Positions 1-64,000 of a stretch of 64,000 nt of DNA are shown here, in pieces. Under the pieces are notes generated by a model, which was not told the DNA's origin, did not search any database, and saw nothing but the letters and a program-made list of their open reading frames with translations. The stretch comes from an uncultured Lachnospiraceae bacterium (GTDB lineage: Bacteria > Bacillota > Clostridia > Lachnospirales > Lachnospiraceae). The translations under genes were made by a program, and so were the position numbers. Numbering within the stretch: position 1 is the stretch's first letter; each line of letters opens with the position of its first letter. The stretch covers positions 53,320-117,319 of the forward strand of contig CANDAG010000008.1 of the NCBI GenBank assembly GCA_947382625.1. The letters are read 5' to 3'.

Positions 1-518
1 TTGCTTGCTTCTTTACCGTACATGAGCATTTACGCCGGAATGGAATCACCGGGAGAGGCCGGAGCCCTCCAGGATGTATGAGGAATATTGTGAAACAGCC
101 GGCCTGCACCTGCCGGCAGAGCAGATGAATGCTTTTGGCCTTTATCACGCATAGGCGGTCAGTGAAGGGCAGCGTCAGGCAACGGCTTTGACGATGGCAT
201 CCGCATCACCAATATCGGACAGGAGAGTATTCAACCTTACCCGCAGCGGTACTACCGGACTGCAGCTTTGTCCTTTATGAGGATGCCGGAGACGGCTTCG
301 GTTATGAAAAGGGGGAATATTGCCTGACGACGCTGCGCTGGCAGGAGGAGCAGGGACGGCTGGAGACCCGGAGGACGAAGGAATGGGACGGGATTGGAAG
401 GCGGTATGAGATAAAAGAATATGTGATTTGCCGATTGTACTGATTTTATACTTTTGCCTGCAGACGGGATACCTTATGATAAAGTCAAAAAGACAGACAG
501 TACGGGAAGGAGATGGCT
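1..518 (+). pseudogene. Decayed gene remnants including the C-terminal tail of a GH31-type glycosidase
   Basis: No intact gene is readable in the first 518 bases. From about 252 to 443 one frame reads FVLYEDAGDGFGYEKGEY followed by about 35 more residues to a TGA at 441-443. This is the pattern of the C-terminal beta-sandwich (DUF5110-type) of GH31 alpha-glucosidases and alpha-xylosidases. Upstream, short peptides in other frames (for example YMSIYAGMESPGEAG near 26-70 and MYEEYCETAGLHLPAEQM near 75-130) look like coding debris, but I do not recognise their family. Frame changes and stops between the pieces indicate a degraded gene or genes. The GH31 assignment rests on this tail alone. Confidence 0.5.
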
Positions 519-2369
519 ATGAAGGATTTTCTGACAGGTGTCAATTACTGGGCGTCTCATGCAGGGATCAATATGTGGCGGGAATGGAACGAAGAGGTGG
601 TGGAGGCAGATCTGAAGCTGCTTGCGGATAACGGGATCAATGTTTTGCGGGTATTTCCCAACTGGAGAGATTTTCAGCCTGTAAAGCCTCTTTTTGGAGG
701 CGGGCATGGTCTGCAGGAGTATCGAATGGCAGACGACGGGTATCCCGATAATCCTTATTATCTGGACGAGGTGATGCTGGAACGCTTTGAGCGCTTTTGC
801 CGGATGGCGGAGAAATATGGATTGAGGCTGATCGTGGGACTGATCACAGGATGGATGAGCGGAAGATTATTTGTTCCCTCCGCTTTGTACGAAAAGAATA
901 TTTATACGGATCCCACGGCCCTGTTTTTTCAGCAGCTTTTTATTAAGGGGTTTGTGGAGCGGATCAAGGGGCAGAAGGCAGTCTGGGCCTGGGATCTTGG
1001 AAATGAATGTAACTGTATGGATCAGGCATATAAGCGGGAGGAGGCGTACAGCTGGACTTCCGTGATCGTAAACGCCGTCAAAAGCTGTGATCCTGCCAGG
1101 CCTGTTATTTCAGGCATGCACTCTCTGGAGCTGGAAGGGGTGTGGAATATCCAGGATCAGGGAGAGCTGACGGACATTCTTACCACTCATCCCTATCCGC
1201 TCTGGGTGGAGCATTGTCAGCTTACGCCCATCAACAGCTTCAGGACCCTGATGCATGCGGCGGCACAGACACAGTACTATGCTTCCGTGGGGAAACGGCC
1301 CTGTCTGGTGGAGGAAATCGGGAGCATGGGCCCTATGATCTGTGAGGAGGAAACTGCCGCGGATTTTCTGAAGGTGAATTTATGGGCCAACTGGGCCAAC
1401 GGTTCCCCGGGAGTGCTGTGGTGGTGCGCCTTTGACCAGGGACAGCTGTCAGCACCGCCCTATGACTGGAAAATGTGCGAAAGAGAATTGGGGATGGTGG
1501 ACGGGAACAGGCAGCCTAAGCCCTCCTTATTGTGTATGAAGGAGTTTAAAAGACAGATGGATTCCCTGCAGCTTGCGCTTCCTAAGAAACAGATAGATGG
1601 GGTCTGTATTTTGAGCCGGGGGCAGGATCACTGGGGGATTGCTTATATGAGTTATATTCTGGCCAGACAGGCCGGGCTCTCCTTGGATTTTGCCTACTGT
1701 GAACAGGACCTGCCGGAGGCCGGAATGTATTTTCTTCCTTCCGTCTGTATGGAGGTTATGAGTAAAAGGAGCTATTTCCGTTTGAAGCAGAGGGTTTATG
1801 ACGGCGCCGTGTTATATCTGTCCATGAGAGACGGTTTCTTTACAGAGTTTGAGGAATTGACGGGATTAAAGGTGATCACCGCTGAAAAATCCTTCCGGCA
1901 GGGAATCCTGGAGTGGAAGGGGGAGCGCCTGGCTTACCGGAAACCCTATCATGTCAGGCTGGCCTCAGGCCGGGCGAAGGTTCTGGCAGAGGACGCCGAC
2001 GGCGAACCCATGTTCAATGAAGCCTCTTATGGGGCCGGGAAGGTATACTTTTTGAATTTTCCGCTGGAGGAAATGCTGTTATCGGAGGAGAATGGTCTGG
2101 AAAATCCTTATTATCATTTGTATGAGAGGGCCGCAGAAACCATTCTGGAAAAAGAGAAGCTCAGAAAAACCAATCCCTGTGTCAGTATGACTCTTCATAA
2201 GGGCAAGGATAAGAATTATGCGGTTCTGGTAAATTATTCGGCAGAAGAACAGAATGCGGGGATCCTTTGCCCCGGCTCCGAAAAGACCATGGACTGTCTT
2301 TTCGGAAATCCGGAGCGGATCGAGCCCTTCGGCGCCGCGATCATCACGTATCAGATTGAACCAGTGTAA
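519..2369 (+). CDS. GH5-like (clan A) glycoside hydrolase, cytoplasmic
   Basis: This is a retaining TIM-barrel glycosidase resembling GH5 beta-mannanases and cellulases. The barrel begins FLTGVNYWASHAGINMW; the acid/base Glu is in WDLGNECN (about residue 163) and the probable nucleophile Glu is in LVEEIG (about residue 266). After residue 350 there is an additional domain like the trimerisation and C-terminal beta domains of clan-A galactosidases. The start at 519 is preferred over the ATG at 513 because GGGAAGGAG (504-512) is correctly spaced only for 519. There is no signal peptide, so it should act on imported oligosaccharides. Its 3' end overlaps the convergent GH3 gene by 26 bp. The exact substrate cannot be read from the sequence; a mannoside, glucoside or xyloside are all possible. 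Confidence 0.75.
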   Translation: MKDFLTGVNYWASHAGINMWREWNEEVVEADLKLLADNGINVLRVFPNWRDFQPVKPLFGGGHGLQEYRMADDGYPDNPYYLDEVMLERFERFCRMAEKYGLRLIVGLITGWMSGRLFVPSALYEKNIYTDPTALFFQQLFIKGFVERIKGQKAVWAWDLGNECNCMDQAYKREEAYSWTSVIVNAVKSCDPARPVISGMHSLELEGVWNIQDQGELTDILTTHPYPLWVEHCQLTPINSFRTLMHAAAQTQYYASVGKRPCLVEEIGSMGPMICEEETAADFLKVNLWANWANGSPGVLWWCAFDQGQLSAPPYDWKMCERELGMVDGNRQPKPSLLCMKEFKRQMDSLQLALPKKQIDGVCILSRGQDHWGIAYMSYILARQAGLSLDFAYCEQDLPEAGMYFLPSVCMEVMSKRSYFRLKQRVYDGAVLYLSMRDGFFTEFEELTGLKVITAEKSFRQGILEWKGERLAYRKPYHVRLASGRAKVLAEDADGEPMFNEASYGAGKVYFLNFPLEEMLLSEENGLENPYYHLYERAAETILEKEKLRKTNPCVSMTLHKGKDKNYAVLVNYSAEEQNAGILCPGSEKTMDCLFGNPERIEPFGAAIITYQIEPV

Positions 2370-4566
2370 ATACTCCCTTACTGCCGGAGGCAGAGTCAGG
2401 ACCGATGAATACCTCAAATTGGCCGGGCTCGCTGACATAATTCATATGAATGTCATAAAAGCGCAGCATCTCCTCTGTGATCCGGAAGGATACCCTGCGG
2501 CTTTCCCCCGGCTTCAGGGATACCTTACAAAAACCCTTCAGCTCACGGACCGGCCGGGTTACACTTGCGGAAACGTCATGAAGATAAAGCTGGACGGTTT
2601 CTGTGCCCGGCCGGGTTCCCGTATTGGTTACCTCCACAGAAGCGCAGATCCCGTCATCAGGATGCAAAACATCCGAATCGAGGCAGAGCTTTGAATAGGC
2701 AAAGTCAGTGTAGGTCAGGCCATACCCGAAAGGATAAAGGGGTTCGTTGGGCGCATCCAGATATTTGGAGTTGTAACGGGTGGTGCGGTAATCACCTGAA
2801 AAGGGTCTGCCGGTACTCATATGGTTATAATAAATGGGAACCTGTCCCACACAGCGGGGGAAGGACATACTGAGCCTGCCGGAGGGCGATGCGTCCCCGT
2901 AAAGGACTCTGGCAAGGGCGTTGCCCCCTTCAACGCCGGGAAGCCAGGCTTCTAAAATGGCCTTTGCCCTTTGCGCAATCTCGCAGATATCCAGGGGGCG
3001 GCCGTTAAACAGGATCACGCCCACATTGGGATTTACCTCGCATATTTTGTGGAATAATTCCAGCTGGCAGGAGGGCAGTGTGATATGGGTGCGGCTTGCG
3101 CCTTCTCCGGAATAGTCCCGGTGCTCTCCCAGCGCAAGGATGACCCTGTCAGCCTTTCGGGCCAGTTGGATGGCGGTATCTAAGGCGTCCTGAAGGTCAA
3201 AATCCTCTTTTGGAGGAACCTTCTGGAAACCGAGAACCTCTGTGCCGGGATTTACGGTGGGACAGCCCTGTGCAAAAAAGGCGGCGGCCTCCGGATAGCT
3301 TCGGGTCACCCCTTCCTTCAGGGTAACACAGTCCTTATCGTCTCCAAAGAAGGACCAGGAGCCGGACAGCAGCAGGTTATCGGCAAAGGGTCCGATAAAG
3401 GCAACGGATTCCTTTTCTCGGTTTAAAGGAAGAAAACCGTCTTCATTTTTAAGGAGAACGAAGGATTTTTCCGCACAGTCTCGTGCCTGTTGTCTGTGGG
3501 CCGTACAGAGCAGCAGCTTGTTTTCGTCTTCTTCACTGCCGTCCTTATAAGGATTTTCAAAAAGTCCCAGTCTGTTTTTCAGTGTGAGTATGCGCAGCAC
3601 GGCCTCATCGATCAGCCTTTCATCGATCAGCTTCTGTTTCACCATTCCCTTCAGATTTTTTAAGTAAACAGGACTGGCCATGTCAATATCCACGCCGGCG
3701 TTCAGGGCAAGAGCGGCGGCTTCCTTCTCGTCTGCCGCAATGCCGTGGGGGATCAGTTCGCTTACCGCGCACCAGTCGGAGATCAGCACCCCGTCAAACA
3801 GCATTTTATCCCGAAGGATTTCCCGCATGAGATGACGGTTGGCAGTGGAGGGGATCCTGTTCAGGGTATTAAAGGAGGTCATGACCAGGGCACAGCCTGC
3901 ATCGATGGCTTTTTGGTAGGCGGGAAGATAGTCTTCTGTCAGTGTGCGCTCCGATAATTCCACGGTGTTGTAATCCCTGCCCCCTTCAGGCGCGCCGTAT
4001 CCGGCAAAATGCTTCAGGCAGGCGGCAAGGGCTCCTTTCTTTGAAAGATCGTTATCCTCCCCCTGATAGCCCCGTACCATGGCGGCAGCCATCAGGCCGC
4101 TTAGATAAGGATCCTCTCCCGCAGATTCCATAACGCGTCCCCAGCGGGCGTCCCGGACCAGATCGGCCATAGGGGAAAAGGTGACATGGAGGCCTGCTGC
4201 CGCAGCCTCGGAGGCGGCGATGGAAGCGCATTTCTCTGCCAGAGCGGGATCGAAGGTACAGCTCTGGGCAAGGGGGATCGGAAAAACGGTACGGTATCCG
4301 TTGATGATATCGGCCATAAACAGCATGGGGATATGGTGAGGGTGTCTTTGGATATGAGCCTTTTGGATATCCCGGAGCTTCCTTGCACCGATGACGGAAA
4401 GACAGCTTCCGCAAACCCGAAGCTCCTCCGGGGTGATCCCCATTTCCACGGCAGGGCCCGTCACCATATCATTGTTAAAAAAGTAAGAGGGGATCTGAAA
4501 GAGTTCCCCTGTTTTTTCATCCAGTGACATATCTGAGAGTAAAGACATTAATTTCTGCTGTTCCAT
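2344..4566 (-). CDS. GH3 family beta-glucosidase/beta-xylosidase (BglX-like)
   Basis: This is a full-length GH3 enzyme of 740 residues removing terminal beta-linked glucose or xylose from oligosaccharides. The N-terminal TIM-barrel contains KHF (about 185-187) and the nucleophile Asp in LISDW (about D264). The alpha/beta sandwich follows (LALGEHRDYSGEG region), then a C-terminal fibronectin III-like domain (about residue 640 onward). There is no signal peptide. AGGAGG lies 7 nt before the ATG. It is transcribed convergently with the GH5-like gene and in the same direction as, and downstream of, the GH120 gene, so GH120-GH3 probably form one minus-strand operon. GH3 specificity (glucosidase, xylosidase or dual) is not decided by sequence; the GH120 neighbour favours xylo-oligosaccharides. 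Confidence 0.93.
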   Translation of the reverse strand: MEQQKLMSLLSDMSLDEKTGELFQIPSYFFNNDMVTGPAVEMGITPEELRVCGSCLSVIGARKLRDIQKAHIQRHPHHIPMLFMADIINGYRTVFPIPLAQSCTFDPALAEKCASIAASEAAAAGLHVTFSPMADLVRDARWGRVMESAGEDPYLSGLMAAAMVRGYQGEDNDLSKKGALAACLKHFAGYGAPEGGRDYNTVELSERTLTEDYLPAYQKAIDAGCALVMTSFNTLNRIPSTANRHLMREILRDKMLFDGVLISDWCAVSELIPHGIAADEKEAAALALNAGVDIDMASPVYLKNLKGMVKQKLIDERLIDEAVLRILTLKNRLGLFENPYKDGSEEDENKLLLCTAHRQQARDCAEKSFVLLKNEDGFLPLNREKESVAFIGPFADNLLLSGSWSFFGDDKDCVTLKEGVTRSYPEAAAFFAQGCPTVNPGTEVLGFQKVPPKEDFDLQDALDTAIQLARKADRVILALGEHRDYSGEGASRTHITLPSCQLELFHKICEVNPNVGVILFNGRPLDICEIAQRAKAILEAWLPGVEGGNALARVLYGDASPSGRLSMSFPRCVGQVPIYYNHMSTGRPFSGDYRTTRYNSKYLDAPNEPLYPFGYGLTYTDFAYSKLCLDSDVLHPDDGICASVEVTNTGTRPGTETVQLYLHDVSASVTRPVRELKGFCKVSLKPGESRRVSFRITEEMLRFYDIHMNYVSEPGQFEVFIGPDSASGSKGVFTLVQSDT

Positions 4567-4647
4567 GTGTAAACCTCCTGATTTCTGAAATTGATATTTG
4601 CCTGCCGGTATCGGGCCGGGCCTTAAGAGATACCAGATCCTTAAGAG

Positions 4648-6588
4648 CTACCAGATTCGGATGCGGTTGCAGCCTGCCTTTAAGCCTTGTAGCGGCCCGG
4701 GAAGAGGCCTGTCCCCGCGTTTTTGTCCGAGATAATCGTGATCCCACACAATGGGGCTGCCGTCAGGATTCTCATAGGGAGCTTCTGTAATTCGCGGCGT
4801 TTCCAGGTCGGAGGAGGCGTAAAGAGAGGTTTCCATGGAGAGAAGCTCTTCCGGTATATTCACCTCCAGCCAGAGGGCACCGTTTTCTTCTGCAGTGATC
4901 CTTACTCCGGGATCGGCGGATGAGGAGAAGGATAGCTGTTCCCTTTCATAGCCGGAAGCACCGTTGAAATAGACATTGCCGTTAATGAAAACAGGCTGCT
5001 TTACCTGCATAAACTGATCCAGATCGCCATTGCCCAGAGAGACCACTTTTTCTATGTATTCTTCCAGGGAGGCCGGATGGGTATTGTAGCCCTCTGTGCC
5101 GTAACAGGAATTCCGGACGATTTTGGGCTCGCCGCCGAGAAAAATGTTCTGATAGAGGCGGTCGTCGCCGCTGTAAACGACAGCGCATCCGGCAATGGCT
5201 GCGGTATGTGGAAAGTGGTAAGGGGTGGAGCGTTCCGGGGCGCCGGTACGCCGCATGATCCCGCAGCAAAGATTGTGAAGGTAAGCGCCGCCCTGGGCCA
5301 CATTGTCGAAGCTGAAGGAGGAGCCGAAAATGTTGTTATCCACGATGTAAGGGCCGTGGGTGGCTTCCACCATCAGATCCCGGTCATTGGCGTAATAGAG
5401 GCACTGACTGACCCTTGTACCCTGTGCCTGCCAGTCCAGCCAGGTGCCCAGGCGGCAGTCATGGATACAGTTACAGCGAAGCTGTACATCAATGGCGGCG
5501 TGTAGCTTGATCCCGGCAATCTCAAAGCCGCAGAATTCCCGTTTCATGGCAATATTATAAATATGGTTATGATGGATATGACTGAACGCGCATCCCATAT
5601 GGCCTACAATGCCGTTCTGGCCGCAGTCGTATATGGTATTGTCGCGGACAATATGGGAGCCGATGTTCTCTTTGCTCCAGCCCATCTGCCCTGCGAGAAA
5701 GACGCTTTCCAGCTGATACTGATATCCGGGCTTTCTGTGGGTGAGGGTGCAGAGGTTGTGGCCGGTGGAGGCTTCCTTTCCCAGGCTGATACCGCTGCAT
5801 TTGGCGTCGTGGATAATGTTGTTCTCGATGATCCATCCTTTGCTCCAGTTTACCCCCAGCAGACCGGGCTGGTCGGCGGTAGGCGGCGTCCAGGGACAGG
5901 CGGCCTGGGCCATTTCAAAGCCCTTGACGGTGATATAATTGATTCCGGTTTTTTCCGGATAAAAGCAGCATTTGCGGACGTTGATCTCCACCAGCTCCCG
6001 ATTGGGATCTGCTCCGTGAAAGTTGGCGTAAATAACGGTATGATCCTTTTCATGGCAGGTATACCATTGATAAACGGAATCCTCAGGATACAGCAGAGGC
6101 TCTCCCTTACCAAGCCAGGGAAGATAAACGCCTTCTCTGCGGATAACCGGATTCTTAATCTCGTCCAGCGAAGCTGCCTCATAAAAGGATTTTCCGTTTA
6201 AATAGACATCTCCGGGGTGAAGGGCTATGTGCTCAGGAGCCATAAACCAGTCTCCGCCCAGAGCTTCTCTATAGGGATTATATTCGCCGAAGAAGCTGTC
6301 GGGAAGTGATACTCTCCACACATTTCCTTCTGTTCGGATCCAGTTTCGGATACGCTCGGAGCCTTTGATGACCACTTTTTCGCCGGGAGCGGCTTCATAG
6401 GTGATGCGTTCTGCATCGCCCAATCCGCCCCGGGCAGGCTTTACCCATTCCCGGTATTCGCCTTCGTGGACAATGACATGGTCTCCGGGAAGAGCCAGAG
6501 AGGCCGCCCTTCCAATTGTCCGGAAGGGAGTCTGACAGGAGCCATCGGCCTGGTCGCTGCCGGTGAGTGCAACATGATATTCTCTCAA
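4648..6588 (-). CDS. GH120 beta-xylosidase (parallel beta-helix)
   Basis: This 646-residue protein matches, along its length as I recall it, Thermoanaerobacterium XylC, the founding GH120 beta-xylosidase. Shared blocks include PTADQPGLLGVNWSKGW, GSHIVRDNTIYDCGQN and GIKLHAAIDVQL. The nucleophile and acid/base are D385 (in WLDWQAQGT) and E408 (in MVEATHGP). They are 23 residues apart, as in XylC (D382/E405). It should release xylose from the non-reducing end of xylo-oligosaccharides in the cytoplasm. The start is a TTG at 6588 preceded by GGGAGGAAAGAA, giving REYHVALTGSD at the N-terminus as in XylC; the longer ATG frame (from 6693) adds 35 unconserved residues without a ribosome site. It is upstream of and codirectional with the GH3 gene. 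Confidence 0.93.
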   Translation of the reverse strand: MREYHVALTGSDQADGSCQTPFRTIGRAASLALPGDHVIVHEGEYREWVKPARGGLGDAERITYEAAPGEKVVIKGSERIRNWIRTEGNVWRVSLPDSFFGEYNPYREALGGDWFMAPEHIALHPGDVYLNGKSFYEAASLDEIKNPVIRREGVYLPWLGKGEPLLYPEDSVYQWYTCHEKDHTVIYANFHGADPNRELVEINVRKCCFYPEKTGINYITVKGFEMAQAACPWTPPTADQPGLLGVNWSKGWIIENNIIHDAKCSGISLGKEASTGHNLCTLTHRKPGYQYQLESVFLAGQMGWSKENIGSHIVRDNTIYDCGQNGIVGHMGCAFSHIHHNHIYNIAMKREFCGFEIAGIKLHAAIDVQLRCNCIHDCRLGTWLDWQAQGTRVSQCLYYANDRDLMVEATHGPYIVDNNIFGSSFSFDNVAQGGAYLHNLCCGIMRRTGAPERSTPYHFPHTAAIAGCAVVYSGDDRLYQNIFLGGEPKIVRNSCYGTEGYNTHPASLEEYIEKVVSLGNGDLDQFMQVKQPVFINGNVYFNGASGYEREQLSFSSSADPGVRITAEENGALWLEVNIPEELLSMETSLYASSDLETPRITEAPYENPDGSPIVWDHDYLGQKRGDRPLPGPLQGLKAGCNRIRIW

Positions 6589-6850
6589 AATTCTTTCCTC
6601 CCAATAAATCGATGGATTCTTTCCTTGTTTCATTATGAATGGCGGCAGGCGAAGATTTCCAGTCCAAAAAGGACGAAAAGGCCGGATGTACAAATATTGA
6701 AGCCCGGCGCAGGGCGGAATAAGGGTATAAAAATCCGAATGAGGGCCAAGATACGGAATTTGGACTTTCGGAAAAAAACAGGGAAATGCTATGATGTTCG
6801 CAGAAAGAAAAATACTGATAAGGAGAGGTCAGGAAAAAGGAGAGAGGAAA
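6589..6850. promoter_or_regulatory. Divergent intergenic region between GH120 and the redox operon
   Basis: This 262-bp gap separates the minus-strand GH120-GH3 operon from the plus-strand oxidoreductase operon, so it must hold both promoters. I see no unambiguous consensus promoter pair. TTGGAC near 6761 and TATGAT near 6790 are too far apart (24 nt). The membrane AraC regulator downstream (11891-14152) is a reasonable candidate to act here, which is inference only. Confidence 0.4.
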
Positions 6851-8686
6851 ATGTTATTAAGGATAAAATCACAAAACCGGCAGGAAAATATTTCTTTTCC
6901 GGGGGCTGTCTGCGAGCTGCCTGTTTACGACCTGATCGTGGCGGGGCTGGGGACTGCAGGGGTGTATGCGGCGCTGACCGCGGCAAGATATGGACTGCGT
7001 GTACTGGGAATAGAAAAATTAAACTGCTGTGGCGGTACAGGCACTGCCGGAGATGTTCACGGCTACTATTTCGGGACGCCCGGCGGAATCTATGAGGAGC
7101 TGGATGATAAGGTCCGGGAGATGGAGGAGGCCGGATATATGCCGGTGGTAGGGCTGAACCCGGAGGCAAAAAAATTTATCTGTGAACAGGCGTTGGTTGA
7201 AAGCGGCGTGGAAATCCATTATGAAAGCAGGGTCACGGGGGTTTTGATGGAAGAAAATACCATCCGCGGGCTCTGCTGGGTAGAAAACGGGGAAGAAAAG
7301 GCGGCTTTGGCCAAGATCACCCTGGACTGTACGGGAGAATCGGGAATCTGTGAAATGATCGGATGCCGGATGGAGCGGGGACGCGCCTTTGACGGGCAGA
7401 TCCAGCCATATTCTGTTGTGCAGCCTGAAATTATCAATGGCCTGGTTGAGTTCTATCATTATCTGGATTGCGGATATATGGATGCACTGGACGCCGGAGA
7501 GTATGCGAAGGCCTGCGTGAACGGAGCCTGCCTGCCCCATTATAATCCGGAGGATTATAGCACGCGCAGGATACTGGGAATCTCCATGCTGCTGGGATTA
7601 CGGGAAGGACGCCGGATCATGGGAGAAGAGACGGTGGAACTTTCGGATTATTTTAAGGACCGGGTGACCGACCATCCTGTTTTTTACGCCTATTCCAATC
7701 TGGATAATCACGGAAGGGATCTGGCCTTTGAAAGCGAGGGACTGCAGGACTGGATGGTAGCTGCCAGCCTTTGGGGGATCAATATTTCCGTGCCTGTTCC
7801 CTTAGGCAGCTGTATCCCCCAGGGATATGAAGGCATTCTGGCAGCAGGCAGGAATATTTCCATCGGACATGATATTGCATCCTGTGTCAGACAGCGTCGG
7901 GACATGCAGAAATGTGGGGAAGCAGTAGGCTGCGCGGCGGCGCTGGCGATCCAAAAGGGGATTTCGGTCAGGGAGGTTCCTTATGAGGAATTGCGGGAAC
8001 GCCTTCTGGCCACCGGCTGTCTGAGGGAAACAGACGCTGTGGGGATCTGGGACATAGAGGATGGTAAATGGTACAGGAGCGCATGGCTGGACAGGGCGGA
8101 GGATATTTATCAGGGACTGAAATCTCATAAGCCCGGGATAGCCATCTGGTCTGCCGGAAGAATAGGAGGTTTTGTGGAGCAACAGTTGGAGGAATGGCTC
8201 TCGGACAGCGACCAAAATGTAGCGCGTAACAGCGCGCTGGCGCTGGGGATCCTGGGAAACAGGAAGGCGCTGCCCATTTTAAGATGCATGGCAGAGGAAA
8301 GGGATCCCTATGTGCCCTGTACCAGCAGAAAGTATAATCAGCCAAGGGGACTTTCTGCCGTATATCTTCTGGGGCGGCTTAAGGACAGCGAAGCTGTGGG
8401 GATACTGGAAAGGATATTGGAGACTCCGGAGGATGATCGCGGACAGGAATACCGGTATGATCAGTTTATACGCACAAAGAAGGAATACGGATTCCAGTTT
8501 TTCACGCATGCGGCAATGGCCCTTTCAAGGATCAGAGCGGCGTATCCGGAGCTGGAAGAGGAGATCACAGGAAAGCTTAAGGAGGCAATGAAGAGTCCCT
8601 TCTTTGAAAGCCTGTTGGGCGATACTGCAGAGGACGCCATCTATATCCGGGTTGCCGCAGGGAATATGAGAAAATTCTTAAAATAA
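6851..8686 (+). CDS. FAD-dependent oxidoreductase (FAD_oxidored family)
   Basis: The protein opens with a dinucleotide-binding Rossmann motif, YDLIVAGLGTAGVYAALTAA, followed by an acidic Glu (GIEKLNCCGGTGTAGD) that would bind the adenosine ribose of FAD. A second FAD-site element, GILAAGRNISIGHDIASCVR, lies near the middle of the chain. After about residue 430 there is a HEAT-like helical tail (SDQNVARNSALALGILGN). The protein has 611 residues when started at 6851, where GGAGAG sits 7 nt upstream; an in-frame ATG at 6791 lacks a good site. The substrate is unknown. Position in front of a 2-hydroxyacid dehydrogenase suggests redox chemistry on a sugar or sugar acid, which is inference. Confidence 0.8.
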   Translation: MLLRIKSQNRQENISFPGAVCELPVYDLIVAGLGTAGVYAALTAARYGLRVLGIEKLNCCGGTGTAGDVHGYYFGTPGGIYEELDDKVREMEEAGYMPVVGLNPEAKKFICEQALVESGVEIHYESRVTGVLMEENTIRGLCWVENGEEKAALAKITLDCTGESGICEMIGCRMERGRAFDGQIQPYSVVQPEIINGLVEFYHYLDCGYMDALDAGEYAKACVNGACLPHYNPEDYSTRRILGISMLLGLREGRRIMGEETVELSDYFKDRVTDHPVFYAYSNLDNHGRDLAFESEGLQDWMVAASLWGINISVPVPLGSCIPQGYEGILAAGRNISIGHDIASCVRQRRDMQKCGEAVGCAAALAIQKGISVREVPYEELRERLLATGCLRETDAVGIWDIEDGKWYRSAWLDRAEDIYQGLKSHKPGIAIWSAGRIGGFVEQQLEEWLSDSDQNVARNSALALGILGNRKALPILRCMAEERDPYVPCTSRKYNQPRGLSAVYLLGRLKDSEAVGILERILETPEDDRGQEYRYDQFIRTKKEYGFQFFTHAAMALSRIRAAYPELEEEITGKLKEAMKSPFFESLLGDTAEDAIYIRVAAGNMRKFLK

Positions 8687-8705
8687 AATCTGGAAGGAGA
8701 CAGTA

Positions 8706-9491
8706 ATGAAACAATATAAGGCAGTCATTTACGGCGCCTCCGTGAAGGGCATCGGTATCGCAATGCAGCTTCCGGAGCAGACGCTGGTGGTGGAAAAAAC
8801 AAGTCTTGCGGCGAGAGAATTTGTAAGCGCGCTGGTGCCGGGGGAGGGAAGCTGGGAGGCTAAAACGGAGCCCGGAAAAGGATTGGAAGCGCGCTATCGC
8901 CAAAAAGGAATACTGACAGAAGGAAAGCCGATCCAGATCGCGGCGGCCGCCCCCGTAATGTTTGAAACGATCCGGGACGCGCAGATCCGGGTATTATTCG
9001 GGACAGACCTTAAGGTCTGCCGTGCAGACGGAAAAAATATTGTGACCTGCTATAATGACTCCGGAATTTTTCAGGTCTGCGCAGAGCACATATATGACTG
9101 GGAGCAGGAAGCCGCAGAAAAACCGGAGTATGGGAAATATATCAACGCATTACTGTATTGCGACGATCCTTCCCGGATCATAGAATGGGAAAACCGCCGG
9201 GGAGGGATCCGGGTGCTGGAATATGCACATCCGGATATGAAGCTTTTTTGTTATCCCCTTGACCGGGAGGACGACTGGATCGCGGCAAGGGAAAAGCTGC
9301 ACAGCTTCTGGAAAAACCGGCCCGGCCGGCTGGCACCTTGGAAAATAGCGTCGGTTGCCTCCGCCTTTGCCTGGCTGAAGGAGACAGGAGAAAAAGGAGA
9401 GCTGCTGCAGCCACTGTACGGAAATCTGCTGGGGGCTTTCGAGAGCGGCGTAGAGTTGGGAAAACAGTGGAAAGAAGAAGTTAAAATCTGA
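8706..9491 (+). CDS. Unrecognised 261-residue protein paired with the FAD oxidoreductase
   Basis: I do not recognise this family with confidence. The N-terminus KAVIYGASVKGIGIAMQLP followed by TLVVEKTS resembles a degenerate beta-alpha-beta dinucleotide-binding start of flavoproteins, but the usual GxGxxG spacing is altered and no other cofactor motif is visible. There is no signal peptide or membrane segment. It begins 20 nt after the FAD oxidoreductase (AAGGAGACAGTA site) and ends 27 nt before the D-2-hydroxyacid dehydrogenase, so it is an operon member. It may be a partner or shortened paralogue of the upstream flavoprotein. Confidence 0.6.
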   Translation: MKQYKAVIYGASVKGIGIAMQLPEQTLVVEKTSLAAREFVSALVPGEGSWEAKTEPGKGLEARYRQKGILTEGKPIQIAAAAPVMFETIRDAQIRVLFGTDLKVCRADGKNIVTCYNDSGIFQVCAEHIYDWEQEAAEKPEYGKYINALLYCDDPSRIIEWENRRGGIRVLEYAHPDMKLFCYPLDREDDWIAAREKLHSFWKNRPGRLAPWKIASVASAFAWLKETGEKGELLQPLYGNLLGAFESGVELGKQWKEEVKI

Positions 9492-9518
9492 TAAAATGCT
9501 AATAAAATGAGGTAAGAT

Positions 9519-10484
9519 ATGGACAAGATCATAATTCTGGATGGTTATACGGAAAATCCCGGAGATTTAAGCTGGGATGGATTTCACAAATATGGAGAGG
9601 TCACTGTTTATGACAGAACGAGACCTGAGGAAATTGCAGAAAGGATCGGGGATGCGGGGATCGTCCTGACCAATAAGACGCCGCTGGATGAGAGCATTAT
9701 GGCCCGGTGCCCGAAGCTCCGGTATATCGGGGTGCTGGCAACAGGGTTCAATGTGGTGGATGTCAAAGCGGCGGCAGAGAGGAATATTATCGTTACCAAT
9801 ATTCCGGAGTACGGGACAGATACCGTGGCTCAGTATACGATGGCCTTATTACTGGAGCTCTGCCATCATGTGGGCGCACATTCCGACAGTGTCAGAAAGG
9901 GAGAATGGGAGAAGAGTCCCGACTTTTGTTACTGGAGGTTCCCGCAGATAGAATTAAGCGGCAAGACAATGGGAATCGTGGGATACGGAAGGATCGGGAA
10001 GAAGGTGGCAAGACTGGCGGAGGCCTTTGGCATGAGGGTGCTGGTTCATTCCGGGCATACGCTAAGCGAAGAAGAGCTGTCGGAAAATATCCGGCAAAAG
10101 CCCTTTAAGGAGCTGCTTGGGGAGTCTGATGTGATTTCTCTGCACTGTCCTCTGACTGCGGAAACCAGGGGACTGATCGATCGGGAAATAATTGCACAGA
10201 TGAAGGATGGCGTTTTGATCCTCAACGATTCCCGGGGACCGCTGATCGTGGAGGAGGACTTAAGGGAAGCTCTGATCAGCGGGAAGGTGGCGGGAGCGGC
10301 AGTGGATGTGCTTTCGGCAGAGCCGCCTGCGGGAAATCCCCTTCAGGACGCCCCCAATATGCTGATCACGCCCCACATTGCATGGGCGTCAAAGGAAGCA
10401 AGACAGCGGCTGATGCAGACGGCGGAGGAAAACCTCCATGCATTTCTGGAAGGAACACCCATACATGTTGTTTCAAATAAATAA
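9519..10484 (+). CDS. D-2-hydroxyacid dehydrogenase (NAD-dependent)
   Basis: This is a 321-residue member of the D-isomer 2-hydroxyacid dehydrogenase family, close to hydroxypyruvate/glycerate dehydrogenases. It reversibly reduces a 2-keto acid to the D-2-hydroxy acid with NAD(P)H. Visible features are the substrate loop (GVLATGFNVVD), the Rossmann motif GYGRIGKKVARLAEAFGM, the catalytic Arg in NDSRGPLI, the Glu in SAEPPAGNPL and the His in ITPHIAWAS. GAGGT lies 6 nt before the ATG. It sits inside the redox operon upstream of the uronate genes, so its keto acid may come from sugar-acid breakdown. Confidence 0.9.
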   Translation: MDKIIILDGYTENPGDLSWDGFHKYGEVTVYDRTRPEEIAERIGDAGIVLTNKTPLDESIMARCPKLRYIGVLATGFNVVDVKAAAERNIIVTNIPEYGTDTVAQYTMALLLELCHHVGAHSDSVRKGEWEKSPDFCYWRFPQIELSGKTMGIVGYGRIGKKVARLAEAFGMRVLVHSGHTLSEEELSENIRQKPFKELLGESDVISLHCPLTAETRGLIDREIIAQMKDGVLILNDSRGPLIVEEDLREALISGKVAGAAVDVLSAEPPAGNPLQDAPNMLITPHIAWASKEARQRLMQTAEENLHAFLEGTPIHVVSNK

Positions 10485-10509
10485 ACCGAAAGGATAGGAG
10501 AAAACAAAA

Positions 10510-11877
10510 ATGGCAGGATGGACCACACTTGAAAATCTTCTGAAAGGCGAAATGATACAGAGAAGAGAGGAAGGCTGCGATGTAGAAGGCTTTGAACAAA
10601 GGCTGAAGGAGGCGGAGGGAGACCGCGATACACTTAACAGCCTCTATGATGAGCTCATGGCCTTAGAGCCGGAGGGGGACTTTCCCTTTGAAGAACCGGA
10701 CGGCTTAGAGGAGATCAGGGCCTGTCAGCCGAAGAGAGAACCCTGGAAGAAACCCTCCGGAGAGATTGACTATGACCTCTTCTACGGTGCATGGCTTGGC
10801 AGATGCTGCGGCTGTGCATTGGGAAAACCTCTGGAGACCGGCGTGTTTATGAGCGGTAAGGACGGTATTCCCGGCTGGAAGCTGGCGTACGAGTGGTTCC
10901 GGCAGGCCGGCCAGTATCCGGTGAAGACCTATACCCCCATAGCTTCTCCCGCCGGACAGGCTTACGGCATCGATACTGTGGACTATGGCAGGAAGAGTAC
11001 CAGGGAAAATATTGCCTATATGGAGACGGATGATGATATCCGCTATACCGTGCTGGGACTTAAGCTGATGGAGGAAAAAGGAACGGATTTTACCACACTG
11101 GACGTCGGACATTTCTGGCTGGCGAACCTGCCCTATGAGATGCTGTGCACGGCAGAGAGGCAGGCCTATCTGAATCTTTGCCAGGAGTATGACCTTTTAA
11201 AAGAGGGTGGGGAAGAGGAATTCATCAAATGGGTGAGAAGCTATCGGAACCCCTACCGTGAATGGATCGGCGCACAGATCAGAGTGGACGGCTATGCTTA
11301 CAGTGCGGCGGGAAATCCTGAGCTGGCGGCGGAGCTTGCCTTTAAGGACGCCTCTCTTTCCCACGTAAAGAACGGGATTTATGGAGCCATGTTCTGCAGC
11401 GCCATGATCGCGGCTGCTTTTACACAAAAGGATAACAGGAAGATCATAGAGGCAGGACTTGCGCAGATCCCGGCAGGAAGCAGGCTTGCGGCGGATATCA
11501 AAAAGGCTGTTGAGATTGCGGAAACGGCCCAGAGCCAGCTGGATCTGGTGGAAAAGATCTGGAATGAATTCGCACATTATAACGCGGTCCATACCAACAA
11601 CAATGCGGCTCTTTGCGCGGCGGCCATTCTGTTTGCAGGGGATGATTTTGAAACGGCCATCACAACAGCGGTTCTGGGAGGCTGGGATACGGATTGCAAC
11701 GGCGCTACGGTGGGCTCCGTCATGGGAGCCAAATTAGGGGCGGAGAAGATTCCGGAGAGCTGGAAGGCGCCCCTCCATGATACGCTGTATTCTGCGGTAC
11801 CGGGTTTCCATCCCATCAAAATCTCGGAATGCGCAAAAAGAAGTCAGAACCTTTACAAAAAGATAGCTATGGAATGA
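10510..11877 (+). CDS. ADP-ribosylglycohydrolase family protein
   Basis: This 455-residue protein has about 90 N-terminal residues of unknown role followed by an ADP-ribosylglycohydrolase (DraG/ARH) domain. The domain starts YGAWLGRCCGCALGKPLE. Metal-ligand motifs are METDDDIRYT in the middle and GGWDTDCNGATVGS near the end. Family members hydrolyse N- or O-glycosidic bonds of ADP-ribose, but many homologues within sugar operons have no known ADP-ribose role and may cleave other ribosides or glycosides. It is an operon member between the dehydrogenase (26 nt upstream) and the membrane regulator. The specific substrate is unknown. Confidence 0.85.
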   Translation: MAGWTTLENLLKGEMIQRREEGCDVEGFEQRLKEAEGDRDTLNSLYDELMALEPEGDFPFEEPDGLEEIRACQPKREPWKKPSGEIDYDLFYGAWLGRCCGCALGKPLETGVFMSGKDGIPGWKLAYEWFRQAGQYPVKTYTPIASPAGQAYGIDTVDYGRKSTRENIAYMETDDDIRYTVLGLKLMEEKGTDFTTLDVGHFWLANLPYEMLCTAERQAYLNLCQEYDLLKEGGEEEFIKWVRSYRNPYREWIGAQIRVDGYAYSAAGNPELAAELAFKDASLSHVKNGIYGAMFCSAMIAAAFTQKDNRKIIEAGLAQIPAGSRLAADIKKAVEIAETAQSQLDLVEKIWNEFAHYNAVHTNNNAALCAAAILFAGDDFETAITTAVLGGWDTDCNGATVGSVMGAKLGAEKIPESWKAPLHDTLYSAVPGFHPIKISECAKRSQNLYKKIAME

Positions 11878-11890
11878 GGAAATGTATTTT

Positions 11891-14152
11891 ATGAACGGAT
11901 TACAGAGAAAGATCACAGAGAATAAACACCTGAATCGGATTATTTTTACCTCAACTGCGACTCTGGCGGTGATTGTGCTGCTGCTGACACATATCCTGTC
12001 CTCTCACTATGAGACTATGGCGTGTGAGGAAATCTACCGGAACGCCAGCAGCAGTATCAACCAGACCACCAGCGCAGTGCGGTTTTTGTCTGAATCCGTA
12101 AACAGCCTGCTGCTGCAGTGTGCCCAGAACCCGGAGGTCAACAGGCTTTTTCTGACACAGAGCTACAGCGGGACGGAGCTTTACAATATCAAGCGGGAGC
12201 TGGATAGCATTCGCTACAATAATTCCAAGATTTATTCTATTTATGTGTATGATAAATACGAAAAGGTCATTTATGAATCAGGCGAATTCCCGCAGGGCTT
12301 TGTATGTCCGGTTGGAGATTTCTATGATACCGGGTTTACAGAATATCTGGACAGGCTGGGTTCCGTGAAGGTATTTACGCCTGTTGTCAGGACGGTGCCG
12401 GTGATCCGCAGCAATGCGCCGGAATCCTCCATTAAGGTGCTTACCTACTTTTATTTCGAGCCTTATTTCGGGGAGGAAAAGAACACGGTTCTGGCCTTCA
12501 ATGTGGATATGAACTGGATGCGGGATGCCCTGGGCTATTTCAACGGAGCCAACCCTGGCGGGAATGATATTGAGATCGTGAGCAGGGACGGGACAGTGAT
12601 CTTCTCCGCCAGGGAAGCTCAGATCGGGATGCCTTATGAGGACGCGGCGGTGCTTGATGAGATCAGAAACGCGGAGGAGGAATATGGCTATTTCGTAATG
12701 GACGGCGCTAAGAGGCTGATCTCCTATTCTAATTCCGATCAGACGGGCTATGAGGACTGGATCTTTATTTCCGGCAGCGACCTGGAGCAGGTGTTGAAGC
12801 CGATCCGGGAGGTCAAGCATTTTGTGTATCTGTTTACGGGAATCCTTCTGCTTGTCAGTATCATAGGGCTCGGAGGGATCCTGCTGCACTTGGGCACGCC
12901 CATCAGGCAGGCCTTTCATAAGGCGAAGCTGTTAGATACGGCTCAGGAGGAAAAACGCAGGCGGGAGGCGTCGGAATATATCAAGCTGCTTTTGGTGGGC
13001 GACACGGATGAGAATACCAGCCAGATTCGGGAAAAGTTTGAACAGCTGCATATTACCTATGATTTCGCGGCGGAGAACCGGCTGATCCTGATTTCCATGG
13101 ATGACAGGAACAGCCTTCGGCGAAAATTCCGGAGCAGTTATCCCCAGGTGGTGCAGAAGATCAACCGCAGGCTGGAGGAGGTTTTCGGACGGTACTATGA
13201 AAATCCCATCCGGGTGGACTGGCAGGATGGGATCGCATTGATGATCGTCTGCTTTCAGGATATGGATGAAGCGGCGCAAAGGGCCAGGCTGCAGAAGATT
13301 TTTGAGGAAATCACGGATGCGCTGCAGCAGGAGGTACAGTGCGGCGTCAGCTTTTGCTTAAGCAGTACGGGACAGTCCATCAAGGATCTTTCATTCCTTC
13401 TGGCGGAGGCGCTGGAGGTCCATACCTATCGCTATTTATACGGCTATGGGCAGCTTTTGACAAACGACCTGCTCAGGGATCAGGAAGAAACCGCCTATGT
13501 GTATCCCAAGGATCAGGAGAAGGAAATCCTGTCTGCGGTGTTTGCAGGAAAGGATGGGGAAGCGCTTTCGGCCTACGAGAAGTATGTGGAGATGCTCTAC
13601 CCCATGACGGTGCCTGAGATCAAGATTTCCTTTTTGCTGCTGGCGGATGCGATCAAGTACGCCTCCCGCAATACGGTGGCGGAAACCTCCAATGTACTTC
13701 TGAACTTTGAGCACTTTTTTGCCAAGATCCAGTCTCTGGAAACCATCGAGGAGGTGAATCATCTGTTCACCAATCTGTTCCGTGAGATCGGAGAGATGGT
13801 CAGGGAACAGAAGAGCGCCCGGTACACAGAGCTGATCGAGCAGGTGGAGCGGTATGTGGGCGAGCATTACGGAAAGGTGGATCTGTCCATTCAGGAAATT
13901 GCAGAGAGCATGGATATGTCGGGAGCGTATCTGGGAAGGATTTTTAAACAGCATACGGATATGCCGTTTACGGAGTACCTGACCCGGCACCGGCTTAAGG
14001 TGGCGTGCGAAGAGCTACTTGGCAGCGAAAAAACCGTGAATGAGATTTCGGACAGCATCGGATTTACCAACAGCTCCTATTTTTATCTGGTATTTAAAAA
14101 ATATCTGAACTGTACGCCCACACAATACCGGAAGAACGGAGCAGAACAGTGA
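11891..14152 (+). CDS. Membrane-anchored AraC-family regulator (YesN-like sensor)
   Basis: One transmembrane helix (ATLAVIVLLLTHIL, about residues 20-38) is followed by an extracellular sensor of about 270 residues (Cache-like), a second helix (VYLFTGILLLVSIIGLGGIL) and a cytoplasmic part ending in a two-HTH AraC domain (IQEIAESMDMSGAYLGRIF and INEISDSIGFTNSSYFYLVF-like region near the C-terminus). Such proteins sense extracellular glycans or binding proteins and activate adjacent sugar genes. The start at 11891 fits the GAGGA at 11876-11880; the ATG at 11882 is too close. It lies between the redox genes and the glucuronate operon and probably controls one or both. Confidence 0.88.
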   Translation: MNGLQRKITENKHLNRIIFTSTATLAVIVLLLTHILSSHYETMACEEIYRNASSSINQTTSAVRFLSESVNSLLLQCAQNPEVNRLFLTQSYSGTELYNIKRELDSIRYNNSKIYSIYVYDKYEKVIYESGEFPQGFVCPVGDFYDTGFTEYLDRLGSVKVFTPVVRTVPVIRSNAPESSIKVLTYFYFEPYFGEEKNTVLAFNVDMNWMRDALGYFNGANPGGNDIEIVSRDGTVIFSAREAQIGMPYEDAAVLDEIRNAEEEYGYFVMDGAKRLISYSNSDQTGYEDWIFISGSDLEQVLKPIREVKHFVYLFTGILLLVSIIGLGGILLHLGTPIRQAFHKAKLLDTAQEEKRRREASEYIKLLLVGDTDENTSQIREKFEQLHITYDFAAENRLILISMDDRNSLRRKFRSSYPQVVQKINRRLEEVFGRYYENPIRVDWQDGIALMIVCFQDMDEAAQRARLQKIFEEITDALQQEVQCGVSFCLSSTGQSIKDLSFLLAEALEVHTYRYLYGYGQLLTNDLLRDQEETAYVYPKDQEKEILSAVFAGKDGEALSAYEKYVEMLYPMTVPEIKISFLLLADAIKYASRNTVAETSNVLLNFEHFFAKIQSLETIEEVNHLFTNLFREIGEMVREQKSARYTELIEQVERYVGEHYGKVDLSIQEIAESMDMSGAYLGRIFKQHTDMPFTEYLTRHRLKVACEELLGSEKTVNEISDSIGFTNSSYFYLVFKKYLNCTPTQYRKNGAEQ

Positions 14153-14161
14153 GGAAAAAAG

Positions 14162-15559
14162 ATGAACGAGGATTTTTTACTGCGTACGCCTCTTTCTAAG
14201 CGGCTGTACCATCAGCATGCAGAGACGCTGCCTGTCATTGATTATCATAACCATCTGAACATGAAGGAGCTGGCGGAGGGAAAAAGCTATGATAACCTGG
14301 CGCGGCTGTGGCTTCTTGGGGATCCCTATAAGCACAGGGCCATGCGTATCTGCGGTATCGATGAGGCTTATATTACCGGCAATGCTTCTGATCATGATAA
14401 ATTTGCCAAATGGATGTCCGTCCTGCCACGGCTGGTGGGGAATCCCCTGTATGACTGGTCGATCCTGGAGATGAAACGGATCTTCCATATCGAACTGGAC
14501 CCGGGTGAGACGGATGCAGAATGGCTTTGGGAGCAGACTGGCAAACTGCTTTCCCGGCCGGAATTCTCCTCCCGGGCGTTGCTTGAGAGATTTCATGTGG
14601 AATATGCAGCCCCCTGTGCGGCCATCACGGATGATATTTCCGTGTTCGAAAAAATCAGTAATATTGCCCCTTCCCTGCGAGGGGACAGTATCATAGAGGC
14701 AGCCGGTGAGACCGCACAGAAATTAGAACAGACAGTACAGACGCCCATACATACCCTGCAGGATTATTATGGAGCGATCCGTTTGAGGCTGGATGCATTC
14801 GGGCGTGCGGGCTGCCGGTTTTCCGATCACTCGCTGGACGACGGATTTTTGTATCGAAGGGAGGAACGGCATGCAGAGGCGTTGTTTGAAAGGAGCAGAA
14901 AGGGACAGGCGCTGAGGCCGGAAGAGCGGCAGGAGCTTTCCTCGGAGCTGCTTCGGTTTCTTTCCGCAGAATATGCAAGGCGCGGATGGACCATGCAGCT
15001 GCACATCGGCGCACAGCGCTTTACCAGCTCCAGGCTGCGGGAGATCGCAGGACCGGCAGGGGGCTTTGCAGGGATCGGAAACTGCTGTAATGTCAGGAGT
15101 CTGACACAGATGCTGGATGATTTCGAAAAGAGTCCCTGGGGAATGCCGGAGGTGGTTCTGTTTACCTTGAATCCGGCGGATAATGCAGTGATGTCCACGC
15201 TTGGGGGTTCCTACAGCAGGGGCGGCACGAAAGGACTGGTGCAGCAGGGACCGGCCTGGTGGTGGTGCGACCATCTTTACGGGATGCGGGAGGTTTTTGA
15301 GAGCCTGGCCTCCTTTGGCGTGCTGTCCGTCTTTTTGGGAATGACAACGGATTCCCGAAGCATTCTTTCTTTTGTGCGGCATGAGTATTTCCGCAGAGCC
15401 TTCTGCGGATGGCTGGGAGAAAAGGCAGAAAAGGGAGACCTGGATGTGAAAGAGGAATTGTTGATAAGGCTGGTGAAGGATGTCTGCTATTTCAATGCAA
15501 AAAAGCGGATCCGGCAGCAGGATACAAAAAAGGAAGGGGAAAGAGAACATGCATTTTAA
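14162..15559 (+). CDS. uxaC: Glucuronate isomerase (uronate isomerase)
   Basis: It converts D-glucuronate to D-fructuronate (and galacturonate to tagaturonate), the first step of the Ashwell pathway. The 465-residue amidohydrolase-fold protein has the metal-binding HxH in VIDYHNHLNMKEL, the GDPYKHRAMRICGI block and a C-terminal VKDVCYFNAKKRI tail, all typical of UxaC. It starts 9 nt after the AraC regulator with a GAGGAAAA site, and its last 11 bases overlap the start of the next gene, indicating translational coupling. It is followed by the fructuronate reductase and mannonate dehydratase genes, which confirms the pathway. Confidence 0.95.
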   Translation: MNEDFLLRTPLSKRLYHQHAETLPVIDYHNHLNMKELAEGKSYDNLARLWLLGDPYKHRAMRICGIDEAYITGNASDHDKFAKWMSVLPRLVGNPLYDWSILEMKRIFHIELDPGETDAEWLWEQTGKLLSRPEFSSRALLERFHVEYAAPCAAITDDISVFEKISNIAPSLRGDSIIEAAGETAQKLEQTVQTPIHTLQDYYGAIRLRLDAFGRAGCRFSDHSLDDGFLYRREERHAEALFERSRKGQALRPEERQELSSELLRFLSAEYARRGWTMQLHIGAQRFTSSRLREIAGPAGGFAGIGNCCNVRSLTQMLDDFEKSPWGMPEVVLFTLNPADNAVMSTLGGSYSRGGTKGLVQQGPAWWWCDHLYGMREVFESLASFGVLSVFLGMTTDSRSILSFVRHEYFRRAFCGWLGEKAEKGDLDVKEELLIRLVKDVCYFNAKKRIRQQDTKKEGEREHAF

Positions 15560-16451
15560 TGTAAAAGAGGACATTATCCAAATGACATCCCTGTGGCAGG
15601 GAGAGCGCTTTGCGGACGGAAGGCCAAGGGTTGCGGACAAATATCTGAAGGCTCTCCATGCACTGACGCTGGAGGAGGTATGGAAACCTATCTTTGTGAA
15701 GGGATATGAGAATCAGTTTGAAGGGAGATTAAAGCTTTTACATAATGATGGAAGAAAGCTGATCGGCAGGGCGGTGACTGCCGCGTATCTGCCCACCAGG
15801 CCGGATCTGAATGAGACGGTGGGCAGGATCGGAAAGGAAGAAGGGCGGACGGGAACCTACAACCAGTGGGTCATTGACAGTCTCACAGAAGGAGATGTGT
15901 GCGTGGTGGACATGTACGACAAGATCTACAAGGGCACGTTCCTGGGAGGAAATCTGACTACGGCCATTGCCAATAAGACCAAAACCGGAGGCGGCGTGAT
16001 CTGGGGCGGCATCCGGGATGTGGAGCAGATGAAGAAGATCCGGGAGGTACAGGTTTATTACAGAGGGATCGATCCTACCCCTATCCGGGAATTCGTAATG
16101 GCAGGCTTTAACACGCCGGTCAGGATCGGAAACGCAGTGTGTCTGCCGGGGGATATTGTTTTCGGAACAGACGCGGGCGTTTTGTTTATCCCGGCGCACC
16201 TGGTGGAGGAAGTGGTTGACGGCGCGGTAAAAACCAAGGTAAAGGATATGTTCGGCTTTGAGATGATCACTCAGAATAAGTTTACCACAGCGCAGATCGA
16301 CAGAAATGTGTGGACAAAGGAGATGCTGGATCTTCTGGTGGAATATATCAATACCAATGAGGCGGCAGCCGAGTACAGAGACATTGACTGGTCCAGGGAA
16401 TATGACCTGGCGCTTAACGGCGATCCCACGGATACTCAGTCGGCATTATAA
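15549..16451 (+). CDS. RraA-family protein (HMG/CHA aldolase-like)
   Basis: This 300-residue protein belongs to the RraA/dimethylmenaquinone methyltransferase-like fold, whose catalytic members are class II pyruvate aldolases (4-hydroxy-4-methyl-2-oxoglutarate type). The conserved GGxxxGxxRD signature appears as GGGVIWGGIRDVEQ, and the later GTDAGVLFIPAHLVEEV block is typical. The start at 15549 overlaps the uxaC end and has AAGGAAGGGG upstream; a longer in-frame ATG exists inside uxaC at 15480. Embedded in the glucuronate operon, it could cleave or tautomerise a uronate-derived keto acid, possibly substituting for the missing KDPG aldolase. That role is inference. Confidence 0.8.
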   Translation: MHFNVKEDIIQMTSLWQGERFADGRPRVADKYLKALHALTLEEVWKPIFVKGYENQFEGRLKLLHNDGRKLIGRAVTAAYLPTRPDLNETVGRIGKEEGRTGTYNQWVIDSLTEGDVCVVDMYDKIYKGTFLGGNLTTAIANKTKTGGGVIWGGIRDVEQMKKIREVQVYYRGIDPTPIREFVMAGFNTPVRIGNAVCLPGDIVFGTDAGVLFIPAHLVEEVVDGAVKTKVKDMFGFEMITQNKFTTAQIDRNVWTKEMLDLLVEYINTNEAAAEYRDIDWSREYDLALNGDPTDTQSAL

Positions 16452-16465
16452 AGGAGGAGAGCAAG

Positions 16466-17314
16466 ATGAGTCATTTATTTCAGGATCAGACAGCAGTGAT
16501 CACAGGGGCAGGCGGGGTGCTCTGCTCCGAAATCGCCATCCGGCTTGCGGCGGAAGGTGCGAAGACCGTCCTTGTAGGCAGAACAGAGGAAAAGCTCCAA
16601 AAGGTGGCGGAGCAGATCCTGGCAGCAGGGGGAACCTGTATGATCCGCACCGGGGATGTGACGGAGGAAGCCGCCATGGAAAGACTGGCAGATGAGGTGG
16701 AGAAGACTTATGGTCCCTGCCGTTATCTGATCAATGGGGCAGGAGGCAACAACAATAAGGCTATTACCACCAATTTTACCTATGAACCGGAGGAACTGCA
16801 GGAGGAAAAGCCGGAAAATATGACAGGCTTTTTTGACCTGGATATGGATGTGTTTGAAAGCGTTTTAAAGATCAACACCCTGGGAACCGTGATCCCGGTC
16901 AGAGCCTTTGCCAGACAGATGGCCAGAGAGGGAAGAGGCAGCATCTTAAACTTTGCGTCCATGAACAGCACCCGTCCCCTGACCCGTGTTCCGGCCTACG
17001 CCATGAGCAAGGCCGCCGTGGTCAATTTTACCCAGTGGCTTGCCACTTATCTGGCGCCGGCAGGGATCCGGGTCAATGCGGTGGCTCCCGGCTTTTTTGT
17101 CAATGACAGGAGCAGGAAAATCCTGTTTACGCCTGAGGGGGCTCTAAGCCAAAGAGGAGAAAATATCATCCATCATACGCCCATGGAACGGTTTGGAGAG
17201 GCCAGGGAGCTGTGGGGATGTGTGTCATGGCTGCTGGACGATGAAAAAGCCGGCTTTGTCACAGGCATCACCGTACCGGTGGACGGCGGTTTTCTGGCGC
17301 ACAGCGGAATCTGA
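16466..17314 (+). CDS. uxuB: SDR-type D-mannonate oxidoreductase (fructuronate reductase)
   Basis: This is a short-chain dehydrogenase of 282 residues. The cofactor motif is TAVITGAGGVLCSEIA, NxxG-like segment INGAGGNNN, and the catalytic Tyr-Lys pair is in AYAMSKAAV. The C-terminus FVTGITVPVDGG is standard. Firmicutes commonly use an SDR (like Bacillus YjmF) rather than the long-chain UxuB to reduce D-fructuronate to D-mannonate. The position between uxaC and uxuA fits this. AAAGGAGGAGAG lies just before the ATG. The symbol denotes function, not homology to E. coli UxuB. Confidence 0.88.
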   Translation: MSHLFQDQTAVITGAGGVLCSEIAIRLAAEGAKTVLVGRTEEKLQKVAEQILAAGGTCMIRTGDVTEEAAMERLADEVEKTYGPCRYLINGAGGNNNKAITTNFTYEPEELQEEKPENMTGFFDLDMDVFESVLKINTLGTVIPVRAFARQMAREGRGSILNFASMNSTRPLTRVPAYAMSKAAVVNFTQWLATYLAPAGIRVNAVAPGFFVNDRSRKILFTPEGALSQRGENIIHHTPMERFGEARELWGCVSWLLDDEKAGFVTGITVPVDGGFLAHSGI

Positions 17315-17331
17315 GGCAAGGGGATGGAGCG

Positions 17332-18276
17332 ATGATCATTACAGACTATCTACGAAGTAAAAAAGACCTGACCTGGGATTATGCAAAGCAGTGCGGCGTT
17401 AACCACGGCGTCATCCGTCTGCCGGAGGAGCCGGAGTTTGACCTCTGCGATCTGTCCCATTGGCAGGGAGTATATCAAAGGTTTATGGAGTTCGGGATCA
17501 GGCCGCTGGTGGTGGAGCCCATGCCCAACGCACTCCATGACCACATTAAAGCGGGGGACGAAAAGAGAGACGAATCCATCGAAAAGGTGATCAAAATGCT
17601 GGCAATTATGGACCGGCTGGATATCCGTACCATTTGCTTTAACTTCATGGCCCATGTGGGATGGTATCGTACAGATTACGCCATAGAGGAAAGAGGAGGC
17701 GCACTGGTGACCGGCTTTGACGCCGGCAGGTATGAGGAAAATGGGGCAGAGATCACCCAAAACCAGCTTTGGGATAATTATACTTATTTCATCAAAGCCG
17801 TGCTACCCTATGCAGAGCGGTATGATATCCGTCTGGCCCTTCATCCCGACGATCCGCCGGTTCCCTGTCTTGGAAAGGTATCCCGGATCATGATCAGTCA
17901 TGAAAATATCAAAAAGGCAATGGCCATTGGTAATAGCGACCACCTGGGGATCACCCTGTGTCAGGCCTGTTATCAGGTGATGGGAGAAGACCTGTTTTCG
18001 GTCATCTCCGAGATGAGAGAAAAGATTTTCTTTGTCCATTTCAGAAATGTCACAGGCAGCCGGTATCATTTCCGGGAGACCTTTCATGACAACGGCGATA
18101 TCCCCATGGGGAAAATTCTCGGATTTTACCAAAAATGCGGCGTCGACGTGCCGATCCGGGTGGATCACGTGCCCTCCATGGCAGGGGAAACAGAAAATTC
18201 CGGCTATACATCCCTGGGCAGACTGTATGCGCTGGGATATCTGAAGGGATTGTTAGAAGGACTGGAAGCGGAGTAA
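17332..18276 (+). CDS. uxuA: Mannonate dehydratase (UxuA-like)
   Basis: A xylose-isomerase-like TIM barrel of 314 residues that should dehydrate D-mannonate to 2-keto-3-deoxygluconate. Supporting motifs are ICFNFMAHVGWYRTD, ALHPDDPPVPCLGKVSRI (metal and substrate region) and FFVHFRNVTGSRYHFRE-like C-terminal metal-site block. It is somewhat shorter than the roughly 350-400 residues of E. coli UxuA, as in other Firmicutes forms. It starts 17 nt after the SDR gene and closes the glucuronate operon. No kdgK or kdgA follows, so KDG is handled by genes elsewhere. Confidence 0.9.
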   Translation: MIITDYLRSKKDLTWDYAKQCGVNHGVIRLPEEPEFDLCDLSHWQGVYQRFMEFGIRPLVVEPMPNALHDHIKAGDEKRDESIEKVIKMLAIMDRLDIRTICFNFMAHVGWYRTDYAIEERGGALVTGFDAGRYEENGAEITQNQLWDNYTYFIKAVLPYAERYDIRLALHPDDPPVPCLGKVSRIMISHENIKKAMAIGNSDHLGITLCQACYQVMGEDLFSVISEMREKIFFVHFRNVTGSRYHFRETFHDNGDIPMGKILGFYQKCGVDVPIRVDHVPSMAGETENSGYTSLGRLYALGYLKGLLEGLEAE

Positions 18277-18327
18277 AACAAAAAAAGGAATGTATACGCG
18301 AAAAAACGGCGTAGAAATGAGGGAAAA

Positions 18328-19728
18328 ATGAAGGCTATATTTCCTTACAGACAGATGGGAAAGATAGCGGCAAGGAACGCCGCGGAAATAAAGGATTCCA
18401 ACTGGTTTTTGGGATGTGAGACCCTGGACCGGGATTATGCGGATTATGATCAGTATAAGGAGTATCTTTGCCCGTTGGGGATCAAAACCCTGCGGCTTCA
18501 GGGGGGCTGGGCAAAGACGGAAAAGGCCCGGGGGATCTACGACTGGCAGTGGCTGGATCATATCATAGAGGACGCGGTAGGCAGAGGTTTACGGCCCTGG
18601 CTGCAGACCGGCTACGGAAATCCCATCTATCCCGGGGCAGGCGGGGAAAATCTGGGAGCCGGAATGCCCTTGTCTGAAGCCGGACTGGCGGCGTATGAGA
18701 GATGGGTGGAGCAAATGGTTGCCAGATATGCAGATAAGGTATTTGAATGGGAGGTGTGGAACGAACCCAATTTTGGCGACAATAAGGTGAACACCCCGGA
18801 GATCACTGCTGATTTTAATATCCGGACGGCGCGGATCATAAAAAGGATCCAGCCAGAGGCCAGAATTTCGGCGCTGGCGCTGGGGCATATGGATATTGAT
18901 TATGTGGAGCGGTTTTTCCGGTATCTGAAGGGGCAGAATGCCTGCGGCTTATTCCACAATGTGACCTACCATGATTATGCCTATAATCCGGACGGAAATA
19001 AGCTTGCAGTATATAAATTGAGACAGGTTGTGGAGAAGTATGCGCCGGGTCTGATCCTGCGGCAGGGAGAAAACGGCGCGCCCTCGGAAGGAAATGCAGG
19101 AGGGGCTTTGGCAGACTATGACTGGACGGAAACCTCCCAGGCAAAGTGGGATGTGAGGAGAATGCTTGAGAATCTGGGAAACGATATCCAGTGCAGCATT
19201 TTCAGTATTGCAGAAATGCAGTACAAAGGGAACGGACCGATCCAAAAGAAAAATGTAAAGGGGCTTTTGAGGACAAACGCCCAAAATCAGGTAACCGGAT
19301 GTAAACAGGCGTATTACGCAGTGCAGAATGTGACGGCTGTATTTGATGACAGCCTGGAGCGGATCAGGAATGCTTCTTATACCAACAATCTTACAGAGGA
19401 TGACGGAAACAGATACTGGATCAGTACGGATCGGAGCATAGCGGTGTATGGGTATCAGCATAAGGAATCAAAGAAGAGGATCTATACTATCTGGAGGGAC
19501 GACAGTATTCCGGAAGATGAGTCGAAAGTAACCTTTTCGGATTTTGCCTTCGGGAAAAGCGGATTCGAAGACCCGGTATTGGTGGATGTGCTCACCGGCG
19601 GCGTGTATGAGATCCCGGCGGATCAGAAGGGGCGGGAAGGAACCATCGACAGGTTCCGGAAGATCCCGGTGTATGATTCCCCTGTTCTGATCGCAGAGAG
19701 GAGTCTGATCCCCTGCAGTATGCTCTGA
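18328..19728 (+). CDS. GH39-like clan-A glycoside hydrolase
   Basis: This 466-residue TIM-barrel protein resembles GH39 beta-xylosidases and related clan-A enzymes. The acid/base is E146 in FEWEVWNEPNFG and the nucleophile is probably E248 in LRQGENGAPS. Early strand motif TLRLQGGWAKTE and the later YKGNGPIQKKNVKGLL segment follow, with a short C-terminal beta domain. No signal peptide is present. It follows the glucuronate operon by 51 bp and may be cotranscribed, and it converges with the activase gene (4 bp gap). Beta-xylosidase is the likely activity from context, but family members vary. Confidence 0.75.
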   Translation: MKAIFPYRQMGKIAARNAAEIKDSNWFLGCETLDRDYADYDQYKEYLCPLGIKTLRLQGGWAKTEKARGIYDWQWLDHIIEDAVGRGLRPWLQTGYGNPIYPGAGGENLGAGMPLSEAGLAAYERWVEQMVARYADKVFEWEVWNEPNFGDNKVNTPEITADFNIRTARIIKRIQPEARISALALGHMDIDYVERFFRYLKGQNACGLFHNVTYHDYAYNPDGNKLAVYKLRQVVEKYAPGLILRQGENGAPSEGNAGGALADYDWTETSQAKWDVRRMLENLGNDIQCSIFSIAEMQYKGNGPIQKKNVKGLLRTNAQNQVTGCKQAYYAVQNVTAVFDDSLERIRNASYTNNLTEDDGNRYWISTDRSIAVYGYQHKESKKRIYTIWRDDSIPEDESKVTFSDFAFGKSGFEDPVLVDVLTGGVYEIPADQKGREGTIDRFRKIPVYDSPVLIAERSLIPCSML

Positions 19729-19732
19729 TATT

Positions 19733-20461
19733 TTATGACAGCATTTCCCTCCAGTCTCTGATCTGATCAGGAGAGGGATTTTCACGGTAAAAAGGCTCGG
19801 GTTCTCCCAGCCTTTTTGCTTTCCCGACCCCCATATTGTGATAGGGCATGAGCTCCATACCGAGGATACGGGGATACTGCTTTTGCAGGGAAGAGAGAAA
19901 TGAAAAATGTTCCCCGGTGTCATTTACGCCCGGGATGATCGGGCAGCGCAGGCAGATTGGGGCCTTCTGGCGGTATAAAAAGTCCAGATTATCCAGGATC
20001 CTGCCGCTCTCCTGACCGGTATAACGCAGATGCATATCTGGCGCTGCTTTGATGTCATATAAAAACAGATCCGTATAAGGAAGGATTTCCCTCAGTATTT
20101 CCTGAGAGACAAAGCCGCAGGTTTCCACGCAGGTATGGAGACCTGCGGTCTTTGCCAGAGAAAGAAGCTCCGCGGCAAAGGCTCCCTGCAGCAGCGGTTC
20201 GCCGCCGGACAGGGTCATACCGCCTCCGGATGCGGCAAAATAGTCCCGGTCCTTCAGGACCACTGCCAGGATTTCTTCCGGGGAGGCGTGGTAACCGATG
20301 GTTTCTCCGGTATCGGAATATTGCTCCATGACGGATTTTTTGGATTCCGGATTGTGGCACCAGAGGCAGTTTAAGGGACAGCCCTTAAAAAACACGGTGG
20401 TGCGGATGCCGGGACCGTCATCCACACAAAACCGCTGTATGTCAAAAATCATTCCCACCAT
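19733..20461 (-). CDS. Glycyl radical enzyme activating enzyme (radical SAM, short PflA-type)
   Basis: It uses S-adenosylmethionine and a [4Fe-4S] cluster to install the glycyl radical on the adjacent enzyme. The cluster motif CX3CX2C is visible as GCPLNCLWCHN and the SAM-binding motif as LSGGEPLLQ. Most activases of glycyl radical eliminases carry a ferredoxin-like insert with extra clusters just after the first motif. Here only about 20 residues lie between WCHNPES and the helix starting SPEEIL, so the insert is absent, as in PflA (about 246 residues). The gene starts 17 nt after the glycyl radical enzyme stop and is cotranscribed with it. AGGAT precedes the ATG. Confidence 0.92.
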   Translation of the reverse strand: MVGMIFDIQRFCVDDGPGIRTTVFFKGCPLNCLWCHNPESKKSVMEQYSDTGETIGYHASPEEILAVVLKDRDYFAASGGGMTLSGGEPLLQGAFAAELLSLAKTAGLHTCVETCGFVSQEILREILPYTDLFLYDIKAAPDMHLRYTGQESGRILDNLDFLYRQKAPICLRCPIIPGVNDTGEHFSFLSSLQKQYPRILGMELMPYHNMGVGKAKRLGEPEPFYRENPSPDQIRDWREMLS

Positions 20462-20478
20462 ATGCTTTATCCTTTCTT

Positions 20479-22680
20479 TTAATACAGCGTACGTGAGAGG
20501 ATTTCCTTCTGAACCATGGGCTCCAGCTCCACGAAGCGTGCGCAGAAGCCTCCCACACGTACGATCAGATTTTTGTATTTTTCAGGTTCTATGATGGCGC
20601 GTTCCAAATCCTCCCGTCCTACCACATTCAGCATGAGCTGGCTGCCGCCCTTTAAAAAGTAGACCCGCAGCAGGGCGTCTGTTTTTTGGGGATACCGGGT
20701 AAACAGATCCTTTGACAGCTTCAGATTCTGGACGGAGCCTGCCATTTCCTTCTGAGGGAAAGAGGCAAGGGAGTTTAACAGAGCGGTCAGGCCGTTGGTG
20801 TCGCTGCCGCCGGAGGGGTTGTTGGCGTTTGCCATGGGTTCTCCGGCTTTCCGTCCGTCTGCGGAGGCACCGGTGTATTTTCCCATGGAGGTATTGGCGG
20901 AATTGTTGATGACCACCACCAGATGGGTGTGAAGTCCGTTCTCCGTTGCAGTACTGCTGACGGCGTGGCAGACATGATTTTGTACCTTTGCCGCTATGGC
21001 GTCTGCCTCAGGATCATCGTTGCCGTATTTCGGCGCGGACAAAAGCAGACCGCGTTCCTCCTCAAAGCCTTCAAAATTACGTTCCAGCATAAGGAGCAGC
21101 TTCCTTGGGCTGATCTTTTTTTCTTCAAAAACCAGACGTTTTATGGCAGTGAGAGAATCTGCCGTGTTGATATTCCCGTAGGTTTCATAGGTGGCGCCGG
21201 TGTAATGGGCGCCTCCGTCAAAAACAGCTTTACCCTTTAACAGACAGTCATCATACAGAATACTGGCAGCCAAAAAGGGAGAGTGTGCCGAAGCCACCCG
21301 GTATTCCAGAGCCTGGTGTGCGGCCTGGACAGTGACATATCGCTCCAGCTGGAGGCAGTAGGCGTCAAAAAAGGCGTCAAAGCTGTCAAACGCAGCAAAA
21401 TTTCCGGTTTGGAGACCTGATATTTTGCCGGTGATAAGGTCTCTGCCGTTAAACAAAGTGATCTCCAGCACCTTTAAAAGATTGACGATATCACTGGGAG
21501 TGCCCACGGAACGATGGTTAATGATATATTCGCCACAGCCAAAGGGGACATACTGCTCCGCCTCGCTTTGGGAAACATGAAGGTTTTGTTTCACATTGGG
21601 AATATTCACATCATCGTTATAAAGCATGGGATAGACATAACCGGAGCCGATGAGGGCAAGCGCCGCATTCCATAGCTCAGGGCTTTGGCCTTTATAAAAG
21701 CGCAGGGTCAGCTGTGGCAGGACATCCCGCACCTGGCCTGTCACCTGGATCAGAAGGAGGGCCAGAGCGTTGGCGTTTTCCTCGTTCCGCCTTCCCCGTC
21801 CGCCGATGATCACCCGTCCGTCCCAGATGTTTTGGCGGTGGTTCATCATGCCCCAGAGAGAGGCAAAGATGGCTGCGGCCTGTTTTTGGGTGAGGACGCC
21901 GTTATGCAGATCCCTCACATAGAAATCACCCAGATATTCATCCATCCGTCCGTAATTGTAGGAACCCGAAATGACGGTATACAGATACATGAGCTGGACT
22001 GCCTGATAAAGGCTTTCCGGCTTATTGTGGACCAGGTGAAGCAGCGTATCCGCCATAAGGTCTTTATGGGGATGGGAACCGGACAGGATCCTGCGGCGGC
22101 AGTGCAGCAGGATTTCCTGGACCGTCACAAGAAAAAGCTCCATGCCTTGATAGAGACTGCTGCTCTCAGGATCAGGGGCGCCTTGCCGCGCGTTCCTGAT
22201 CTGTGCGGAAAGTCCCGGCAGTCCCGATTGCAGCAGCCTGTCAAAATCCATCTGTGTGCTGGCCATACGGCAGAGCCAGAAAGCCGGGTGGGATTCGGAA
22301 GCAAAGTGGTCGTTGGGAATCACTGCAGTCATGGAAGCAGGCATTGCGTTTATGAGCTGCCACTGGCCGGTCTCCTTCTCCCAGTCTTCCAGATAAGATT
22401 CCAGAAGCAGCTTTAAATCCTCCGGAAGCTGACGGCTAAGCTTCCGGTAAATATTCTTATTGAAATAGTAGCCCATACCGCTCTCCTGCATGGCGAAGCC
22501 GACGCAGGGAACTTCATATTTTCCGAAGAGCAGCTCGTCTGCTTCGGGCTCTGACAGGCAGTGTGTAAACTGCAGCCTGAGACAGGCGGCTTCCCGCAGG
22601 GCTTTCTGATCCGCAGGGTAGCTGCGGTAGGTATTGATAAATTCTATGGTGTATAATGCGTGCTCAGTAGGCGTCATCAT
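20479..22680 (-). CDS. Glycyl radical enzyme of unassigned class (PFL/dehydratase superfamily)
   Basis: A 733-residue member of the pyruvate formate-lyase superfamily. The C-terminal glycyl motif reads IVRVGGFCARFVEL, with the radical glycine at about G711, and the Tyr normally after it is Phe. The thiyl cysteine loop reads VPFGCGEYIINH (C382, E384). PFL has two adjacent cysteines here, whereas diol dehydratases and C-N or C-S lyases have Cys-x-Glu (GCVEP). The C-x-E arrangement suggests an eliminase, but the GCGEY variant matches none of the characterised classes I know. It is shorter than usual (about 780-850). AAAGGAG precedes the ATG. Located between uronate and xylo-oligosaccharide genes, it may act on a fermentation intermediate of these sugars; the substrate is unknown. 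Confidence 0.88.
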   Translation of the reverse strand: MMTPTEHALYTIEFINTYRSYPADQKALREAACLRLQFTHCLSEPEADELLFGKYEVPCVGFAMQESGMGYYFNKNIYRKLSRQLPEDLKLLLESYLEDWEKETGQWQLINAMPASMTAVIPNDHFASESHPAFWLCRMASTQMDFDRLLQSGLPGLSAQIRNARQGAPDPESSSLYQGMELFLVTVQEILLHCRRRILSGSHPHKDLMADTLLHLVHNKPESLYQAVQLMYLYTVISGSYNYGRMDEYLGDFYVRDLHNGVLTQKQAAAIFASLWGMMNHRQNIWDGRVIIGGRGRRNEENANALALLLIQVTGQVRDVLPQLTLRFYKGQSPELWNAALALIGSGYVYPMLYNDDVNIPNVKQNLHVSQSEAEQYVPFGCGEYIINHRSVGTPSDIVNLLKVLEITLFNGRDLITGKISGLQTGNFAAFDSFDAFFDAYCLQLERYVTVQAAHQALEYRVASAHSPFLAASILYDDCLLKGKAVFDGGAHYTGATYETYGNINTADSLTAIKRLVFEEKKISPRKLLLMLERNFEGFEEERGLLLSAPKYGNDDPEADAIAAKVQNHVCHAVSSTATENGLHTHLVVVINNSANTSMGKYTGASADGRKAGEPMANANNPSGGSDTNGLTALLNSLASFPQKEMAGSVQNLKLSKDLFTRYPQKTDALLRVYFLKGGSQLMLNVVGREDLERAIIEPEKYKNLIVRVGGFCARFVELEPMVQKEILSRTLY

Positions 22681-22961
22681 AAAGAGTCTCCTTTCCGGAA
22701 CCGTGTCCGTAACCTATAGCTTCCTTTATTATGGAAGAGAAGGGAAACAGAGGATAGTCAAAATCCAGGGCATGAGCCAAAAGTATTCAAATTATAGGAG
22801 AAATGGGTTCCTGGCAGGATTATAAAAATCTGCAATCCGGTAAGAATCGCGCATTTTGACTACACGAAGAGAGGGAGGAGATGCTAAGATTTGGACAAAT
22901 GAGGCGAGCGTGAATGAAAACACACTGCCGGATCAAATTTCAGAGAAAGGAAGCTTTGCAT
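22681..22961. promoter_or_regulatory. Divergent intergenic region: glycyl radical operon / ABC importer
   Basis: This 281-bp gap separates two divergent operons and should contain both promoters. An AGGGAGGAG stretch near 22871 could serve a short leader peptide or an upstream start. I see no clear consensus promoter and no hairpin followed by a T-run. Confidence 0.35.
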
Positions 22962-23939
22962 ATGGAGAAAAAGCAAAAAGCAAAGACTGCAGTCCCTTCC
23001 GGCATGCAGTCAGAGAAAAACCCGGTGAAAAATATTTTAAAAGAAGTGCACAGAAGAAAATTATTGTTTCTCATGTTGCTGCCAGCCATAGTCTATTTCA
23101 TTATTTTCTGCTACATACCCATGGGCGGTATCATGCTGGCCTTTAAGGATTATAACTATGGACAGGGGATTTTCGGGAGTCCGTGGGTCGGCTGGGCGAA
23201 CTTTGAATTCCTGTATAAGTCCGGAACACTGTGGCGGGTAACCAGAAATACGGTTCTGTATAATATTGCATTCATTATATTGGATCTGGTCACTCAGGTG
23301 GGAATTGCCATTATGTTAAATGAAATCGGCAGTAAGATCTGTAAGAAGCTGTCTCAGACCATGATGTTTTTGCCTTATTTTGTATCGGCAGTTTTGCTGG
23401 GGGCCTTTGTATATAACATCTTCAACTATGAACGGGGAACGCTGAACAATATCCTGGTGTCGCTGGGGATGGAGAGGTACGATGTTTACGGCAATATGTA
23501 CATCTGGATCTTTATCCTGTTATTCTTTCATATCTGGAAGGGGCTGGGGTACGGCGTTGTGGTTTACATGGCCACGATTACAGGGATCAGCAGTGAGTTT
23601 TATGAGGCGGCCCGTGTGGACGGTGCAACCAGGTTCCAGCAGATCCGCTATATCACCCTGCCTCTGCTGAAGCCTACCATGATCATCCTTACATTGTTTG
23701 GGGTGGGAAAGATCATGAAGGGGCAGTTCGAGCTGTTCTATCAGATCATCGGAGCCAACGGAACCCTCTACCCGGTAACGGATATCATCGATACTTATGT
23801 GTTCCGTATGACAACCACAAGCTTTGATCCCGGTCTTGCAACGGCGGCCGGCCTGTATCAGTCCTTCTTTGGATTTGTGCTGATCGTGACCGTCAACTAT
23901 GTGGTAAAGAAGCTGAACCCGGACTATGCATTATTTTAA
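22962..23939 (+). CDS. Sugar ABC transporter permease (LplB/YteP-type, CUT1)
   Basis: The first inner-membrane permease of a CUT1 oligosaccharide importer. It has about six membrane segments, beginning KLLFLMLLPAIVYFIIF, and the EAA loop that contacts the ATPase is visible as EFYEAARVDGATRFQQ. It opens the importer operon. The start at 22962 follows AAAGGAAG at good spacing; an alternative ATG at 22914 would add 16 residues. The second permease follows after 12 bp. As usual for this type no ATPase gene is nearby; a shared MsmX-like ATPase encoded elsewhere is expected. Confidence 0.93.
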   Translation: MEKKQKAKTAVPSGMQSEKNPVKNILKEVHRRKLLFLMLLPAIVYFIIFCYIPMGGIMLAFKDYNYGQGIFGSPWVGWANFEFLYKSGTLWRVTRNTVLYNIAFIILDLVTQVGIAIMLNEIGSKICKKLSQTMMFLPYFVSAVLLGAFVYNIFNYERGTLNNILVSLGMERYDVYGNMYIWIFILLFFHIWKGLGYGVVVYMATITGISSEFYEAARVDGATRFQQIRYITLPLLKPTMIILTLFGVGKIMKGQFELFYQIIGANGTLYPVTDIIDTYVFRMTTTSFDPGLATAAGLYQSFFGFVLIVTVNYVVKKLNPDYALF

Positions 23940-23951
23940 AAGGAGGCAGAT

Positions 23952-24833
23952 ATGAAAACATACAAAAGTGAATATGGGGTAAAAACTATTGCGTATGTCA
24001 TTTCCATTGCGACTGCGATCATATGCTTCATTCCGTTCTGGCTGATCGTGATCGGCTCTTTTACAGCAGAAAGCGAGGTTATCAGAAACGGCTTTGCTTT
24101 CTGGCCCAAAGAGTTTTCTCTTGAATCCTACAGAATGGTATTCAAGATTCCCGAAAAGATATTCAGATCCTATGGCGTAACGATCCTGATCACGGTCGTG
24201 GGCACAGGAGTCAGCCTGTTTCTGACCACCATGGCAGCCTTCGTGCTGATGCGCAGGGATTTTAAATACAGAGATCAGATCGCGATGTTCTTTTATTTTC
24301 CGTCCATCTTCAGCGGCGGTCTGCTTCCCGGCTATCTGCTGATCGTAAACGGTCTGCAGCTGAAGGACACCTTAGGAGCGCTGATCCTGCCGGGACTTCT
24401 GGGCGCATGGAACATTTTTATGATGCGTAATTTCATGAAGGATATTCCGGACTCCATTATGGAGTCGGCCAAGCTGGACGGGGCCAACGATTTCGTAATA
24501 TTCACCCGGCTTTATCTGCCCCTTTCCAAGGCCGGGCTTGCAACCATCGGGCTGTTTATCGCACTGGGATACTGGAATAACTGGGCGAACGCCAAGCTGT
24601 ATATTAACAGCTCTTCCCTGTATCCGCTGCAGTATCTGTTATATCAGATGTTTTCCAATATCCAGGTACTCAAGGAGGCGGCAATGCAGAGCGGCACGGC
24701 AATGGTGGATCTTCCGTCGGAGACCTTCCGTATGGCAATGGCAGTGGTGACCACCGGCCCGATCCTGCTTCTGTATCCCTTTGTACAGCGTTATTTTGTA
24801 AAGGGTATCACGGTAGGAGCAGTCAAAGGATGA
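23952..24833 (+). CDS. Sugar ABC transporter permease (LplC/YtcP-type, CUT1)
   Basis: The second permease of the importer, 293 residues with about six membrane segments (first: AYVISIATAIICFIPFWLIV). The EAA loop reads SIMESAKLDGANDFVIF. The C-terminus YPFVQRYFVKGITVGAVKG is characteristic of YtcP/LplC proteins. AAAAGGAGG precedes the ATG. It forms the membrane channel together with the preceding permease and takes substrate from the lipoprotein encoded 134 bp downstream. Confidence 0.94.
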   Translation: MKTYKSEYGVKTIAYVISIATAIICFIPFWLIVIGSFTAESEVIRNGFAFWPKEFSLESYRMVFKIPEKIFRSYGVTILITVVGTGVSLFLTTMAAFVLMRRDFKYRDQIAMFFYFPSIFSGGLLPGYLLIVNGLQLKDTLGALILPGLLGAWNIFMMRNFMKDIPDSIMESAKLDGANDFVIFTRLYLPLSKAGLATIGLFIALGYWNNWANAKLYINSSSLYPLQYLLYQMFSNIQVLKEAAMQSGTAMVDLPSETFRMAMAVVTTGPILLLYPFVQRYFVKGITVGAVKG

Positions 24834-24967
24834 TACTATAAAACCGGAAGAATGCCGGAATGTATCTTATTTTGACTGGATATGTAGCAAAGTTGTACTT
24901 ATAGTAGTAAGCAAGGAGAAGGAATTCTCTTATGGGCTTAAATATCAAAACAAATGGAGGTAAAGAA

Positions 24968-26593
24968 ATGAGAAGGAACAAATGGATAGGATTGCTGACA
25001 GCATTATCACTGTGTGTATCAATGCTTGCAGGGTGTGGCAGCACAGCAGCGCCTGCGGAGAAAGAGAACACGGCATCAGAGAGTACCGCGGCAGAGAGCG
25101 ATGCAGCAGGAGAAGAGAGTACGGAAGCAGGAAATGATGCAGAGGCCGACAGCGATGGAGCGGCAGAGCAGGTAAGCTTCGATAAGGAAGTGGAGCTGGT
25201 GATGTACTGTATCGGAGATGAAGGGGGCATCTACGCAGATGATGCGCTGGCCAATCTCAACGCAATGCTGAAGGAAAAGATCAACGCCACCATCAAACCG
25301 GTTATGGTTTCCTGGGGAGAGTATAAGGAAAAAATGCCGCTGATCTACGCCAGCGGGGAAGCCTATGATCTGGTATATGTGGCAAACTGGATGAATTATG
25401 CGACAGAAGCCCTTAAGGGACCCTTTATGGAGCTTTCTGAGCTGATGCCTGCCTATGCGCCCAAAACCTATGCAGAGCTTAAGGAAAACGGTGCGCTGGA
25501 TACGGCGTTGGTGGAGGGCAAGCTTTATATGGTGCCCTCTCCCACAACCGATTACACCACCTATGTGACCATGTGGAGAGAGGATCTGCGCAAGAAATAT
25601 GATGTGCCGGAGATCACGGACTGGGAATCTCTGGGAGTTTATATGGAAGCGATCAAGGAAAACGAGCCTGACATGTTCCCTCTGGCAACCGGTCCTCAGA
25701 TCTTTATTTATATGCTGTTGATGACAGAAAATGACTGGGCTCAGATCCCGGCAGGAAAAAGTAATTCAGCAGCACAAAGTATAGTTGCATGTAAGGACGA
25801 GGCAGGAAGCAAGGCGTTCAACGTTTTGGAAACTCCGGAATATGAAGAGTTTGTAACAAGAAACAGGGAATATTATCAGAAGGGCTACTGGTCCAGAAAT
25901 GTGCTGTCGGAGACCAGAACATTAGCAGAGGCCTTTGACGCAGGACAGTCAGCGATCACGATCGGAAACAAATCCAACGCTCTTCAGACTCACCAGAAGA
26001 CCACAACAAACAATCCTGACTGGGAAATCGGAATGACAAATTTTGACAGAGGATCCTATATCAAGGTTTCTCCTACCAATAACGGTATGGCGATCGGTAT
26101 CAATTCCAAAAATCCCGAGCGTGCAATGGCGTACCTTGAGCTGATCAATCAGGATGAAGAGGTCTTCAAGGCAATGTATTACGGCATTGAGGGAACGACT
26201 TATGCAGTGGACGAGAATGGATGCAAGATAACGCCCGAGGGCGTAGATCCGTCCACACTGGGATTGCGTAATCTGGGAATGGGAACACAGGTAGAAAAGT
26301 TTATGTATAAGGATGCATCAAATGATCCGAGAGTAATAGAGGAATTCGACAGCTATGAAAGCAGCGCCATCTATTCTCCGTTGGCAGCCTTCATTTTTGA
26401 TGACTCCTCAGTGGCGGCAGAGTGTGCGGCAGTTGCCAATGTACTGACAGAGTACAAGCTTCCTCTGGACTTCGGCGTATCGGATCCGGAAACAGCCCTT
26501 CCTGAGCTGAGACAAAAAGTAAAGGATGCAGGGATTGATAAGATCATCGAGGAAGTGAACAGACAGTTAGACGAATTTTATGCAGCACAGTAG
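24968..26593 (+). CDS. Extracellular solute-binding lipoprotein of the sugar importer
   Basis: A membrane-anchored binding protein of 541 residues that captures oligosaccharide for the two permeases. It has a lipoprotein signal peptide with lipobox LAGC (cleavage before the Cys about 22 residues in), then a low-complexity Ala/Glu/Ser/Asp linker (about residues 25-65), then the two-lobed binding domain in the LipO/YtcQ (DUF3502-containing) style. The start at 24968 follows GGAGGTAAAGAA; an in-frame ATG at 24932 would add 12 residues before the charged signal N-terminus and is unlikely. A strong terminator follows the gene, closing the importer operon. The substrate is probably a xylo- or galacto-oligosaccharide from context. 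Confidence 0.93.
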   Translation: MRRNKWIGLLTALSLCVSMLAGCGSTAAPAEKENTASESTAAESDAAGEESTEAGNDAEADSDGAAEQVSFDKEVELVMYCIGDEGGIYADDALANLNAMLKEKINATIKPVMVSWGEYKEKMPLIYASGEAYDLVYVANWMNYATEALKGPFMELSELMPAYAPKTYAELKENGALDTALVEGKLYMVPSPTTDYTTYVTMWREDLRKKYDVPEITDWESLGVYMEAIKENEPDMFPLATGPQIFIYMLLMTENDWAQIPAGKSNSAAQSIVACKDEAGSKAFNVLETPEYEEFVTRNREYYQKGYWSRNVLSETRTLAEAFDAGQSAITIGNKSNALQTHQKTTTNNPDWEIGMTNFDRGSYIKVSPTNNGMAIGINSKNPERAMAYLELINQDEEVFKAMYYGIEGTTYAVDENGCKITPEGVDPSTLGLRNLGMGTQVEKFMYKDASNDPRVIEEFDSYESSAIYSPLAAFIFDDSSVAAECAAVANVLTEYKLPLDFGVSDPETALPELRQKVKDAGIDKIIEEVNRQLDEFYAAQ

Positions 26594-26604
26594 ATAGAAA
26601 AGCG

Positions 26605-26644
26605 AAAGGACCGAGGGTGAAGAAATTTGCTTTCGGTCCTTTTT
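26605..26644 (+). terminator. Rho-independent terminator after the importer operon
   Basis: A perfect 10-bp stem, AAAGGACCGA (26605-26614) with TCGGTCCTTT (26633-26642), is followed by T residues. It lies 12 bp after the binding-protein stop and separates it from the GH8 gene, which therefore needs its own promoter or read-through. Confidence 0.88.
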
Positions 26645-26724
26645 CATAAGCTGACTCATAAAGAGAGTCGGCATTTGATAAATTGGCCTATGTGGTACGG
26701 AAGAGCTTACCGGGAGGAATTTCG

Positions 26725-27891
26725 ATGATGACGGAAGGAAACGAAAAATATCCTTTCCCCCAGAGGAGAGGATATAAGCATGGAATTTTGCCGAACCATG
26801 ATCAGGATAAAATGGATCAGGCCCTTTGGCGTATGTATGAAAGCTGGAAGGCGCTTTATCTGACAAAGGAGGGCTGCAGGGAGGGAGAACTGCGGGTATC
26901 CGGAGGAAACCGCTATGAGTTTGGAGGCTGCTCGGAGGGAATCGGATATGGAATGCTTTTGTCCGTATATATGGCCAACGGACAGAACCATGCCCACGAG
27001 GAATTCGACGGCATTTTCCGGTACTACAAAAATCACAGCCTGCCGGAATGCGGTCTGATGAGATGGGAAGCGGATCGAAACGGAAAGGATCTGAGTGAGC
27101 ACGTGGCGCCGGACGGGGATCTTGACGCAGCCTTTGCGCTTTTGATGGCTCACCGGCAATGGGGTAGTGACGGAGAAATCTGCTATCTGGAGGAAGGGAA
27201 GGCGCTGATTAGTCATCTGATGACATATGCGGTCAATAAACCCCAATATCTGATCGCCAGGGCGCAGCTGAATAATCCGGATGGACTTTCATGGGATTAT
27301 ACCATGTCCTCCTATCAGATGCCGGCGTACGAGCGGCTGTTTGCAGAGGTGACGGGGGACGTCGAATGGAAAAAGGCTCTGGATGCAACATATCGCTTAT
27401 TTAACTATTTTTATCAGCTGAATCCGGACACAGGGCTGGCTCCTTTCGTGTTTCATCTGGACACCTTTGGTCCCGGAGGCGGGAAGCCTTATGTATTCAG
27501 CTATGATTCCTGCAGGGTTCCATGGCGGATAGCCCTGGACTACTTATGGAACGGAAGGGATGAAACAGGACTGGCTCATGATTATCCGCACCGGAATGCG
27601 GTATGGTTTTCAAAGTATATGGAAAGTCTGGATTGGGACTTTGACCGGGTCAGTGCAGGGTTTGCGCTTTCAGGGGAGTCTGTATCAATGAGCTTCTCTC
27701 CCCGTAATATTGTGGGGATGATGGCGCCTGCTGCTATGGTGGATGCATCCACACAGGAACTGCTGGACAGATCCTATGAGTATCTGAGCAGACAGGAACC
27801 CATGCTGGAGTGGCCCGGCGATTATTATCAGGATACTCTGGCCTTACTGGGGATGCTGACGATCACGGGGAATATGCCGGATTTTTATTAA
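26725..27891 (+). CDS. GH8 family glycoside hydrolase (endoglycanase/oligoxylanase type)
   Basis: An inverting (alpha/alpha)6-barrel enzyme of 388 residues. The GH8 acid Glu is E71 in GGCSEGIGYGMLL, and the second conserved block APDGDLDAAFALLMA holds the conserved acidic residues. YDSCRVPWRIALDY is the downstream GH8 motif. No signal peptide is present, so it acts on imported oligosaccharides, as do the reducing-end xylose-releasing enzymes of GH8, which also have about 390 residues. The DGDLD form of the second block is closer to endoglucanase/xylanase members, so the exact bond cleaved is open. The start at 26725 follows GGGAGG; an in-frame ATG at 26683 overlaps no ribosome site. Confidence 0.87.
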   Translation: MMTEGNEKYPFPQRRGYKHGILPNHDQDKMDQALWRMYESWKALYLTKEGCREGELRVSGGNRYEFGGCSEGIGYGMLLSVYMANGQNHAHEEFDGIFRYYKNHSLPECGLMRWEADRNGKDLSEHVAPDGDLDAAFALLMAHRQWGSDGEICYLEEGKALISHLMTYAVNKPQYLIARAQLNNPDGLSWDYTMSSYQMPAYERLFAEVTGDVEWKKALDATYRLFNYFYQLNPDTGLAPFVFHLDTFGPGGGKPYVFSYDSCRVPWRIALDYLWNGRDETGLAHDYPHRNAVWFSKYMESLDWDFDRVSAGFALSGESVSMSFSPRNIVGMMAPAAMVDASTQELLDRSYEYLSRQEPMLEWPGDYYQDTLALLGMLTITGNMPDFY

Positions 27892-27972
27892 TAGTCCCGA
27901 AGGCATGACAGCGGTTGATATATAAAATCATATTCGGTTTAGAAAGAGCCATGATAGAAAAAGGAGAGAAGG

Positions 27973-30096
27973 ATGAAAAAAACAGAATATTTCTTTCAGG
28001 ACTGTTACGCGGTACTGGAAATGGGAAGCTTCCGGATCGGAAATGATCTGGTGGAACGAAGCTGGCGTATGGACGGGAACATTCCGGCAGTCTGTTCGCT
28101 GAGAAATAAAAAGACAGCAAAGGAATGGCTGGATTGCGGGAAGGATGCGGATTGGCTCGAGGACCGGAAGGAAAGAAACGCCTTTTTCCATGAGGATTTT
28201 CTGTCAGGGAAGCCGCGCAGCATCAGAATGGAAGCAGGACGGGATGACGACTGCAAAATCGGACAGGAGCACCTAAGGGCAGTGGTGATCCTGGAGTATG
28301 AGAACTGTGAGGTTCAGTGGATCCACAGAGTATATCCGAAGCTTGCCGCCCTGAGTTCCAATCTGCAGGTGATATGGAAGGACGATGCGGATTTGGAAAG
28401 ATCCGGGGAGCTTTGCAGACAGGGAGCGGATCGGAGAGAGAGCTCCGTGCAGGGAAGCTGGTTCTATTCACCGGAGCAGAAGGGAGATTACCAGGACGCG
28501 TTTCCTTTGGCGCCGCTGCACTGTAAGTGGAAAAGTGTTTCCTTTGTGGACAGAACCGATGACTATGATAATCTGGTACATACCGACCACGGGATCATTA
28601 GCCGGAGGGAAAGCCGGTATATCAACGGGAACTTATTGTTTGTACAGGATCCGCTGGCCGGGGAGGGATTGATCTTTATCAAGGAAGGGCCTACGCCTCT
28701 GGCGTATCAGGGGAATACAAAGGCGGACTTTTATGTGAAAGGGGACAGTATCTTTACCGTAGGCTGGGGATTTGATCAGGCAGAGTGCCGCAGGGCAGGA
28801 GAACTGACTGCCTATGGAAGCAGTGTGGTTTTCTGGGATGGCGATGAGGAGAAGGCAAGTCTGGCATTGCAGGACTATCACAGAGCGCTGCACAGGTTTT
28901 CTCCCGGGAAGGACGCATTCGTGATGTCCAATACCTGGGGAGACCAGTCCTGCGACGGCAGGCTGGAGGAAAAGTTTTTGCTGGATGAGATAGAGCAGGC
29001 CGGAAGGCTGGGGATCACGCTCTATCAGATCGATGACGGCTGGCAGGCGGGAACCAGCGCCAATTCCGTGAACCCCGGCGGCGTCTGGAACGGCTATTAT
29101 GCGGCAGACGCCGATTTCTGGAAGGTGAATCCCATTCGTTTTCCCAACGGATTAGAGCCGGTGGCTGCATTGGCTAAAAGCAAGGGCGTGGGACTGGGAC
29201 TGTGGTTTTCGCCGGATTCCTCCGATGAGTTTGCCAATTGGGAAAAGGACAGCGAGACATTGGTGGAGCTGCACCGCCGGTATGGGATCGCAGCCTTTAA
29301 GATGGATGGCGTGAAGCTGACCTCCAAGGTGTCGGAGGAAAATCTCACAAAGCTGTTAAGAAAGGTGCTGACAGAAACAGAGGGCAGGGTATTCTTCAAT
29401 ATGGATGTGACGGCAGAAACCCGAAGCGGCTATTATGGCAGGATCCATTACGGTTCCCTGTTTGTGGAGAACCGCTTTACCGGAAGATTCGGGAAGTGGC
29501 AGAATTATTATCCCCACCGGACACTGCGGAATCTTTGGATGCTTTCGGAATACATGCCTTCCTGCCGGCTACAGATGGAATTTTTGAATGTGGCCCATAA
29601 TCAGGAGCTGTATGAAGGGGATCCGCTATCTCCCGCTGCATGCGGCATGGAATACGCCTTTGCAGTGACAATGTGCGCCAATCCTCTTGCCTGGATGGAG
29701 CTGACCGGACTAAGTGAGGCGGAGGCACAGGTGCTTGAGAGAATCATTCCACAGTACAGGAAGGTACAGAACGAGCTCTTGTCAGGATATGTTCTTCCCA
29801 TAGGGGAAGAACCGGACGGCACGGCGTGGACAGGATTTCAGTCAGTCAAAACAGAGGAGGAAGGATATTTGTTGCTCATCCGGGAAAACAATCAAAAGGA
29901 GAGCCACAGATACAGGCTGCGTGGGCTGTCGGACTGCAGGCTGAAGCTGGAGGGGATTCTGGGATGTACAGAGCAGCTGTCGGCAGAGGCGGATGCGGAA
30001 GGCAGGGCGGTATTTAAGCTGCCGGGGGCGTTCAGCTATGGGCTTTACCAGTATCGGTCTGAGAAGAAGGAGCAAAACGCTGGGAGGATAGGATAA
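27973..30096 (+). CDS. GH36-like alpha-galactosidase family protein, atypical acid/base region
   Basis: A 707-residue clan-D (GH36-like) protein: an N-terminal beta-sandwich, a TIM barrel (TLYQIDDGWQAGTSAN; NGLEPVAALAKSKGVGLGLW) and a C-terminal beta domain. The nucleophile Asp is in AAFKMDGVK. The acid/base region that in typical GH36 enzymes reads like CSGGGRFD is here VENRFTGRFGKW, where the expected Asp is replaced by Gly, so the mechanism or substrate may differ. AAGGAGAGAAGG precedes the ATG. The next GH36-like gene starts 3 nt after its stop, so the two are translationally coupled. Confidence 0.75.
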   Translation: MKKTEYFFQDCYAVLEMGSFRIGNDLVERSWRMDGNIPAVCSLRNKKTAKEWLDCGKDADWLEDRKERNAFFHEDFLSGKPRSIRMEAGRDDDCKIGQEHLRAVVILEYENCEVQWIHRVYPKLAALSSNLQVIWKDDADLERSGELCRQGADRRESSVQGSWFYSPEQKGDYQDAFPLAPLHCKWKSVSFVDRTDDYDNLVHTDHGIISRRESRYINGNLLFVQDPLAGEGLIFIKEGPTPLAYQGNTKADFYVKGDSIFTVGWGFDQAECRRAGELTAYGSSVVFWDGDEEKASLALQDYHRALHRFSPGKDAFVMSNTWGDQSCDGRLEEKFLLDEIEQAGRLGITLYQIDDGWQAGTSANSVNPGGVWNGYYAADADFWKVNPIRFPNGLEPVAALAKSKGVGLGLWFSPDSSDEFANWEKDSETLVELHRRYGIAAFKMDGVKLTSKVSEENLTKLLRKVLTETEGRVFFNMDVTAETRSGYYGRIHYGSLFVENRFTGRFGKWQNYYPHRTLRNLWMLSEYMPSCRLQMEFLNVAHNQELYEGDPLSPAACGMEYAFAVTMCANPLAWMELTGLSEAEAQVLERIIPQYRKVQNELLSGYVLPIGEEPDGTAWTGFQSVKTEEEGYLLLIRENNQKESHRYRLRGLSDCRLKLEGILGCTEQLSAEADAEGRAVFKLPGAFSYGLYQYRSEKKEQNAGRIG

Positions 30097-30099
30097 AGG

Positions 30100-32157
30100 A
30101 TGGGATATAAAGCCGAAGCAGGCAAACTGCTTATGACAAACGGATTGTTTATACGGAAGATCCGGCTGCCGGAGATAAACGGGCAATATCTTTTGGAGGA
30201 ATATCGTCCTCACGACGGAGAGTTTGGTTTCCTGGAACCGGTCAGCGAGGAGTTCTCCTTCCTGCTGAGCGGCGTGAGGTATACAGGCGCTTCTACATGG
30301 AAACAGGTGGGGATCACGCCGGTGGAGGGTCTGGAAGAGGGAGAAGGCGTAACCGTCTCTTTAGAAGCATCAGATGGAAGCGTAAGAGTATGGCTGACCT
30401 ATATCTGGTATCCGGAATCACCCTTTATCCGCAAGAGCCTGAAAATACAAAACTGTACAGATGTGGAGAAAATACTGGAATCTGTGGATGTGGAAAAAAT
30501 GGCGATTGTAGAATATTCCGCACCAACCTTCAGTTGGATCTACAGCGATTACGGAAGAAAAAAATCCATCGGCCCTTACAGAGGAAATCTGCAGGATAGT
30601 CTGATCATTGTCCACCATCCGGAATGGGAAGCAGGGATTGTGTTGGGGAATGAAGCGCCGGGGGTACTAAAAGGAGCTTCCGTATGGTCCAGAGGAAGAG
30701 AGATCACTCTGGGGCTGACCCATCATGACGAAGAGTTCCCTTTCCGGAAATATTTAAAGCCCGGGGAGATTTTTCATGTGCCGGAGGTGTTTACAGGAGT
30801 TTACGGCGGACAAAAGGATATCCATAAGGTCCTGAATCATATGCTGCCTGATTATGAACGCAAATATATGGGATTTTGTATCGATAAAATAGCGGAAAAG
30901 CCGGTATGCGTATACAATACCTGGGAACCATTTGAATGCGATATATCCGAACAGCTGGTGATGGAAACAGCCGAAGCCGCAGCCACAGCCGGCATCAGGG
31001 AATATGTCATTGACGATGGCTGGCAGGATTGTTATGGCGACTGGGGAGCCCATCCGGTAAAATTCCCGAATGGGTTAAAACCGGTGGTAGATCATATTAA
31101 ATCACTGGGAATGAAAGCAGGCCTTTGGGTCAGTATCGGCACCGCCTCACCGGAGAGCAAAGTATATAAAGAGCATCCGGAGTGGTTTTTGAAGGATAAG
31201 AGAGGAAAGGATATTTCGCTGGTAATCGATGCGGACAATAAACTTACAGCCTGTTTTTCTACCGGCTGGGCGGAATATATTACCCGGGTGCTGGAACGAT
31301 TGGTGGATGAGTATGGATTCGAGTACTTAAAGTTGGATTTTTCAGTGGTTTCGAGTCCGTACCGCTATACAGGAGAAGAAGCAGGCTGCTATGCGGATAA
31401 CCATCCGGGACATAGAGACCGTGAAGAATCGATGTGGGTGAACTATAACAGAATGTGGGAAGTTTTCGATAAGCTTCATGAGGGAAGAGAAAAGCTGTTT
31501 ATTGATTGTACCTTTGAGACCATGGGCGGTCTGCAGCTGATCGATTACGCAATGCTGAAGCATGCGGAGGGGAACTGGCTGTCTAATTTTGACGGAGAAA
31601 AAGGGGCAAAGACAGATCTTCGGATCAGACAGATGGCCTGGTGGCGTTCTCCGGCGATGCCTGCCACCTCGCTTGTGATCGGTAACGCCCAGATGCAGGA
31701 TGAGGGATATGAAAATCACCTCCGCTCTTTGGCCGGCGCACTGCCGATCTTATGCGGTGACCCGAGAAAGGTTCCGGAGGAAGATCGGAGGGTGTTCCGC
31801 AGATATGCGGACTGGCTTATGAAGATGGAGGAGAAATACCGGATCATGGGCTACAGGCAGGACCTGCCCGGATATTTTGAGCCCGCGACGGGAGGTTGCG
31901 ACGGGTTTGCCAGGATCAACAGGGATACTTTTTCGGGTGGTATCATAGGCTTCTTCCGCCATGGCGGCGCAGAGGAGACAAGAAAAGTATGTGTGGATGG
32001 ACTGCCGGAGGACGCAATGTACCGGGTTCTGGATATGGATGGAAGTGAGCTTTTGCAGATGTCCGGAAAACAGCTGGAATGGGAAGGCTTTCCGGTTTCA
32101 ATAGAAGAGAGGTTCGGCGGCCGGATTTATGAGATTGCCCGAATCGGATCCTGGTGA
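30100..32157 (+). CDS. GH36-like alpha-galactosidase
   Basis: A 685-residue clan-D glycosidase with the usual order of N-terminal beta-sandwich, TIM barrel and C-terminal beta domain. Barrel motifs are CVYNTWEPFECDIS, REYVIDDGWQDCYG and FPNGLKPVVDHIKSLGMKAG. The nucleophile Asp lies in YLKLDFSVVSS, and a downstream IDCTFETMGG/IDYAML region can supply the acid/base. Activity should be release of terminal alpha-linked galactose from oligosaccharides in the cytoplasm. It is coupled to the preceding GH36-like gene (AGGATAAAGG within the previous gene's end acts as its ribosome site). Confidence 0.82.
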   Translation: MGYKAEAGKLLMTNGLFIRKIRLPEINGQYLLEEYRPHDGEFGFLEPVSEEFSFLLSGVRYTGASTWKQVGITPVEGLEEGEGVTVSLEASDGSVRVWLTYIWYPESPFIRKSLKIQNCTDVEKILESVDVEKMAIVEYSAPTFSWIYSDYGRKKSIGPYRGNLQDSLIIVHHPEWEAGIVLGNEAPGVLKGASVWSRGREITLGLTHHDEEFPFRKYLKPGEIFHVPEVFTGVYGGQKDIHKVLNHMLPDYERKYMGFCIDKIAEKPVCVYNTWEPFECDISEQLVMETAEAAATAGIREYVIDDGWQDCYGDWGAHPVKFPNGLKPVVDHIKSLGMKAGLWVSIGTASPESKVYKEHPEWFLKDKRGKDISLVIDADNKLTACFSTGWAEYITRVLERLVDEYGFEYLKLDFSVVSSPYRYTGEEAGCYADNHPGHRDREESMWVNYNRMWEVFDKLHEGREKLFIDCTFETMGGLQLIDYAMLKHAEGNWLSNFDGEKGAKTDLRIRQMAWWRSPAMPATSLVIGNAQMQDEGYENHLRSLAGALPILCGDPRKVPEEDRRVFRRYADWLMKMEEKYRIMGYRQDLPGYFEPATGGCDGFARINRDTFSGGIIGFFRHGGAEETRKVCVDGLPEDAMYRVLDMDGSELLQMSGKQLEWEGFPVSIEERFGGRIYEIARIGSW

Positions 32158-32297
32158 TCCGGTATTTTGTGAGGATTTAATGAAGCTAGTGAAGAAGATC
32201 GGACAGACAACTTATTTGAAAAGATTTCGGAATATACAGGACAGTCTCTTGATGAGTAGTGTATACTATTAAACAAAAACACAGGAGGGGATGCGGT

Positions 32298-33068
32298 ATG
32301 GCAAATAGCTATCTGGATATGTTTTCATTGGAGGGAAAGACGGCGCTGGTAACCGGCGCTAACACTGGTTTGGGACAGGGAGTCTGTGTTGCTTATGCTC
32401 AGGCAGGGGCAAATGTGATCGGCGTTGCCCGCAGAAGCTGTCAGGAGACCGCGGAGAAGATTGCCGCAGTTTCGGGACGGTTTGAGGAAATCCGTGCGGA
32501 TCTTTCGGACTTTTCGGTGATTCCGCGCATTGTAACCGAAGCAAATGCTGCCTTTGGACGTGTGGATATTCTGTTCAATAATGCCGGCATCATCAAGAGA
32601 TGTGATGCGGCGGAGGTGACAGAGGAGGATTGGGACGCCGTCATCACGGTGAACCAGAAAATGGTATTTTTCTTAAGCCAGGCCTTTGCCAGGGAATGGA
32701 TGCAGGATCAAAAGGGCGGAAAGATCATCAACATTGCCTCCATGCTCAGCTTTCAGGGAGGGATCCGGGTGCCTTCCTATGCCGCCAGCAAAAGCGCGGT
32801 GGTGGGGATCACCAGGGCCCTTGCCAATGAGTGGAGTGGGCATCATATCAATGTAAACGCTATTGCCCCCGGTTATATGGCCACCAATAATACGGCAAAT
32901 CTCCGGTCAGATGATCAGCGGAGCGAAGAGATTCTCTCCCGCATTCCCGCAGGACGCTGGGGGACGCCGGAGGATCTGATGGGGGCGGCTATCTTCCTTG
33001 CCTCCGAGGCTTCTTCCTATGTCAACGGATTTACGCTGGCAGTAGACGGCGGGTGGCTGGCAAGGTAA
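32298..33068 (+). CDS. kduD: 2-dehydro-3-deoxy-D-gluconate 5-dehydrogenase (KduD), SDR
   Basis: A 256-residue short-chain dehydrogenase. The cofactor site is ALVTGANTGLGQG, the NNAG motif is present (LFNNAGIIKR), and the catalytic pair is in SYAASKSAV. The C-terminal block IPAGRWGTPEDL and YVNGFTLAVDGGWLAR are the hallmark of KduD. It interconverts 2,5-diketo-3-deoxygluconate and KDG in unsaturated uronate catabolism. No kduI is beside it, so it may also serve another ketose acid. The start at 32298 follows GGAGGGGATGCGGT; an ATG at 32259 adds 13 unlikely residues. Confidence 0.9.
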   Translation: MANSYLDMFSLEGKTALVTGANTGLGQGVCVAYAQAGANVIGVARRSCQETAEKIAAVSGRFEEIRADLSDFSVIPRIVTEANAAFGRVDILFNNAGIIKRCDAAEVTEEDWDAVITVNQKMVFFLSQAFAREWMQDQKGGKIINIASMLSFQGGIRVPSYAASKSAVVGITRALANEWSGHHINVNAIAPGYMATNNTANLRSDDQRSEEILSRIPAGRWGTPEDLMGAAIFLASEASSYVNGFTLAVDGGWLAR

Positions 33069-33083
33069 GTAAAGGATGTACAC

Positions 33084-33215
33084 ATGCTGATTTGCAGCGC
33101 GCTTGAGCGGCGGATCGAATCCCTGAGGGAGGTAATGAATGAGAGGCGCAGCTTCTATGCAGTGGACGATCGGGCTGGGGATGTGGCTGTGGACGAGGCG
33201 TACAGTGGAAAATAA
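33084..33215 (+). other. Possible 43-residue small ORF after kduD
   Basis: An ATG at 33084 preceded by AAAGGATG opens a 43-codon frame (LERRIESLREVMNERRSF and an acidic tail). The helix faintly recalls Spo0E-like small proteins but lacks a convincing SxxxD signature. It could equally be debris of a larger gene or noncoding. I would not assign a function. Confidence 0.2.
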
Positions 33216-33221
33216 ATACTT

Positions 33222-34049
33222 TTATAAAGAATTCCGGTATTCCAAAGGCGTCATGCCCAGAACCTCCTGAAAAATCCGGTTGAAGCTCCGCTGGCTGTTA
33301 AAGCCTGCGTTTTCCCACACGCTGGTCAGGGGCTCTCTGGTGGAACGGATCAGCTGCAGGGCGTGTTCTAATCGGATCCGGTTTAAGTATTGCCGGAAAT
33401 TCATGTGCAGACGTTTGGAAAAAATGTGGGAAAGATAGTATTTGTTCACGTGAAGCTCCTTTGCGAGCAGGTCGAGAGTCAGGGGCTCCCGGAAATGCTC
33501 CATGATATAATGCACCAGGCGGTAAGTAAGATCCATGCTTTCCGCCTGGTTTTTTTGCAGGGATAAAAGGGGTACAGTGTTTGCCAGCAAAACCTGAACC
33601 CAGGCAAAGGAAAGGGCGTGATGATCCGGCATCACAGAGCTTTGTCTGTGCTCTGCCCCAGTGGGAAAACCGCCGGGAAGGCAGGAAATTTCATGCAACC
33701 GTTCAAAAGCCAGAGCCGCATCCTTATGCAGCTCACCAGCGGACAAAAAAGGATTCTTCGGGCTGTATTCCTGCAGAGACCGCAGATAGGGACCTGCCAG
33801 AGAATCACCGAAGATCAGCAGCCATCCCAGGCTCTCTTCCAGAGAGCGATAGCTGTGTATTTCCTGTGGAAAAATGACAGTACAGTCTCCTTTTTCCAGT
33901 TCTCTGGATCTGTCCATTATATTTACCAGAATACGTCCTTCCCGCACAAACAAAATTTCTGTATGACTGTGCAGATGCTCCGGAAACTCCAGATTCCGGG
34001 AGGGGAAAATTTGCAGAGCGCTTTCTTTGTTTTCATAAAAGGGATGCAT
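33222..34049 (-). CDS. AraC-family transcriptional regulator with cupin sensor domain
   Basis: The N-terminal cupin domain (FPEHLHSHTEILFVREGR, with metal/sugar-site histidines) is joined to a C-terminal AraC DNA-binding domain with two helix-turn-helix units (LDLLAKELHVNKYYLSHIF and the TSVWENAGFNSQRSFNRIF unit). Started at 34049, where GAAGAGG lies upstream, it has 275 residues; the longer frame from 34124 adds 25 residues lacking family character. It is divergent from the ThuA-Gfo/Idh operon and is the likely local regulator of it, or of the upstream glycosidase genes. Confidence 0.9.
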   Translation of the reverse strand: MHPFYENKESALQIFPSRNLEFPEHLHSHTEILFVREGRILVNIMDRSRELEKGDCTVIFPQEIHSYRSLEESLGWLLIFGDSLAGPYLRSLQEYSPKNPFLSAGELHKDAALAFERLHEISCLPGGFPTGAEHRQSSVMPDHHALSFAWVQVLLANTVPLLSLQKNQAESMDLTYRLVHYIMEHFREPLTLDLLAKELHVNKYYLSHIFSKRLHMNFRQYLNRIRLEHALQLIRSTREPLTSVWENAGFNSQRSFNRIFQEVLGMTPLEYRNSL

Positions 34050-34166
34050 ACCTAAAACCTCTTCAATATAGCAATTTTTGGCTACAATTTCAGGTGATAT
34101 GACAATCATTATAGCCCATGCCATGCTATGATGTAAATATCAGAAGGAACTTCCGTGGAATAATCT

Positions 34167-34206
34167 GTAACTGTTCAGTCAATAAAGCCAAAGGCTGAAT
34201 CATTAC
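34167..34206. repeat. Imperfect palindrome of the GTAACTRTTCAG family
   Basis: GTAACTGTTCAG (34167-34178) pairs imperfectly with CTGAATCATTAC ending at 34206. Related motifs recur at 37164-37305, 45809-45835 and 52637-52650. It lies upstream of the AraC gene and the ThuA operon, where it could also act as a regulatory hairpin. Confidence 0.5.
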
Positions 34207-34263
34207 AATTATCCTGCAGGATGATCCGGAAAATATATCAAACGAAGAAGGAGAGGGTTACAA

Positions 34264-34995
34264 ATGGAACGGGAAAGAAAAGTACTGATTTTTCAGGGAG
34301 GCTGGGACGGCCATGAGCCCGCGCAGGTAGCGGCCAGATTTGCCGGGATTATGGAAGCGCATGGATATGTCTGTGAAATTCATGACAATCAGGAAGTGTT
34401 ACTTGACAGAGAGCATCTGATGGAGATGGATTTGATCGTACCCTGCTGGACTATGGGAAGTATTTCTCAGGAGGCCAGGGAAAATATTGTGAAGGCAGTG
34501 GCCGCAGGCTGCGGATTGGCAGGCTGTCATGGCGGTATGTGCGATGCCTTCCGTGAGGACGTGGAATGGCAGTTTATGACCGGCGGCCAGTGGGTCAGCC
34601 ATCCGGGCGGAGACGGAGTGCGTTACCAGGTAAATATCCACCATGGCTCCAGCCCCATCGTAGAGGGACTGGAGGATTTCGAGGTCTGCAGTGAGCATTA
34701 TTATCTGCATGTGGACCCTGCGGTTGAGGTTTTGGCTACCACCAGGTTTCCTGTAGTGCCTTACTACCATATTTCCAACAAGCAGGTGGATATGCCGGTG
34801 GCATGGACCAAGTTCTGGGGAAACGGCAGAGTTTTTTATAATTCTCTTGGACATCACGATGATGTGTTTGAGAAATTCCCACAGGCGCAGAAGCTGATGG
34901 AGCGCGGTATGTGCTGGGCAGCAGAGGGGAAACGGTATGCGCTGGAGCACGGATTGACCACAGAGAGGTTTGAAAATACGGCGAAGATGTATTAA
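34264..34995 (+). CDS. ThuA-like (trehalose utilisation) domain protein
   Basis: A 243-residue protein of the ThuA family, which has a class I glutamine-amidotransferase-like fold. Visible features are the N-terminal KVLIFQGGWDGHEP, LAGCHGGMCDAF at the nucleophile-elbow-like position and GNGRVFYNSLGHHDDVF near the C-terminus. ThuA proteins occur in sugar operons with Gfo/Idh/MocA oxidoreductases and are linked to 3-keto-disaccharide metabolism, but their catalytic role is unclear. It starts after GAAGGAGAGGG and is 15 nt upstream of a Gfo/Idh/MocA gene, which supports a shared pathway. Confidence 0.88.
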   Translation: MERERKVLIFQGGWDGHEPAQVAARFAGIMEAHGYVCEIHDNQEVLLDREHLMEMDLIVPCWTMGSISQEARENIVKAVAAGCGLAGCHGGMCDAFREDVEWQFMTGGQWVSHPGGDGVRYQVNIHHGSSPIVEGLEDFEVCSEHYYLHVDPAVEVLATTRFPVVPYYHISNKQVDMPVAWTKFWGNGRVFYNSLGHHDDVFEKFPQAQKLMERGMCWAAEGKRYALEHGLTTERFENTAKMY

Positions 34996-35010
34996 GCGAG
35001 GAGAAACCAT

Positions 35011-36120
35011 ATGGAAAAAGTGAAAGTTGGTATTTTAGGGTTAGGCGCCATCAGCGGCATCTACCTGAAAAACCTCACGGAATTATTTAAAGAGGTAGAA
35101 GTGGAAGGGATTTATGATCTGATCCCGGAAAAGATGGAAGCGGCAAAAAAGGAATACGGAATCAGCAAAACCTATTCTTCTATGGAAGAGCTTCTGAAAG
35201 ATCCGGCAATCGAGATCGTATTGAATCTCACAAGACCCTTTGAGCATTATGATACTACCAAAGCGGCGTTACTGGCAGGAAAGCATGTGTACAGTGAAAA
35301 GCCTCTGGCGGCAACCTATGAGGAGGGAAAAGAGCTTGTCCGGCTGGCCGGAGAGAAGGGACTGCTTTTAGGCGGAGCACCAGACACCTTCTTGGGAGCA
35401 GGGATACAGACCTGTCGGAAGCTGATCGATGACGGCTTTATCGGACGTCCCATCGGCGGATGTGCCAGAATGATCTGCCATGGGCATGAAAGCTGGCATC
35501 CTGCACCGGAATTTTATTATCAGTATGGCGGCGGCCCTATGATGGATATGGGACCCTATTATCTGACCGCACTGGTCAATATGCTTGGCAGGGTGCAGGG
35601 GCTGACGGGAATCACCTCTAAAAGCTTTGAAACCCGTACCGTTACCAGTAAGCCTCACTATGGACAGCGGGTGCAGGTGGAGGTTCCCACCCATGTGAAC
35701 GGAATCCTGCAGTTTGAGGAAGGGGCAGTGGTTACCATCACCACAACCTTTGACGTGTATTATGACAATTCTGCCTGTCTTGAAATTTATGGCACGAAGG
35801 GAACCCTTAAGGTGCCTGATCCCAATGGATTCGGAGGCCCGGTATTATTACTCCGTCCGGAAGAGGGCGTTTTCAGGGAGATTCCTCTGATCTTTGATTA
35901 CAAAGAAAACAGCCGCGGGCTGGGAGTGGCGGATATGGCGAAAGCCCTGCGCACCGGCAGAGGCTTAAGGGCAGATGTCAGGCAGACCCTGCATGTGCTG
36001 GAGATCATGACTGCCTTTGAAAAGAGTAGCCAGGAAGGAAAGCTCATCATGCTTGAGAGTCCGTATCAGCGTGAGGTGGCTATGCAGGATGAGGGGATCA
36101 CTGGGATTCTGAGCCTATAA
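35011..36120 (+). CDS. Gfo/Idh/MocA family oxidoreductase
   Basis: An NAD(P)-dependent sugar oxidoreductase of 369 residues. The Rossmann start is KVGILGLGAISGIYLKNL; the catalytic Lys is in VYSEKPLAATYEEG; the C-terminal alpha/beta domain binds the sugar. It probably oxidises or reduces a hydroxyl of a sugar or polyol in concert with the ThuA-like protein. GAGGAGAAACC precedes the ATG. A strong terminator follows 30 bp after the stop. Its last codons (AMQDEGITGIL) recur in DNA at about 37566-37601. Confidence 0.92.
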   Translation: MEKVKVGILGLGAISGIYLKNLTELFKEVEVEGIYDLIPEKMEAAKKEYGISKTYSSMEELLKDPAIEIVLNLTRPFEHYDTTKAALLAGKHVYSEKPLAATYEEGKELVRLAGEKGLLLGGAPDTFLGAGIQTCRKLIDDGFIGRPIGGCARMICHGHESWHPAPEFYYQYGGGPMMDMGPYYLTALVNMLGRVQGLTGITSKSFETRTVTSKPHYGQRVQVEVPTHVNGILQFEEGAVVTITTTFDVYYDNSACLEIYGTKGTLKVPDPNGFGGPVLLLRPEEGVFREIPLIFDYKENSRGLGVADMAKALRTGRGLRADVRQTLHVLEIMTAFEKSSQEGKLIMLESPYQREVAMQDEGITGILSL

Positions 36121-36149
36121 AAATCATCCATTTTTGGAGCAAGGGGTGC

Positions 36150-36197
36150 AAGGGATAAGCCAAAGGACAGCTATAACGGTTTGGCTTATCCCTTTTT
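36150..36197 (+). terminator. Rho-independent terminator closing the ThuA-Gfo/Idh operon
   Basis: AAGGGATAAGCCAAA (36150-36164) is perfectly complementary to TTTGGCTTATCCCTT (36180-36194), followed by a T-run. It marks the right end of the glycan locus; beyond it the sequence becomes AT-rich. The remaining bases to 36361 show nothing I can call coding. Confidence 0.92.
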
Positions 36198-36361
36198 GGG
36201 AGAAGCACCAACGGAAAGAACATGAATGAAAGGACGGCAATGCCGTTATCGGAAGAAGCGTGCCGTCTACTCAGATGACCTCTGGCGCAGGAAGCTCCGT
36301 TGCCAGTGCAGATATTTCCCCAAGAACATCGCCTTGCAGAGTTCGGCTTTTTTGATATGAA

Positions 36362-36919
36362 TTAATTCCTAATAGTCTTTTCCTCAATAAATTTATCATG
36401 TATTTGTTCAAGTAATGAGAAATCAACGGTGCTTTTTAGGTATCCGATAGCAGAGCTGTTTCCCTTTTTCTGTTTATAAAGTATTTTGGCATTCTGGATG
36501 ATCCTATTTTTATTTTTACGGATAAAAAGCATTTCCTTATGTATTAGTGATTTGTAGAATAAGTCGGGTTCCTGTTCCATATCATATAGGGTTAATTCCG
36601 ATGCAGGAACAGGAATCATATTGTTTAGTTTTAAAGTTCCCTTTAATTCCAGTTCTCCAGATGAGGATTGGGAAGTGATGCGGATGATAGGAATGATACT
36701 TCTGCGGATTTCCCGTATTCCGTTTTCCATCCGATAATCAGAACTTTTTGGAGAGGAAAGGGGAATGTAATAGTTATACCCATTAATGCTGTATACAATG
36801 CCCAGATATTTCCTTGTATGGTTCCGGTCATTTTCTTTTGTGGAAAAAACATTTTTCTCAACGGTACTGATATACGAAATGTATTCCTCGGATATTTCAT
36901 ATAATTCTAATTTATTCAT
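36362..36919 (-). CDS. toxN: ToxN/AbiQ-family endoribonuclease toxin of a type III toxin-antitoxin system
   Basis: A 185-residue protein with the ToxN/AbiQ pattern: an N-terminal LYEISEEYISYI strand-helix, YLGIVYSINGYNYYIPLSSPK (the SSPK at residues 55-58 matches the TSPK/SSPK active-site motif of ToxN), then LNNMIPVPASELTLYDM, the helix SLIHKEMLFIRKNKNRI and VDFSLLEQIHDKFIEE. Such toxins are endoRNases held in check by the repeat RNA they process, and several give phage abortive infection. The start at 36919 follows GCAGGAGATACC; an in-frame ATG at 36934 lies upstream of that site. Its immediate upstream DNA holds a terminator, three repeats and a consensus promoter, the standard architecture. 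Confidence 0.9.
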   Translation of the reverse strand: MNKLELYEISEEYISYISTVEKNVFSTKENDRNHTRKYLGIVYSINGYNYYIPLSSPKSSDYRMENGIREIRRSIIPIIRITSQSSSGELELKGTLKLNNMIPVPASELTLYDMEQEPDLFYKSLIHKEMLFIRKNKNRIIQNAKILYKQKKGNSSAIGYLKSTVDFSLLEQIHDKFIEEKTIRN

Positions 36920-36932
36920 TGGTATCTCCTGC

Positions 36933-36961
36933 AAAGAAAAGGGCGATCATAGCGATCACCC
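36933..36961 (-). terminator. Attenuating terminator between antitoxin repeats and toxin
   Basis: On the minus strand GGGTGATC and GATCGCCC pair around a GCTAT loop (one G-T wobble), followed by TTTTCTTT. It ends 13 nt before the toxin start codon. In type III systems this leaky terminator sets an excess of antitoxin RNA over toxin mRNA. Confidence 0.88.
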
Positions 36962-36964
36962 TTC

Positions 36965-37100
36965 GATTTTAAAGTTTCCCACTGTCTGGCAGGGAATCTC
37001 CTGATTAATAAAGTTTTCCACTATTTGGCAGGAACTCTCCTGAATATAAAGCTTTCCACTATCTGGTAGGAACTCACCTGATGATGGTTTCCCATCTCTG
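36965..37100 (-). ncRNA. toxI: Type III antitoxin RNA: three 38-39 nt repeats plus a partial copy
   Basis: Three head-to-tail repeats occupy 36965-37002 (38 nt), 37003-37041 (39 nt) and 37042-37079 (38 nt), with a partial fourth copy reaching about 37100. On the RNA strand each begins AGGWGA and contains CUNCCAGAYAGUGG or a close variant. A short stem is supported by a compensatory change: UUCCC/GGGAA in the toxin-proximal unit is UUCC with a U-A pair in the other two. These should be processed by the toxin into pseudoknotted antitoxin units. The RNA would start near 37099. Confidence 0.87.
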
Positions 37101-37105
37101 ATATT

Positions 37106-37134
37106 ATTATACGTTTTTGTGAGAATTATGTCAA
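37106..37134 (-). promoter_or_regulatory. Consensus sigma-A promoter of the toxin-antitoxin module
   Basis: On the minus strand a perfect TTGACA (plus 37129-37134) and a perfect TATAAT (plus 37106-37111) are separated by exactly 17 nt. Transcription should start near 37099, at the beginning of the antitoxin repeats. Confidence 0.92.
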
Positions 37135-37155
37135 TAAACACGCAAAATCTCATAA

Positions 37156-37313
37156 TGAAATTTGTAACTATTCAGCCGTCGGCTTCATAGTTACTGAATC
37201 TGCCCATTTAAAATCGCCTTCGGCGAGGGGCAGATTCACTCTCGGCTAAATCCACGCATTCTCACGGACTTTGCAGCAAGTGCAAAGTCCTGGCTGAATA
37301 GTTACTGAAATTT
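37156..37313. mobile_element. 142-bp MITE-like element with 14-bp inverted ends and 8-bp target duplication
   Basis: GTAACTATTCAGCC (37164-37177) is the exact reverse complement of GGCTGAATAGTTAC (37292-37305). Immediately outside both ends is the same octamer TGAAATTT (37156-37163 and 37306-37313). Inside are two strong hairpins: TCGCC/GGCGA nested in ATCTGCCC/GGGGCAGAT, and GGACTTTGCA/TGCAAAGTCC. There is no coding sequence. GTAA termini with 8-bp duplications are characteristic of IS66-family transposition, so an IS66-like transposase could have moved it; that link is inference. Confidence 0.82.
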
Positions 37314-37410
37314 GTCTATTCTTACTGTTCAGCTACGAGAAATTAAGAAAGCATTTCAATCAATTTTTTCAGCCTGATTTATATTGTATTATAATGTATT
37401 TTAGGTTTTT

Positions 37411-37605
37411 TTGTCCTCATTCCACGTTGGTCGGCACAGAACAGATGTCTATCGGACATCTTGTTTTAATTATGATAATATTAAAAATGTTAAGGCGTAT
37501 AACTCAGGTTACAGAGTGGGTTTACTATACAAAGAGGATGAATCAGACTCAGTGGGAAAGCTTAAGGCTATGCAGGACGAGGGGATTGCCGGGATTCTGG
37601 ATTAA
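37411..37605 (+). pseudogene. Small ORF or gene remnant ending like the upstream Gfo/Idh/MocA gene
   Basis: A 64-codon frame with no good ribosome site ends in KAMQDEGIAGILD, nearly the same as the last residues of the oxidoreductase ending at 36120 (AMQDEGITGILSL). At DNA level about 33 bases match with roughly four differences. The rest (FNYDNIKNVKAYNSGYRVG) is not recognised. It is most simply a remnant of a related gene's 3' end. Confidence 0.4.
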
Positions 37606-37629
37606 AGGGTTCCAGTGAAGCTGAGATGC

Positions 37630-37659
37630 AAATGGCTATGCGGAAATGCGTAGCCATTT
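37630..37659. terminator. Bidirectional hairpin, probable terminator of the minus-strand accessory operon
   Basis: AAATGGCTATGCG and TGCGTAGCCATTT (37630-37642 and 37647-37659) form a near-perfect stem with a GAAA loop, 15 bp beyond the DUF1349 stop. The T-run is short (TTTGC on the minus strand), so efficiency is uncertain. Confidence 0.5.
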
Positions 37660-37673
37660 CATCTGTGCTAAAT

Positions 37674-38285
37674 TTATTCCTTATCCGGCTGCTGCCCGTC
37701 ATGCGCCAGCCATTTGCACTCTGTCATATCCATATGTGTAAATGTTGCCTTAAAGGATGAATCCTCCGGACTGCAGGCATATACGCCAAAACAAATATCA
37801 TTGATTGCATCCCACATATGGCATACCCGCATTTGTGAAAAATGAGTTCCGTCTTCAGAGCACTCAATACAGAAATCATCTTCCCTGCGGCTTAGGCGAT
37901 ACCACATAGATTTAACGGCAGCAGGAATTTCTGTGGTTGCCCAGTCGGAATATCCATGATTCGTAACCACACTGCCGAGATGCTGAAAATCATTGTTCTC
38001 ATATTCGATAGAACCTTTTAACCAATTATCACTGTCAAGATACATCACGACACCGCATTGGTCAAAACGATGTTTACTTTCAAACTCTGTTTTAACCGTG
38101 AAAGAAAAATACTTTTCAGATGTACGCATTTGTAATACAGGTGCATTGTCATTCCTGAAATGATAATATGTCCTCTGCCACAGATCTGTATGAGGGTTTG
38201 TGATGATTTCAATTTTATCTTTACTTATGGTATAAGCCTGCGGTTCTCTTGTCCATATAAGATTTTTTGTATCAAATTTTATCAT
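37674..38285 (-). CDS. DUF1349 domain protein (concanavalin-like lectin fold)
   Basis: A 203-residue single-domain protein. DUF1349 proteins have a concanavalin-A-like beta-sandwich and no proven enzyme activity. Family features visible are the LIWTREP start, FRNDNAPVLQM, DQCGVVMYLDSDNWLKGSIEYE and GVYACSPEDSSFKATFTHM. The start at 38285 follows AAGGAGGCTGACAAT; an upstream in-frame ATG at 38306 is less well placed. It is the last gene of a minus-strand accessory group (NUDIX, kinase-like, methyltransferase, UvrA-like). Carbohydrate binding is possible but not shown. Confidence 0.88.
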   Translation of the reverse strand: MIKFDTKNLIWTREPQAYTISKDKIEIITNPHTDLWQRTYYHFRNDNAPVLQMRTSEKYFSFTVKTEFESKHRFDQCGVVMYLDSDNWLKGSIEYENNDFQHLGSVVTNHGYSDWATTEIPAAVKSMWYRLSRREDDFCIECSEDGTHFSQMRVCHMWDAINDICFGVYACSPEDSSFKATFTHMDMTECKWLAHDGQQPDKE

Positions 38286-38319
38286 ATTGTCAGCCTCCTT
38301 AAGCAATTTATAAGTGTTC

Positions 38320-38769
38320 TCATTTTATAATCACATTCCATTTACTATTTTCAATTACATATTGAAATTCCGTTAAATTATCATCTTCCATTACTCGAAG
38401 AAGTGGTAATAAGTCATCTACGATATTCATTTTTGGCAGTTCTGACTTTTTTACCCAAACCATCTCCCCCTCTTCTGATGATGTTACTTCTCCAAAAAAC
38501 TCGTCTGTATGAAATAAAAATACAATGTACCGTCCATTCTCTATGGGAAATTGCTTGATTCCGCATAATCTTGGATTTTGAATATCAAGCCCCGTTTCCT
38601 CTTTCATTTCCCGAATAACAGCATCTATAATGGATTCGTTTTTTTCGATATGTCCTCCGGGTAAAGTTAAACCTTTCCAATCATCTTTTAATCTGTTTTG
38701 TAAAAGGTATTTATCTTTTTGATGGATCAGACATAAAACTGTTAATTCGACATTTTCTGTTCTCTGCAT
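38320..38769 (-). CDS. NUDIX hydrolase (MutT-like)
   Basis: A 149-residue protein with an intact Nudix box, GGHIEKNESIIDAV followed by REMKEETGLDI (pattern GX5EX7REUXEEXGU), which binds Mg2+ and cleaves nucleoside diphosphate-X compounds such as oxidised dNTPs. GGAGGC lies 8 nt before the ATG, and the site overlaps the stop of a HAD-hydrolase remnant upstream. Substrate is not predictable. Confidence 0.92.
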   Translation of the reverse strand: MQRTENVELTVLCLIHQKDKYLLQNRLKDDWKGLTLPGGHIEKNESIIDAVIREMKEETGLDIQNPRLCGIKQFPIENGRYIVFLFHTDEFFGEVTSSEEGEMVWVKKSELPKMNIVDDLLPLLRVMEDDNLTEFQYVIENSKWNVIIK

Positions 38770-38772
38770 ACG

Positions 38773-38955
38773 CTATGCCTCCATATACCGCGCTATTTCA
38801 CTCCAAGTGGTTATGGTCAGAATATTTTTATCTTTTGTATATGGCAGATCAATTGCCCCCATGTACCATACCGGCAGCAGTCCCGCATTTAAGGAACCTT
38901 TCACATCGCATTCGTACTGATCACCGATATACCAGACATCCTCCGGCTGTTTTCT
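38773..38955 (-). pseudogene. C-terminal remnant of a HAD-family hydrolase
   Basis: Reading the minus strand, the frame gives QPEDVWYIGDQYECDVKG then a LPVWYM segment and a TAG at 38773-38775. This is the GDxxxxD motif and tail of HAD-IA phosphatases. A TAA lies three codons upstream of the conserved part and no catalytic DxD half exists, so about three-quarters of the gene is lost. The kinase-like gene ends immediately upstream, which suggests a deletion junction. Confidence 0.75.
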
Positions 38956-38958
38956 TAA

Positions 38959-39537
38959 TTATGGAAGATGGAAGCCCTGCAAAAAATGGCGGAATATCTG
39001 CTCCCTGTCTCTTGCAGTCTCAAAATACGGCAAGCCGTATTTTTGACACTGTTCTTTCATGCAAATGCTTTGCTCAACAATATACACTGCACCCTCTTGA
39101 AGTTCTTCATCCGATTTATAAAAGGTATAATCTTTTTCGGTATCATATCTCTTTTGGATGGCAAACCGCTCTGCCGGTGTTACGTCCGATGTAATCAGAT
39201 AGACAATTTCGCAATTGGCACCATGAATATATTTCATATAATCCTCCGGCAAAAGCTGATAGATATCCAGTACCATGCCGGGGCGAAACTCATCGTATTC
39301 GCCGCTGTCCAGCATTGCCCGGATAAAAGGCGCCATCTTGCCGCTGATTAATTTTAAAGTATCCATAGAGGACAATCCGGCATAAGTATTCACCCCTGTT
39401 TCGGGGAAACACTTCTCAAATCCTGCTATAATCGAATCCATACTGATATGCTGATACCCGTACTGATCTGCCAGCCGGTGAGAAATTGTACTTTTCCCGG
39501 CTCTTGGAACCCCTGCAATAATAATATTGTTTTTCAT
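38959..39537 (-). CDS. P-loop ATPase/kinase-like protein
   Basis: A 192-residue P-loop NTPase with Walker A IAGVPRAGKSTIS at the N-terminus and an acidic ISMDSIIAGF segment like the DE/DS region of small-molecule kinases. No lid signature identifies a substrate. It starts 4 nt after the stop of the methyltransferase gene (GGAGATG site), so the two are coupled. Its stop lies 4 bp from the HAD remnant. Possible roles are nucleotide or small-molecule phosphorylation. Confidence 0.82.
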   Translation of the reverse strand: MKNNIIIAGVPRAGKSTISHRLADQYGYQHISMDSIIAGFEKCFPETGVNTYAGLSSMDTLKLISGKMAPFIRAMLDSGEYDEFRPGMVLDIYQLLPEDYMKYIHGANCEIVYLITSDVTPAERFAIQKRYDTEKDYTFYKSDEELQEGAVYIVEQSICMKEQCQKYGLPYFETARDREQIFRHFLQGFHLP

Positions 39538-39541
39538 TTTA

Positions 39542-40216
39542 TCATCTCCGTGCTTTTTTTAATATGGCAAACATGAGTGAATCAAAATCCGGCAACGCGG
39601 ATGTAATGCCTTTTTCTACTATTTCCAAATGATTTGAAGTGATTTCCTTCTCAAAAGTTGAAAAAGACACTTTTCTACAGGATGTCCCGGTCACCATTAT
39701 TTTACCCGATTCATGGTTCCTTTCAAAAAGCTTAAATGCATCGTTAATATCACTTTGTGTTTCTTCTTCACCATCACCCATAGTGCAGATCAGTGCAATT
39801 CCATTCTCTGTCAAATGCTCATAAAAAAATCTGTAGAAGGCATTTCTGTCATCATTCAATACAAGCATATGGATAACTGCGATAGAGTAGATGAAATCAT
39901 ATTGACCTTCATGACTATCATTGATGCAGTCCAAAACTTCAAAACTACTTTTATAGGAAGGCATCTTCTTTTGGCAATACGCTATAGCTTCTTCAGATAT
40001 ATCCGTGGCAAGAAGTTTATATCCGTTATCCAATACAGCTTTTGCATCTCTCCCTTCACCGCAACCAATCTCAAGAATTGGATTTTTTTGATCCAACCTG
40101 TATTTTTTTATGGTATTTAATACAATGGGAGAATTCCGGTCACTTAGCCAGCTCACTCCCTTCGCATGAGCGATTTTATATCTGTCATCATAGGCTTCAT
40201 AATATTTTTTTGCCAT
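39542..40216 (-). CDS. Class I SAM-dependent methyltransferase
   Basis: A 224-residue Rossmann-fold methyltransferase. Motif I is ILEIGCGEGRDAKAVL, motif II has the acidic LLATDISEEAI, and the DFIYSIAVIHML segment is the post-II motif. The start at 40216 follows GGGAGAGATAG; an in-frame ATG at 40246 would add 10 residues. Acceptor unknown. It lies between the kinase-like gene and the UvrA-like gene in the minus-strand accessory group. Confidence 0.88.
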   Translation of the reverse strand: MAKKYYEAYDDRYKIAHAKGVSWLSDRNSPIVLNTIKKYRLDQKNPILEIGCGEGRDAKAVLDNGYKLLATDISEEAIAYCQKKMPSYKSSFEVLDCINDSHEGQYDFIYSIAVIHMLVLNDDRNAFYRFFYEHLTENGIALICTMGDGEEETQSDINDAFKLFERNHESGKIMVTGTSCRKVSFSTFEKEITSNHLEIVEKGITSALPDFDSLMFAILKKARR

Positions 40217-40255
40217 ATCTATCTCTCCCATATTCGGCTTTTGCACAGAATGCGG

Positions 40256-42781
40256 CTATGTCGATTTTGGTTGCAGGCAAGCCAAATATTTTCCGGTTTT
40301 ACTGTTTTTGCATTTACAGATTTCTGGCGGCGTACCTGTTGCCACTATTTTTCCCCCATGGATACCGCCGTCCGGTCCCATATCAATTACATAATCTGCA
40401 TTTTTGATCACATCCAGATCATGTTCAATGACGATTACCGTGGCGCCATTTTGGATCAGCCTCTGAAACACGGTCAGAAGCGTTTTTACATCAAGGGGAT
40501 GCAGTCCGATGGTCGGTTCATCAAAAACGAATACCGAATCCGATTGCCCCTTTCCCATTTCGCTGGCTAATTTCAGGCGTTGGGCTTCACCGCCGGAAAG
40601 GCTGGGCGTCTCTTCACCTAATGTAAGGTAGCCTAATCCCAGATCCTGCAATACCTGTAGCCGGCGGGCTACCAAAGGCAGATCTGCACAGGCGGCAAGA
40701 GCCTCGTCTACACTCATATCCATCAGCTCAGGCAGGGTGTTGGCATGTCCGCCTCCTTTGGGGATGCGTCGGATCAGGCTGGCGTCTTTGCTATAGCGGG
40801 AGCCGCCACAATCCGGGCAGGGGATTTCGACATCCGGCAAAAATTGTACATCCAGGCTGATCACGCCGGTACCGTCACAGGCAGGACAGCGAAGAGAGCC
40901 TGTATTATAAGAGAAACTGCCTGCTTTGTAGCCCCGCTCCTTTGCATCCGGCGTTCGGGCAAACACCTTGCGCAGCTCATCATGGATATCGGCGTAGGTT
41001 GCCACTGTGGAGCGCACATTGATTCCAATGGGCGTGGCATCAATCAGTTTAACCTGTCCGATACCTGCCGCAGAGATATTCCTGATGTGTTCCGGCTGCC
41101 TCTCCCCCTTAATTGCAGCTGCCAGAGCCGGAATCAGGCTTTCTAAGATCAGTGTTGTTTTTCCGGAACCGGAGACCCCGGTCACAGCGGTCAATCGTCC
41201 TTTGGGGAAGTCAACTTCTAGTGGCTTGACCGTATGAATGGCTCCGGTGGACAGATGGATGCGCCCAAGCTCAAACATCTGCTCTGACGGAATATGGTTT
41301 CCCACGTCAATCACGGTTTTGCCCGTGAGAAATCCGCCGATCTGAGAGACGGGATTGTCAGCGAAGGTTTCCAAAGCTCCTTGTGCAATGATGGTGCCGC
41401 CCCCGGCTCCGGCTTTCGGCCCCATCTCAATGAGCCAGTCCGCTTCTTTTAGAACGCCGGTATCATGATCGACCAGAACTACAGTGTTTCCGTCGGAAAC
41501 CAGGTCGTGCATTACGCCGATGAGTCCTTCCATATTTGAAGGGTGTAAACCGATAGACGGCTCGTCCAGCACATACAAAATACCGGTGGTGCGGTTACGC
41601 ACTGCCCGTGCCAGCTGCATACGCTGCCGTTCTCCGGTAGAGAGGGTGGAAGCGGCACGGTCAAGAGTGAGATAAGAGAGCCCAAGATCCATCAGACGTC
41701 TGGCCGCATTCTGGAAAGATTCACAGATGCTCTCGGCCATGGGCCGCATTTCTGCCGGCAGGGACATAGGAACGTCTGCAACCCAAACCACTAACTCGGA
41801 CAAAGGCATGGTGCAAGCCTCTGCCAGAGAGATATTCTTCAGTTTCGGCGCCCGTGCAGCTTCGCTGAGCCGGGTACCGCTACAGTCCGGGCAAATATCC
41901 TGTCTCAAAAACTTTTCCACACGTTTCATACCGTTTTCATCCTTGACCTTAGCCAGGGCGTTTTCTACAGTGTAGATTGCATTGAAATATGTAAAATCCA
42001 TGTCTCCGGCCGCACCGCTGGTTTTGTTTTGATAGATGATGTTTTTCTTCACCGCAGGACCATGGAATACAATATCACGTTCCTGAGGGGTCAGATCCCG
42101 GAAGGGTACGTTGGTGCGAACACCCATTTGGCGGGCAATATCTTTCATCAGCGACCACATCAGCGTTTGCCAGGGGGCTACCGCGCCTTCGTCAATAGAC
42201 AGAGATTCGTCCGGCACTAAGGTTGATTCATCCACAATGCGGACAATGCCGGTACCGTCGCATCGCCTGCAGGCGCCCTGGCTGTTAAACGCCAGCGCCT
42301 CCGCACCGGGCGCGAAAAAGCGTTCGCCGCAGACAGGACAGACAAGCGCCAGCCCCGCCGCTACATTGAGTGAGGGTTCCACATAGTGTCCGTTGGGGCA
42401 TCGATGGCTGGCAAGACGGGAAAACATCAGCCGAAGACTGTTCAGCAGCTCGGTGCCCGTACCAAAGGTGCTTCGGATACCTGGCATGCCGGGGCGCTGC
42501 CGCAGGGCCAAAGCGGCCGGAATATACAGAACCTCATCTACCTGGGCTTTTTCCGCCTGAGTCATACGGCGGCGGGTATAGGTGGACAAAGATTCCAGAT
42601 AACGCCGGGATCCTTCTGCGTATAGAATCCCCAGTGCCAGGGAAGATTTCCCAGAACCGGAAACGCCTGCAATGCCTATGATCTGATGCAGAGGGATGTC
42701 CACATCAATATTTTTCAGATTATGCACCCGTCCGCCCCGAACCTGAATCATATCCGGAGCTTTGTTGCCTGCTTTTTTCAT
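40256..42781 (-). CDS. UvrA-like ABC-class excinuclease subunit paralogue
   Basis: An 841-residue protein with two ABC ATPase modules of the UvrA type. Walker A motifs are GVSGSGKSSLALGILYAEG and GVSGSGKTTLILESL; signatures are STGERQRMQLAR and SLSGGEAQRLKLA; Walker B motifs are ILYVLDEPSIGLHP and VFVFDEPTIGLHP. Zinc-module cysteines are present (CPVCGERF, CRRCDG, CPACDGTGV, CPDCGG). It is shorter than the about 940 residues of housekeeping UvrA and resembles the UvrA2 class, linked in actinomycetes to resistance against DNA-binding drugs. AGGAG is spaced better for the ATG at 42781 than for 42787. It is the first gene of the accessory operon. Confidence 0.92.
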   Translation of the reverse strand: MKKAGNKAPDMIQVRGGRVHNLKNIDVDIPLHQIIGIAGVSGSGKSSLALGILYAEGSRRYLESLSTYTRRRMTQAEKAQVDEVLYIPAALALRQRPGMPGIRSTFGTGTELLNSLRLMFSRLASHRCPNGHYVEPSLNVAAGLALVCPVCGERFFAPGAEALAFNSQGACRRCDGTGIVRIVDESTLVPDESLSIDEGAVAPWQTLMWSLMKDIARQMGVRTNVPFRDLTPQERDIVFHGPAVKKNIIYQNKTSGAAGDMDFTYFNAIYTVENALAKVKDENGMKRVEKFLRQDICPDCSGTRLSEAARAPKLKNISLAEACTMPLSELVVWVADVPMSLPAEMRPMAESICESFQNAARRLMDLGLSYLTLDRAASTLSTGERQRMQLARAVRNRTTGILYVLDEPSIGLHPSNMEGLIGVMHDLVSDGNTVVLVDHDTGVLKEADWLIEMGPKAGAGGGTIIAQGALETFADNPVSQIGGFLTGKTVIDVGNHIPSEQMFELGRIHLSTGAIHTVKPLEVDFPKGRLTAVTGVSGSGKTTLILESLIPALAAAIKGERQPEHIRNISAAGIGQVKLIDATPIGINVRSTVATYADIHDELRKVFARTPDAKERGYKAGSFSYNTGSLRCPACDGTGVISLDVQFLPDVEIPCPDCGGSRYSKDASLIRRIPKGGGHANTLPELMDMSVDEALAACADLPLVARRLQVLQDLGLGYLTLGEETPSLSGGEAQRLKLASEMGKGQSDSVFVFDEPTIGLHPLDVKTLLTVFQRLIQNGATVIVIEHDLDVIKNADYVIDMGPDGGIHGGKIVATGTPPEICKCKNSKTGKYLACLQPKST

Positions 42782-43022
42782 CTTCATTTACTCCTGTCGC
42801 AGTTTTTCAATTTCTTTTATTTCCATTTCTTTCTAAACATTCCTGTAAAAAGGTAAAAAAGAAAAATATTTTAAACATACTCTGTTGACTACCAGTATGC
42901 TCTAAGGTCTGTGATATTGTCAATAGACAAGGTGGTCGGAACAAATTCAATGGTAAGATAAGAGTAGATGTGATAAGATAATATCATTGTACGTTTAACG
43001 AATTTAAAGGCGGTTTATAAAA

Positions 43023-43826
43023 ATGGTAAAATTAGTAATGCTTGGAACAGGGCATGCAATGGTGACAAAATGTTACAATACCTGTTTTGTTCTGGATAGC
43101 GGAAACGGCTCCATTATGGTTGATGCAGGCGGAGGGAATGGTGTTTTAACACAGGTTGAAAAGGCAGGGGTGGAATGGTCGGGGATTAAAGCATTGTTCA
43201 TTACACATGCACATACAGATCATATTGTCGGGTGTATTTGGGTGTTGAGGAAAATAAATATTCTTATAAAGCATGGTCAATATGAGGGGATTTTCAGAGT
43301 ATATGGACTTGAAGAGAACCTGGATTACCTGAAATATAGCTGTAAATTCTTATTAAATGATTTATTAAGTGAAAGCATTCAGTTTATTCCAATATGCGGC
43401 GGGGATAAAATAACAGAATGCCAAATAGAGTTTGAAGTGATTGATATAAATTCCACTAAGAAAAAACAGTTAGGATTTAAGGCGCTTATCAGAGACAAGA
43501 ATAATGAGCTGAGTATGGTATGTCTGGGCGATGAACCCTGCCATGCAGCAAGCGAGCATTACGTCCGAAATGCAGACTGGTTATTGTCAGAGGCATTTTG
43601 TCTGAGAAGTGAAAAGGAGAGATTCCATCCATATGAAAAACATCATAGCACGGCGTATGATGTCGGGCAGATAGCGGAGAGGCTGGGAGTCAAAAACCTG
43701 CTTTTATACCACACAGAAGATTCTGATCTGGAAAATCGCGCAAAAAAATATACAGAGGAAGCAATGCTTCATTTTAGCGGAAATATATTTGTACCTGAAG
43801 ATTTGGATGTGATCAGAATATTGTAA
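43023..43826 (+). CDS. Metallo-beta-lactamase-fold hydrolase
   Basis: A 267-residue MBL-fold protein related to ribonuclease Z-like hydrolases. The metal motif HxHxDH is in LFITHAHTDHIVG, with the strand-turn MLGTGHAMVTKCYNT at the N-terminus and further ligands in CLGDEPCHAASEHY and PYEKHHSTAYDVGQ. It probably hydrolyses a small ester, cyclic nucleotide or phosphodiester. The sequence is AT-rich like the adjacent accessory genes. AAGGCGG precedes the ATG by 9 nt. Confidence 0.88.
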   Translation: MVKLVMLGTGHAMVTKCYNTCFVLDSGNGSIMVDAGGGNGVLTQVEKAGVEWSGIKALFITHAHTDHIVGCIWVLRKINILIKHGQYEGIFRVYGLEENLDYLKYSCKFLLNDLLSESIQFIPICGGDKITECQIEFEVIDINSTKKKQLGFKALIRDKNNELSMVCLGDEPCHAASEHYVRNADWLLSEAFCLRSEKERFHPYEKHHSTAYDVGQIAERLGVKNLLLYHTEDSDLENRAKKYTEEAMLHFSGNIFVPEDLDVIRIL

Positions 43827-43917
43827 TTCTTAAATAAGACAGGACGATTGCAAACTGTTAAAGTTACATATGGAATCTCTATGGGTTCCTTTTTTATACA
43901 TAGAAAGGCGGAAAACT

Positions 43918-45669
43918 ATGAAACAATTTATTCACAAAAGATTGTGTCCGATCATGACAGATCTGTTTGAGCGGATCGCCGAAGGAGGCCTTACCCTTAC
44001 ACTGGACGGCATGCCCGCTTACAACGAAAAAGCGCAGTTTGTAGGCGGTAAGGTGATCAATTTTGCCTGTTACACGGCGATGGAGCTGTTGAAAACGGAT
44101 GAGAGCTTTGAAAAGCTGGGCAGTATGATCCGAATGGCATCCGACATGGAAATGGAGACATGGGGCATTCTAAATGGGATCACCGGACTGTACCGCCTGA
44201 AAAAGGCAGGACTTTTGGAAAAGGTGGTAGATGCCGGGACTCTGGAAAAAATGAAACTGTCCATGGACTGGAGAAAGTTTGTAAATGTGGAGGATCATTA
44301 CGCCCTGATCGACAAGCCCACCAATTACTACGGGGTGGCCTTCGGCATTGCCAGACACAGGGAGCTTTGGGGATGGGATGAGGAAGGTCACAGCCGAAAG
44401 CTTTTGGATCGGTTATTAGAGCACATCGATAATTTCTCCGGTGAATTTCTGTTTATGGATGAAACGCCGGGAGAGGGAAGGTTTGACCGCTACAGTATTC
44501 TGGTGCCCAGCGAGCTGGTATCCCAGCTTCTGGAGACCGGCTGGGAGATACCCGAAAAAATCTACAATATGCTGCAAAGATCAGCTCAGGTTTTTCTTCA
44601 TCTGGCCAATGAGGAAGGGATGGGATTTTCTTACGGACGCAGCATCGGAGCTTATGGAGATACGGCAGCACTGGAGGTTCTCTCCGCCGCAGTACGTGCA
44701 GGTGTATTCAGAAATCAGGAAGAGATAGAGATCGCCTACGGCTACAGCCTGAAGCTGTTGGATCATATCGTAGATTTCTGGTTCGATGAGGAAATGCAGT
44801 CCGTCAATATGTGGGAGAAGGGAAGAAAGACCGACAATTACCGGAACAAGAACCGGATCCTGGGAGAAAACCTGGCACTCTGCATGCAGATGGTTAATTC
44901 CATTGAGCACTGGGATGCGGCCGGTTATGGCAGCCATGAGATCTGCGGGGATTTCCGGGAAAAGCTCCGTCAGCTTTGTCCTTTTTACTATATTCCCTTT
45001 GCAAAGGGGCAGTACGAAAGAGGCCTGGCCATTGTGCGAGATGGCCGCCATGTGTGGTCGTTGCCTCTGATCAACGGCGGTACCCCCTATTACGATAAGG
45101 ATCCTTATATGCCGGTTCCCTTTGAAAACATGGTATTACAGGGCGTTCCGGAATGCAGTCACAGACAGCTGGTTCCCCAGTTCCTTCTGGAAAACGGGGA
45201 GGTTTTGATGCCAATCGCCTATTTCCGAACTATCACTCATTTAGAAACACCGAAAGGAGCAGAGATTGTTTGCATTATGGATGAACTCTGCCGTATGGGA
45301 ATCAGCGCTTCCCCTCAAAAGGCAGAAGGCGTCAGTGTAAAAACCATCTACTGCTTTGAAAAGAACCGGATTTCCCGGAAAGACGAGATCAAAATGAACG
45401 GATTGTATCGCGTGCAGAAAATACGTCTTGTGTTGCTGACCTATTCCGACCTTCCTGAAGTAAAGGATCAAAGGGTACGCTTCGGGGAAGGCGTGATCAC
45501 ATCCATGCAGACACAGGGATATGATACCTGCACGGCAACCGCCGCCCTGGAAGATGGAAGCTTTGACACGCCTCATGGAAGATTGGGAAGCGAAGTGGTC
45601 TGGGAGCGGGAAGCAGAGCCGGATGAGGACAGCTTCAGCCTCGGATGGCAGAGTGAGTATCAGCCGTAG
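43918..45669 (+). CDS. Unrecognised 583-residue protein, possible alpha/alpha-toroid carbohydrate enzyme
   Basis: I do not recognise the family. The N-terminal about 360 residues are helix-rich with spaced aromatic segments (DKPTNYYGVAFGIARHRELW, DETPGEGRFDRYS, GFSYGRSIGAYGDTAALEVL), resembling alpha/alpha-toroid polysaccharide lyases or hydrolases. The C-terminal about 200 residues look beta-rich (YERGLAIVRDGRHVWSLPLI). No signal peptide or membrane segment. A heparinase-like or GH154-like enzyme is conceivable from the two-domain plan; I cannot name catalytic residues. The start at 43918 follows AAAGGCGG; an in-frame ATG at 43870 is upstream. Confidence 0.7.
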   Translation: MKQFIHKRLCPIMTDLFERIAEGGLTLTLDGMPAYNEKAQFVGGKVINFACYTAMELLKTDESFEKLGSMIRMASDMEMETWGILNGITGLYRLKKAGLLEKVVDAGTLEKMKLSMDWRKFVNVEDHYALIDKPTNYYGVAFGIARHRELWGWDEEGHSRKLLDRLLEHIDNFSGEFLFMDETPGEGRFDRYSILVPSELVSQLLETGWEIPEKIYNMLQRSAQVFLHLANEEGMGFSYGRSIGAYGDTAALEVLSAAVRAGVFRNQEEIEIAYGYSLKLLDHIVDFWFDEEMQSVNMWEKGRKTDNYRNKNRILGENLALCMQMVNSIEHWDAAGYGSHEICGDFREKLRQLCPFYYIPFAKGQYERGLAIVRDGRHVWSLPLINGGTPYYDKDPYMPVPFENMVLQGVPECSHRQLVPQFLLENGEVLMPIAYFRTITHLETPKGAEIVCIMDELCRMGISASPQKAEGVSVKTIYCFEKNRISRKDEIKMNGLYRVQKIRLVLLTYSDLPEVKDQRVRFGEGVITSMQTQGYDTCTATAALEDGSFDTPHGRLGSEVVWEREAEPDEDSFSLGWQSEYQP

Positions 45670-46099
45670 GATTACAGACGCGGCGGATAATGAAAAGTTT
45701 TATACGTCAGCCACGCATTTGTTGCGTGGCTGGCAAGCCTTCGCGGGAGAATATGGTTCAGGAGGCAATTTGGGCATTGCGCGGCGAACTTTTATGCCCA
45801 GATTGCTGGTGACTGGACACGGAGTGGACAGTAACAATGAAAACCGGAAATGTGCAAGTTTGGAAGAAAAAGCTTGCCAGCATCTGTAAAAAATGTTATA
45901 GTTCATATGTTATCAATAAAACATTCAAATACACATTTCTGAAGTCACACGAAATGAAAATCTTGAGTTCTGGCTTTTCGCCACTAATTCAAAGCAACTC
46001 ATCAAATGCTGTCACGCTGTGCGGGTCAGCAAAAGTGCAGGCAGGCGAAAAGATATTTTCTCCTGGCTGGTAGCAAAATTCCAAACAGGAGGGAAATGA
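45670..46099. other. Noncoding gap with two hairpin-forming repeats
   Basis: No convincing gene is seen. CAGCCACGCA (45708-45717) and TGCGTGGCTG (45723-45732) form a perfect hairpin without a T-run. At 45809-45835 an imperfect palindrome GTGACTGGACAC / GTGGACAGTAAC belongs to the GTAACTGTTCA-like repeat family. The segment leads to the AGGAGG site of the Rpn gene. Confidence 0.5.
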
Positions 46100-47176
46100 A
46101 TGCAGGAAGAAAACCGACAGGGGATGAGTCCCAAACGCGACACCAGTAGCAAAAAGGTATTAGGCAACCCAACACTTTATGCACAGTTTCTGAAGGGCAA
46201 CATTGATATTCCTTTTCTCAAAAACGTTCAGCCACAGGATATAGAAGATGTATCAGAAAGATATATTCCCTATCTCGGGACAGAGTTTGAAGCAGACACG
46301 GTGAAAAGGGTGCGGCTCCACATTTCAGAGGAAGAGCAGGAGCCACTGTTCCTGATTTCTTTAACGGAGCACAAAAGCCGTGTGGATTATAATGTTTCCA
46401 TGCAGCTTCTGAAATATATGGTTTGTATCTGGCTGGACTATGAAAAAGAAATGGAGCAGAAAAAAGAAGGAATATCAGATAGAAAAAGCTTTCGCTATCC
46501 ATTGATCGTTCCCATTGTGTATTATGAGGGAAAGGCACCATGGACAGCGGACCGCCAGTTTCGGTCAAGGATCGCCAATCAGGATCTTCAGCTCCATAAC
46601 TGGGTGCCGGATTTTACCTATGAGGTGGTACGGCTCCACGATTATAGCAATGAGGAGTTGCTTGCACGAGGAGATGAGATGTCCCTGATCATGCTGTTTA
46701 ATAAAATACAGGACAGTGTGGATCTTTCAGAGTTTCTAAAGCTTCCTCAGGACAAGCTGGACTATGTGGTGAAAGATACGCCGGAAACAATCCTGGATGT
46801 GATCGTATCGGTAATGGAGAGCCTGTGCATCAAGATAGGGGTTACAGAGGAAGAGATGCAGGAATGTGTATCAAAGGTAAGGGAGCGCAGGATGGGATAT
46901 TTGTTTGAGAATATAGAAAAAATGGATATACAGGCGGAGAGACGCAATACTGCGGAGGCCAGAGAGGAAGCGAAAAAGGCCCAGGAAGAAGCAAGAGCAG
47001 CAAAGGAGGAAACAAAACAGGCAATCAGGGAGTCTCAGGAAAATACCATCAAATCCGTCATCACAGTCTGCCGGAAGCTACAGGCATCAAAGGAGCAGGC
47101 CGTGAAGGAGGTTATGGAAATCTGCAATAAAGACAGGGAAATCGCGTTGCAAAAGGTAGAACAGTATTGGCAGTGA
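46100..47176 (+). CDS. Rpn-family PD-(D/E)XK nuclease (putative transposase-like)
   Basis: A 358-residue protein of the Rpn/PDDEXK transposase-like family, whose members are DNA endonucleases promoting RecA-independent recombination. The nuclease core is in the first half: YLGTEFEADTVKR, then FLISLTEHKSRVDYNVSMQL, where E-x-K supplies metal and catalytic residues. YPLIVPIVYYEGKAPW is the usual following block. The C-terminal about 80 residues are a long coiled coil of Glu/Ala/Lys repeats. AGGAGGG lies 7 nt before the ATG. It is a stand-alone accessory gene, convergent with the AraC gene at 47197. Confidence 0.85.
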   Translation: MQEENRQGMSPKRDTSSKKVLGNPTLYAQFLKGNIDIPFLKNVQPQDIEDVSERYIPYLGTEFEADTVKRVRLHISEEEQEPLFLISLTEHKSRVDYNVSMQLLKYMVCIWLDYEKEMEQKKEGISDRKSFRYPLIVPIVYYEGKAPWTADRQFRSRIANQDLQLHNWVPDFTYEVVRLHDYSNEELLARGDEMSLIMLFNKIQDSVDLSEFLKLPQDKLDYVVKDTPETILDVIVSVMESLCIKIGVTEEEMQECVSKVRERRMGYLFENIEKMDIQAERRNTAEAREEAKKAQEEARAAKEETKQAIRESQENTIKSVITVCRKLQASKEQAVKEVMEICNKDREIALQKVEQYWQ

Positions 47177-47196
47177 CAGCAATAACTGTTTGCAGG

Positions 47197-48099
47197 CTAC
47201 GAATCCCTGTCCGGAAATTCAGAGGACAGCTTCAGAGCCATAAGCCCTTCCGGCGAGCCCAAGGTCAGCGGCGGCAGTACCCCTTTATCCTTCAGGGGCG
47301 AGTGCCCGAGGATGCGCATGTAGGAACGATAAAAGGAAGAATAATCACCAAAGCCCACTGCTTCCGCCGCGTTCTGGGCACTGAAGCCATTGATCAGAAG
47401 CTGCTGGGCGGCAATGATCCGTTTATGTACAAGATAGTCAAAAACCGTAGTCCCGGTGGCCTGGCGGAAGATGCGGTTCAGATAATGCTTGCTGATAAAA
47501 AAACGCTCCGAGAGCATATCCAGACTTATATCTTCTTTCAGATTCTGGTTTAAAAACCAGATGATCCGGGAGATGGTGTCGGCCTGCGGGCTGTAGGCGG
47601 CAGGGGAGGTCTGGCGGCACATACATACGATCCGGCCAAGCAGTGCTTCGATACAAAGAGGAAGCATTTGCTCCCGGGTCTGTTCGTCCAGTCCGGCACA
47701 GTCCCTGATCGCCTCAAAGTAATTGCGGATCTGAAACGGATCCGTATTTTCAAAATAAATATTTTGCCCGGACTGTTTTTCGAAGGAAGGGAAGGCAGAG
47801 AGCAAAAAGGCTCTCCTCTCCAAAGTGAGCAGGTCAGGATGAAAATGGAGCGAAAACCGACGATAGGTCCGGGATGTGTTGATCCTGATCCCGTGAAAAA
47901 CATGAGGGGCAAACAGAAGCAGACTCTCAGGAGCAGGCGTGTATTTGTGGCCCTCCACCAGATAATCCGCATCTCCTTCCAGGAAGAAAAATACTTCATA
48001 GAAGTTATGACAATGAAGCGAAAAATCTTCTGTGGCGTTTTGGGAGATATCATACCCGAAGTTTACTTTATCCGTAAAAATTTTGACGCTCTGGTTCAT
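47197..48099 (-). CDS. AraC-family transcriptional regulator with cupin sensor domain
   Basis: A 300-residue regulator. The N-terminal cupin has FSLHCHNFYEVFFFLEGDADY, the C-terminal domain has two HTH units (LDMLSERFFISKHYLNRIF and AAEAVGFGDYSSFYRSY). It is divergent from the isomerase-Gfo/Idh operon starting at 48333 and is its most likely regulator. AAGGAG precedes the ATG by about 10 nt. Two tandem copies of a dispersed 33-bp repeat lie in its upstream region. Confidence 0.92.
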   Translation of the reverse strand: MNQSVKIFTDKVNFGYDISQNATEDFSLHCHNFYEVFFFLEGDADYLVEGHKYTPAPESLLLFAPHVFHGIRINTSRTYRRFSLHFHPDLLTLERRAFLLSAFPSFEKQSGQNIYFENTDPFQIRNYFEAIRDCAGLDEQTREQMLPLCIEALLGRIVCMCRQTSPAAYSPQADTISRIIWFLNQNLKEDISLDMLSERFFISKHYLNRIFRQATGTTVFDYLVHKRIIAAQQLLINGFSAQNAAEAVGFGDYSSFYRSYMRILGHSPLKDKGVLPPLTLGSPEGLMALKLSSEFPDRDS

Positions 48100-48121
48100 G
48101 GCAGAGGGGCTCCTTTGGCAG

Positions 48122-48187
48122 TCAATAAGCCGGCTTGCGAAGCGCGGCGTTTGATCAATAAGCCGGCTTACGAAGCACGGCGTTTGA
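48122..48187. repeat. Two tandem 33-bp copies of the TCAATAAGCCG...GCGTTTG dispersed repeat
   Basis: Copies at 48122-48154 and 48155-48187 both read from TCAATAAGCCGGCTT to GCGTTTGA with three differences between them. Related copies occur at 50437-50472, 61736-61806 (two) and, inverted, 62544-62580. The pair sits between the AraC gene and the divergent isomerase operon. Confidence 0.85.
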
Positions 48188-48332
48188 TGATAACTCTTGT
48201 CTGACTTTTATAGTACATCATCAGGGCGATATTTGCAATAAAAGGAACATCCTCTGCAATGGCGGAAAAGAAAAAGAGAGGATATAGTAGAATCAGTAAA
48301 TAAGGTACGATCGAAAGAAAGGAAACGGGAGT

Positions 48333-49118
48333 ATGAAGACAGGAGCGCAGCTCTATACGGTGAGAGCGTACACACAGAACGAAAAGGATTTTTCCTGCAC
48401 CGTAAAAAAGATTGCAGAAATGGGCTATAAGACAGTACAGCTTTCTGCCATCGGAAAGGATTTAAAGCCGCAAAGGATACGGGAGATCTGCGATGAGGCA
48501 GGTCTGGAGATCGCATTGACCCACAGCGATGGAAACCGGATCCTGTATGACACGGAAAGGCTGATCGAGGAACATGACATTATGGGGTGTAAGTATATCG
48601 GACTTGGCTGTATGCCGGAAAAATATCAGTCTCCCCAGTGGCTGTATCATTTTGCAGAGGACTTTAAGGAGCCTGCAGAGAAGATCGCGGCGGCCGGAAA
48701 GCTTTTGATGTATCACAATCATGCCCTTGAATTCCGCAAATTTGCAGCGGAGAATGCGCCGGACGCTGCACCGGATAAGAGAGTGATCGAGTATCTTACA
48801 GAATGGTTTTCTGCGAGGGAGCTTGGCTTTACGCTGGATACCTATTGGGTTCAGGCGGCAGGCGGCGATGTATGTGAGTGGATCCGCACCCTGAAGGACC
48901 GTATCCCCTGTGTGCATTTGAAGGATATGGAGGTGACGGAGAACGGACCGGTAATGGCGCCCGTAATGGAAGGAAACCTGAATTTTGCAGCAATCCTGAA
49001 GGAGCTTGAAAACACCTGCTGTGAATATCTGTTAGTGGAGCAGGATGTGTGCCGGACCAGTCCCTTTGATTGCCTGAAGAAGAGCTATGACAATCTTGCG
49101 GCAGCAGGATACCGCTAA
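48333..49118 (+). CDS. Sugar phosphate isomerase/epimerase (xylose isomerase-like TIM barrel)
   Basis: A 261-residue AP-endonuclease-2/xylose-isomerase-like TIM barrel. Supporting features are the start MKTGAQLYTVRAYTQNEKDF, metal-ligand segments LMYHNHALEFRKF, LGFTLDTYWVQAAGGD and PCVHLKDMEV, and the C-terminal LLVEQDVCRTSPFDCL. Such enzymes isomerise or epimerise keto-sugars, and some act on 3-keto-sugars. It is followed after 50 bp by a Gfo/Idh/MocA oxidoreductase, a frequent pairing in oxidation-isomerisation routes for unusual sugars. Confidence 0.9.
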   Translation: MKTGAQLYTVRAYTQNEKDFSCTVKKIAEMGYKTVQLSAIGKDLKPQRIREICDEAGLEIALTHSDGNRILYDTERLIEEHDIMGCKYIGLGCMPEKYQSPQWLYHFAEDFKEPAEKIAAAGKLLMYHNHALEFRKFAAENAPDAAPDKRVIEYLTEWFSARELGFTLDTYWVQAAGGDVCEWIRTLKDRIPCVHLKDMEVTENGPVMAPVMEGNLNFAAILKELENTCCEYLLVEQDVCRTSPFDCLKKSYDNLAAAGYR

Positions 49119-49168
49119 GATGGTAAAGTGTATCAGCATACAGATTATGAAAGGAGTATAGTCGAAAA

Positions 49169-50338
49169 ATGGAAAAAGTAAGACTTGGTATCATCGGTAT
49201 AGGAAACATGGGAAGCGGCCATGCCCACAATTTAATAGAGGGTGAAGTGCCTGAAATGGAATTGGTGGCAGTGGCTGACCTGAAAGCGGACAGAAGAGAA
49301 TGGGCTAAGCAGAACCTTCCGGAAACCGTACAGATCTTTGAGGACGGGGACAGCCTTATTGAGTCTCATTGCTGCGATGCAGTGCTGGTGGCAGTACCCC
49401 ACTATGATCATCCCCGTTTGGTGATCAAAGCCCTGGAAAATGGCATACATGCAATGTGTGAAAAACCGGCAGGCGTTTATACAAAGCAGGTGCGCGAGAT
49501 GAATGAAGCGGCGGCAAAGTCTGACAAGGTGTTTGGCATGATGTTCAATCAGCGTACCAACCATGTGTACCGGAAGATGAAGGAAATCGTAGCAGGCGGT
49601 GAGTATGGAAAGATCAAGCGTGTGAACTGGATCATCACTGACTGGTACCGCACACAGGCTTACTACAATTCCGGCGGCTGGCGTGCAACCTGGGCCGGAG
49701 AGGGCGGCGGCGTTCTTTTGAACCAGTGCCCGCACAACCTTGATCTGTTGCAGTGGATCTGCGGGATGCCGGTGAAGGTGCATGCTTTCTGCCATATTGG
49801 TAAGTGGCATGATATTGAGGTTGAGGATGATGTGACCGCTTATCTGGAATTTGAGGGCGGAGCTACCGGCGTCTTTGTAACCACCACAGCGGATGCGCCT
49901 GGAACCAATCGCTTTGAGATCACACTGGAAAAGGCAAAGCTGGTCTGTGAAGACGAAAAGCTTACCTTCTATGTTCTTGATGAAAACGAGAGGGAGTACT
50001 GCTTTACCACAACAGAAGGCTTTAAAAAGCCGGATGGGCAGTATGTCACCCTGGAGACAGACGGGGAAAACCTTCAGCATGTAGGCGTGCTTCGTGCTTT
50101 TGCTGCTAACATTTTAAGAGGGGAGCCTCTGGTGGCAAGAGGAGAAGAAGGGATCAACGGACTGACCCTTTCCAACGCCATGCATCTTTCCTCCTGGCTG
50201 GGAAGAGCGGTGGAGATTCCCTTTGATGAGGAGCTGTTCCTGGAGAAGCTGAATGAGCTGAGAGCCAATTCCAAACAGAAGGAGAATGTGCAGGAAGTAA
50301 CCTTTGATACGGCAGGAACCTACGGGACAAAGAAGTAA
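49169..50338 (+). CDS. Gfo/Idh/MocA family oxidoreductase
   Basis: A 389-residue NAD(P)-dependent sugar/inositol oxidoreductase. The cofactor motif is LGIIGIGNMGSGHAHNL, the catalytic Lys is in AMCEKPAGVYTKQV, and the Gly-rich GGVLLNQCPHNLDLLQWICG contains the conserved D-x-x-H-like helix. Cotranscribed with the isomerase upstream. GAAAGGAG precedes the ATG. A hairpin terminator lies 45 bp downstream of the stop, ending this two-gene operon. Confidence 0.93.
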   Translation: MEKVRLGIIGIGNMGSGHAHNLIEGEVPEMELVAVADLKADRREWAKQNLPETVQIFEDGDSLIESHCCDAVLVAVPHYDHPRLVIKALENGIHAMCEKPAGVYTKQVREMNEAAAKSDKVFGMMFNQRTNHVYRKMKEIVAGGEYGKIKRVNWIITDWYRTQAYYNSGGWRATWAGEGGGVLLNQCPHNLDLLQWICGMPVKVHAFCHIGKWHDIEVEDDVTAYLEFEGGATGVFVTTTADAPGTNRFEITLEKAKLVCEDEKLTFYVLDENEREYCFTTTEGFKKPDGQYVTLETDGENLQHVGVLRAFAANILRGEPLVARGEEGINGLTLSNAMHLSSWLGRAVEIPFDEELFLEKLNELRANSKQKENVQEVTFDTAGTYGTKK

Positions 50339-50381
50339 CAGGACAGGGAAGAAATATATTTGTTGAATGATTGTACTTAGA

Positions 50382-50410
50382 GGCTGGCGCGTGATGCGCC
50401 AGCTGTTTTT
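50382..50410 (+). terminator. Rho-independent terminator after the isomerase-oxidoreductase operon
   Basis: CTGGCGC and GCGCCAG pair around GTGAT (50384-50402), followed by CTGTTTTT. It is 45 bp after the oxidoreductase stop. Confidence 0.85.
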
Positions 50411-50436
50411 ATAACGAATATGTAAGCTGGATTCGA

Positions 50437-50472
50437 TCAATAAGTCGGCTCACGAAGCGTGACAGCGTTTGA
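50437..50472. repeat. Single copy of the TCAATAAG...GCGTTTG dispersed repeat
   Basis: TCAATAAGTCGGCTCACGAA continues to GCGTTTGA, matching the 33-36 bp repeats at 48122 and 61736. It lies just after the terminator, upstream of the HAD gene. Confidence 0.7.
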
Positions 50473-50553
50473 TTGAACATAAGGACAGTTCGTGGAGCGT
50501 GCTGTCGTTGGTTAGCATCGCAGCACGGCTTGCGATATGCAGGAGGTGTAAGA

Positions 50554-51108
50554 ATGGAGAAGAAAGAACTGATTATATTTATAGACAGCGGAGATACTCT
50601 GGTGGATGAATCCACAGAGGTGCGGGACGAAAAGGGAGTGGTTCTGGAAGCGGGATTGTTTCCGGGAGCAGGGGAGACGCTGCAAGCTCTCCATAAAGCC
50701 GGTTACCGTATTGCCCTGGTGGCTGACGGGCTGGATGCCTCCTTCCGGAATATCTACAGACAGCATGGTCTGGAGGATTGCTTTGAGGCCAGAGCCATAT
50801 CGGAGCTCGTGGGGGCAGAGAAACCCTCTCCGGCTATGTTCCGTTCTGCCATGGAGCAGATGCAGCTGGCGGAGAAGGATAAAAGACGGATCGTGATGAT
50901 CGGCAACAATCTGGAGAGGGACATTGTAGGCGCCAATCAAATGGGGGTTTGGTCTGTTCTGGCAGGATACAGCCCAAGATACCGCATGGAGCCTGCCTGC
51001 CCGGAGGAGGAGCCGGATTTTGTGGCGGAGAACCCTTCCCGGATTCTGGAGCTGGTGAAGGAGATTAGGAGGAGGGTTTCTTCGTCAGGGATTGAGTGGG
51101 AGGAGTAA
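50554..51108 (+). CDS. HAD-family hydrolase
   Basis: A 184-residue HAD-like phosphatase. Motif I is IIFIDSGDTLVDE (nucleophile Asp first, second Asp two residues after an S-G pair), motif II resembles ALVADG, motif III Lys is in AEKPSPAMF, and motif IV is VMIGNNLERDIVGANQMG. It should dephosphorylate a small metabolite. The start at 50554 follows GCAGGAGGTGTAAGA; a longer frame from 50473 includes repeat DNA and is unlikely. It is a single gene downstream of the sugar isomerase operon and may act in the same route. Confidence 0.88.
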   Translation: MEKKELIIFIDSGDTLVDESTEVRDEKGVVLEAGLFPGAGETLQALHKAGYRIALVADGLDASFRNIYRQHGLEDCFEARAISELVGAEKPSPAMFRSAMEQMQLAEKDKRRIVMIGNNLERDIVGANQMGVWSVLAGYSPRYRMEPACPEEEPDFVAENPSRILELVKEIRRRVSSSGIEWEE

Positions 51109-51166
51109 TTTGGCTTGTTTGATGTTGAACAAATTTCTCATGGTGTGTATACTAAAGGAAACGGTT

Positions 51167-51313
51167 GTAAATGCTTTGTCTCAGATAGAGAGAATGCAAT
51201 ATGAGACAGAACTGACGGCAAAGGGATTTGCCCCGGGGCAGATCAGGAGATACGGATTTGCATTTAAGGGAAAAGAGTGTCTGATCCGGATCGGTTACAT
51301 GTCAGGAGAGTGA
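51167..51313 (+). pseudogene. C-terminal remnant of a PD-(D/E)XK nuclease of the AAA-ATPase (DUF1703-type) family
   Basis: The frame reads ALSQIERMQYETELTAKG then RYGFAFKGKECLIRIG before the stop. This is the usual end of PDDEXK_9 nuclease domains attached to AAA ATPases that are common in this group. The ATPase and most of the nuclease are missing, so it is a relic. Confidence 0.65.
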
Positions 51314-51315
51314 TT

Positions 51316-52113
51316 ATGAATAAAATGAATGATACATCGGTGGTAAGAAAACAATATGCCACATCAGATAATCTATATACGAGGATGTCTATCCACGATA
51401 AATACTCCACAAACAAGATGGGGTTTGGAAACTGGATATTTTCCAATTACAGGATAGACAAAGGAATGAAAGTTTTAGAATTGGGCTGCGGAACGGGGGA
51501 TATGTGGAAAAACAGAGAGTCCATCATCCGTGATTGTTCAAAGTTGATTCTCTCTGATTTCTCCGAGGGCATGATAGCGACAACAAAAGAAAATGTAGGC
51601 CATTATGATAATGTTGAGTACAAGGTTTTGGATATTCAGGAGATACCCTATGAAGATGAGACATTCGATGTTGTTATAGCCAATATGATGTTATATCATG
51701 TGCCGGATATAGAGAGGGGATTGTCTGAGGTGCGGCGGGTATTAAAGAGAGACGGTTCTTTTTATTGTGCCACATATGGAGAACATGGGATTACAGAGTA
51801 TCTCTCAAAAATCCTTGCTGCGTACGGCATCGAGGATCATCTGAATAAAAACTTTACGCTGCAGAATGGATATGATATTTTAAGTAAGGTTTTCCCAAAG
51901 GTAAAGAAATTAGAATATATTGATTCGTTGGCAGTTACCAATGTGGATGACATGGTGGACTATATTTATTCTCTTTCCAGCATGTCATCCCTGAGCGATG
52001 TGCCAAGAGATACGATCAAAGAAATTTTAATGCGGCATCTGACGAATGGGATTTTGAATGTACCAAAGGAGTATGGGATGTTTATATCGTCGATTGATAC
52101 GGCGTCTGGCTGA
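51316..52113 (+). CDS. Class I SAM-dependent methyltransferase
   Basis: A 265-residue methyltransferase of the Methyltransf_11/25 group. Motif I is VLELGCGTGDMW, motif II region is LILSDFSEGMI, motif III-IV is FDVVIANMMLYHVPDIERGL. CAGGAGAG precedes the ATG at 51316. Substrate unknown. It follows a nuclease remnant directly, in a patch of accessory genes. Confidence 0.9.
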   Translation: MNKMNDTSVVRKQYATSDNLYTRMSIHDKYSTNKMGFGNWIFSNYRIDKGMKVLELGCGTGDMWKNRESIIRDCSKLILSDFSEGMIATTKENVGHYDNVEYKVLDIQEIPYEDETFDVVIANMMLYHVPDIERGLSEVRRVLKRDGSFYCATYGEHGITEYLSKILAAYGIEDHLNKNFTLQNGYDILSKVFPKVKKLEYIDSLAVTNVDDMVDYIYSLSSMSSLSDVPRDTIKEILMRHLTNGILNVPKEYGMFISSIDTASG

Positions 52114-52476
52114 TCAGGCGGTATGTACAGAACGGTCATTTTTATGCCGGTTTAAAATTTCATGTACTCTTTCAACCTCATCAAGAATAAAAATGTTCTC
52201 ACGATGCAATAACTCTAATTCTACTTTTACATTTGCCATATCCGATTCAAGATTTGCTACCGTTTGACTTAATGCTTGTGTAACAGTTTTGAGGCCGTCA
52301 ATATCGGCTTTAACATTCACCATATCAGTCTTCAATCCGCTGATATCAGTCTTAACGCCATTCATATCAACTTTAAGACCTTCTATATTGGCTTTGACCT
52401 CCTGCATGTCGCGCTCAATGGAATCAAGTTTACCGAGTTTAAAGAGAATCACATCAAATTTTTCACTATCTGTCAT
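52114..52476 (-). CDS. Coiled-coil protein of unknown function
   Basis: A 120-residue protein made almost entirely of a coiled coil, with a repeating seven-residue pattern of the form GLKTDMV / GLKVDMN / GVKTDIS between about residues 25 and 65, then TVANLESDMANVKVELELL. There is no membrane segment or signal peptide. Proteins of this sort are common in Firmicutes genomes without assigned function. AAAGGCGG precedes the ATG. It converges with the methyltransferase, whose stop abuts this gene's. Confidence 0.8.
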   Translation of the reverse strand: MTDSEKFDVILFKLGKLDSIERDMQEVKANIEGLKVDMNGVKTDISGLKTDMVNVKADIDGLKTVTQALSQTVANLESDMANVKVELELLHRENIFILDEVERVHEILNRHKNDRSVHTA

Positions 52477-52659
52477 ATCATACCGCCTTTCCGGATTATC
52501 GTTTGCGAAAATGCAAAGAGACCACTTAATAGAATAAAATAAGAATTTAATTTGATAACAATTTATATGTTGAGTTTTACATTATCACAGTTATTCTGAA
52601 AAAGCAATAAATTTATGCAAATTAATAGAAAAATAAGTAACAATTCAGCCATGCCATTC

Positions 52660-52716
52660 ATAAGTTGTCGGCTTATACTCTTTGGCTGTTCATTCAGTCT
52701 ATTTCCGACAACTTAT
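52660..52716. repeat. Inverted repeat downstream of the GntR-type gene
   Basis: ATAAGTTGTCGG (52660-52671) is the exact complement of CCGACAACTTAT (52705-52716). It lies 28 bp beyond the regulator stop and may terminate that transcript, though no T-run follows. GTAACAATTCAGCC just upstream (52637-52650) matches the MITE end at 37164. Confidence 0.5.
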
Positions 52717-52743
52717 TTCATGTCGGGCGTCCGCCCTATAAAA

Positions 52744-53877
52744 TCAGATACGTGGAATTCCGGTAGAGCTCCGGACAATAAGCTCTATGGGTACGGTGGT
52801 CTTCTGAACCGGAGCAGAAGGGGTGGAAAGAGAAGCCAGTAAAATACGGCTGATTTCCTGGCCGATGGCTCCAAAATCCTGTCGGATGGTGGTGATGCCC
52901 AGTTCTCCGGATGGAGCTGTATCGTCAAAACCGCACAGACTGATGTCTTCAGGAATTCGAAGACCAATCTTATTACATGCCATATGGATAAACTGAGCCA
53001 CACGGTCATTTTCGGTAATGATAGCGGTAACGCCCATGCTGTACATCTGGCGAATAGCACTTTGGAAAGGAGTCAGTTCATTGGAAAGAGCATCTATCTC
53101 CCTGACCTCGTGGGGAAAATACACAAGATGGTTGGGAGTTAAGGGGATTCCGCTTGCCTGCATCTGGTTTAAATAACCCGCAAAACGGTTACGGACGGAG
53201 GAGGTTTCCTCTATAGGAGCTGTTGTAAAAAAGGCAATATTGCGGTGCCCGAGCTTGATCAGATGCTCAGCCAGCGCCCTGCCGCCTTCATAGTTGTCGC
53301 TGACCACATTATGAATATAAGGGCAGTCTGTATTTTTGTCGATCACTACAACGGGGATACCCGCAAAAACGAATTCATTCAGCAGATCTAAATTGATCTT
53401 ATCCCGCATGGGATAGTAAACCAGTCCGGAGATATTCTGCGAAAGAAGCAGTTTAATGTTTGCCCTTTCTTTGGTGCTGGAAATATCGGAGATATACAGG
53501 CTCATAAAATAGCTGTTATCATTCAGCGTTGTGTTTACCACCTCGATGGTCTGAAAAAGATTTCCCTTTGTAATATCGAATGGCAACAAAAAAGATACCA
53601 TCTTGGAATCGGTGACAGGATTTGAGGATTTGTTCAGATTGTTCAGGGCATTGCGGGCAACAAAGCTGCCAACGCCTCTTTTCCGGTAAAGGATCCCGCG
53701 TTGCTCTAAGTCTGTAATCGCCCTTTTGGCAGTGATCCGGCTCACGTTATACTGTTCTGAGAGCAGCTTTTCCGTACAAAATACATCACCATAGGAAAAA
53801 TTGTTGTTATGGATCCTGGCGAGGAGGTCATCCATGATAGTTTCATATTTGGGCTTAGTTGAAGTGATCTGTTTCAT
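52744..53877 (-). CDS. GntR-LacI hybrid transcriptional regulator
   Basis: A 377-residue repressor with an N-terminal GntR winged helix (YETIMDDLLARIHNN then LLSEQYNVSRITAKRAITDL) and a C-terminal periplasmic-binding-protein-like effector domain of the LacI type (KMVSFLLPFDITKGNLF, NVVSDNYEGGRALAEHL, IPEDISLCGFDD). This layout is that of AraR and related sugar repressors. The start at 53877 follows ACAGGAGC; an ATG at 53901 has no good site. It is divergent from the GH38 mannosidase gene, and paired inverted repeats lie between them, so it very likely represses that gene and itself. Confidence 0.93.
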   Translation of the reverse strand: MKQITSTKPKYETIMDDLLARIHNNNFSYGDVFCTEKLLSEQYNVSRITAKRAITDLEQRGILYRKRGVGSFVARNALNNLNKSSNPVTDSKMVSFLLPFDITKGNLFQTIEVVNTTLNDNSYFMSLYISDISSTKERANIKLLLSQNISGLVYYPMRDKINLDLLNEFVFAGIPVVVIDKNTDCPYIHNVVSDNYEGGRALAEHLIKLGHRNIAFFTTAPIEETSSVRNRFAGYLNQMQASGIPLTPNHLVYFPHEVREIDALSNELTPFQSAIRQMYSMGVTAIITENDRVAQFIHMACNKIGLRIPEDISLCGFDDTAPSGELGITTIRQDFGAIGQEISRILLASLSTPSAPVQKTTVPIELIVRSSTGIPRI

Positions 53878-53923
53878 ATTGCTCCTGTCTGCCTGTTTCA
53901 AAAGGAAAAGGCTGGGATGAATT

Positions 53924-53948
53924 TATATCAAATAAGTTGCTTGATATA
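53924..53948. promoter_or_regulatory. Operator-like palindrome TATATCAA-N9-TTGATATA upstream of the GntR gene
   Basis: Perfect 8-bp half-sites at 53924-53931 and 53941-53948. On the minus strand TTGATT (plus 53975-53980) and TATAAT (plus 53953-53958), 16 nt apart, make a probable promoter for the regulator, placing the palindrome over its transcription start. This fits autorepression. Confidence 0.72.
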
Positions 53949-53998
53949 TCTTATTATATATGAAAATAGAAATAAATCAAACTCTATTTATAAAATAT

Positions 53999-54038
53999 TT
54001 GACGATGCTGGAAAGTAATGATATATTAAGGTATATCA
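53999..54038 (+). promoter_or_regulatory. Promoter of the GH38 gene with an overlapping operator
   Basis: TTGACG (53999-54004) and TATATT (54022-54027) are 17 nt apart. The -10 box is embedded in TGATATA-N6-TATATCA (54019-54025 and 54032-54038), using the same half-sites as the palindrome at 53924. A repressor bound here would block the promoter. Confidence 0.78.
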
Positions 54039-54115
54039 AACACAAAATGATGGATCAAAAGAGAGAGGAATCGCACTGAAACAAATGGAAAAAGCGAGCA
54101 GGATGGAATAACAGG

Positions 54116-56971
54116 ATGAAAACTACGGTACATATCATTTCCCATTCTCACTGGGACAGAGAATGGTATCTGGCTTTTGAACAGCACAGAATGAAGCTGG
54201 TCGAGCTGATCGATCAGACTATGGATTTATTTGAAAAGGATAATTCTTTTGACAGCTTTCATCTGGACGGACAGACCATCGTGATGGATGATTATCTGGA
54301 GATTAAGCCGCAGAACAGAGAAAGGCTTCAAAAGTATATCCGTGAGGGGAAGTTTTCGGCGGGTCCCTGGTATATTTTACAGGATGAATTTCTGACCAGT
54401 GGAGAGGCCAATGTGCGCAATCTCCTGGTGGGCAGGAAAGAAGCGTTAGAATATGGAAAGCTCTGTCCGGTGGGTTATTTTCCGGATGCCTTCGGCAACG
54501 CGGGACAGATGCCCCAGCTCCTAAAGCAGGCGGGGATGAAGGCGGTTGTGTTCGGGCGCGGCGTGAAGCCGGTGGGATTTAATAATGAGGTGCAGGGCGG
54601 CGAGTACGAGTCTGTATACTCGGAAATGATGTGGGAATCTCCGGACGGCAGCGCGCTTCCCGGTATTCTTTTTGCCAACTGGTACAATAACGGTATGGAG
54701 ATTCCGGTGGAAGAGGAGGCAGCCAGGGTGTTTTGGGAGGAGGGGCTTGCAAAGGCCCGGCAGTTTGCCGGAACCAGCCATCTTTTGTTTATGAATGGCT
54801 GCGATCACCAACCGGTGCAGAAGGATTTAAGCGCAGCGATTGAGACGGCAAGAAGGCTGTATCCGGACATTACCTTTATCCACTCCGATTTTGAGACCTA
54901 TGTAGATGCTCTTTGTGCAGAGATGAAAGATGTTTCTACAGTGCGAGGAGAACTGACCAGTCAGGAGACAGACGGGCGTTTTACTCTTGTAAATACCACA
55001 TCCGCCCACATTCCGCTGAAGCAGATGAACCGCGTCTGCGAGACCGCTCTTGAAAAAGAAGCGGAGCCTATGGCGGCGCTGGCATCTTTGTATGGAAAGG
55101 AGTATCCGGAGGAACTGCTTTGCTATAGCTGGAAAATGCTGATGCAGAACCATCCCCATGACAGTATCTGTAACTGCAGCATAGACGCGGTGAACGCCGA
55201 GATGAAGACTCGCTTTGACAAGAGCTCTCAGGTGGCAAAGGAGCTGTTTGCAGAAAGCATGTCCTGGATGGCGGAGCGGATCGATACAAAGGCGCTGACA
55301 CAGGGCGGTGATAAGAAGACTTATCCTCTGGCGGTATTTAATACAACCGGATGGAAAAGGAACGGCGTGGTCAGTGTTGTGGTGGATTTTGAGAGAAGCT
55401 ATGGCACAGCCTTCGTAGAACAGTATGAAGAAATGGAAAGGCTGGCAATCCCGGTATTGTTGCTTAAGGATGCAGAGGGAAATGTCATTGCCGCTAAAGT
55501 TGAGGATGCAGGGGTGCTGTTTGGCTATGAGCTTCCGGACGACAGATTCCGCCGGCCTTATATGGCGAGACAGATCAGGGTAACCTTTGAGGCGGAGGAG
55601 ATTCCAGCCATGGGGTATGCTCTCTACTATCTGGAGGAGACATCCGGGGCGGCAGGAGAGGAGGAAGCAGATACTCTTGCAGATGTGCCGACCGGTGAAG
55701 GGGAAGAGCAGAAAAAACTACTGGGCAGGGAAGAGAAGTCGATGAAAATGCTTCAGTCACTGACACCTGCAGACCGTATCATGGAGAACGCTCATCTTCG
55801 TGTGGAAATCCATGAGGACGGCAGCTATTCCGTCACAGAGAAGGAGAGCGGAAAGTGTTATCCTCATATCGGATATTATGAGGAGTGCGGGGATATCGGG
55901 AATGAATATATCTTCATACAGAATCCCGGAAGCGAAGCAATTACCACCCTGGGAACAAGGGCTGAGATTGAGCTCACGGAGGATGAAGCTTACCGGTGTT
56001 GTTACCGTATTACCCACAGACTCATGGTACCTGAAAGCGCGGACGAGACGCTGGAGAGAGAGCAGCGCCAGTGTGTAGGGCTTTATGAGAGAAAGGCAGG
56101 AAGAAGCAGGGAGCTTGCAGAGCTGGTGATCACAACAGACCTCACACTGGAACGAAGTGCAAAGGGGCTGAAGGTGGAAACAACCATCGACAATACGGCA
56201 AAGGATCACAGGGTCAGGGTGATGATCCCCACCGGACTTAACGCCTCCAGCCATTATGCGGATTCTACCTTTGAGGTGGTAGAACGCCCCAACCGTCACG
56301 GAAAATCATGGACCAATCCCAGCACCTGTGAGCACCAGCAGAACTTTGTGGCTATGAACGATGAAAAGGACGGCGTTCTGGTGGCAAATTTTGGCCTGTA
56401 TGAATATGAAGTGCTTCCGGATCAGGAAAACACCATGGCAGTAACGCTGCTTCGCTGCACCGGGGAGATGGGGGACTGGGGGTATTTTCCCACTTCGGCA
56501 TCCCAGCTGCCCGGAACCCATACCGCAGCCTATGAAATCCTTCCTTATAAAAAGGAGGAGCTTGCAGAGGCATTTGTGGAGGCCCGTCTTTTCCAGACAA
56601 AGTTAGGAGTGATCAGTCTGGCAAACAGGCGCGGATATCTGACCGATGAGGAAAGTAAAGCAAAAGAAAAAGAGGAAGAAAAGATGCTTCCCGCCAAAGC
56701 AGGATTCTTTACCTGGAGTGGCAGAGGGCTTGATCTCACCGGTTTTAAGAAGAAGGATGGGGACGGCGATATTATCGTCCGCTTTGTGAATGAGACGAGG
56801 GAAGCGGTGGAGCTTTTCATTGACAGGCAGGAGTGGTTTGGCCAGATGTATTATAGCAATGTGATGGAAGAAAACCTTGGAGAGGTTGCGCCGGAAGAGG
56901 ATTTCCGTTATCATATGATCGTGAAGCCCTTTGAAATATTTACGGTGGGCATTATAGGGAAAAATCAGTAA
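54116..56971 (+). CDS. GH38 alpha-mannosidase
   Basis: A 951-residue retaining alpha-mannosidase that hydrolyses alpha-linked mannose from glycans in the cytoplasm. The zinc site begins HSHWD (H10, H12, D14) and the nucleophile Asp is D124 in YFPDAFGNAGQMPQ. A further zinc/substrate region is FMNGCDHQPVQKDL, and NHPHDSICNCSIDAV is another conserved GH38 block. The middle three-helix domain and C-terminal beta-sandwich domains (from about residue 540) complete the length. No signal peptide. Regulated by the divergent GntR-LacI protein through sites overlapping its promoter. N-glycan or mannan-derived oligosaccharides are the expected substrates. Confidence 0.95.
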   Translation: MKTTVHIISHSHWDREWYLAFEQHRMKLVELIDQTMDLFEKDNSFDSFHLDGQTIVMDDYLEIKPQNRERLQKYIREGKFSAGPWYILQDEFLTSGEANVRNLLVGRKEALEYGKLCPVGYFPDAFGNAGQMPQLLKQAGMKAVVFGRGVKPVGFNNEVQGGEYESVYSEMMWESPDGSALPGILFANWYNNGMEIPVEEEAARVFWEEGLAKARQFAGTSHLLFMNGCDHQPVQKDLSAAIETARRLYPDITFIHSDFETYVDALCAEMKDVSTVRGELTSQETDGRFTLVNTTSAHIPLKQMNRVCETALEKEAEPMAALASLYGKEYPEELLCYSWKMLMQNHPHDSICNCSIDAVNAEMKTRFDKSSQVAKELFAESMSWMAERIDTKALTQGGDKKTYPLAVFNTTGWKRNGVVSVVVDFERSYGTAFVEQYEEMERLAIPVLLLKDAEGNVIAAKVEDAGVLFGYELPDDRFRRPYMARQIRVTFEAEEIPAMGYALYYLEETSGAAGEEEADTLADVPTGEGEEQKKLLGREEKSMKMLQSLTPADRIMENAHLRVEIHEDGSYSVTEKESGKCYPHIGYYEECGDIGNEYIFIQNPGSEAITTLGTRAEIELTEDEAYRCCYRITHRLMVPESADETLEREQRQCVGLYERKAGRSRELAELVITTDLTLERSAKGLKVETTIDNTAKDHRVRVMIPTGLNASSHYADSTFEVVERPNRHGKSWTNPSTCEHQQNFVAMNDEKDGVLVANFGLYEYEVLPDQENTMAVTLLRCTGEMGDWGYFPTSASQLPGTHTAAYEILPYKKEELAEAFVEARLFQTKLGVISLANRRGYLTDEESKAKEKEEEKMLPAKAGFFTWSGRGLDLTGFKKKDGDGDIIVRFVNETREAVELFIDRQEWFGQMYYSNVMEENLGEVAPEEDFRYHMIVKPFEIFTVGIIGKNQ

Positions 56972-56980
56972 GATTTAAAG

Positions 56981-57013
56981 GACGGCTGTCTGACAGGGAG
57001 TTGGACAGCCGTC
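56981..57013. terminator. Hairpin after the GH38 gene
   Basis: GACGGCTGTC (56981-56990) and GACAGCCGTC (57004-57013) form a perfect 10-bp stem 10 bp after the stop. There is no T-run, so it may be a transcript-stabilising hairpin rather than a true terminator. Confidence 0.5.
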
Positions 57014-57125
57014 AAAGTATCAAAAAGAACCTGTGGCAACAGCTCTGCGTACTCGCTGTGCTGAGAGATTAAGAGATAACGGGAAAGAGAAAAACGCGCA
57101 AAGCAGCGCAGAAATGAGGTTAGAG

Positions 57126-57725
57126 ATGAAACGTGTACTGCTCTTAGGAGATTCTATCAGGATGGGATATGACAAAAAGGTTCGGTCGCTTTTGAAAGAG
57201 GAATATGAGGTGATCTTTTCAGAGGAGGACAACGGGCGCTTTGCCGCTTACACACTCTGGCAGGCCAATCAGTTTTTTAAACAATATGGGCATTTTGATC
57301 TGGTGCACTGGAACAATGGCTATTGGGATATGAATATCGAGGCTCCCATGACGGAGGCCATTCATCCCCTGGATGAGTATGAGAATTACCTTAGAAGGAT
57401 CATCCGTCTGAGCCGGCAAAATGGCGCGCAGGTTGTTTTTGCCACCACCACGCCAATCTATGAAGACGGCGAGGCGTTGGATAATACCGGAACCGAGGCT
57501 TCCATCAATTACTGTAATGACTGGGTGGTGAGGTATAATGAGACAGCCTGCAGGATCATGGAATCGGAAGGGGTTCCGGTGAATGATCTGTATTCCCTGT
57601 GCCTGAAAGGGCCGAGATATTATAAGTGCGAGGATATGCTTCATCTGACAGAAGAGGGATATTGGGAGATCGCAAAGCAGACATCGGAGATGATCCGGAG
57701 CCTGCTGGCTTTTGAAATGCCTTAA
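57126..57725 (+). CDS. SGNH/GDSL hydrolase
   Basis: A 199-residue esterase-like protein. Block I holds the catalytic Ser in VLLLGDSIRMGYDKKV, block II Gly-Asn is in HWNNGYWDMN, block III in QVVFATTTPIYED, and block V has the Asp-His pair in MLHLTEEGYWE (His). It probably deacetylates sugar or oligosaccharide. The start at 57126 follows GAGGTTAGAG; an ATG at 57033 adds 31 unlikely residues. It may be part of the mannoside locus. Confidence 0.87.
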   Translation: MKRVLLLGDSIRMGYDKKVRSLLKEEYEVIFSEEDNGRFAAYTLWQANQFFKQYGHFDLVHWNNGYWDMNIEAPMTEAIHPLDEYENYLRRIIRLSRQNGAQVVFATTTPIYEDGEALDNTGTEASINYCNDWVVRYNETACRIMESEGVPVNDLYSLCLKGPRYYKCEDMLHLTEEGYWEIAKQTSEMIRSLLAFEMP

Positions 57726-57820
57726 GTCCAGGCAAATTGTATTGCAGTGAATAATGCCATGGACAACAGACATATAAATAGTAAAAAATGTTCTGCTATG
57801 GCAGATAAGAGGTTAATGAA

Positions 57821-57970
57821 GTGACGAAGCCGGCAAAAAAACACACGGTTCTCAGAGAATATCAAGGTCTGTACGATATTGAGGAATTACTCAGGCGCAT
57901 CATCCGCCGCCACATCAATGATGGTTATGAAAAGGATGAGATGCCGGGAGAAAGGCAGGATAAGAGGTGA
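57821..57970 (+). CDS. Small 49-residue protein preceding the serine recombinase
   Basis: A GTG start at 57821 with AGAGG upstream opens a 49-codon frame ending 6 bp before the recombinase start. The peptide is basic at the front, with YDIEELLRRIIRRHIN as a probable helix, and acidic at the end. Close spacing and a matching GAGGTGA site for the recombinase indicate one transcript. Small proteins of this kind often precede large serine recombinases and may be directionality or regulatory factors; that is inference. Confidence 0.55.
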   Translation: MTKPAKKHTVLREYQGLYDIEELLRRIIRRHINDGYEKDEMPGERQDKR

Positions 57971-57976
57971 GCTGCT

Positions 57977-59644
57977 ATGGAGACCGGTGAAAATATGGCG
58001 GATCACGGACATGGCAAAGCGGAAGGATACATAAGAGAAGGAGAGAGTGGAAAGAGAGGCCATTTCAGACTGAATACGGCATTATATATCCGATTATCCA
58101 GGGAAGACGGTGACCGTGCTGAAAGCTTAAGTGTGGCAAACCAGCGTATACTGCTGACTGAATTTGTGAGGAGCCAGAGTGATCTGTATCTGTATGATAT
58201 TTATATAGATGACGGCTGGAGCGGGGTAAGCTTTGAACGTCCCGGGTTCCAAAGGATGCTAAAGGATATAGAGAATAAAAAGATCCAGTGTGTTGCAGTG
58301 AAGGACCTCTCCCGGCTTGGCCGGAATATGCCAAAGGTTTCGGAGTATATCAACGAATATTTTCCTGGCCGGAGGGTGCGTTTTATCTCGGTGAATGACG
58401 GGATTGACCGGCAGTATTACGATATTGATACCGGCGAAGAGATGATGATTGATGTGAAAAATATGTTCAACGGATTTTATCCGAAGGACATATCCAAAAA
58501 GGTCCGCTCCACTTTCAGGGCCAAGCAGGAAAGGGGACAGTTTATCGGCGCTTTTGCCAGCTTTGGCTATCAAAAATCCGAGAGCGACCATAACAGGCTG
58601 GCAGTGGATGAATATGCTGCCGGTATTGTGAGGCGTATTTTTGGCATGTATCTGGATGGTCTGGGACAAAATACCATAGCCAGGATGCTGAATGAAGAGG
58701 GGATTCCCTGCCCCTCGGAGTATAAGAAGAGCTGCGGGCTGAATTACCATAACGGGAATCGTCTTGCTGCTACATCTTACTGGACATATTCCACAGTGCG
58801 CAGGATCCTCCGGAACGAAATATATGTTGGAAATATGGTTCAGAACAGGAGCTTTCGGCAAATATGCAAAAAAAATGCGCTTTCTCTTCCGAAGGAGAAA
58901 TGGATCATAGTAGAGAATACCCACCAGCCGATCATTGACAGGGATACATGGAAACGGGTCCAGAACCTGTTGAAGCAAAATACCAGACAAACCGGCCTTT
59001 CCGGCAGCATTCATATGTTTGCAGGATTTTTAAAGTGCGGTGACTGTGGGCGCGCTATGGTAAAGATCAGACGCAAAGGCGGTACTTTCTTTAACTGTGG
59101 AAGCTACAATCGTTGCGGAAAAAAAGTCTGCAGTATTCACAATATCACAGAGCAGGAGCTGGAGAAGATCGTACTGGGGGATCTGAATCTGATAATAAGG
59201 TCAGCGAAAAATATGAGCCGGATGATAGGGGAGGAGAAGGAAAAGCAAAGGATGGAACATGCCGGGGCTCCGGAAGAGGTGCTCAAATACCAGATGGAAG
59301 CAGAACGCTTTGCAAGGAAAAAGGAGCAGGCATATGAAGATTACTCCGACCATATTATCACGCGGGAGGATTATCTGAGATATAAGGAAAAATATGAGGC
59401 CCGGATAGAGGCGGTTCAGGCAAGGATCGCCCTTATGAGACAGTCGGAGGAAGCATGGACGCCGGGAGAGGAAGCATGGACAGACCATTTGCTTGGCCGG
59501 GGAGGATTGGACTGTCTTGACAGAAAGATCGTGGTGGAGATGGTCTCCATGATATATGTTTATGAGGATAACCGTATTAAAATTGTCTACAACTTTTCAG
59601 ACGAACTGGAAACGCTGCTCATTGGTTCTGCACAGAATAGCTGA
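57977..59644 (+). CDS. Large serine recombinase
   Basis: A 555-residue site-specific recombinase. The resolvase catalytic domain has the nucleophile Ser41 in ALYIRLSRED, with DDGWSGVSFERPGFQRML and VKDLSRLGRN following. The Recombinase domain (IARMLNEEGIPCPSEYK, YSTVRRILRNEIYVGNMV) and a zinc ribbon (LKCGDCGRAM ... FFNCGSYNRCGKKVC) come next, then a coiled coil and a short C-terminal domain. It looks intact. No other mobile-element genes and no obvious attachment repeats were seen within this region, so it may be the relic of an excised or decayed integrative element. Confidence 0.93.
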   Translation: METGENMADHGHGKAEGYIREGESGKRGHFRLNTALYIRLSREDGDRAESLSVANQRILLTEFVRSQSDLYLYDIYIDDGWSGVSFERPGFQRMLKDIENKKIQCVAVKDLSRLGRNMPKVSEYINEYFPGRRVRFISVNDGIDRQYYDIDTGEEMMIDVKNMFNGFYPKDISKKVRSTFRAKQERGQFIGAFASFGYQKSESDHNRLAVDEYAAGIVRRIFGMYLDGLGQNTIARMLNEEGIPCPSEYKKSCGLNYHNGNRLAATSYWTYSTVRRILRNEIYVGNMVQNRSFRQICKKNALSLPKEKWIIVENTHQPIIDRDTWKRVQNLLKQNTRQTGLSGSIHMFAGFLKCGDCGRAMVKIRRKGGTFFNCGSYNRCGKKVCSIHNITEQELEKIVLGDLNLIIRSAKNMSRMIGEEKEKQRMEHAGAPEEVLKYQMEAERFARKKEQAYEDYSDHIITREDYLRYKEKYEARIEAVQARIALMRQSEEAWTPGEEAWTDHLLGRGGLDCLDRKIVVEMVSMIYVYEDNRIKIVYNFSDELETLLIGSAQNS

Positions 59645-59730
59645 CTGCTTCACGGTATGGCTTTTTGAACTTTTGCGTGTATAATAGTAAATAAGTAAAT
59701 ACAAAAACTCGTAAAAGGGAGGAATAATGT

Positions 59731-60591
59731 ATGTGGCTTCTTATGGCGGCGCTATCCGCCTTTTTTGCGGGGCTGACATCCATTCTTGCAAAGTGCGGCA
59801 TTAAGAAAACCGATTCCGATGTGGCAACAGCGTTGCGGACGATGGTTGTACTGGTGTTTTCATGGATCATGGTGTTCATCGTCGGTTCTGCGGGAACCAT
59901 AACGGATATCAGCGTAAAAGCAATGTTCTTTTTGGTTCTTTCAGGACTGGCAACGGGAGCATCGTGGATCTGTTATTTTAAGGCATTGTCCTTGGGTGAT
60001 GTAAATAAAGTAGTTCCCATTGACAAATCCAGCACCGTTTTGTCGGTTTTGCTTGCAATCCTTCTGTTCCATGAAACGGACCATCTGGCTGTAAAACTGG
60101 CAGGGACAACCATTCTGGCTGCAGGCATTTTTCTGATGGTGGAAAGAAAACAGGAGGAGAAAAAAGAAACGCAGGGAAAGTGGATCGTTTATGCGGTTCT
60201 TTCCGCCGTGTTTGCTGCCCTGACATCAATCCTTGCCAAAATAGGGATAGAAGGAGTGGAATCCAACCTTGGTACGGCGATCCGCACAGGTGTTGTGCTT
60301 GTCATGGCGTGGATGATCGTTTTTATGAAGGGAAAGCAAAAACAGGTGAAGGAAGTTGACCGCAGGGAGTTCATATTTATCTCGCTTTCGGGGCTGGCAA
60401 CAGGCGGTTCATGGCTGTGTTACTACTATGCGATCCAGAATGGCATTGTCAGTGTGGTAGTGCCGGTCGATAAACTGAGCATTGTGGTTACGGTTCTGTT
60501 TTCGTGGTTTGTATTCAACGAAAAGCTCAGCAAAAAAGCATTTGCCGGACTCTGCCTTATGGTGGCCGGAACACTGATCATGACGATATGA
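59731..60591 (+). CDS. EamA/DMT-family transporter
   Basis: A 286-residue membrane protein with about ten helices in two homologous halves, each beginning with a similar segment (LMAALSAFFAGLTSILAKCG and AVLSAVFAALTSILAKIG), which is diagnostic of tandem EamA repeats. Each half ends in LSGLATGASWICYF or LSGLATGGSWLCYY. Drug/metabolite superfamily exporters move amino acids or small metabolites out of the cell; the substrate is unknown. GGAGGAATAATGT precedes the ATG. Confidence 0.9.
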   Translation: MWLLMAALSAFFAGLTSILAKCGIKKTDSDVATALRTMVVLVFSWIMVFIVGSAGTITDISVKAMFFLVLSGLATGASWICYFKALSLGDVNKVVPIDKSSTVLSVLLAILLFHETDHLAVKLAGTTILAAGIFLMVERKQEEKKETQGKWIVYAVLSAVFAALTSILAKIGIEGVESNLGTAIRTGVVLVMAWMIVFMKGKQKQVKEVDRREFIFISLSGLATGGSWLCYYYAIQNGIVSVVVPVDKLSIVVTVLFSWFVFNEKLSKKAFAGLCLMVAGTLIMTI

Positions 60592-60623
60592 GCCTTCGTC
60601 GGGAGGGGCGACAGGAAGGCTTC
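60590..60623. terminator. Hairpin between convergent transporter genes
   Basis: GAGCCTTCGTC (60590-60600) pairs with GAC-AG-GAAGGCTTC (60610-60623) with a small bulge. It lies exactly between two convergent stops but lacks a T-run on either strand. Confidence 0.4.
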
Positions 60624-61823
60624 TCAGGAGGGAAGGACGGTTGCTGCAAGCAATAAAAACAGCGCCAGTCCGCCGAAATTTACAAGGGAGAACCAGACTA
60701 AATATTTGCCTGCCAAAGCCCCATCGGTCTTCAGGTACAGACGGAAGGAAATCAGGCTTGCAAGGGAAGCGATAGGCGTCCCTAATCCTCCGATATCCGT
60801 TCCCAGCAACAGGGATTTCCAGTCCTGTGTAAAGTTGGAGAGCAGAACCGCCGCAGGTACATTGCTGATGACCTGGCTGGAGAGAGCGGCGGTAAAAAGC
60901 GGATGATCTGCCAGTAAATTCTGCAGAAAGCTTTTTATGCTGTCTATAGCGCCGATATTTCCCGCAAAGATAAAAAAGCAGACAAAGGTCAGCAAAAGGC
61001 CGTAGTCCATAGTACGGTACAGACTCCTGTCGGCAAAAAACAGGGTCAGACATACAATGATTAAAAGAATACCATAGTGCAGTACATGAAATACCGAAAG
61101 TAAACACAGCACAAACAGGGCGAGGTAAAGAAGCATTTTCGCCTTTGCATTTTTATTCGGAGAAGTATCGGCTTCCGGAAGGGAGACAGATACTTCTTTT
61201 TGGGGACAGAACAATACACTGATACACAAAAGGGGCAGGGTCAGGACCGTATAAGGCAGGACAATACCAAAAAAGGAGCCCGGGGACAGCTGATAGCGGG
61301 AATAAAGATAGAGATTTTGGGGATTTCCCACCGGCGTTGCCATGCTGCCCAGATTGGCAGCTACTGTCTGCATGACGATCACAAATATCATAGATTCCTG
61401 CTGACCGGTCAGCGTCAGGATCAGGACAGCGAAGGGGACAAAAGTGATCAGCGCCACATCGTTGGTCACCAGCATGGATGAAAAAAAGGGAAGAAGGATC
61501 AGCAGAAGGAACAGCATCCGAAGCTTCTTCTTTCCGATCAGCATCCGCTGTGCCATCCAGACAAAAAGGCCGTGGCGCTGCAATCCTGCCACCACCGCCA
61601 TCAGGCAAAACAGCAGCCCGAGAACGCGGAAATCTATGTAATTTATATAAGCAGCCGATGGCGGTACAAAAAGCATGGATAAGAGCATGCAGATGGCAGA
61701 TACCGTTAAAACAGGTTCCTTTTTCAGATGTTTGATCAATAAGCCGTCTCGCGAAGCGTGTCGGCGTTTGGTCAATAAGCCGTCTCGCGAAGCGTGTCGG
61801 CGTTTGTTGTTATTTGACAGCAT
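60624..61823 (-). CDS. SLC13/CitM-like anion permease carrying two in-frame repeat insertions
   Basis: A 399-residue membrane protein of the ArsB/NhaD-SLC13 (citrate transporter-like) group with about ten helices. The signature NxxTNDxAL appears as SSMLVTNDVALITFVPFAV, and GSMATPVGNPQNLYLYS is the second conserved hairpin. It should move a dicarboxylate or related anion. The first about 30 residues consist of two 12-residue repeats (KRRHASRDGLLT and KRRHASRDGLLI) encoded by two 36-bp copies of a dispersed repeat. The family core begins at HLKKEPVLTVSAI. AGGAAAA precedes the ATG, but a downstream start is possible. Confidence 0.85.
   Translation of the reverse strand: MLSNNNKRRHASRDGLLTKRRHASRDGLLIKHLKKEPVLTVSAICMLLSMLFVPPSAAYINYIDFRVLGLLFCLMAVVAGLQRHGLFVWMAQRMLIGKKKLRMLFLLLILLPFFSSMLVTNDVALITFVPFAVLILTLTGQQESMIFVIVMQTVAANLGSMATPVGNPQNLYLYSRYQLSPGSFFGIVLPYTVLTLPLLCISVLFCPQKEVSVSLPEADTSPNKNAKAKMLLYLALFVLCLLSVFHVLHYGILLIIVCLTLFFADRSLYRTMDYGLLLTFVCFFIFAGNIGAIDSIKSFLQNLLADHPLFTAALSSQVISNVPAAVLLSNFTQDWKSLLLGTDIGGLGTPIASLASLISFRLYLKTDGALAGKYLVWFSLVNFGGLALFLLLAATVLPS
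61736..61806. repeat. Two tandem 35-36 bp copies of the TCAATAAGCCG...GCGTTTG dispersed repeat
   Basis: Copies at 61736-61770 and 61772-61806 are identical over 35 bases (TCAATAAGCCGTCTCGCGAA through GCGTTTG). The 36-bp period keeps the reading frame of the overlapping permease gene. Confidence 0.87.
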
Positions 61824-61943
61824 TTTTCCTGGTCCCTATCTTTCTATCACTAATATTGGAATAGTGTTCTTTTAGTTTAGAGCGCAGAGCGCCTGATGTC
61901 AACGGATAAATCTTTCATTACGAGCTTCCATCAATCCGGCGTT

Positions 61944-62526
61944 CCCCTGGGGGAATGAAGACACCGGCAAAATTCTGGAAATTCTCCAAAAGCAGGATGT
62001 CCATGTGACTTTCTTTATGACCGGAGGATGGGTTGAGAGCTATCCGGACGATGTAAAGGCGATTTTGGCAGCAGGACACGATCTTGGAAATCACAGCGAA
62101 AATCACAAAAACATGAGCCAGCTTTCCGATTCGGAAAAAAAGGAAGAACTGATGAAGGTACATACCAAGGTGCAGGAGCTGACGGGATATGAAATGTTCC
62201 TCTTCAGACCGCCCTACGGGGATTATGATAATGCGGTGGTAAATGTGGCTAAGGATTGCGGGTACTATACAATTCAATGGGATGTGGATTCTCTTGACTG
62301 GAAAGACTACGGCGTAGACTCCATCATCAAAACCGTAACCCAGCACAAGCATCTTGGAAATGGCAGCATAATTCTCTGCCATAATGGAGCGAAGTACACG
62401 GCCCAGGCGCTGGACACCCTGATCGCCACGCTGAAAAATGAGGGATATACCTTTGTGCCAATCTCGGAATTGATTTATAAAGATAACTATCACATGGATC
62501 ATGAGGGACGGCAGATTAAAAATTAG
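61944..62526 (+). pseudogene. 5'-truncated polysaccharide deacetylase
   Basis: The frame reads WGNEDTGKILEILQ, then VHVTFFMTGGWVESYPDDV, LGNHSENH (metal His pair), FLFRPPYGDYDN, QWDVDSLDWKD and SIILCHNGAKYT, a NodB-type deacetylase. The family's first motif, a strand with the catalytic Asp just before WGNEDT (FDAAWG in relatives), is here AFPWGNE, so the base Asp, N-terminal region and signal are missing. The first ATG (62005) is well inside the domain. The gene is probably inactive. A strong terminator follows it. Confidence 0.8.
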
Positions 62527-62543
62527 GTTTGTACAGTGGAAAA

Positions 62544-62580
62544 TCAAACGTTGCCACGCTTCGTGGGATTGCTTATTGAT
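62544..62580 (-). repeat. Diverged inverted copy of the TCAATAAG...GCGTTTG repeat
   Basis: TCAAACG...CACGCTTCGTG...GCTTATTGA is the reverse complement of the repeat at 61736 with several differences. Together with the copies at 61736-61806 it brackets the truncated deacetylase. Confidence 0.55.
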
Positions 62581-62586
62581 ACGGAT

Positions 62587-62626
62587 AATCCGCAGCTTCT
62601 GGTGAAAAGGAAGTTGCGGATTTTTT
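62587..62626 (+). terminator. Rho-independent terminator after the deacetylase remnant
   Basis: AATCCGCAGCTTC (62587-62599) pairs with GAAGTTGCGGATT (62610-62622, one G-T) and is followed by a T-run to 62626. Confidence 0.9.
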
Positions 62627-62721
62627 CGTTAAGAGGTTTTATAGTATCTGTTATTTTTGCATGGAATAATCATGTAAAAATGTGATCGGGGAAAGAAAAA
62701 ATGGATAATAAGTCATGGGCA

Positions 62722-62730
62722 TGGTATAAT
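62722..62730 (+). promoter_or_regulatory. Extended -10 promoter of the MNT-HEPN pair
   Basis: TGGTATAAT is a perfect extended -10 element 24 bp before the ATG of the nucleotidyltransferase gene; AGAGGTGG is its ribosome site. No good -35 is visible, as is common for extended -10 promoters. Confidence 0.6.
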
Positions 62731-62753
62731 ATCAAAAGAGGTGGTGTTAAAAA

Positions 62754-63083
62754 ATGTCGGATAATCTTTCTATTTTATTAGTGGAGTACCGAAAAGCCAT
62801 TGTGAAAATATTGGGAAACCGGTTTAGCAGAATGGTTTTGTATGGTTCTTATGCCAGAGGAGATTTTAAACAGGATTCAGATATAGATATAATGGTATTA
62901 GCAGATATACAGCCGGAAGAAATAAGTGGCTATGCGGACAAAATTTTCGATATCACATATGATTTTGAAATGCAGTATGGAATGGAAATCAATCCTTCTG
63001 TTCAAAGTGTACAGATTTATGAGCAGTGGAAAAACGTGTCTCTTTTTTTTATTAATATAGAAAAAGATGGAGTAATAGTATGA
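62754..63083 (+). CDS. MNT-domain nucleotidyltransferase (antitoxin-type)
   Basis: A 109-residue minimal nucleotidyltransferase. The GSxxxGxxxxxSDxD signature is intact: MVLYGSYARGDFKQDSDIDI. Partners of this kind AMPylate the HEPN protein and neutralise it in HEPN-MNT toxin-antitoxin modules. The following HEPN gene overlaps by four bases (ATGA), showing translational coupling. Confidence 0.92.
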   Translation: MSDNLSILLVEYRKAIVKILGNRFSRMVLYGSYARGDFKQDSDIDIMVLADIQPEEISGYADKIFDITYDFEMQYGMEINPSVQSVQIYEQWKNVSLFFINIEKDGVIV

Positions 63084-63478
63084 CGCAGATGTTTTATGGA
63101 AAGGATCTGGCAAAATATAAATTGGAAAGGGCAAGAGAAGAACTGGATACCGCCGAGCTTCTTTTTCGCAATGAGAGATTAAAGGCGGCAAATAACAGAG
63201 CATACTATTCGATTTATTATTCATTAACTGCGGTATTGTGTTTAGAGCCAATAGCGTTCAAAAAGCATAAAGATACGATTGCATATTTTAATAAGAATTA
63301 TGTTCATGCGGGTATATTTCCGGAACAAACAGGCAGAAGTATAGCAAAGGCTGTAAAGATCAGACATGCCAGCGATTATGATGAATTTTATATTGCGGGC
63401 AAGGAGGAAGCGGAACGACAGATTCAGACAGCAAAAAATATTATTGATTTGGTAGAAGAATTTATATCTAATCAGTAA
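63080..63478 (+). CDS. HEPN-domain protein (toxin-type partner of MNT)
   Basis: A 132-residue all-helical HEPN protein of the UPF0332-like group, with LERAREELDTAELLFRNER, NNRAYYSIYYSLTAVLC and the C-terminal KIRHASDYDEFYIAGKEEAE. HEPN toxins are RNases. The strict Rx4-6H motif of the HepT class is not evident here; UPF0332-type members rely on a different conserved set. It overlaps the MNT gene by ATGA. A broken AlbA-type ATPase begins right after. Confidence 0.87.
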   Translation: MTQMFYGKDLAKYKLERAREELDTAELLFRNERLKAANNRAYYSIYYSLTAVLCLEPIAFKKHKDTIAYFNKNYVHAGIFPEQTGRSIAKAVKIRHASDYDEFYIAGKEEAERQIQTAKNIIDLVEEFISNQ

Positions 63479-63479
63479 A

Positions 63480-64000
63480 AGATCAGGACAGTTGCCGGGA
63501 CTTGTGCGGGCAGATAATATCCGAAACACACATTTTTCGAGGAATCCTAAAATTGCAGAATTTTTGAAAGCATATAATTATGTCAAAGAATATGGAGAAG
63601 GAGTAGACCACATGTGCCGGGTAATGGCAGACGCAGGTCTGCAAGAGCCGTGATATTATACGAATGCGTTTTTATTGCAGGCGGTTGTTTATAATATGAG
63701 GGAGGAAAAACCAGCTATTAATTCGAATAATCAGGCTGTAGCTATGAAAAATCAGGCTATTCAGGATGAAAGGTTGGCTATTGGAGATAGAAAGCTGGCT
63801 ATTGAAATGTTAAATTTGGCTATTGAAAAACGGAATTATAATGAACCAATCATAAAAAATATAATTGCGATTTATGATGCGATAGAAACAGATCAAATTT
63901 TTGGTGCACCAGAAGTAAAAAATATACTTAAATGTTCAATATCTGCTTCAAAGGAAATTATGAAAAAGCTAAGAGATATGGAAGTGGTAAATTTTTATGT
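63480..64000 (+). pseudogene. Broken AlbA/HATPase-type ATP-binding transcriptional regulator fragment, continues past the window
   Basis: The frame from about 63481 reads GQLPGLVRADNIRNTHFSRN then PKIAEFLKAYNYVKEYGEGV, the C-terminal HATPase_c_4-like part of Schlafen AlbA_2-containing ATP-binding proteins. The N-terminal AlbA and first ATPase parts are absent. A TGA at 63651-63653 interrupts the frame (QEP-stop-YYTNAF), after which it continues with a linker of NQAI/LAIE-like repeats and a helix-turn-helix-like end. This is a truncated and interrupted gene; the 3' end lies beyond 64000. Confidence 0.75.

Follow-up and report, generated by a model that had tools for sequence, protein, structure and literature searches.

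Among described type III toxin-antitoxin systems, the closest counterparts of the locus studied here are ToxIN of Pectobacterium atrosepticum (Pa) and Escherichia coli (PDB 2XD0/2XDB/2XDD, 7D8O) and AbiQ/antiQ of Lactococcus lactis (PDB 4GLK). The published ToxI repeat units are 34–36 nt long (PMC5086642). In the five E. coli ToxI clusters the conserved bases are the two middle G-C pairs of stem 1 (S1), G5, A6, U12, A19, A20, G21 and U22, with A19 reported as conserved among these clusters and not as family-defining (PMC8860590). Processing of the antitoxin RNA, ring formation and neutralisation of the toxin are treated in PMC5086642 (sections 2–5 and 7), PMC5772629 and PMC8860590, and the roles of the active-site residues in PMC5086642 (sections 4–5) and PMC8860590; AbiQ carries Ser51 where ToxN has a threonine (PMC5086642). 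CptIN, with a CptI unit of 45 nt, has been found in E. rectale, R. torques and C. catus, and the E. rectale system is described as having stabilised plasmids and as not having aborted phage infection in E. coli (PMC4627078).

In the present study, we analysed a locus within a 64-kb stretch of DNA of an uncultured Lachnospiraceae bacterium (hereafter the window). The locus is almost certainly a chromosomal ToxIN, i.e. a type III toxin-antitoxin system of the ToxN/AbiQ family, which would work as its relatives do. Judged by its sequence, it is well formed and probably active, and it looks like a new example of the known ToxIN family rather than a new type. Matches in Pfam, PADLOC and the PDB, the ToxI pattern and the pair changes support the original prediction in so far as it proposed a complete module of type III and of the ToxN/AbiQ kind.

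Organisation of the module and the toxin

The module occupies positions 36362–37134 of the minus strand, where a promoter, a leader hairpin, three repeats, a terminator, an AGGAG sequence and the toxin gene follow one another (Table 1). The order of promoter, array, terminator and toxin is the same as in the P. atrosepticum and E. coli systems. This is the only ToxN locus in the 4.18-Mb genome to which the window belongs.

Table 1. Coordinates of the features of the ToxIN module in the window.
Feature	Position	Strand	Details
Sigma-70-type promoter	37106..37134	-	TTGACA 37134-37129, 17-nt spacer, TATAAT 37111-37106
5' leader hairpin GAUGG-GAAA-CCAUC	37083..37096	-	folding and recurrence in relatives
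ToxI unit 1, 38 nt	37044..37081	-	core A1 = 37079; U4-A13
ToxI unit 2, 39 nt	37005..37043	-	core A1 = 37041; A4 opposite G13
ToxI unit 3, 38 nt	36967..37004	-	core A1 = 37002; C9-G25 replacing U9-A25
Intrinsic terminator between antitoxin and toxin	36931..36964	-	stem 36938-36964, T-rich tract
AGGAG ribosome-binding site of toxin gene	36926..36930	-	read directly from sequence
toxN-family toxin gene, 185 aa	36362..36919	-	ATG start; endoribonuclease by homology

The perfect TTGACA-17-TATAAT promoter of the original prediction was found with all 12 of its 12 bases, and it is the single exact match on both strands of the window (0.02 expected); looser promoter-like sites in the region are not in excess (6 vs 4.0 in shuffles). 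The promoter is also present 5' of the arrays of relatives, and transcription would start near position 37099.

The stretch between the transcription start and the first repeat had been taken for a fourth, partial copy of the repeat, but is better read as a leader hairpin. The 22-nt leader, with borders set by eye, folds to -8.0 kcal/mol, as low as none of 200 shuffles keeping only single-base composition. Among 30 loci examined, a leader hairpin was found in eight near-identical loci (the window, L002, L004, L006, L012, L015, L017, L023) and in eight further ones (L027, L028, L032, L033, L035, L037, L046, L055), being built of other letters in L046, L027/L028, L032 and L055. The hairpin of L059 is weak (50 of 200 shuffles as low), and the remaining 13 loci have no hairpin or too short a leader, including L024, the Lactococcus plasmid locus L057 and the E. 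coli plasmid locus L056, which leaves no room for one. Because the hairpin recurs in some loci and is absent from others, we regard it as a common but optional trait, and a partial fourth ToxI unit was rejected.

The predicted terminator between array and toxin was recognised as a hairpin of -16.6 kcal/mol (z = -4.68; a stability reached by none of 200 shuffles) with a T-rich tract after it; a simple consensus scan did not list it. Six distinct chosen sequences, that of the window included, paired in 66 of 66 cells, with weak covariation (one double change, as in 88 of 500 shuffles).

Profile searches placed the toxin in the ToxN/AbiQ family, as originally predicted. It matches Pfam ToxN_toxin with E = 2e-38 (132.5 bits, cut-off 25) over residues 4–176 and profile positions 1–158 of 159, and the PADLOC AbiQ model with 3.2e-40; the one NCBIfam match was far below its cut-off (17.8 vs 586 bits). 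In the PDB, phmmer retrieved E. coli ToxN 7d8o (1.4e-17), Pa ToxN 2xd0, Bt ToxN 4ato and AbiQ 4glk, and a profile of 14 toxin sequences retrieved the same four chains and nothing further up to E = 10, no CptN chain being among the matches. An alternative TTG start, 15 bases upstream of the ATG, would give a protein of 190 aa.

The SSPK motif, also foreseen in the original prediction, comprises residues 55–58. In the alignment, S55-S56-P57-K58 correspond to T52-S53-P54-K55 of ToxN and R36 to K33, a conservative replacement; equivalents of the active-site residues K33, T52, S53 and K55 are present (R36, S55, S56, K58). Tyr29 of ToxN Pa is replaced by R32, and this position is likewise not Tyr in L057 and in the Sutcliffiella plasmid ToxIN (L059). 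The SSPK motif and the match to the AbiQ model are shared with AbiQ/antiQ and L057. Of the four plasmid and phage references aligned, ToxN of Fusobacterium phage phiFN37 (L058) is the most similar (43% identity), followed by the toxins of L057 (34%), L059 (31%) and L056 (29%).

The antitoxin array and its fold

The three tandem repeats of 38–39 nt described in the original prediction were confirmed (38, 39 and 38 nt). Over 36 aligned nt (36969–37004, 37008–37043 and 37046–37081; spacing 39 and 38), two of the copies show 83% and 89% identity to the reference copy. The units are slightly longer than the published ones, compared with 36 nt in ToxI Pa and 35 nt in antiQ; their number is close to that of antiQ (2.8 copies), whereas 5.5 are reported for Pa (PMC5086642) and 4.6 for E. 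coli cluster 1 (PMC8860590).

In the published ToxI numbering, which the E. coli plasmid array L056 fits, each window unit carries G2-C15, G3-C14, G5, A6, U12, A20, G21 and U22, i.e. 10 of the 11 bases conserved in E. coli ToxI. The exception is A19, the base of the A-minor contact, which is U, U and C in the three units and is present in L024. A pattern of the other ten bases at fixed spacing, A19 being omitted for its mismatch, was found at three places in the window, each within the array, with 0.08 occurrences expected from dinucleotide shuffles (three reached in none of 100). Across 321,507 bases of locus sequence, in which some places are represented more than once, the matches listed fall in arrays. 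The pattern does not extend to the whole family: it is matched by two units of L056 and one of the three of L057, by none of L058, L059 (whose repeat is similar by eye) and L025, and, among the 29 loci L027–L055, only in L045, L046 and L054.

The window core aligns gap-free to the ToxI of L056 and to the core of one L057 unit. Together with the 10 conserved bases, this speaks against the earlier suggestion that the repeat matches no known unit and may represent an undescribed subtype, which was consequently discarded. The plain identity of the window cores to the E. coli unit (15–18 of 26) is no better than chance, as the best chance match in the window, at 12435, also reaches 18; the unit therefore could not be recognised in the original prediction. 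In Rfam, no match to 36200–37500 exceeded the gathering score (best E = 1.3). Searching the literature in full text for segments of the unit, written as DNA and as RNA, returned two papers that appear unrelated, judging by the title and the opening of the abstract, and as figures and supplements, the home of ToxI alignments, are unreadable to such a search, absence from print is not claimed.

The original prediction had named the H-type pseudoknot as the fold to look for. We aligned 19 distinct units picked by eye, 17 of them of this lineage (the three of the window, the remainder from L002, L003, L004, L014, L017, L019, L020, L021, L023, L024 and L046), one from E. coli (L056) and one from Lactococcus (L057). 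All 76 cells of stem 2 (positions 8–11 with 23–26) pair, and three of its four pairs are doubly changed. The whole pseudoknot has nine doubly changed cells compared with a shuffle mean of 2.0 (none of 500 shuffles as high), figures that are not probabilities because related sequences are counted. When the 3' partners were slid, the paired cells fell from 80% to 30–58%, although a slide of +3 columns still gave three doubly changed pairs (five cells) with 31% of cells paired. Thus, in these 19 units, S2 of an H-type pseudoknot is kept through compensatory change. In stem 1, the two middle G-C pairs are kept in all 19 units and are the only pairs in 14; position 4-13 is U-A in five units and non-standard (A opposite G) in the other 14, and position 1-16 forms a standard pair in two.

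Compared with units 1 and 2, unit 3 carries U9C and A25G, an exchange known as a compensatory pair from phage pseudo-ToxI (PMC3475682). The stem-keeping replacement of C-G by U-A noticed originally is therefore real, at positions 9/25, and fits the pseudoknot stem better than the simple hairpin. Both the S2 pairing and the 9-25 exchange are shared with the P. atrosepticum and E. coli systems. Differences from these systems are the replaced A19 and, in most of the units, A4 opposite G13.

That the repeats are simple nested hairpins (CAGGA-GAGU-UCCUG) and not pseudoknots is hardly credible. This hairpin is the favoured fold of unit 2 and pairs in 83% of cells, but the program that prefers it cannot form pseudoknots, the full hairpin is not kept in units 1 and 3, and none of its pairs is doubly changed in the 19 distinct units, as opposed to four pairs of the pseudoknot; the zero double changes led us to reject the model. 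Nested folding of single units was not better than that of shuffles (138, 32 and 40 of 200 as stable), which is expected of a pseudoknot, yet lends it no support. It is very unlikely that the ToxI of this lineage has two states, with A4/G13 weakening stem 1 and, together with U9, completing the hairpin CAGGA/UCCUG, so that the RNA would refold on demand. The U-A form is present in unit 1 of the window and the switchable one in unit 2; since unit 1 also has the A/G form in most relatives, the odds of such a switch are slightly lowered. If true, it would be a folding switch within a type III antitoxin.

A system of the CptIN or TenpIN type is most unlikely; its RNA fold would be that of a different type III family and, in CptIN, two toxins would form the ring. 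The gene order is identical and CptIN occurs in the three species named above (PMC4627078), but the array carries the ToxI bases, its unit of 38/39 nt differs from the 45 nt of CptI (PMC4627078), and the PDB profile search up to E = 10 yielded ToxN/AbiQ chains only. CptIN was rejected on the lack of a CptN chain in that search, and the label "CptIN-like" of the original prediction is not supported. It also seems unlikely that the locus is a decayed or silent copy, inactive in this genome although its parts are present. Shifted or shortened toxin frames in six of 20 array-bearing relatives and a MITE-like element 30 bases upstream of the -35 box would fit such decay; against it, all parts in the window are whole (promoter 12/12, open frame of 185 codons, SSPK, ribosome-binding site, terminator).

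Relatives, distribution and apparent movement of the module

Twenty-five related genome loci were collected by protein; several have flanks in common and so do not count as independent, and errors are possible in draft assemblies. Twenty of them carry two or three pattern units. In 13 of these 20 (L002–L012, L014, L024) the toxin is uninterrupted; six (L015, L017, L018, L020, L021, L023) have a shifted or shortened frame, and in L019 the contig ends within the toxin. None of the 25 loci shows a complete toxin that lacks an array, and loss of the toxin with retention of the array is what a harmful toxin predicts. Five loci lack pattern units. The match in L016 sits at the edge of a contig, L022 and L026 contain fragments of the toxin, and L025 encodes a complete toxin of 173 aa and has a different array of three units. 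The fifth is L013, whose toxin frame is open from residue 12 (around base 3001), the array, the promoter and the first 11 codons being replaced by other sequence. In L003 (bases 1–197 and 339–1103), a partial module (last unit to toxin residue 39) lies just 5' of the complete one, which probably reflects a tandem duplication.

When positions 34001–40000 were compared, relatives spanning the module matched the window from 37138–37164 to 36333–36384. Past these edges, only a dispersed repeat of ~60 bases (36250–36312) matched L002, L004, L007 and L018. L004 and L007 carry a serine recombinase gene (Resolvase and Recombinase domains) downstream, and L002, L006, L008 and L018 share 700–1200 bases of the downstream DNA of L004/L007. 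The ~0.78-kb module appears to move between genomic places. An empty site corresponding to 35500–38400 was found in none of 37 genomes of the genus (own included; at most eight candidates scored per genome), where the matches outside the module were confined to fragments of the flanks and to dispersed repeats. The region 36113–36340, downstream of the toxin, is a dispersed repeat with matches of 73–91% in several genomes of the genus.

PF13958 was matched at E <= 0.001 in 25 of 60 related genomes (own included), in 24 of them above the cut-off, and the window toxin at E <= 1e-30 in five of 299 genomes of the family, again including its own. One scan of viral contigs revealed no relative; two of 50,697 phage records gave a distant match, and 147 of 72,556 plasmid records matched, all with less than 60% identity.

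In a tree of 29 toxins, drawn without support values, the window toxin groups with L004, L012, L014 and L045, then with L024, L025, L046 and L083. L031, L032, L037 and L041, for which the motif filter found no frame, were dropped from this tree, which also leaves out L029, L044, L048–L050, L052 and L054.

Several loci of the same genus have one ToxI-like unit only (L034, L036, L038, L039, L040, L051, L053, L055 and, by eye, L048 and L049), with a second hairpin-like stretch between this unit and the terminator. In the tree, the first eight of these loci have toxins that cluster together with that of L035, a locus judged by eye to have two units. An antitoxin of one unit would be worth attention because antitoxicity required 2.5 units in ToxI Pa and 1.8 in antiQ (PMC5086642).

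Proposed mode of action and neighbouring DNA

Transcription from the promoter would yield mostly antitoxin RNA, with occasional read-through of the terminator into toxN. The A/U-rich tails of the precursor (UUUAUAU, UUUAUUAA, UUUAAAA) may be where ToxN cuts, a guess based on the A-rich specificity of its relatives. Each freed pseudoknot would then bridge two ToxN active sites to give a closed, inactive ring, probably a 3:3 triangle. If phage infection or the loss of the locus reduced the supply of antitoxin, ToxN would be free to cleave A-rich RNAs, and growth would stop. For processing, ring formation, neutralisation and growth arrest alike, we infer the same course as in ToxIN Pa, Bt and Ec and in AbiQ, and a role in phage defence is plausible.

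The locus leaves the known working of type III systems unchanged. Through it, the ToxIN family gains a Lachnospiraceae lineage with about twenty near relatives that allow the toxin, the array, the leader hairpin and the terminator to be compared, and its natural compensatory changes support the ToxI pseudoknot beyond the solved examples.

The MITE-like element upstream of the promoter is 142 bp long (37164–37305), bounded by perfect terminal inverted repeats of 14 bp (GTAACTATTCAGCC) and flanked by an 8-bp direct repeat, TGAAATTT (37156–37163 and 37306–37313). It has at least 42 matches in the genome of the window (40 of 78 candidates scored), and at least 22 copies besides itself are nearly full-length, with 83–99% identity. 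A similar element was seen by eye 5' of another ToxIN locus, L048. Further upstream, positions 37565–37606 (plus strand) encode AMQDEGIAGILD, which resembles the C-terminal residues (AMQDEGITGILSL) encoded by the GFO/IDH oxidoreductase gene at 35011–36120 and is perhaps the remnant of a second copy of this gene on the opposite side of the ToxIN module.
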